Positions 1 through 20,845 of a stretch of 20,845 nucleotides of DNA are shown piece after piece. Source of the stretch: a virus; IMG/VR virus record IMGVR_UViG_3300006738_000123, positions 1-20,845 of that record; one strand, 5' to 3'. The notes under the pieces were generated by a model, which saw nothing but the letters and a program-made list of their open reading frames with translations, made no database searches and was not told where the DNA came from. The translations under genes were made by a program, and so were the position numbers. Numbering within the stretch: position 1 is the first letter of the stretch; each line of letters starts with the position of its first letter.

Positions 1-150
1 ACTATCAACAGACTTGATAATATCTTGTTTGTCAGATTTTATCTTTTCTTTAGAATTAGATTGGATATGATGTATAGCATCTTTTATCCATGCAATGGTA
101 AGAGTGGTATTATCGCTACCAGCTCTTTCCATTAATTCTAATACTGTCAT
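1..150 (-). CDS. Partial virion-block protein, N-terminal 50 residues
   Basis: The gene starts at an ATG (148-150) lying directly against the stop codon of the upstream 149-residue gene (151-153) and runs off the left edge. The visible protein begins MTVLELMERAGSDNTTLTI and continues with an amphipathic helical stretch that turns lysine-rich (KEKIKSDKQD). The zero-nucleotide junction suggests translational coupling with the upstream gene. From position at the end of the head and tail block it could be a head-tail connector or tail completion protein, but that is inference from context and a vague resemblance. The C-terminus is missing. Confidence 0.6.
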   Translation of the reverse strand, partial: MTVLELMERAGSDNTTLTIAWIKDAIHHIQSNSKEKIKSDKQDIIKSVDS

Positions 151-600
151 TTAAGTGAAATTAGCCACTTCTACAGCAGCAGGTGTGCCATCATCACTCA
201 TAGTAAAAGTTTCATCAGATGGAGCTGGGAAAAATATAGCGCTTCCCGGAGCTAGAGTAACAGATGTAGCTCCAGCAGTAGATACCGTAACATTAGCAGT
301 ATTTACAGTAGTCCCTACATTATCAGCTTCAGATGCGTCATAATCAAAACCAGTGTGTTTTACCCATATACCATCTGAACTTGAGCTTGCTACAGTCCCA
401 CCGCCACTTGTTACAGTTGTCGGCACTCCAGCATTCCACTCTGTCGTATCATTACCAGCCCATGTAGTATTACTTTTTCCACCACCAAGCGTTTTTCTTA
501 TATTAGCAGATAGTGTTTCAACTTCCATAGGGCCTCCGTCAGCTGTTGAAGCAGTTGATTCAACTGCCGTTACGGATACCTTGTAATCTATCCTTGCCAT
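151..600 (-). CDS. Hypothetical beta-rich virion-associated protein (149 aa)
   Basis: I do not recognise a family. The protein is acidic, has few lysines, is rich in Thr, Ser, Gly, Ala and Val, and alternates short hydrophobic and Thr/Val segments, as in beta-sandwich capsid-decoration or tail proteins. There is no signal peptide or membrane segment. The ATG at 600 follows an AAGGAC ribosome binding site. It begins just after the giant repeat protein ends (602) and abuts the next gene at 150. A minor virion protein (decoration, head completion or tail) is likely from context alone. Confidence 0.7.
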   Translation of the reverse strand: MARIDYKVSVTAVESTASTADGGPMEVETLSANIRKTLGGGKSNTTWAGNDTTEWNAGVPTTVTSGGGTVASSSSDGIWVKHTGFDYDASEADNVGTTVNTANVTVSTAGATSVTLAPGSAIFFPAPSDETFTMSDDGTPAAVEVANFT

Positions 601-601
601 T

Positions 602-3283
602 TTATGTCCTTTGTTGTTGTGCAGCTTGCGCTGCTATTGTTTGATTTATCATTTTTGAGTTATTCTGAATATACTGCGTTATTTCTGTCTGAGCCCACTT
701 GTAATACCTCTCAGCCTGTCTTTCGTAGTACTGTGTATTTTGTGTTGTCATAGCAGATTGTTGAGTTTTTTCAGCTACATCTGATTGATGTTTCTGTATT
801 TCTGCGGTATATAGAGATAACTTATTTTGATATTCCTGTACTTCTTTATTAAGTGTATTAGAGAAATCTTGTACTTCCTTCTCTATATTTTGTTGATATT
901 CACCTAATTCAGAAGAATATTTCTGTAATTTTTGTCCTTCCTCGGCTGACTCAAGTTGAGCGTCTTGTATAGATTGTTGTATCTGAGCCTGATAAATTGT
1001 GCTTTCCTTTTGAAATTCATTTAACTCACTTTGAATATCTGATCCATACTCTTGCATTTTGCTACTATAATCAACTTGATACTTCTGGAAATTTTGAGTC
1101 CACTCTTCTTGAGTCCATTTTTCTATTGTAGCTGAAACTTCTGCTTGATATGCTGTTAGCTCCATTTGATACTTTTGAACCTTCTTACTATCAGAAGCGT
1201 CAGATAGATCAGCATTTTTTAAAGATATATTTAACTGAGCTTGGTATTCTGTACTCTCTTTTTGGAACTCATTTAGTTCGTTTTGCATATCTGATGCATA
1301 TTGTTGTAAATCACTTTCAATATTCCTATTCCAAATAGCAATTTCTTTCTGAACCTCGTTTATTGTATACTCTTGTACTTGCTTATTTACATCAGATTGA
1401 TATGATTGAATTTCACTTGCATACTTTTGTAGTTTAGCCGAGTATTCAGAAGAATCCTTTGTTTGCTGATTTTGAGCTTCTTGGATTTTTTCCTGTAACT
1501 CATTCTGGTACACAGCCTGTTCTTTATTAAACTCGTTTAATTCATCCTGTATGTCGCTTCCATATTTCTGTAAATCTGTCGTTCTCTCCGCTTGCCAAAC
1601 CTGTATATCGCCAGCAAGATTCTGTTGATATTGTTGAACTTCTTTATTAATTGTTGATTCATATGTCTGAACCTCAGATTGATACTTTTGAATTTTACGC
1701 GCTTCATGCGAATCTAATAATTGTGCTTCTTGTAAGTATTCTTGCAGTATAGCTTGATATTTAGCATTCTCCTTATTGAACTCATTCAATTCATTCTGGA
1801 TATTTGATTGATACTCTTGAACCTTATATTGATTTTCAGATTGGAATACTTGAATATTTTTCTGAAAGTTGTTAGTAAACTGCTGTACATCTTTATTTAC
1901 TTGGTTCTGATAATCTTGTAATTGACTTGCATATTTCTGCAATTCCTGAGCTTCATCTTGAGAATCTAGTTGAGCATTTTGAATACTGATATTCAATTGT
2001 GCTTGATATTCGGCATTGTCTTTATTAAAACTATTTAACTCATTTTGTATATCTGTTTGATAAGTTTGTACTAATTGAGCATAATCATTTTGATACTTCT
2101 GAAAGTTCTGTATCCATTCTTCCTGTTGCCATTTTTCTATAGTAGAGCTTACCTCAGTCTGATATAAACTTATCTCTGAATTATATTTCTGAAGTTTTGC
2201 ACTGTACTCTTGTACATCCTGTTGGAAATCTTGCACAGCATTCTGTAAAGCAACCTGTACACTTTTATTTAAATTCGCACTATTTACAGATATATCATTC
2301 TGTGCGTTCTGTATCGCTTCTTGTGTATCTTTTTCTAAATTTTGTATTTTACGCTGGATGTCTTGCTGATAAACAACATTATCTTTATTGAAACTATTGA
2401 GTTTATTCTGCATATCAGATGCATAAGACTGTAAATCGCTTTGAATATTAGTATTCCAGATTGCTATCTCTTTCTGAATTTCATTTATAGTATATTCCTG
2501 AACCTGCTTATTCACATCATTTTGATAAGATTGCAATTCACCAGAATACTTAGACATTTTCTCAGCATCTTCCTGGGAATCTAGCTGAGCGTTCTGTATA
2601 CTTATCTGTAACTGAGCTTGGTATTCAGCATTTTCTTTATTGAATACATTTAAACTATTTTGTAATTCCGATTGATATCTCGCTACTTTTTCATTTTCCT
2701 CTTGTTGCCAAGCTTGTATAGATGTACTTAATTCGAGTTGGTATTGAGATAACTTCTGCTGATACTGTTGTACTTCTTTCCCTACATCAGCCTGATATTT
2801 ATTTAGATCAGCACTGTACCTCTGTAAAGTAGCTGAATATTCTTGGTTCTCTTGCTGCAGTAACAAATTAGCTTCTTGTTGAGCCTCTTGAGCATTTATA
2901 TCGGATTGTCTTATGGCTTCTTGCAATTTGCCTTGATAATCTGTATTGCCTTGATTAAAAGAGTTTAAGGAATCTTGTATATCTAGTTGATACTGTTGCA
3001 GACTATCTGATTCTGTTTTCTGCCAAGATTGATAAGATGTATTTACTTCTAACTGATATCTAGATAATTTTTGCTGATACTGCTGGACTTCCTTAGAAAC
3101 ATCATTTTGGTATCTGTTAAGATCAGAACTGTACTTTTGAAGTTCCGCAGAATATTCTTGGTTTTCTTTTTGAAGTTTTAAATTAGACTCTTGCTGAGCT
3201 TCCTGCGCATTGATGTCAGCTTGCCTTATGCCTTCCTGTAGCTTAGCCTGGTATTCTACATTCGCATCATTAAAAACATTTAA
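602..3283 (-). repeat. Nine tandem coiled-coil coding repeats
   Basis: Nine imperfect in-frame units in the 3' part of the giant virion gene, beginning at about residues 681 and ending with the unit that starts at residue 1434. Each starts with LNxF(N/Q)KE. Two units are 105 residues and most others 83-88, so length differs by about 21 residues between variants, equal to three heptads. DNA repeats are diverged and not exact. Confidence 0.85.
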
Positions 3284-5323
3284 TTGATTTTGCATAGCTT
3301 GTGAGTATGCCTGTATATAAGTTGAAATTTTTTGTATTTGTGCGACTGCAAGCTCAGTGTCTTCTTCTGTTTCAATATAGTCACCCACTATATTAAACCA
3401 ATCATTAAAATCAACCTGACTATCATCACCTCGCAGGTCTACAAGCTCTCCACCGGAAGCATCAATAGCTGGAGTTGTATATGTAGGAGCTGTCCCTAAA
3501 CTGGAAACTAATACTGAAGTAACATCTGGAGTTGTAAAACTAGGATCAGATGGAGATGCAGGGGAGACAGTTGATATAGTGAAAGCCCCCGGGTCATTAT
3601 CTGCAAAAGGATTAGCAGCGCTTGTATCCCTATAAAAAGCAAACCAACTTACCCTAGAAGTTTGAGTCGGAGATGAATATAAAGGAGGAGAACCTGCATT
3701 GGTAACAGTTACTGTACTTATACCCGGAGTTGAAAAGCTAGGGTCATTTGGAGTTACTGGTGGGACTGCTGTAAGGCTAAAAATACCCGGATCAGTTTCA
3801 CTCAAACCACTAGAACGAGAACTAAAAGCTGTTCTTGACTCTAAAATTGGGGCTGTATATGAAGGAGCTGTTGCGCTAAAAGACACAGTGCTCTCATTTA
3901 AAGTAGGAGGAACTGGAAGTATCGAAGATATATCCAAATCTGTAATAGTTGGAGTTGTTGTTAAAGATAGAATAGGCTCAGTATAACTAGGAGCAGATTC
4001 AGACATTGAAGCCATATCAGATATGCTAACTATAGGTTTAACTATATCAGTAATGCTTGCATCTGTATAAGTAAAACTAGGAGCTGATGGAGCCACAGGT
4101 TTTACTGGTAAATTTAAACTTCCTATACTTCCAAGAGTAGGAGCTAAAAATACTGGTTTGGTGTAACTTGGAGCGCTTGTGCTAAAAGATACAGAACTAC
4201 TACTTAAAGTAGGGGAAACTGGAGAAGAAATACTTATTGATAAATCACTTATACTTGAAAGAGAAGATAAGGATAATACGGGTTTAGTATATGTTGGAGC
4301 ACTACCTGAAGGATCAGCAACAACTTGTGCAGATATTGATGGAACCGATGGGGGGACAACACTAATACTCAAATTTGATATTGTTGGAGTTGCCCCTAAA
4401 GATATTACTGATTTCGTATAAGTAGGAGCGCTTGAACTAACCGATATAGCCCCAGTGTCAAAAGAAGGAGATGGAGGAGTTACTGGTAAAATTGACGAAA
4501 TACTCAAATCAGATATACTAGGATTACTAGTCAAAGATAAAACAGGCTTTGTATAAGCAGGAGCTGTTTGTGAGAAACTTACAGTAGTCGTACTTAAAGA
4601 AGGAGTAACTGGCACAGATGGTAAACTCAAACTACCAACTGACCCAAGTGAAGGGGCTGAAAATACAGGTTTTGTATAACTAGGAGCTGTCCACCCAGAT
4701 GTATCTACTGTAGGAGCAGTTATCGTCGGTACTACCGGAGCAGTAGATGAAATACTTAAATCACTCCCAAAATCTGGGGATGATGGAGCAACTGGCAACG
4801 AAGGACTCGTCCATGTAGGCAATCCATCAGTAGCTAGTTGTGAAAATTCTTGTGCAGCTGAATGAAATATAACTGCGTTTCTTAAATCAGAATCATCATT
4901 TATTTTAGAAAAGTCAACATATTGAGCATGAGCTGTATATGTATTATCTGGGTCTGGTTTTACTATTACCCTATTACCATCAGATATATAGTACTTTGGG
5001 AAAGTAGCTGTTGCTTTATGAAGGCTAGAAGAATTTCCTATAAACCCCCTCATGCTTCCATCAACTTTTCTTGCCTCGAATTGATCTCTTCTAACAAAAA
5101 TTAATGAATCTGTTTTAACAGGTAAAGTTATTTGCTGAGAGCTGTTATTCCCTCCATGAGTACCCGGAATTGTTTCTGTAATGGCCCACAATAATAAATT
5201 ACTTGGTATTGATGAAACTACAAATTTCTGAGCAGACCTTATGAAATCATCATTAGCATCCGACACTCCAGTTGTATTTTCTATATCAAGTTCTATCTTT
5301 GCGCAATCAGCTACATCGCCCAT
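602..5323 (-). CDS. Giant modular virion protein: N-terminal domain, Ser/Thr/Pro repeats, nine coiled-coil repeats
   Basis: A 1573-residue protein with three visible parts. Residues 1-170 are a globular domain of mixed composition that may anchor the protein to the virion. Residues about 210-620 are a low-complexity Ser/Thr/Pro region with about nine imperfect units beginning APSYTKPV or a close variant, spaced about 42-65 residues. Residues about 660-1560 are a Gln/Asn/Ser/Tyr-rich helical region without prolines, with nine units each opening on an LNxFNKENAEYQ-like motif. Unit lengths are about 105, 105, 84, 121, 83, 83, 88 and 84 residues, then a longer final unit. Tryptophans recur at similar places (IEKWQQEEW, EIAIWN). 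The composition predicts an elongated coiled-coil rod, such as a tail fibre, whisker or internal filament. It is the largest gene in the window. A role in adsorption or virion architecture is inferred from context. Upstream is a G-U containing hairpin. Confidence 0.85.
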   Translation of the reverse strand: MGDVADCAKIELDIENTTGVSDANDDFIRSAQKFVVSSIPSNLLLWAITETIPGTHGGNNSSQQITLPVKTDSLIFVRRDQFEARKVDGSMRGFIGNSSSLHKATATFPKYYISDGNRVIVKPDPDNTYTAHAQYVDFSKINDDSDLRNAVIFHSAAQEFSQLATDGLPTWTSPSLPVAPSSPDFGSDLSISSTAPVVPTITAPTVDTSGWTAPSYTKPVFSAPSLGSVGSLSLPSVPVTPSLSTTTVSFSQTAPAYTKPVLSLTSNPSISDLSISSILPVTPPSPSFDTGAISVSSSAPTYTKSVISLGATPTISNLSISVVPPSVPSISAQVVADPSGSAPTYTKPVLSLSSLSSISDLSISISSPVSPTLSSSSVSFSTSAPSYTKPVFLAPTLGSIGSLNLPVKPVAPSAPSFTYTDASITDIVKPIVSISDMASMSESAPSYTEPILSLTTTPTITDLDISSILPVPPTLNESTVSFSATAPSYTAPILESRTAFSSRSSGLSETDPGIFSLTAVPPVTPNDPSFSTPGISTVTVTNAGSPPLYSSPTQTSRVSWFAFYRDTSAANPFADNDPGAFTISTVSPASPSDPSFTTPDVTSVLVSSLGTAPTYTTPAIDASGGELVDLRGDDSQVDFNDWFNIVGDYIETEEDTELAVAQIQKISTYIQAYSQAMQNQLNVFNDANVEYQAKLQEGIRQADINAQEAQQESNLKLQKENQEYSAELQKYSSDLNRYQNDVSKEVQQYQQKLSRYQLEVNTSYQSWQKTESDSLQQYQLDIQDSLNSFNQGNTDYQGKLQEAIRQSDINAQEAQQEANLLLQQENQEYSATLQRYSADLNKYQADVGKEVQQYQQKLSQYQLELSTSIQAWQQEENEKVARYQSELQNSLNVFNKENAEYQAQLQISIQNAQLDSQEDAEKMSKYSGELQSYQNDVNKQVQEYTINEIQKEIAIWNTNIQSDLQSYASDMQNKLNSFNKDNVVYQQDIQRKIQNLEKDTQEAIQNAQNDISVNSANLNKSVQVALQNAVQDFQQDVQEYSAKLQKYNSEISLYQTEVSSTIEKWQQEEWIQNFQKYQNDYAQLVQTYQTDIQNELNSFNKDNAEYQAQLNISIQNAQLDSQDEAQELQKYASQLQDYQNQVNKDVQQFTNNFQKNIQVFQSENQYKVQEYQSNIQNELNEFNKENAKYQAILQEYLQEAQLLDSHEARKIQKYQSEVQTYESTINKEVQQYQQNLAGDIQVWQAERTTDLQKYGSDIQDELNEFNKEQAVYQNELQEKIQEAQNQQTKDSSEYSAKLQKYASEIQSYQSDVNKQVQEYTINEVQKEIAIWNRNIESDLQQYASDMQNELNEFQKESTEYQAQLNISLKNADLSDASDSKKVQKYQMELTAYQAEVSATIEKWTQEEWTQNFQKYQVDYSSKMQEYGSDIQSELNEFQKESTIYQAQIQQSIQDAQLESAEEGQKLQKYSSELGEYQQNIEKEVQDFSNTLNKEVQEYQNKLSLYTAEIQKHQSDVAEKTQQSAMTTQNTQYYERQAERYYKWAQTEITQYIQNNSKMINQTIAAQAAQQQRT
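3440..4690 (-). repeat. Ser/Thr/Pro-rich APxYT coding repeats
   Basis: About nine degenerate units in the middle of the giant virion gene, each with an AP(S/A/T)YT(K/E/T)P motif, followed by a hydrophobic/Ser stretch such as ISDLSISS and a Val/Pro linker. On the plus strand the recurring mark is a block resembling gtataagtaggagc. The two last units (toward the coiled coil) are longer and more diverged (FSLTAVPPVTP, FTISTVSPASP). Confidence 0.8.
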
Positions 5324-5346
5324 ATTCTATCCTGTTTTATACAATA

Positions 5347-5371
5347 GGGAGGCCTCACAAAGAGACCCCCC
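5347..5371 (-). other. Intercistronic RNA hairpin on the late transcript
   Basis: On the minus strand GGGGGGTCTC pairs with GAGGCCTCCC around a TTTGT loop: ten pairs, two of them G-U. The wobbles work only in the minus-strand transcript, which matches the direction of the flanking genes. It is not followed by a U-run, so it is more likely an RNA-processing, stability or attenuation element than a standard terminator. It separates the decoration-like gene from the giant virion gene. Confidence 0.5.
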
Positions 5372-5423
5372 ATATTATAATCCTTATATCGTGCTATTAC
5401 CTCACGAACTTCAGATTGTAGTA

Positions 5424-5999
5424 TTATGACCAGCCAGTGCCTGTGAATGAAGTTGCTTGCAATCCATCAAGAGCGGTAGTCGCTACATTAACGTAAGATG
5501 TACCACTTACAACGACAATATCTGCTGATGCGTATTCAAACTGTAAATCAGTTCCAATAGCTCCACCAAATGTCTCATCATTCTCGTCAAGTTCTAATGC
5601 TTTTTCACCATCAGATTGCTTAGTGACGATTGTAGTCATTCTAACATTAGTAGCATGTTCAGCTACACCAGCAGCATTACCACATCTTTCTTGAGTGATA
5701 ACACCAACGAAGACATTTGAATAAGCTTCTGGAAGTTCAATCGAGCATGCTGCTGCCATTGTTCCTCCAAAGAGTATTCTATATCTTAATCCAATATTGG
5801 CTGTTGTTGCTGCGGGCAATTGAATAACAGCTCCACTTGCAAGAGCGCAATTAATAAAAACTACGCCAGCGTCAGCTACAGACAATGTATGAGATGCGTC
5901 TCCAGCTGTTACAACTGTTATTTCTTTATAGCCAGCACTATTAGCAGCGGCTCCTAAAGCATTACCAGCTTTATTTTGACCATATAAAGGGATACCCAT
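5424..5999 (-). CDS. Putative head decoration / virion structural protein (191 aa)
   Basis: No family is recognised with certainty. The 191-residue protein is rich in Ala, Gly, Val and Thr, low in Lys, and has predicted beta-strand blocks (VVFINCALASGAVIQLPA; ADIVVVSGTSYVNVATTA). It starts at ATG 5999 behind an AGGAGG site and lies immediately downstream of the major capsid gene, the usual place for a capsid decoration or head-stabilising protein. A 100-nt gap with a hairpin separates it from the giant virion gene, the longest gap in the middle of the late block. Decoration is inferred from order and composition. Confidence 0.7.
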   Translation of the reverse strand: MGIPLYGQNKAGNALGAAANSAGYKEITVVTAGDASHTLSVADAGVVFINCALASGAVIQLPAATTANIGLRYRILFGGTMAAACSIELPEAYSNVFVGVITQERCGNAAGVAEHATNVRMTTIVTKQSDGEKALELDENDETFGGAIGTDLQFEYASADIVVVSGTSYVNVATTALDGLQATSFTGTGWS

Positions 6000-6011
6000 T
6001 ATTAATACCTC

Positions 6012-7568
6012 CTATTTCCAGACGGCATGGGATTCTGGCATCTGCCATTCCATACCGGCTTCAGTTTGAATTAAATCAACCCTACGGTCAACACCACTAT
6101 TCTCAAGAGTCTGAACACCAACGTAAACTGAAGTATCACGATTCAAGCCGTTACCGACAAGAGGTCTATACTTGCAATTTTTCATATTAGCCGCTATCAT
6201 CTTGATAGTAGTTCCATCAAGGTGAATATTACGAGACACATTCATTACCCCATAAGGAGTATAAATCTGTGTAATATCTACGCCAAATACGTTCTTTTTT
6301 CCGCCTATACTAAAGTCAGCTCTACCAATACCATCTCCTTGAGTACCAACTTTTTGTACGTTAGCTGAGAAATAGCCACTCAATTTGTGCATCCAATTAA
6401 ATACATCGGTTGAAACAAAAAATAAAGTAGCATTTGCGTTGTTGTATCGAGGATCAAGGAAATTGCTCATATCGTCAAGAAAATCATCCTGAGATTTTGT
6501 TCCAGTTGAACCCATTCCAGAACCACTGAAAATATTGCCATAATTAACAATAAAATCGACAGCTCCTTGAGTATATTGAACACTATCAACTGATCCCTGA
6601 GAACCAAATAACAATGATGTTTCAATATCCCATTTATGTTCAATCAACTTTTCACGCCAAATCCGTGCAAACTCATTTGGTTCATACTTCAGCACGGTAG
6701 CACGAGTTGTGTTATCCATTGCCATAGCTGTTTTCCAAATCTGAGTAAGTCCAAATCCGGTTGAGAAAGGTTGATCTTTCCAAGTTTCTGGATATCCAGT
6801 ACCTTGAGCATGAGCTGATCCAACTACATAAGAACGAGCTGATTCAAGTACCAATGCGATACTTTTATCAGCAACAACTTCATCGCCTGCTGAATCACCA
6901 GATGGACTAAAGTTATTAGTATGCCATCCAGCAAATTCGCCTGAGCTTGCAGCTGCTTTTGCGATTGTGCCTTCAATGAGAACACATTCTTTACTATCTT
7001 TTGAAAGAGAATCAGTAACTGCAGTTATCTTTACGAGAATATAGTCTTCTCCCCATTCAGTTCCATCAGTTTCACTTGTCATAGGGATTTTAACTACTTG
7101 GCCTGGTAAAAAGAAAGCAGGTCTTGTCCCGCTTGCTCCAACCGACCAATCATTTGCAGTATTTCCATACACATTTTGTAGATTGCCGCCAGATTTATAA
7201 TCGCCAGCCATATACAACTTTACTGTGTCTCCTTGAGCAACAGAAGTTCCAGCTCCTGCATCGTTAGTAGCAATTATTTCAGAATCACCAAAATAATCTG
7301 CGCCAGATGCATTTACAGCCCCCATCACATAAGCATATCGCTTATGATAAGAAGGTCTGCGTTCGGTAAATTTGAACTCTGGATCGTCTGTTGGCTTTTT
7401 AGCAATCTTAGATACAAATCGGAAGAAAGGGTCTTGAGCAATGTTTAGTTCAGAAACTCTATCCCCGAAATTATACTTTCGTCTAAGGTCGCCAGTGTCT
7501 TTTGAAGTACCATCAGAACTGTAACTCGCTACATCTGAATAAGTACCTAAGCTAAATACATCAGCCAT
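6012..7568 (-). CDS. Major capsid protein
   Basis: A 518-residue protein directly downstream of a scaffold-like gene and the portal, which fixes its likely role as the shell protein of the head. The N-terminal segment, about residues 38-75 (LNIAQDPFFRFVSKIAKKP then FKFTERRPSY), has the look of the conserved N-terminal arm of long marine-type phage capsid proteins. The central region has Gly/Asp-rich loops and the C-terminus a beta-rich segment (VDITQIYTPYGVMNVSRNI). The length is large for an HK97-fold capsid protein (usually 300-450), suggesting an insertion domain around residues 120-230. ATG 7568 follows an AAAAGGTAAT site. I base the call on gene order and overall composition; no single catalytic motif exists to confirm it. 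Confidence 0.85.
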   Translation of the reverse strand: MADVFSLGTYSDVASYSSDGTSKDTGDLRRKYNFGDRVSELNIAQDPFFRFVSKIAKKPTDDPEFKFTERRPSYHKRYAYVMGAVNASGADYFGDSEIIATNDAGAGTSVAQGDTVKLYMAGDYKSGGNLQNVYGNTANDWSVGASGTRPAFFLPGQVVKIPMTSETDGTEWGEDYILVKITAVTDSLSKDSKECVLIEGTIAKAAASSGEFAGWHTNNFSPSGDSAGDEVVADKSIALVLESARSYVVGSAHAQGTGYPETWKDQPFSTGFGLTQIWKTAMAMDNTTRATVLKYEPNEFARIWREKLIEHKWDIETSLLFGSQGSVDSVQYTQGAVDFIVNYGNIFSGSGMGSTGTKSQDDFLDDMSNFLDPRYNNANATLFFVSTDVFNWMHKLSGYFSANVQKVGTQGDGIGRADFSIGGKKNVFGVDITQIYTPYGVMNVSRNIHLDGTTIKMIAANMKNCKYRPLVGNGLNRDTSVYVGVQTLENSGVDRRVDLIQTEAGMEWQMPESHAVWK

Positions 7569-7608
7569 TTTATTACCTTTTAATTAAGGGTTAATGGCTT
7601 AAGATATT

Positions 7609-8466
7609 TTAAATACCAAAAGCCTTTTCTAGTTCACTGTCAGAACCTAAAATGGCGTCGAAAATCGAATCTTCAGGTGATTGTTCTACCTGAGCTCCAC
7701 CTGCTGTAGCAAGTGAACCCGGTTGATTTTGAACTTCCCGCATCTTTTCTTGAAGCTCTTGCCTTGTGTTATCGGCAATTTTCTCATCCCTATTCTTACG
7801 ATTCATTAGATAATATATATCATCAAGTTCAAGAGACTTAGACTTTGCATAATCAACAAATGTAGACCACTTTTCATCAGACATTTCATGTCTAGAACGA
7901 AAATCGGTTTCCCTTGCTAATTTCATATTCTCAGCTCGTTGTCCTTGTAAAGCTCCATTAAGTCTACGTTGGACTATACCGTCTATCGTAGCTCCTAATA
8001 CTCTAGCAGAATCAGAATCGGGATTTTGAAAAGCTTCATCAGCTTCAAATTCAAAATCTTCTGGCAGACTCAGTTTATCAGCCATTGTTTGAGGTGTCTG
8101 ACCTCCACCCTCAAAATAATTCCTAACATGAGAAATTAAGTTGGGGTCTTCTCGCATAGCTTCAAGTATGGGCATATAAGGCTCAATTTCTTTAAGTTGT
8201 CCATTTAGTCTTTGTGCTTCTCTACTTGAATCGCTATACCGTTTCTGTAATGTCTCCACTTCTTGTGGGACATCTGCTTGAACTTCACTTTGGCTCGAAA
8301 GTGTGTTATCACTCTCTGTTTCCGAGGTTGCTGGCGAAGGTTCGTCTATTATACCTCCATTGACACTTTTGTCTAATTCCTCAAAGAAATTATCAGAGTC
8401 AAGGGTATCGGTTAGTATGTTATCACTTTCGGGGGCCTCAGTGGCGTTGCCTACTTGCTCGTTCAT
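7609..8466 (-). CDS. Putative capsid scaffolding protein
   Basis: A 285-residue acidic, mainly helical protein between portal and capsid genes, the standard position for scaffold. Residues 1-75 are disordered and rich in Asp, Glu and Ser. Residues about 70-95 form a short coiled coil (VETLQKRYSDSSREAQRLNG). Residues 155-260 are helical with many charged residues, ending in a helix (TRQELQEKMREVQNQ). The C-terminal tail carries hydrophobic/acidic residues (SIFDAILGSDSELEKAFGI), a plausible capsid-binding tail. ATG 8466 follows AAGGAG. No protease domain is seen, so scaffold removal, if any, would not be by a fused protease. The call is from context plus composition. Confidence 0.75.
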   Translation of the reverse strand: MNEQVGNATEAPESDNILTDTLDSDNFFEELDKSVNGGIIDEPSPATSETESDNTLSSQSEVQADVPQEVETLQKRYSDSSREAQRLNGQLKEIEPYMPILEAMREDPNLISHVRNYFEGGGQTPQTMADKLSLPEDFEFEADEAFQNPDSDSARVLGATIDGIVQRRLNGALQGQRAENMKLARETDFRSRHEMSDEKWSTFVDYAKSKSLELDDIYYLMNRKNRDEKIADNTRQELQEKMREVQNQPGSLATAGGAQVEQSPEDSIFDAILGSDSELEKAFGI

Positions 8467-8518
8467 ACGGTCTCCTTTTTATTATTAAAACTTAAACAAC
8501 ACAAAATAAAACTTACAA

Positions 8519-10780
8519 CTACTTTGTTGCTTCCTTAGACCTCTCTTTTGATGCTTTAAATTCAGTCTGCATTTCGTGTCTCATCTTATCAAATTCTGTT
8601 TTCATTATGCCTCTTAACAGTTTCTGTTGAGATTCTGTTTCAAGAACATCCTTCCTAATTTCATTAGATGCGTCCCCTACCTTCATCTTTATACCGGCTT
8701 GCACTAATTGACGCTCTAGTGTCTCAATAGTTCCTTCTTTGTCTTTCAAAGATTCTTCCATAGACGATACTTGACCTTGTAACTGAGCAACTACCGACTT
8801 TCTTTCTACAATTTGCTTCTTTCCTCTAATATCAGTTTCAGCTATCATAGCTATATCATCAATAAGTCCAGCCTGGAACCATTTAAAATACTCATCTAAT
8901 AAAGCCCATCTATTTACTGGCATTGTAGCTCCAGCTACTACTCTTATATCAAACCTTGCGGTTGCATAATCTTTGAATCTTCCTATTACCGCTCCATAAT
9001 CATTATATATATTTACATTGATTCTAACTTCTTTTTCCTGTTCTTGTGGGGATTGCCCAGCTTCAGGTTGTACTATTCTAAATACTTTCTCTACCGTATA
9101 ATGCCTTTGAGCCGTTTCTTGGAATATTCTTCCTAAATGCTCTAGACATGGCTCTACTACTGATCCCATCCATGCTTTAAGTCTGCGAGTACCAAACTCA
9201 TCATTAGCTAATAATCCCCTCCATGTCTCAGTTTGTTCCTGTACAAATCCCATCATAGCTGACGGAACACCACTGATATATTCCGCATCCGCTTTACCTT
9301 CCTGAACAACCGTGTAAAATGCGTTGTTGATTGGAGCTGGTAGTACGGGAGTTGGAGGGGTAAAACCTTGTCTGTACTTTAATAATGCACCGGGGGCTGA
9401 AGAGTATTTCTCCCATTCATCCTCAGGTACTGATCCTTCCTCGTACATCCATCTAAGATTAGAAGCTAAATTAGCATTATGCAACATAATCTGATGAGCT
9501 TTATTAAGTTCTTGCTGTTTGCCAATTAAAGGAGATACAGCACTCATTGGAAATGGAGTTCCAGTATACATATATGGAATAGGTACTATTGGATATTCAC
9601 TTATAGGGAGTGTGTATTCATAAAGAAATGTATCTTCGCCTACACTACAGGTTTGTATAATGCGATTCTCATGAAATTTGATAGAATCAATAATATTTTT
9701 ATTTGCTTCTGGGTTTTTCTCAAGTATTAAAAAATCCTTCTCAGACATTATTTGTTGAGTTACCTTAGAAGCTGCGTCTTGCAGTTGAGCCATTAATTGC
9801 ATCTCTTGCTCTTTTAGAGCTTGAGCTGCCATTTCTCTTGCTTTATCTAATTCTAAACTAGCTCTCTCAAGTATGATTTCACCAGCTTCTACAGCCTGCT
9901 GAAGCTGTAGTTCTTTCTCCATTAACTGAACTTCTGTCTCTTTCCTGAATTGCTCTAATTGTTTATCGACCTGATCTTTTATATTCTCCATTTCGGCTGG
10001 AGTTGGCTTTATTCTAATATAGACATTCCTGTAAGGGAACTTCTTTTTAGAATACACTTCATAGTATGGGATAATATCATCATCTTCCGCATCTAGATTA
10101 ATACCCATTGTTATATCTTCAGGTTGTACTGATTCAGATAAGTCTACATCTCTTTCAGACATTGATATAACATCTGTCCCTCTCGATACTTTTCTTATTC
10201 TAGCTTCATGTTCTGGCAACATATTAATAAGTCTAGACCTAGATATATTTTTTCTCACCATAACAAAAGTAGCATCTCTAAACAAGAAATCTCTACTAGA
10301 TGGGTCTACAAATACATCATACGGGTCTATACGGCTAAACCTTACTTCTCCCATACCACGATCTGCATCTTTGTCTACATCTACTAAGAAATATCCAATA
10401 CCTTTAGTTAATGCATCTAAGGAAATTTGACTATAAAGAGACTTACCATTAGATAGATACCAACAGTAATCAGCTATATCAGAGTGTACTTGGGCTATAT
10501 CTACATCATCTCCGGTTGCTCCAACTGCTTTCCACTTAGGATTATTAGCAGTTACGAAGTATTTCATTATTTCTATAATAGGAGTTACCCTATTGATAGT
10601 AAACGTAGGCATACCAGATTCTTCTAACTGGTCTTTCTCATCCTTAGATAGTTGCTCATTTAGGTAAAAATCGTAACCTTTTTGAGACAAACTTTGCCAT
10701 CTTTGACGATGGCTGTTATTTGCTCTTTCCCAGAGTTGCTTATTTACTTGAGCTTTGCTCTTTTTACTTGTTCTAGCCAT
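8519..10780 (-). CDS. Portal protein with central coiled-coil insertion
   Basis: A 753-residue protein resembling the P22-type portal family: N-terminal helical region with FTINRVTPIIEIMKYFVTANN (about 60-80), a core with FSRIDPYDVFVDP (148-160), and a C-terminal half with EYISGVPSAMMG and ETWRGLLANDEFGTRR motifs, typical of portal crown/stem regions in large portals. It would form the dodecameric DNA channel at the capsid vertex and bind terminase. Residues about 262-350 are an almost uninterrupted charged coiled coil (Glu/Gln/Lys/Leu, no proline) inside the portal body, and residues about 685-753 form another. ATG 10780 has no convincing Shine-Dalgarno. A 63-nt gap separates it from the endolysin gene. 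Confidence 0.9.
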   Translation of the reverse strand: MARTSKKSKAQVNKQLWERANNSHRQRWQSLSQKGYDFYLNEQLSKDEKDQLEESGMPTFTINRVTPIIEIMKYFVTANNPKWKAVGATGDDVDIAQVHSDIADYCWYLSNGKSLYSQISLDALTKGIGYFLVDVDKDADRGMGEVRFSRIDPYDVFVDPSSRDFLFRDATFVMVRKNISRSRLINMLPEHEARIRKVSRGTDVISMSERDVDLSESVQPEDITMGINLDAEDDDIIPYYEVYSKKKFPYRNVYIRIKPTPAEMENIKDQVDKQLEQFRKETEVQLMEKELQLQQAVEAGEIILERASLELDKAREMAAQALKEQEMQLMAQLQDAASKVTQQIMSEKDFLILEKNPEANKNIIDSIKFHENRIIQTCSVGEDTFLYEYTLPISEYPIVPIPYMYTGTPFPMSAVSPLIGKQQELNKAHQIMLHNANLASNLRWMYEEGSVPEDEWEKYSSAPGALLKYRQGFTPPTPVLPAPINNAFYTVVQEGKADAEYISGVPSAMMGFVQEQTETWRGLLANDEFGTRRLKAWMGSVVEPCLEHLGRIFQETAQRHYTVEKVFRIVQPEAGQSPQEQEKEVRINVNIYNDYGAVIGRFKDYATARFDIRVVAGATMPVNRWALLDEYFKWFQAGLIDDIAMIAETDIRGKKQIVERKSVVAQLQGQVSSMEESLKDKEGTIETLERQLVQAGIKMKVGDASNEIRKDVLETESQQKLLRGIMKTEFDKMRHEMQTEFKASKERSKEATK

Positions 10781-10843
10781 AGAACACCATATATCTACAT
10801 GATGTTGTTTGGTGGAAGTATCGTACTCTAGGGACTACTATAA

Positions 10844-11233
10844 TCACTGAGTTGTTCCCTTTATCTCTACATGGACTAAGTCGTCAAACTTGTTATCCTT
10901 TATCTCACCATCTGAGTCCCAGTCACCGCCCCAGCGAACATTTACACCCATTTGCTTTCCTATCCCGCGAATCATTCCACCCATATAGTGAAATCTCTCA
11001 CGATCTTCCCAATCTACCGGATAAGGAGCCAGATCGACAGCCCTGCCTTCAATATGTTTTGAGAATTTAGTTTGAGATTTACCTTGAGCTACTAACTCTT
11101 CTTGACGTTCTTTAGTCCTTAAACCTTCAATAATGGTAACGTCCATTATCTTTACAAGCTCATTAAGGATATTAACAAGTCTAGAATCGACCCCTTTGAG
11201 TCTTTCTCTTGATCTTCTTCCAAACTTAGGCAT
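10844..11233 (-). CDS. Endolysin, M15-type L-Ala-D-Glu / VanY-like peptidase
   Basis: A 129-residue single-domain peptidoglycan endopeptidase. The M15 metallopeptidase signature is clear: SKHIEGRAVDL at 58-68 gives zinc ligands H60 and D67, and LVHVEI (119-124) gives the third ligand H121 with E123 beside it. The N-terminal motif IIEGLRTKERQEELVAQGKS matches the substrate-binding segment of phage L-alanyl-D-glutamate peptidases of the T5 type. There is no signal peptide, so it would need a holin or membrane partner to reach the wall. The upstream one-helix membrane gene ends three nucleotides before its ATG, which supports a lysis cassette. ATG 11233 follows GAGGAG. Confidence 0.92.
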   Translation of the reverse strand: MPKFGRRSRERLKGVDSRLVNILNELVKIMDVTIIEGLRTKERQEELVAQGKSQTKFSKHIEGRAVDLAPYPVDWEDRERFHYMGGMIRGIGKQMGVNVRWGGDWDSDGEIKDNKFDDLVHVEIKGTTQ

Positions 11234-11236
11234 CTA

Positions 11237-11506
11237 TTACTCCTCTACATAAACAGGATATGAAAGTTCAATATCTTCTACACGAACTTTGAGATTATCT
11301 ATCTCGCTGAATAACTTACCGTCATCATATTCTCTATACTCATTTTCGCCTACTTGTATATCTAGAATATAATTACTCATTATTTCCACTTCTTCGTACA
11401 TATGCATCACCATTGCGTCTAATCTGCTCACATACAACATTACCCCGATAGCCTGTATTATTATCAGCGCAAAAACTGATATAGGCAGCTTTATGCTCTT
11501 CCCCAT
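11237..11506 (-). CDS. Small one-helix membrane protein, candidate holin or spanin-like lysis protein
   Basis: An 89-residue protein with one transmembrane helix at about residues 8-26 (ISVFALIIIQAIGVMLYVS) preceded by a Lys-containing N-terminus, then an acidic, helical, probably coiled soluble part (residues 40-85). This N-in/C-out layout fits a type III holin, a pinholin-like protein or an inner-membrane spanin. Position directly upstream of the M15 endolysin supports a lysis role, but the sequence has no diagnostic motif. ATG 11506 follows AGGAG. No outer-membrane lipoprotein partner gene is visible nearby. Confidence 0.7.
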   Translation of the reverse strand: MGKSIKLPISVFALIIIQAIGVMLYVSRLDAMVMHMYEEVEIMSNYILDIQVGENEYREYDDGKLFSEIDNLKVRVEDIELSYPVYVEE

Positions 11507-11543
11507 TTCACTCTCCTATGTTTTGAGCCTATTAGGCCCGGTT

Positions 11544-12113
11544 TTACCTGTAGAAACGCTCCCAAATAGTGCCTTTAACCATCTTCTTTCTGCGTTTTCT
11601 TTCTTTAGCTTTTTTCTTTTGCTTGGCAACCTTTTCAGGTATTCTCGCAAATTTTTCAGCGGCTACCATTCTTTTCTCAGCAGCTGCTTGTTTCTTCTTA
11701 GCCGCTACTGATTTAGCTGCTAATGCTTTACTTCTTTTAGTCTTTTTCCCAGCTTTAGATGCTGCTTTAGGGGCTGCTTTAGTAACTGCTTTAGGGGCTG
11801 CTTTTACTGCTGGTTTAACTGTTTTCTTCTTAGCTGCTTCTTTTTCCGATTTAAGCGTTTTATCTTTTGTTGCACATGCATAAGACCTGTTATTCCATGT
11901 AAAACTTTTTGCACCTTTGGTTTTACAATTCGCTTTAAAAGCTTCTCTGAAGCTTGTGGCGGCTTTACTCTTTTTTTTGTACTTAGGGTATGTGCCTCCC
12001 TTAGTCACTTCCTTGCCTACAGCTAATTCCCTCTTGGCCTTACCTTTGCCAGTCTGATGAATCCCTGAACCAGGGTCTGGAAACAGTTTTTTCTTAGACT
12101 TTCTTATTGCCAT
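11544..12113 (-). CDS. Lys/Ala-rich histone H1-like basic protein
   Basis: A 189-residue, very basic protein. Residues about 1-45 are Lys/Gly-rich. Residues about 50-85 form a compact-looking segment (SFREAFKANCKTKGAKSFTW, then NNRSYACATK) like a small beta-hairpin domain seen in marine phage proteins. Residues about 90-165 are a Lys/Ala/Pro repeat resembling the tail of histone H1 or bacterial Hc1 (KAAPKAVTKAAPKAASKAGK). The C-terminus is again basic, ending in WERFYR. Such proteins bind nucleic acid without sequence preference. Here it sits between terminase large subunit and the lysis genes, so a role in DNA condensation, packaging or host DNA binding is possible, but inferred. ATG 12113 follows AAGGAG. 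Confidence 0.8.
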   Translation of the reverse strand: MAIRKSKKKLFPDPGSGIHQTGKGKAKRELAVGKEVTKGGTYPKYKKKSKAATSFREAFKANCKTKGAKSFTWNNRSYACATKDKTLKSEKEAAKKKTVKPAVKAAPKAVTKAAPKAASKAGKKTKRSKALAAKSVAAKKKQAAAEKRMVAAEKFARIPEKVAKQKKKAKERKRRKKMVKGTIWERFYR

Positions 12114-12130
12114 TACCTACTCCTTTTTAG

Positions 12131-13741
12131 TTAGGCTACCACCCAACTTCTTACTTTTCTTTTCTTTTTAAACCACGACTTTTTGTCTTCATCTTGAGTC
12201 ATATTAGGCGGGAAAGCGTGTACTTGCGAATAATAAAGACTCTCTATTGTGTCATCGTGGGACATTTTCGGGCCAAAAGTAAGAATTTCGTTAATTAAAT
12301 CAAACATATTTTTGCGTAAATGCACCGTTCCGGTACTAAAACGTGCCGAAAGTCCGCTATAAATGCGGTTTCGTTTGTTAGTTCCGCCCGGTTTCTCAGG
12401 AATAACGCTAATATCGTACCTATTTAGCCTTCTTCTTTCATCATTTAGGGCTTGAAATATACTTCTATTCATAGCTACATCTTCTACCGTAGACGATATA
12501 CATTGGTATTTTTGATGAAGTTCCAGTATAAAATCGACTACACCCTTCTTGCCAATGATCTCTCCATCACTAGGATTCTTACTTCCTATTGTTGGAATGC
12601 TCCTATGTCTCTCATATTCTAATACATATAGCTCATTATTTGCATCAATAGCTATTACCATGATTACACTAAAGTCAGCATGCTTTGTATCTATATCCGT
12701 AGCCGGATCGCACCCTATAAAAGTATTTACTGGTATTTCCCCTCCATCTTTCACTATATAGTTAATACCATCTTCATTTTTATAGTATCCATCCCAATAC
12801 TGTAAATGTTGCCTTGTCCATACTGCATCTTCCTCACTCATTACCTCCATCATATATTCCTGAAAGAATTTGTGAGGCTGACCAGAGTCTTGATAGAACT
12901 TTTTCTTCTCTTTTAATTTCTTTGAATCAAAGAATGAAGACCATAATGGAGCTCCATCATCTAGTATCGCTTTATATGTGATGACTTTCCAAGCAAATTC
13001 TTTACTATCTTTTTGAGCTTTTGCGTAATTCGTGAGCAAATTATTGATAAAACTATCATAATGTACAGGCGTACCGTTAACCCGTAACCTCCCAGTATGG
13101 GGTTCAAGAGCCGGATAAACAACAGCGGTGACCAGATTAGCATTTTTGTCCCTTGCTTCCCTTGTGATTGTGTTTTGTTCATGTTCAAAGTCGTCCAATA
13201 CAATGAGGTCGTATCTTTTATGCAATTTCGCTCCACCTCTAATTCCTGCGACATTGCTTTTACTAATAAGCTTACATCCATTTTTTAATTCTATATCTTC
13301 TTCTGTCCATTTTTTACCTTTTAAATCTCCAAAATAATACTTTATTCTATCATTGAACTCAAAATGATGCTTAACATAGTCCATATTACCTACACTTAAC
13401 TTCTGGGTAGCTGACACCCAAGCATAGAATAAAAAGTTATCATTAGGACAAAATACAAAATCTTTAATTATTGACGCTTTAGTAAGTACAGTTTTGCCAT
13501 GTCCACGAGGTATGATAATAGCTACCTGCTTTACTGACCTATTATCTATTACATCAGCCATCTCATAATGGAAGAAAGGAGTCTCACTCCGTCTAAAATC
13601 GTCTGGTAAAAATAACTTACCAAACGCAATAAGGTCTTTATTGGATAATTGTAAAGCTTCTTCAGCTTTGTTTACGTTTTGACTGTTTATGTTTGCCACG
13701 CCATTGTTCTCTTTTAAAATTAAGGTATTCAGCCGCCTCAT
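12131..13741 (-). CDS. terL: Terminase large subunit (ATPase and nuclease)
   Basis: The DNA packaging motor. The ATPase domain has a Walker A-like PRGHGKTVLT (78-87), an adenine-binding region just upstream, Walker B YDLIVLDDFE (177-186) with catalytic acidic residues, and VNGTP (221-225) as the coupling motif. The RNase H-fold nuclease domain has FIGCDPATD (341-349, metal ligand D345), VEDVAMN (419-425) and SHDDTIES (494-501). Length (536) is normal for TerL. The start is uncertain: the ATG at 13741 overlaps the upstream gene by 80 nt and has no Shine-Dalgarno, while a GTG at 13699 (522-residue product) lies behind a weak AAGAGAA site with less overlap. Overlap with the upstream phosphoesterase implies coupling. 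Confidence 0.95.
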   Translation of the reverse strand: MRRLNTLILKENNGVANINSQNVNKAEEALQLSNKDLIAFGKLFLPDDFRRSETPFFHYEMADVIDNRSVKQVAIIIPRGHGKTVLTKASIIKDFVFCPNDNFLFYAWVSATQKLSVGNMDYVKHHFEFNDRIKYYFGDLKGKKWTEEDIELKNGCKLISKSNVAGIRGGAKLHKRYDLIVLDDFEHEQNTITREARDKNANLVTAVVYPALEPHTGRLRVNGTPVHYDSFINNLLTNYAKAQKDSKEFAWKVITYKAILDDGAPLWSSFFDSKKLKEKKKFYQDSGQPHKFFQEYMMEVMSEEDAVWTRQHLQYWDGYYKNEDGINYIVKDGGEIPVNTFIGCDPATDIDTKHADFSVIMVIAIDANNELYVLEYERHRSIPTIGSKNPSDGEIIGKKGVVDFILELHQKYQCISSTVEDVAMNRSIFQALNDERRRLNRYDISVIPEKPGGTNKRNRIYSGLSARFSTGTVHLRKNMFDLINEILTFGPKMSHDDTIESLYYSQVHAFPPNMTQDEDKKSWFKKKRKVRSWVVA

Positions 13742-14738
13742 ATGGATTAAATATTGTTGTAACTAATCTATTATCGTTATCTTCATATTGTGGATCAATA
13801 ATTGTAACTGGTGAATTAAATATGTTTCTATCATCTAGTCCCATCTTTTCAGCATAAGCATCCATTATTTTAAAAGAAGCCACCTGTATAGCATGACTTA
13901 TAAGTCCACTTGCAGGGTCTTTCAATACTTGATATCCAGATACATGGATATGACCACAAGTTAGTATGTGATCTTTCCATCCCATCTGAGCTGCTTTAGC
14001 TACACCATGTGCTGTATTCCACATAGAGAAACCTTTAAACATATGGCGGGCATTGATCCTTACTTCTTTACCATTTGGAAATTTAAGGTTCATTCTTGCT
14101 CCCCATCTTTCAAATAGTCCTTGATGATCTCTCATTATAAAATCAAGAGGATCACCTTCACCTGTCCATACATCATGATTCCCTGCTATTAGATATAGCC
14201 ATGGTACTGAATTAATAAAATGTTCTGTTAATCTCCATGATTCTTTAGCTGACATTGACTGCTGTCCATATAAAAACGATAATCTTCCTACCCAATTATT
14301 CTGTACATCACCAAGATTCCCTGCAAACATCCCCTCTGTTCTATTAATCAAGTTACATAGTTTATATATACTTGCTATATCTGTACCATCATCATCAACA
14401 TGAGGATCACCAAAGTGGCATATACCTATCGGACCACCGATCTCTATGTTAATTGTTATTAATTGCTTACCTACTTTTGATTTATGTTTAACTTCATACT
14501 TTCTTTCTCGTTCTTCAATTAATGTACTTATTGGTAAATATTCAGGGTCCATGTTTTCTACGGTAAATAATGATTCTTCCATTATACGTGGAGCTATCGT
14601 TTTTCTACCGCATGCATTACAATACCATCTTTGTCTTTTCTTACCTCCTTTCCAATATTGCCATCCATCTTTTCTTAATGAAGTAGCCCTGCAATGAGGG
14701 CATACTATGCCATTACCATCCGCATCCCTAATATACAT
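13662..14738 (-). CDS. Zinc-ribbon / calcineurin-like metallophosphoesterase fusion
   Basis: A 358-residue two-domain protein. The N-terminus (13-47) is a CxxC-x23-CxxC zinc ribbon (C13, C16, C40, C43) with basic and aromatic residues between the knuckles, similar to ribbons in IS1-type transposases. The rest is a calcineurin-like phosphoesterase: GDPHVDD (110-116, metal ligands D111 and H113), GNLGDVQNN (140-148, D144), GNHD (186-189) and GHIHVSG (262-268, H263/H265). All metal-binding motifs are present, so it should be active on a phosphodiester or phosphomonoester. It lies between the two terminase genes and overlaps terL. A DNA or RNA substrate is suggested by the zinc ribbon and location; this is inference. 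ATG 14738 follows AAAGGGG. Confidence 0.9.
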   Translation of the reverse strand: MYIRDADGNGIVCPHCRATSLRKDGWQYWKGGKKRQRWYCNACGRKTIAPRIMEESLFTVENMDPEYLPISTLIEERERKYEVKHKSKVGKQLITINIEIGGPIGICHFGDPHVDDDGTDIASIYKLCNLINRTEGMFAGNLGDVQNNWVGRLSFLYGQQSMSAKESWRLTEHFINSVPWLYLIAGNHDVWTGEGDPLDFIMRDHQGLFERWGARMNLKFPNGKEVRINARHMFKGFSMWNTAHGVAKAAQMGWKDHILTCGHIHVSGYQVLKDPASGLISHAIQVASFKIMDAYAEKMGLDDRNIFNSPVTIIDPQYEDNDNRLVTTIFNPYEAAEYLNFKREQWRGKHKQSKRKQS

Positions 14739-14752
14739 ATATTATATCCCCT

Positions 14753-15523
14753 TTACTCTTCTTCGGTAGCAATTAACTCTTTTCTTCCAGCTCCTTCGAG
14801 CTCCCCAGAGGAGAAACCTTGAAATACTCCAAGTAATCCGGTTTCTCTTTGTTTAACAATATTGCCTGAGGTTCCTACAATCTTACCTAGCTCTTTAGTA
14901 GACTGCAGTATAATATTGTCATCTTCACTATAATCTGCTAAATGTTTCAATTTACTGAGAACATATTCGTGATCTACCCCCATCCCTTTCGCTACATCTA
15001 ATACAGATTTCTCTATTTCCTTCATTACTCTCTCCTGTTTTAAAAGAATAGTTGCTTTTTTTCTTGCCTTTTGGTCAGAAGCCTCTTTATAAGCATTTTT
15101 GTATGCCTCTACAGCCCCTAAACCTACTACTACATTAGTAGCAAATTCCTTTTCTTTTTTAGTAACCTTCTTACGCTCACGAACCCTCTTATTAACATCC
15201 TTAATAGTCTTACTGAATGTATACCTATTAGGATGTGAACTGAAGTCTGTATCCATCTTTATATTAGGCCGGTTCAAAAAACTACCTACTATAGTCCTTA
15301 CCCAACCTTTAGCAAATGTGTAATTCTTCCGATCATTAGGGTGAGATACCTTTTTAGATACCTTTAACAACTGAACTATACGGCCATCATCACTATATAC
15401 CCAATCATTTTCATCCGAATCCCTCCAATCCGGCCTTACTACTATATTAGGATGATGCTCTCTAAACTCATCTATATCTTCATAGACATAGTGAGATATA
15501 CCTTTAATTTTTCTTTCTTCCAA
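14753..15523 (-). CDS. terS: Terminase small subunit
   Basis: A 256-residue protein whose residues 118-215 match the Terminase_2-type small subunit: KKEKEFATNVVVGLGAVEAY, then YKEASDQKARKKATILLKQE and a following helix. This HTH region binds the packaging start site and the C-terminus oligomerises and contacts TerL. The N-terminal 115 residues (DIDEFREHHPNIVVRPDWRD, WVYSDDGRIVQLLKV) are an extra domain not usual in this family. The reading frame starts at TTG 15523 (or ATT just upstream, after a TAG) inside the end of the preceding gene, with a 20-nt overlap and no clear Shine-Dalgarno. Translation probably depends on coupling. The C-terminus is acidic (IATEEE). Confidence 0.85.
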   Translation of the reverse strand: MEERKIKGISHYVYEDIDEFREHHPNIVVRPDWRDSDENDWVYSDDGRIVQLLKVSKKVSHPNDRKNYTFAKGWVRTIVGSFLNRPNIKMDTDFSSHPNRYTFSKTIKDVNKRVRERKKVTKKEKEFATNVVVGLGAVEAYKNAYKEASDQKARKKATILLKQERVMKEIEKSVLDVAKGMGVDHEYVLSKLKHLADYSEDDNIILQSTKELGKIVGTSGNIVKQRETGLLGVFQGFSSGELEGAGRKELIATEEE

Positions 15524-15713
15524 AATCTAAAGTACTGCTTTTTAATACATCTATCTGTTCCATTAAATTGTCTATTAAATCATTAACCTCTACAGGAATC
15601 ATATATACTTTATCATCTATCTGTATAGGATGAAGCTTCTTTGATAGATTTTTTAAAGCATCTTCTTGCTCTTCTGGGGATAATGGAACTAGTTCTTGAA
15701 TCAGATTAGCCAT
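15504..15713 (-). CDS. Small acidic hypothetical protein (69 aa), first gene of the late block
   Basis: I do not recognise it. The protein is helical with amphipathic segments (SPEEQEDALKNLSKKLHPIQ; IPVEVNDLIDNLMEQIDVLK). The N-terminus lies next to a poly-T tract on the plus strand, giving an A-rich leader without a clear Shine-Dalgarno. It overlaps the terminase small subunit gene by 20 nt and is the first gene after the leftward promoter candidate at 15760-15787, so it may act in packaging or late control. No DNA-binding motif is evident. Confidence 0.6.
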   Translation of the reverse strand: MANLIQELVPLSPEEQEDALKNLSKKLHPIQIDDKVYMIPVEVNDLIDNLMEQIDVLKSSTLDFGRKKN

Positions 15714-15759
15714 TTTTTTTACACATTATATTAACCTTACCCGCCCTACCGCCTACAAA

Positions 15760-15787
15760 TTTATACTATATATGATATACAAGTCAA
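15760..15787 (-). promoter_or_regulatory. Candidate sigma70-like promoter for the leftward late genes
   Basis: On the minus strand TTGACT (15787-15782) is followed after 16 nt by TATAAA (15765-15760). It points to the virion block and starts about 45 nt upstream of its first ATG (15713). The match is good but unsupported by experiment. Confidence 0.55.
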
Positions 15788-15828
15788 CTGATTTTGCCCA
15801 AGTTGTATACCTAAAAAATAGCAGGATT

Positions 15829-15871
15829 TTGATATGTGGCCTTTATACACTATATACCCCCTATTCGGGGG
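15829..15871 (+). promoter_or_regulatory. Candidate rightward early promoter followed by a start-site hairpin
   Basis: TTGATA (15829-15834), 16-nt spacer, TATATA (15851-15856). The CCCCC-TATTC-GGGGG hairpin follows at 15857-15871, where the transcript would begin, so it may protect the 5' end or be bound by a regulator. The first plus-strand ATG is at 15946. Confidence 0.45.
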
Positions 15872-15945
15872 ATTTCGTATTTACGTTTTTAGTTAATTTT
15901 CAATTAATTAGAAATTATTAAGTAGTTAATAAGAAGGAGTAAACT

Positions 15946-16206
15946 ATGAAATCAACAATTACTTACATAGGTCTCTGTGCAGACAGAGACGCGCTTATCC
16001 TTAAATGGCTCGATGACTCACGCAAGGCCCCTGTACGAGGGTCTTATAGTAAGTTGACTGGTAGCTATGCTAAGACTAAGCGTGACTACCTCAAAGAGCT
16101 CACTGTTGAGCTGCAGAATCTTAACCTTACCTCACAGGCATTGTTTAAGAAAGATGTATGGGACTTCGAAGATGAAGAGCCAACTTTGAAAGGTAAGCCA
16201 GCATAG
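15946..16206 (+). CDS. Hypothetical protein (86 aa), first early gene
   Basis: I recognise no family. Its residue composition is ordinary, with a basic middle (RGSYSKLTGSYAKTKRDYLK), a helical segment (ELTVELQNLNLTSQALFKKD) and an acidic end (WDFEDEEPTL). No membrane segment, HTH or zinc motif is visible. ATG 15946 follows an AAGAAGGAG site with ideal spacing. As the first gene of the rightward block it could be an early host-takeover or regulatory protein, but this rests on position only. A strong hairpin follows its stop. Confidence 0.75.
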   Translation: MKSTITYIGLCADRDALILKWLDDSRKAPVRGSYSKLTGSYAKTKRDYLKELTVELQNLNLTSQALFKKDVWDFEDEEPTLKGKPA

Positions 16207-16212
16207 AATTGC

Positions 16213-16256
16213 GGAGCGACGGACAGGGAGGAGGTGATAGCCCTCCCTTCTGCTCC
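16213..16256 (+). other. Two-tier hairpin after the first early gene
   Basis: Inner stem agggagg (16225-16231) pairs cctccct (16242-16248) across a 10-nt loop; outer stem ggagc (16213-16217) pairs gctcc (16252-16256). It begins 7 nt after the 86-residue gene's stop. No U-run follows, so termination is unproven; it could be an RNA-stabilising or processing structure. Confidence 0.5.
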
Positions 16257-16365
16257 AATCTATTGTTGTGCTGCTTCATGTCCAACTATAACAAGAGCAA
16301 TAGTACTGTTGCCACCTGACTAATAGCCCTCTACATGCTATGGTTGTTAGTTAGGTTAGATAAAT

Positions 16366-16440
16366 TTGTCCAAGTCGTGGTAGGTGTCGACTAGTGATGT
16401 CATGTCATTATACTACTATATCTACTACGAACTTGGGCAA
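16366..16440 (+). ncRNA. Long bulged helix (about 22 bp) with G-U pairs
   Basis: Bases 16366-16374 pair with 16432-16440 (nine pairs, one U-G), A16431 is bulged, and 16375-16387 pair with 16418-16430 (thirteen pairs, three of them G-U). The inner 30 nt can form a small stem-loop (TAGT/ACTA plus GATG/CATT). All four wobbles are G-U in a plus-strand RNA and would be A-C mismatches in the opposite RNA. This asymmetry is what a real transcript should show. Confidence 0.6.
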
Positions 16441-16487
16441 TAACTGGGTAGACACAGCTACTCGAGTGGTTTAATAAAGAGGATCAC

Positions 16488-16493
16488 TATAAT
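16488..16493 (+). promoter_or_regulatory. Candidate -10 box before the pseudoknot leader
   Basis: A perfect TATAAT stands about 7 nt before where a transcript would start (around 16500), just upstream of the pseudoknot at 16507. No -35 element near the expected spacing is convincing (best is a weak match near 16465-16471), so it may need an activator or phage factor, or be chance. Confidence 0.35.
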
Positions 16494-16506
16494 CTTGAGC
16501 TCTCTA

Positions 16507-16545
16507 TGTAGGTTTATGCCAGTTCCTACAAAAACAATACTGGCA
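16507..16545 (+). promoter_or_regulatory. H-type pseudoknot, possible riboswitch or leader element
   Basis: Stem 1 is TGTAGG (16507-16512) with CCTACA (16525-16530). Loop 1 is TTTA. Stem 2 is TGCCAGT (16517-16523) with ACTGGCA (16539-16545). One nucleotide joins the stems and the long loop AAAACAAT (16531-16538) is A-rich, as in classic H-type pseudoknots. It ends 13 nt before the AAGGAG of the next ORF. It does not hide that site directly. Similar folds underlie small-ligand riboswitches (preQ1, SAM-II), but no known consensus was recognised. Confidence 0.6.
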
Positions 16546-16571
16546 CTGTTTATAACAAAGGAGCAACTATT

Positions 16572-16712
16572 ATGAGTAAGAATAGTTTTATGTATGCTGA
16601 TGTAGATTCTAAGAATTTTACACAGTGTAGTATTAATAATGTCCTTAATCACAATCATAAACATAGGAGGAGCAACTATGCATCAGTATATTGTGTTCAT
16701 CGAAGTGCCTAG
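16572..16712 (+). CDS. Short ORF (46 aa) downstream of the pseudoknot, overlapping the next gene
   Basis: ATG 16572 follows a good AAAGGAG site (16557-16563) with correct spacing. The 46-residue product (MSKNSFMYADVDSKNFTQCS, ending CVHRSA) has Asn/His-rich C-terminal residues and no family resemblance. Its last 35 nt overlap the start of the next gene in another frame. It may be a true micro-protein, or a leader ORF whose translation controls access to the next gene's AGGAGGAG site. No other function is suggested. Confidence 0.45.
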   Translation: MSKNSFMYADVDSKNFTQCSINNVLNHNHKHRRSNYASVYCVHRSA

Positions 16713-16893
16713 CACTGCACCATTGTTTGGTGTTGATGGCCTTAATACTAATCATAAGCTGAGAGTTGTTGGCAAGGTAAAAGCTAGCAATTCTCTTTAC
16801 GCTTGTGGTAGAGTATCTAAGGCTAAGGGATTGGATATCGATAGACTCAAAGCTGTATTATACAGTGATGGGTTTGAGATGTTTAAGTCTTGA
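16678..16893 (+). CDS. Hypothetical protein (71 aa)
   Basis: Start chosen at ATG 16678 because a strong AGGAGGAG (16664-16671) lies just upstream; an in-frame ATG at 16639 would have no site. The protein has beta-like N-terminal strands (MHQYIVFIEVPSTAPLFGVD) and a basic middle (HKLRVVGKVKASNS), ending in a helical segment (LDIDRLKAVLYSDGFEMFKS). No recognised domain. A terminator follows 5 nt after its stop, so this ends a transcription unit. Confidence 0.7.
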   Translation: MHQYIVFIEVPSTAPLFGVDGLNTNHKLRVVGKVKASNSLYACGRVSKAKGLDIDRLKAVLYSDGFEMFKS

Positions 16894-16898
16894 TTATG

Positions 16899-16930
16899 TA
16901 GGGAGTTAGCAATAGCTCCCTATATTTTTT
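16899..16930 (+). terminator. Rho-independent terminator
   Basis: tagggag (16899-16905) pairs ctcccta (16916-16922), with a T-G pair extending it inward, followed by TATATTTTTT (16921-16930). Stem plus U-run is textbook. It closes the 46/71-residue unit. Confidence 0.8.
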
Positions 16931-16959
16931 AACAATTAACAATAAGGAGGTGTATTTTC

Positions 16960-17193
16960 ATGTACACAAAAGCTACCGACACTATAGATGGTGTCACTTG
17001 GACTTACTACTATATATCAATTATGTTATTTAACCGGGACTTCACATTTATTATATCTTTTAAACCATTACTTGTAATTTATAATATAACTGAGAATGTT
17101 GTGACGCAGTGGGATGTATATATGGGAATGCCAAGAGTTATTTATAGTGGGCACGTGTTTGGATGGAATGTGCCGAAGGAGTTGAGAAGATGA
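16960..17193 (+). CDS. Hypothetical aromatic-rich protein (77 aa)
   Basis: ATG 16960 follows AGGAGG with about 10-nt spacing. The protein is rich in Tyr, Phe, Ile and Thr, with hydrophobic stretches (WTYYYISIMLFNRDFTFIIS; KPLLVIYNI) that read as beta strands rather than a true membrane helix. No family is recognised. Its TGA overlaps the ATG of the next gene (ATGA), implying coupled translation. Confidence 0.6.
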   Translation: MYTKATDTIDGVTWTYYYISIMLFNRDFTFIISFKPLLVIYNITENVVTQWDVYMGMPRVIYSGHVFGWNVPKELRR

Positions 17194-17381
17194 CTGACAA
17201 TAAATTATTAATGTTCGATGAAGAGGTGATCAAGAATCTGTTAAGTATAAAGAAGTTGCTTGTTGATATGAAGACTCGATTTGACCATGTTCGTGGTGAT
17301 GTCGAGTCTCGTGAAGTAATGTCTGAGACTATAGATAGAGCAATAGAAATAATTAAATGTGCCGCAGACACCCCCCGCTGA
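17190..17381 (+). CDS. Hypothetical helical protein (63 aa)
   Basis: The start at ATG 17190 overlaps the upstream stop as ATGA and is served by AAGGAG near 17176; an upstream in-frame ATG at 17163 is less likely. The product (MTDNKLLMFDEEVIKNLLSI onward) is a two-helix acidic/basic protein with an amphipathic heptad-like pattern (VIKNLLSIKKLLVDMKTRFD), perhaps a small coiled-coil or partner-binding protein. A G-U containing hairpin covers its stop codon (17369-17394). Confidence 0.65.
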   Translation: MTDNKLLMFDEEVIKNLLSIKKLLVDMKTRFDHVRGDVESREVMSETIDRAIEIIKCAADTPR

Positions 17382-17394
17382 TTGGTGGAGGGTG
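17369..17394 (+). other. Hairpin over the stop codon, with an alternative pairing
   Basis: CACCC and CCGC (17369-17378) pair with GTGG and GGGTG (17385-17394) around TGATTG, with one C/A mismatch and one G-U. An alternative, GTGAG (17392-17396) with CTCAC (17411-17415), uses some of the same bases, so the two forms exclude each other. This could act as a small conformational switch, or be chance. Confidence 0.4.
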
Positions 17395-17423
17395 AGACTT
17401 GAGTAACGTGCTCACACTGGTCA

Positions 17424-17445
17424 TGAACGGTGGCGGCCAAGATTT
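17424..17445 (+). repeat. Direct repeat copy 1 (22 nt)
   Basis: tgaacggtggcg then gccaagattt. It matches copy 2 (17538-17559) except at three central positions. It directly precedes the outer stem of the nested structure. Confidence 0.75.
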
Positions 17446-17537
17446 GGGGATTTTGGATGGACTCGGTACCAGAGAAGATTCAATGTTCTTAGTCAATGGG
17501 AAGTCGCACTTCCTGTCTAAGAACTATCCCCATAAAT

Positions 17538-17559
17538 TGAACGGTGGCGACTAAGATTT
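17538..17559 (+). repeat. Direct repeat copy 2 (22 nt)
   Basis: tgaacggtggcg then actaagattt, 114 nt after copy 1, five nucleotides after the outer stem closes. Followed by TTTAACAATAACAACAAC and the ribosome binding site of the next gene. Confidence 0.75.
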
Positions 17560-17591
17560 TTAACAATAACAACAACAAGGAGTAACTAGAG

Positions 17592-17897
17592 ATGACTGAA
17601 TTAAATAGAAAAGATACAGTTATGATAATGGCATTTGTGCATACATTGATGATAACATTATCTAAGATAACTGGTAGAATAAAAGGACGTGGCAGTGACA
17701 TACTTTCCAAAGAGGAGCTGGAGAGTGTTCGTGAGAACAGCACAACTGGATCAGCTATAATAGCTTCAGCTTTAGAGTTAACACCAGGCTCATTAGCTCA
17801 ATCTTTTGAAGTAGCGGAGAAGATAATGGGAATGCATGATGATCAAGACGGTGATGATGACAGCCCAAATTTCAATGACATAATAACACCTAACTAG
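17592..17897 (+). CDS. Hypothetical protein (101 aa)
   Basis: ATG 17592 follows AAGGAG. Residues 1-50 carry amphipathic helices with a hydrophobic face (TVMIMAFVHTLMITLSKITG), possibly membrane-associated but interrupted by charges. The middle is Ser/Glu-rich and the C-terminus is strongly acidic (HDDQDGDDDSPNFNDIITPN), as in DNA-mimic or partner-binding tails. No family is recognised. It is followed after 8 nt by the next gene. Confidence 0.7.
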   Translation: MTELNRKDTVMIMAFVHTLMITLSKITGRIKGRGSDILSKEELESVRENSTTGSAIIASALELTPGSLAQSFEVAEKIMGMHDDQDGDDDSPNFNDIITPN

Positions 17898-17905
17898 GAG
17901 CGACT

Positions 17906-18118
17906 ATGAGAACAGTATCAGACTATATCAATGGAAGACATTTTGAAGATACATCAATTGGTGAAGATGCTTGCAAAGTTGATAATGTAGTAATTTATAA
18001 AGGTTCTATTTCTGATAAAGAATATTTAAAGGCGAAGAAGGCTGCACAAGAAGAGTGGAATATTCAAATGTACCGTAAAGAGTACATACAGAAGAGAAAT
18101 CTTCATGACTTACGCTGA
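17906..18118 (+). CDS. Hypothetical basic helical protein (70 aa)
   Basis: ATG 17906 follows TAGGAG. The C-terminal half is charged and helical (SDKEYLKAKKAAQEEWNIQM, YRKEYIQKRNLHDLR). No motif is recognised. It overlaps the next gene by 14 nt, in a different frame. Confidence 0.65.
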   Translation: MRTVSDYINGRHFEDTSIGEDACKVDNVVIYKGSISDKEYLKAKKAAQEEWNIQMYRKEYIQKRNLHDLR

Positions 18119-18365
18119 AATGTACCCTGCAGTGTACCCGTGGGAGCATAAGATTGTGCTCCTACTGGGTATGCAGGGATACAATAAACATCATATACAT
18201 TTTAGAATATCTAATAATCAAAGATATTTAAGGTATAACTACTGGCAGCCTATTGCTGAGAAAGATATTGATTATATCCACAAGCATTGCGAAATTAGGC
18301 TATTAGAAGACAGCTGGGAAGAAGATGAAAAGGGGACAGTATTTTCATACGATATAATTACATAA
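18105..18365 (+). CDS. Hypothetical aromatic-rich protein (86 aa)
   Basis: Starts at ATG 18105 inside the end of the previous gene, with a weak AGAAGAG site. It is rich in Tyr, His and Trp (KHHIHFRISNNQRYLRYNYW) and has acidic residues near the end (EDSWEEDEKG). The His/Tyr clusters may bind metal or nucleic acid, but no family is recognised. A perfect TATAAT lies in its last codons, just before the large structured region. Confidence 0.6.
   Translation: MTYAEMYPAVYPWEHKIVLLLGMQGYNKHHIHFRISNNQRYLRYNYWQPIAEKDIDYIHKHCEIRLLEDSWEEDEKGTVFSYDIIT
18353..18358 (+). promoter_or_regulatory. Candidate -10 box before the large structured RNA
   Basis: Perfect TATAAT placed so that a transcript would start about 18365, exactly where the structured gene-free region begins. 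No good -35 is visible at standard spacing. As with 16488-16493, a TATAAT without -35 stands before a structured stretch. Confidence 0.35.
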
Positions 18366-19069
18366 CATTTAGCCACTCCAATCCTATCCTGTTGCTCCGC
18401 AAACAACACACACAGTACCTTCTATGGTACATAGTTGGGGTGGCGTCATTGAGGAAGAAATATAAATAATGGCTACGGCGTATTATTTATCCAGGGTTTA
18501 AGGATTTGCTAGTGTCAGAATCCTGGGCTACTAGCTCTTCCTCAAATTTCTTTAGCTTAGTAAAAAGTCTCCTAATGGAGTTTAAGCTAATAATAAATCA
18601 TAGTACAGCAATTGTGATGAACCAAAGCTAGGTTTATACATTTGCGAAGCTTTATCCTTAGAACAGTATCTATCTACAACAAGGCGGGTATCTAAGGGCT
18701 GTGAACTGGTTCTTCAAGGGCCAGATGACTCTTAAAAAGGGCTAATGCTTAAGTCATGACGTAAAGTCTGAACAGTACGGGTTGAACATACTAAGAAAAA
18801 ACAGTCTTTGTGTGTCGGTAGTGCAAGATACAGGGGAATGTAGTCCTCATCAGTATCAATAGTTTAAGTTCTGAGAGCCTGAGTCATGTGGTAACTAGAC
18901 AAGGTTCTGAATGGCAATGAGTTGATAACACCAACTTGAGTCATAGAACGTAGAGTAATCTGAATGGCTAGCGCAAACGTGATCCGAAAGGACATAAACC
19001 AAAACTACTCAATCTTGTAGCGGTAAGAGTTGCAAACTACTCAGTTTGAATCCTACATAGCGTACTATG
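18366..19069 (+). ncRNA. Large structured non-coding RNA candidate (about 0.7 kb)
   Basis: No ORF longer than a few dozen codons fits here, yet complementary stems tile it: GCCACTCC/GGGGTGGC (18372-18379 / 18437-18444) enclosing two hairpins (18390-18405; 18415-18430); a 10-bp stem 18449-18458 / 18536-18545 enclosing a 9-bp hairpin (18462-18490) and a pseudoknot-like element (18501-18535); 18552-18559 / 18583-18590; 18620-18653; 18656-18662 / 18691-18697; 18706-18724; 18725-18757; 18827-18857; 18868-18949 with inner 18920-18936; 19016-19020 / 19053-19057 with inner 19033-19048; and 19056-19069. Size, setting (phage early region) and ornate look recall GOLLD or ROOL RNAs; identity is unproven. 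It is not a tRNA array or an intron: flanking genes are intact. Confidence 0.6.
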
Positions 19070-19092
19070 ATTTACATAAATAAGGAGATAAA

Positions 19093-19242
19093 ATGAAGAA
19101 ACGAATCAATAAAACAAATAAAGAGCTGTCTAATGACATGGGATGTACTCCTCGGCAAATATCTAAATCACGAAAGCGTGGTTGGATATGGAGAGATGGA
19201 CAGAAAGTTAAATACAAAGCACCATTGCCAGTGCAACTGTAA
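19093..19242 (+). CDS. Small HTH DNA-binding protein (49 aa)
   Basis: ATG 19093 follows TAAGGAGA. The 49-residue basic protein has a helix-turn-helix-like stretch, NKELSNDMGCTPRQISKSRK (9-28), followed by RGWIWRDGQKVKYK. The pattern of a short turn and Arg/Gln-Ser in the second helix resembles small Cro- or terminase-type HTH domains. It is the first gene after the structured RNA region and may be a repressor or transcription regulator; the target is unknown. A larger overlapping frame (19133-19372) is a shadow. Confidence 0.75.
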   Translation: MKKRINKTNKELSNDMGCTPRQISKSRKRGWIWRDGQKVKYKAPLPVQL

Positions 19243-19253
19243 AGGAGTAACAA

Positions 19254-19376
19254 ATGCCAATAACAGTTACAGAATTTTTAGGAGCTTGTGTAATAATAGT
19301 ATTGTATGCATCAGTTGGTGTAGCAATATCATTATTGCTCAAGGATATATTTGCAAACCAAAGAAAGGGTAAATAA
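19254..19376 (+). CDS. Small one-helix membrane protein (40 aa)
   Basis: ATG 19254 follows AAAGGAG. The 40-residue product has one hydrophobic helix (about 8-29: FLGACVIIVLYASVGVAISL) and a basic C-terminal tail (FANQRKGK), so it is predicted to sit in the inner membrane with the tail in the cytoplasm. The function is unknown; it could be a phage membrane peptide or antiholin-like factor. It ends one nucleotide before the next gene. Confidence 0.65.
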   Translation: MPITVTEFLGACVIIVLYASVGVAISLLLKDIFANQRKGK

Positions 19377-19377
19377 C

Positions 19378-20130
19378 ATGAGAGTGTATGAAACCACAAA
19401 CTACAATCAATTTCAGCTTATTGAATCTAATAGGCCAGTTGATTGGAGAAAAGTAAGTAGGATGCGGGAAGAAGTTAAACGTAAGAACCTTGCCTCTGCC
19501 TATATGATAATAGTTAATAGTAAAGAAAAGGGTAAAAAATCGTATAAGACTGATGGTAAAAAGTTTCCAATTGTTGATGGACAACATAGGTTTGAAACTT
19601 TAAAAGCTGAGGGTAGGAAAATATATTATATTATCAATGATGATGTAACCCTGGATGATATTCCTAGAGCTGCTAGTATGCAGAACTCTTGGAAGATAAC
19701 AGATTACCTTCATCACTACTCACAAAGGGGATATTCTGAATATAAAGCATTTAGCGGCTATATGATCAGAAATGGATTCCCTCCATCAGTAGCTATGACA
19801 GTATTATGCGGTGACCGTGGAAGCTGGACAAGTACAGCTTTAAAGAATGGTGAGATGAAAGTTACTACTAACTGGGAAACTGCAAACAAATATGCTGATG
19901 CAGTACATGAACTAGGTGCGTATATTAAATTTAATAAGCACGCAAGGTTCTTAGAGGCATTTTGGATAATGTTTACTAATGAAGAGTACAGCCACAAAAG
20001 GATGATGGCAAAGGTAGAGTATCTATCTAGCTACATTAAACGGTCTCCTGACAGACATACTTATTTAGAAGCTCTTGAATATGTATATAATTACAATTCT
20101 AGAGATAAAGTAAGGTTTGTCAAAGACTAG
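19378..20130 (+). CDS. ParB-like / DGQHR-domain protein
   Basis: A 250-residue protein beginning at ATG 19378 (an upstream in-frame ATG at 19351 lies inside the previous gene). The N-terminal half resembles the ParB/sulfiredoxin fold: a DWRKVSRMREEVKRKNLAS region, then FPIVDGQHRFETLKAEGR, the DGQHR signature also found in DndB-type proteins, followed by an IYYIINDDVTLDD strand. The C-terminal half is helical and basic. Phage members of this fold are described as ParB-like nucleases or partition-like proteins; catalysis or binding here is not shown. A role in DNA transactions or host regulation is possible. Confidence 0.7.
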   Translation: MRVYETTNYNQFQLIESNRPVDWRKVSRMREEVKRKNLASAYMIIVNSKEKGKKSYKTDGKKFPIVDGQHRFETLKAEGRKIYYIINDDVTLDDIPRAASMQNSWKITDYLHHYSQRGYSEYKAFSGYMIRNGFPPSVAMTVLCGDRGSWTSTALKNGEMKVTTNWETANKYADAVHELGAYIKFNKHARFLEAFWIMFTNEEYSHKRMMAKVEYLSSYIKRSPDRHTYLEALEYVYNYNSRDKVRFVKD

Positions 20131-20144
20131 ATAACAAAGCAATG

Positions 20145-20181
20145 AAGGGAGTTAATAACTATGGTTTGGTATGGCTCCCTT
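20145..20181 (+). terminator. Hairpin between the ParB-like gene and the zinc-ribbon gene
   Basis: aagggag (20145-20151) pairs ctccctt (20175-20181) with a 23-nt loop. No U-run follows, so it is a candidate attenuator or processing site. It resembles the terminator stem at 16899 (both begin gggagtta). Confidence 0.45.
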
Positions 20182-20201
20182 CTATTGCGAAAGGATATAA
20201 T

Positions 20202-20564
20202 ATGAATTTTACAAAATGGACATGTTGTGGATGCGGAGATGAATATACTGAACAAACAGGTAACACTGATGAACGTATGTGTGATGAATGTTTAAATCAT
20301 GAAGACATAAATATAATTAAAAAGGAGTTAGACCCTGGGTATGATGTAGATGTTGATGAGAACGGCCCATTCATATCTAAGACAGTTGACTATGGACCTC
20401 CATATTCTATGGCTAATCCTACTGGAATGAAAACGATAAAAAATGATAAGTCTAAACTTATTAAGTTAGTAAAGATGTTAGGATGGGATTATTATAGATT
20501 ATCATCATCTGGTAAAGAAACATATGACAAAATAACAGATATACTGGAGACAAAGAATGTTTAA
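20202..20564 (+). CDS. Zinc-ribbon protein (120 aa)
   Basis: Start ATG 20202 with GAAAGGA upstream; an in-frame ATG at 20142 lies before the hairpin and lacks a site. The N-terminus has a CxxC pair (CGC in WTCCGCGDEY) and a second CxxC (RMCDECL), a small zinc ribbon. The middle is Asp/Pro/Gly-rich, the C-terminus helical (KSKLIKLVKMLGWDYYRLSS), possibly a protein- or nucleic-acid-binding helix pair. No family is recognised. Its end overlaps the next gene's start by 8 nt. Confidence 0.65.
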   Translation: MNFTKWTCCGCGDEYTEQTGNTDERMCDECLNHEDINIIKKELDPGYDVDVDENGPFISKTVDYGPPYSMANPTGMKTIKNDKSKLIKLVKMLGWDYYRLSSSGKETYDKITDILETKNV

Positions 20565-20760
20565 ACACTATTGGGAATCTATGATGGAAAGTACAGCTCC
20601 ATTTATGTTAGCATGGGAAGCATATGTATTATTTATGCTATGTTTCTTTGTAAGTATAGCATTTAGACTCAACAGAGTAGAAAATAAAATAGATAAAATG
20701 GTTGAAGAATATTCAGACCTTTTAGAATACATATATGAGGAAGAGGAGAATAAAAGATGA
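20557..20760 (+). CDS. Small one-helix membrane protein (67 aa)
   Basis: ATG 20557 overlaps the previous stop. Residues 15-37 form a transmembrane helix (PFMLAWEAYVLFMLCFFVSI), followed by a charged coiled coil (VENKIDKMVEEYSDLLEYIY) in the soluble part. The topology is typical of small phage accessory membrane proteins; no function is assigned. Its TGA overlaps the next ATG. Confidence 0.65.
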   Translation: MFKHYWESMMESTAPFMLAWEAYVLFMLCFFVSIAFRLNRVENKIDKMVEEYSDLLEYIYEEEENKR

Positions 20761-20845
20761 TATGTGTAATATGCAAAAATAAGATAACACCTGATCCTGG
20801 TGGATGGGCTGGAGGACATAATCCATGGCCTATAAAGAAGAAGGG
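20757..20845 (+). CDS. Partial small CxxC protein
   Basis: Starts at ATG 20757, overlapping the upstream stop (ATGA), and runs off the right edge. The visible 29 residues begin MICVICKNK and contain GGHNPWPI. The CxxC plus a GxNPxP motif is the pattern of small zinc-binding proteins often found in marine phages, normally with a second CxxC further on, which is not in the window. The function is unknown. Confidence 0.5.
   Translation, partial: MICVICKNKITPDPGGWAGGHNPWPIKKK

Follow-up and report, generated by a model that had tools for sequence, protein, structure and literature searches.

A probable large structured RNA with a replaceable module in the early region of an uncultured phage

Positions 18366–19092 of the window (the whole stretch of DNA analysed, a 20,845-base contig of an uncultured virus, described as a marine phage) most likely encode a large structured RNA on the + strand, judging from comparison with related viral contigs. 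By this comparison, the stretch was shown to be non-coding, its RNA-like folding to be partly under selection, one of its modules to be replaced in a relative, and the element to be absent from another relative. A first-pass annotation had proposed a large structured non-coding RNA in this early region; the energy-preserving and compensatory substitutions and the replacement of a whole module described below support that proposal, while its suggested GOLLD or ROOL identity was not supported.

GOLLD, ROOL and similar large non-coding RNAs of phages are elaborate, but we know of no function for them. A group of phages in which such an element is present or absent, and in which its core is kept and a module swapped, provides a natural experiment. 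Exchange of a module points towards a functional unit in its own right, and the other carriers of such modules (L172 and L086 below) allow study in approximately 100 nt instead of 700. The group would, moreover, demonstrate that phages can trade short RNA modules as whole units.

Setting and predicted architecture of the element

The late genes of the phage occupy the − strand to the left of 15,713 and include matches to a terminase large subunit and a portal protein, with a weaker match to a major head protein. The small early genes occupy the + strand to the right of 15,946. Relatives of the terminase were found in hundreds of IMG/VR contigs, and the terminases of cultured phages, among the matches listed, were approximately 25% identical or less.

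The element fills a gap of 727 nt (18366–19092) between two small early genes, ORF86 (18105–18365) and ORF49 (19093–19242), and lies on the same (+) strand as these genes; ORF49, an ORF with a TM segment (TM ORF) and a ParB-like gene follow it. The absence of a plausible gene, as annotated at first pass, was confirmed: the longest ORFs in the gap were 41–47 aa, every frame contained 15–26 stops, and no convincing protein homologue or remnant was detected for translated pieces of the gap. The features of the element and its borders, as read or predicted from the sequence, are listed below.

18353–18358, + strand: TATAAT, possible −10 element, approximately 8 nt upstream of the proposed 5′ end; kept in the full-length relative L082 (see below)
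18372–18444, + strand: module 1, 73 nt, with an 11-bp closing helix (18372–18382/18434–18444)
18449–18545, + strand: module 2, 97 nt, with a 10-bp closing helix (18449–18458/18536–18545)
18463–18470/18482–18489 and 18491–18498/18519–18526, + strand: the two hairpins of module 2
18508–18513 with 18530–18535, + strand: predicted pseudoknot in module 2 (GCUAGU:ACUAGC)
18552–18590, + strand: module 3, a 39-nt hairpin with a 9-bp stem
18594–19074, + strand: large 3′ domain, 481 nt, with a 13-bp closing helix (18594–18606/19062–19074)
18725–18757, + strand: hairpin in the 3′ domain, with loop AAAAAGGGCUAAUGCU and stem AUGACU/AGUCAU
19082–19087, + strand: AAGGAG, ribosome binding site of ORF49; the non-coding stretch extends no further than this site

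The linkers between modules are 3–6 nt long. An 8-bp direct repeat, TTACATAA, flanks the element (18358–18365 and 19073–19080) and has only these two copies in the window; it is not kept in L082, and is thus weak as an insertion footprint. No good −35 element was found for the TATAAT sequence, which is a weak promoter candidate since it is not listed by the promoter scan, and no distinct terminator was seen between the element and ORF49.

Both the 10-bp stem (18449–18458/18536–18545) and the 9-bp hairpin (18552–18560/18582–18590) annotated previously are present. The end-to-end tiling by stems, in which they had been placed, is better described as modules of 73, 97 and 39 nt, followed by the 481-nt domain. 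Stem density, which together with nested order had served as the argument for structure, was not significant, with 11 stems of at least 9 bp against 7.1±2.6 in shuffled sequences (P=0.11). The strongest single feature, and the only statistically unusual stem, had been overlooked: it is the perfect 13-bp inverted repeat 18594–18606/19062–19074, and an inverted repeat of this length occurred in only 5 of 1500 shuffles (P=0.003).

The region folded more stably than dinucleotide-shuffled controls, with z-scores of −5.3 (+ strand) and −2.2 (− strand), and of −5.7 and −1.5, respectively, in a repeat run. The + strand fold contained 32 G-U pairs and the − strand fold 14, a difference that would be expected if the RNA is made from the + strand. 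In 700-nt windows across the whole phage, however, coding regions also folded strongly and the region of the element ranked approximately 10th. The energy z-score alone was therefore rejected as proof, since the coding sequence of the phage comes close to the same folding stability.

Comparison with relatives

When the ParB-like protein, ORF49 and ORF86 were used as queries, one IMG/VR contig, 3300038314_000530, emerged that carries the whole element in the same place and is the only full-length relative found (L082, L134, L169 and L191 are pieces of this contig). Identity to L082 was 78% for 18366–18447 and 95% for 18552–19076, but 32%, that is, unalignable, for 18448–18551; among the neighbouring genes, ORF70 was 71% and the TM ORF 78% identical. 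Within the alignable parts, several substitutions maintained the predicted pairing. The closing helix of module 1 (18372–18382/18434–18444) carries two one-sided changes in L082 with pairing retained, and the hairpin of module 3 shows a double change from U-A to C-G. The stem of the hairpin at 18725–18757, as read by hand from the alignments, is rewritten in L082 (AUAUGUA/UAUAUAU) around an identical loop.

We then compared the effect of the L082 substitutions on folding energy with that of the same substitutions placed at random. Folding energy was preserved by the observed substitutions in module 1 (P=0.025), in the 3′ part (P=0.010) and in its sub-region 18700–18770 (P=0.005). Five coding regions served as controls, of which four missed P=0.05 (0.06 to 0.59) and one, ORF101, passed (P=0.013); since a coding control also passes, this test gives support rather than proof. 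Pair counts on the minimum-free-energy fold of the window itself, for the 3′ part alone and with two sequences, were not significant (P=0.33). A count over the whole region yielded 15 double changes against 2.3 expected, a difference not to be relied on, because it includes the unalignable module 2. The 13-bp closing helix is identical in both sequences, and thus carries no covariation support.

The unalignable part corresponds to an outright replacement. In L082 (within 2056–2166), an unrelated module, with no recognisable common sequence, takes the place of module 2; the two modules are of similar length (97 and approximately 102 nt), lie in the same place and are each closed by a 10-bp helix. 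A homologue of the module 2 of the window was detected standing alone between two genes in another contig, L172 (1683–1784), with a Smith–Waterman score of 214 against a best score of 142 for 60 shuffled queries over the same loci. This match was lost in BLAST with a slightly shorter query, and was rechecked by full Smith–Waterman alignment with shuffles. Both copies fold as an outer helix with two hairpins, and in both a pseudoknot can form between the second hairpin's loop and the stretch that precedes the 3′ strand of the outer helix. In L172, the predicted pseudoknot (UGUUAG:CUAACA) lies in the same place, with a double change from C-G to U-A and one end pair out of register. Pairs were counted on the Smith–Waterman alignment because MAFFT misplaced a gap. 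Four double compensatory pairs, one of them in the pseudoknot, were identified (P=0.008 against randomised substitutions), while seven pairs are broken if the sequence alignment is taken without adjustment. A gapped pattern of module 2, searched in IMG/VR and 84,980 genomes, detected only the known L172 record besides chance matches.

The version of module 2 found in L082 has a homologue of its own, with 86% identity, in L086 (7407–7520). This homologue lies in a single intergenic gap (7331–7670) that contains four stem-closed modules back to back. Integron attC sites were considered for these modules and rejected, as one of them has GCCCAAC...GTTGGGC but the others do not.

In a further relative, L004, the homologues of ORF86 and ORF49 adjoin or overlap without a gap, and the element is absent. 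Since the flanking genes occur there with nothing between them, the element is optional and not needed by the downstream gene. For the 3′ domain, no further relative was detected in any locus or record searched. A covariance model of part of this domain (R1) matched only in the L082 record among 91 loci and 20 whole records, and two conserved strings of 15–16 nt were found in 61 and 50 IMG/VR contigs, with the match extending further only in the known relative.

Known RNA families and competing explanations

Rfam 15 was searched over the window and the element at E≤5 and E≤10. The claim of a divergent GOLLD or ROOL RNA was left without support, as neither model matched at E up to 10. For GOLLD (RF02032, a model of the conserved 3′ region), no match was obtained at E≤10 under conditions in which no true positive control scored above the cut-off either; for ROOL (RF03087), the control genomes were likewise without a match at E≤10, so that the sensitivity of this search is unproven. 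No other Rfam 15 family, including ribozymes, riboswitches, introns and tmRNA, matched at the gathering score or at E<1; the best in the region, AS-traG (E 1.3), and two weaker matches fell far short of their gathering scores. A model of a group II intron domain did not match either. BLAST against 50,697 phage records gave one 29-nt chance match only, and against plasmids none. The alternative claim of a new class is possible, with only two full-length members as its basis.

GOLLD and ROOL form homo-oligomeric RNA nanocages. The element resembles ROOL as a large phage-borne non-coding RNA of similar length (the ROOL model has 574 positions), and resembles GOLLD in being phage-borne, approximately 0.7–0.8 kb long, non-coding and elaborate. 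Unlike GOLLD, which is often found near phage tRNA genes, it has no tRNA or tmRNA in its 20.8-kb window, although some relatives have tRNAs. GOLLD has a conserved 3′ region and a variable, separately folding 5′ region (PMC12286853). By analogy, and from two sequences, the element behaves alike, with its 3′ part 95% kept and its 5′ module 2 replaced; its 5′ change differs from that of GOLLD in being the outright replacement of one module of approximately 100 nt. The resemblance to GOLLD and ROOL is thus one of size, setting and domain behaviour, and the element is not filed as a member of either family. Abundant, unclassified large RNAs are transcribed from ORF-less stretches of ICP1 (approximately 800 nt; PMC7567579) and phage K (PMC9241854). 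These and the element are all large ORF-less phage stretches without a family, the element being known from sequence alone. In view of the ICP1 and phage K RNAs, this kind of RNA is already known, and the new point is the outright replacement of a module.

The reading that we tentatively favour is a + strand RNA of three modules and a 481-nt domain, stable and acting in trans in the manner of GOLLD and ROOL. It would be transcribed together with the early genes, and its three small, independently folding modules would precede the domain closed by the 13-bp helix. By analogy with GOLLD, the 3′ domain may be the core and the 5′ modules exchangeable attachments. The RNA might serve as a folded object, such as a scaffold, a decoy or an RNA-only assembly, presumably to the benefit of the phage and not through the next gene, ORF49; for both trans action and assembly, the analogy with GOLLD and ROOL is the sole guide. 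Nearly as good an account, to which we nevertheless give a lower chance, is an array of small RNAs, in which host RNases would cut the transcript between modules into products of approximately 40–480 nt, each acting alone as an antisense RNA, decoy or protein sponge. The closure of each module by its own terminal stem, the linkers of 3–6 nt, the solitary module 2 of L172 and the four adjacent modules of L086 all agree with such processing, as do sister arrays that include known stand-alone RNAs (Pistol ribozyme, tRNA and tmRNA). A 481-nt domain is, however, far larger than a small RNA, and in neither full-length member are the three parts separated.

The remaining explanations were considered improbable. 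A long 5′ leader, structured and controlling the ORF49–TM–ParB operon in cis, would fit the position of the element immediately before the ORF49 ribosome binding site, with no terminator seen between them; such a leader is disfavoured because relatives of ORF49 occur without the element, being directly preceded by other genes in L004 and L172. Moreover, 0.7 kb is long for a leader, and the downstream gene order differs between relatives. Still less probable is an element that works as DNA through its inverted repeats (a replication origin, or a packaging or recombination site). The nearby ParB-like gene, the long inverted repeats and the flanking direct repeat fit this explanation, but the absence of the direct repeat from L082 does not, and it is disfavoured by the strand asymmetry of the fold, whose richness in G-U pairs on the + strand would be irrelevant for DNA cruciforms. 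The lowest chance was given to spacer DNA that is decaying or folds by chance, in a phage with strong folding throughout its genome. Coding windows do fold as strongly and stem density is not significant; nevertheless, the 95% identity of the 3′ part against 71–78% for neighbouring genes, the replacement at module boundaries, the compensatory changes, the preservation of folding energy and the lack of protein remnants argue against it.

Other structured non-coding stretches

The other long gap of the window, 16207–16570, is also non-coding, with z-scores of −6.4 on the + strand and −0.5 on the − strand. Pieces of it occur in L082 in swapped order (16284–16361 as L082 651–727, and 16398–16445 as L082 393–440), and 16465–16553 is 83% identical to 2149–2234 of L170. 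For the two loci 16207–16570 and 18366–19092, it is possible, though we would not call it probable, that this lineage builds large non-coding RNAs from exchangeable, separately folding RNA cassettes of approximately 40–120 nt. Like gene cassettes, these would move between phages and positions, around a large core specific to the lineage. A long hairpin at 16366–16440 weakly resembled the microRNA precursor model mir-5928 (23 bits, well short of the gathering score), a similarity that a long stem gives by chance.

Structured non-coding stretches were also detected near homologues of ORF49 in relatives, as in the case of the element. L182 (1835–2256) and L183 (4177–4641) have in common a non-coding structured region of approximately 400 nt. 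The two copies are 67% identical and differ by numerous double changes at paired positions, but the structure used for this count was itself selected from these two sequences. The L183 copy gave only one weak, sub-threshold CRISPR-repeat fragment in Rfam, and covariance-model search showed no homology between this RNA and the element. The region is a promising candidate for another new RNA. Upstream of its ORF49 homologue, L183 also carries a Pistol ribozyme and a tRNA-Met (1956–2016 and 2885–2959), unlike the window of the element, which has no ribozyme or tRNA match. L185, a large viral contig, carries a tmRNA and three tRNAs at 4696–5067. The lists of gaps in relatives came from a rough gene caller that misses some genes (one in L185, for example) and serve as a guide only. 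In L176, a non-coding stretch of 0.57 kb (2237–2823) upstream of an ORF49 homologue had a z-score of −5.2 on the + strand and matched no Rfam family credibly; it may be a large RNA of a similar kind.

Two further stretches of the window were noted. The strongest 200-nt folding outlier of the window (20001–20200, z-score −9.4 on the + strand) lies at the end of the ParB-like gene. The non-coding stretch 15793–15920, between the divergent late and early genes, is conserved in dozens of relatives and is probably a promoter or origin region.
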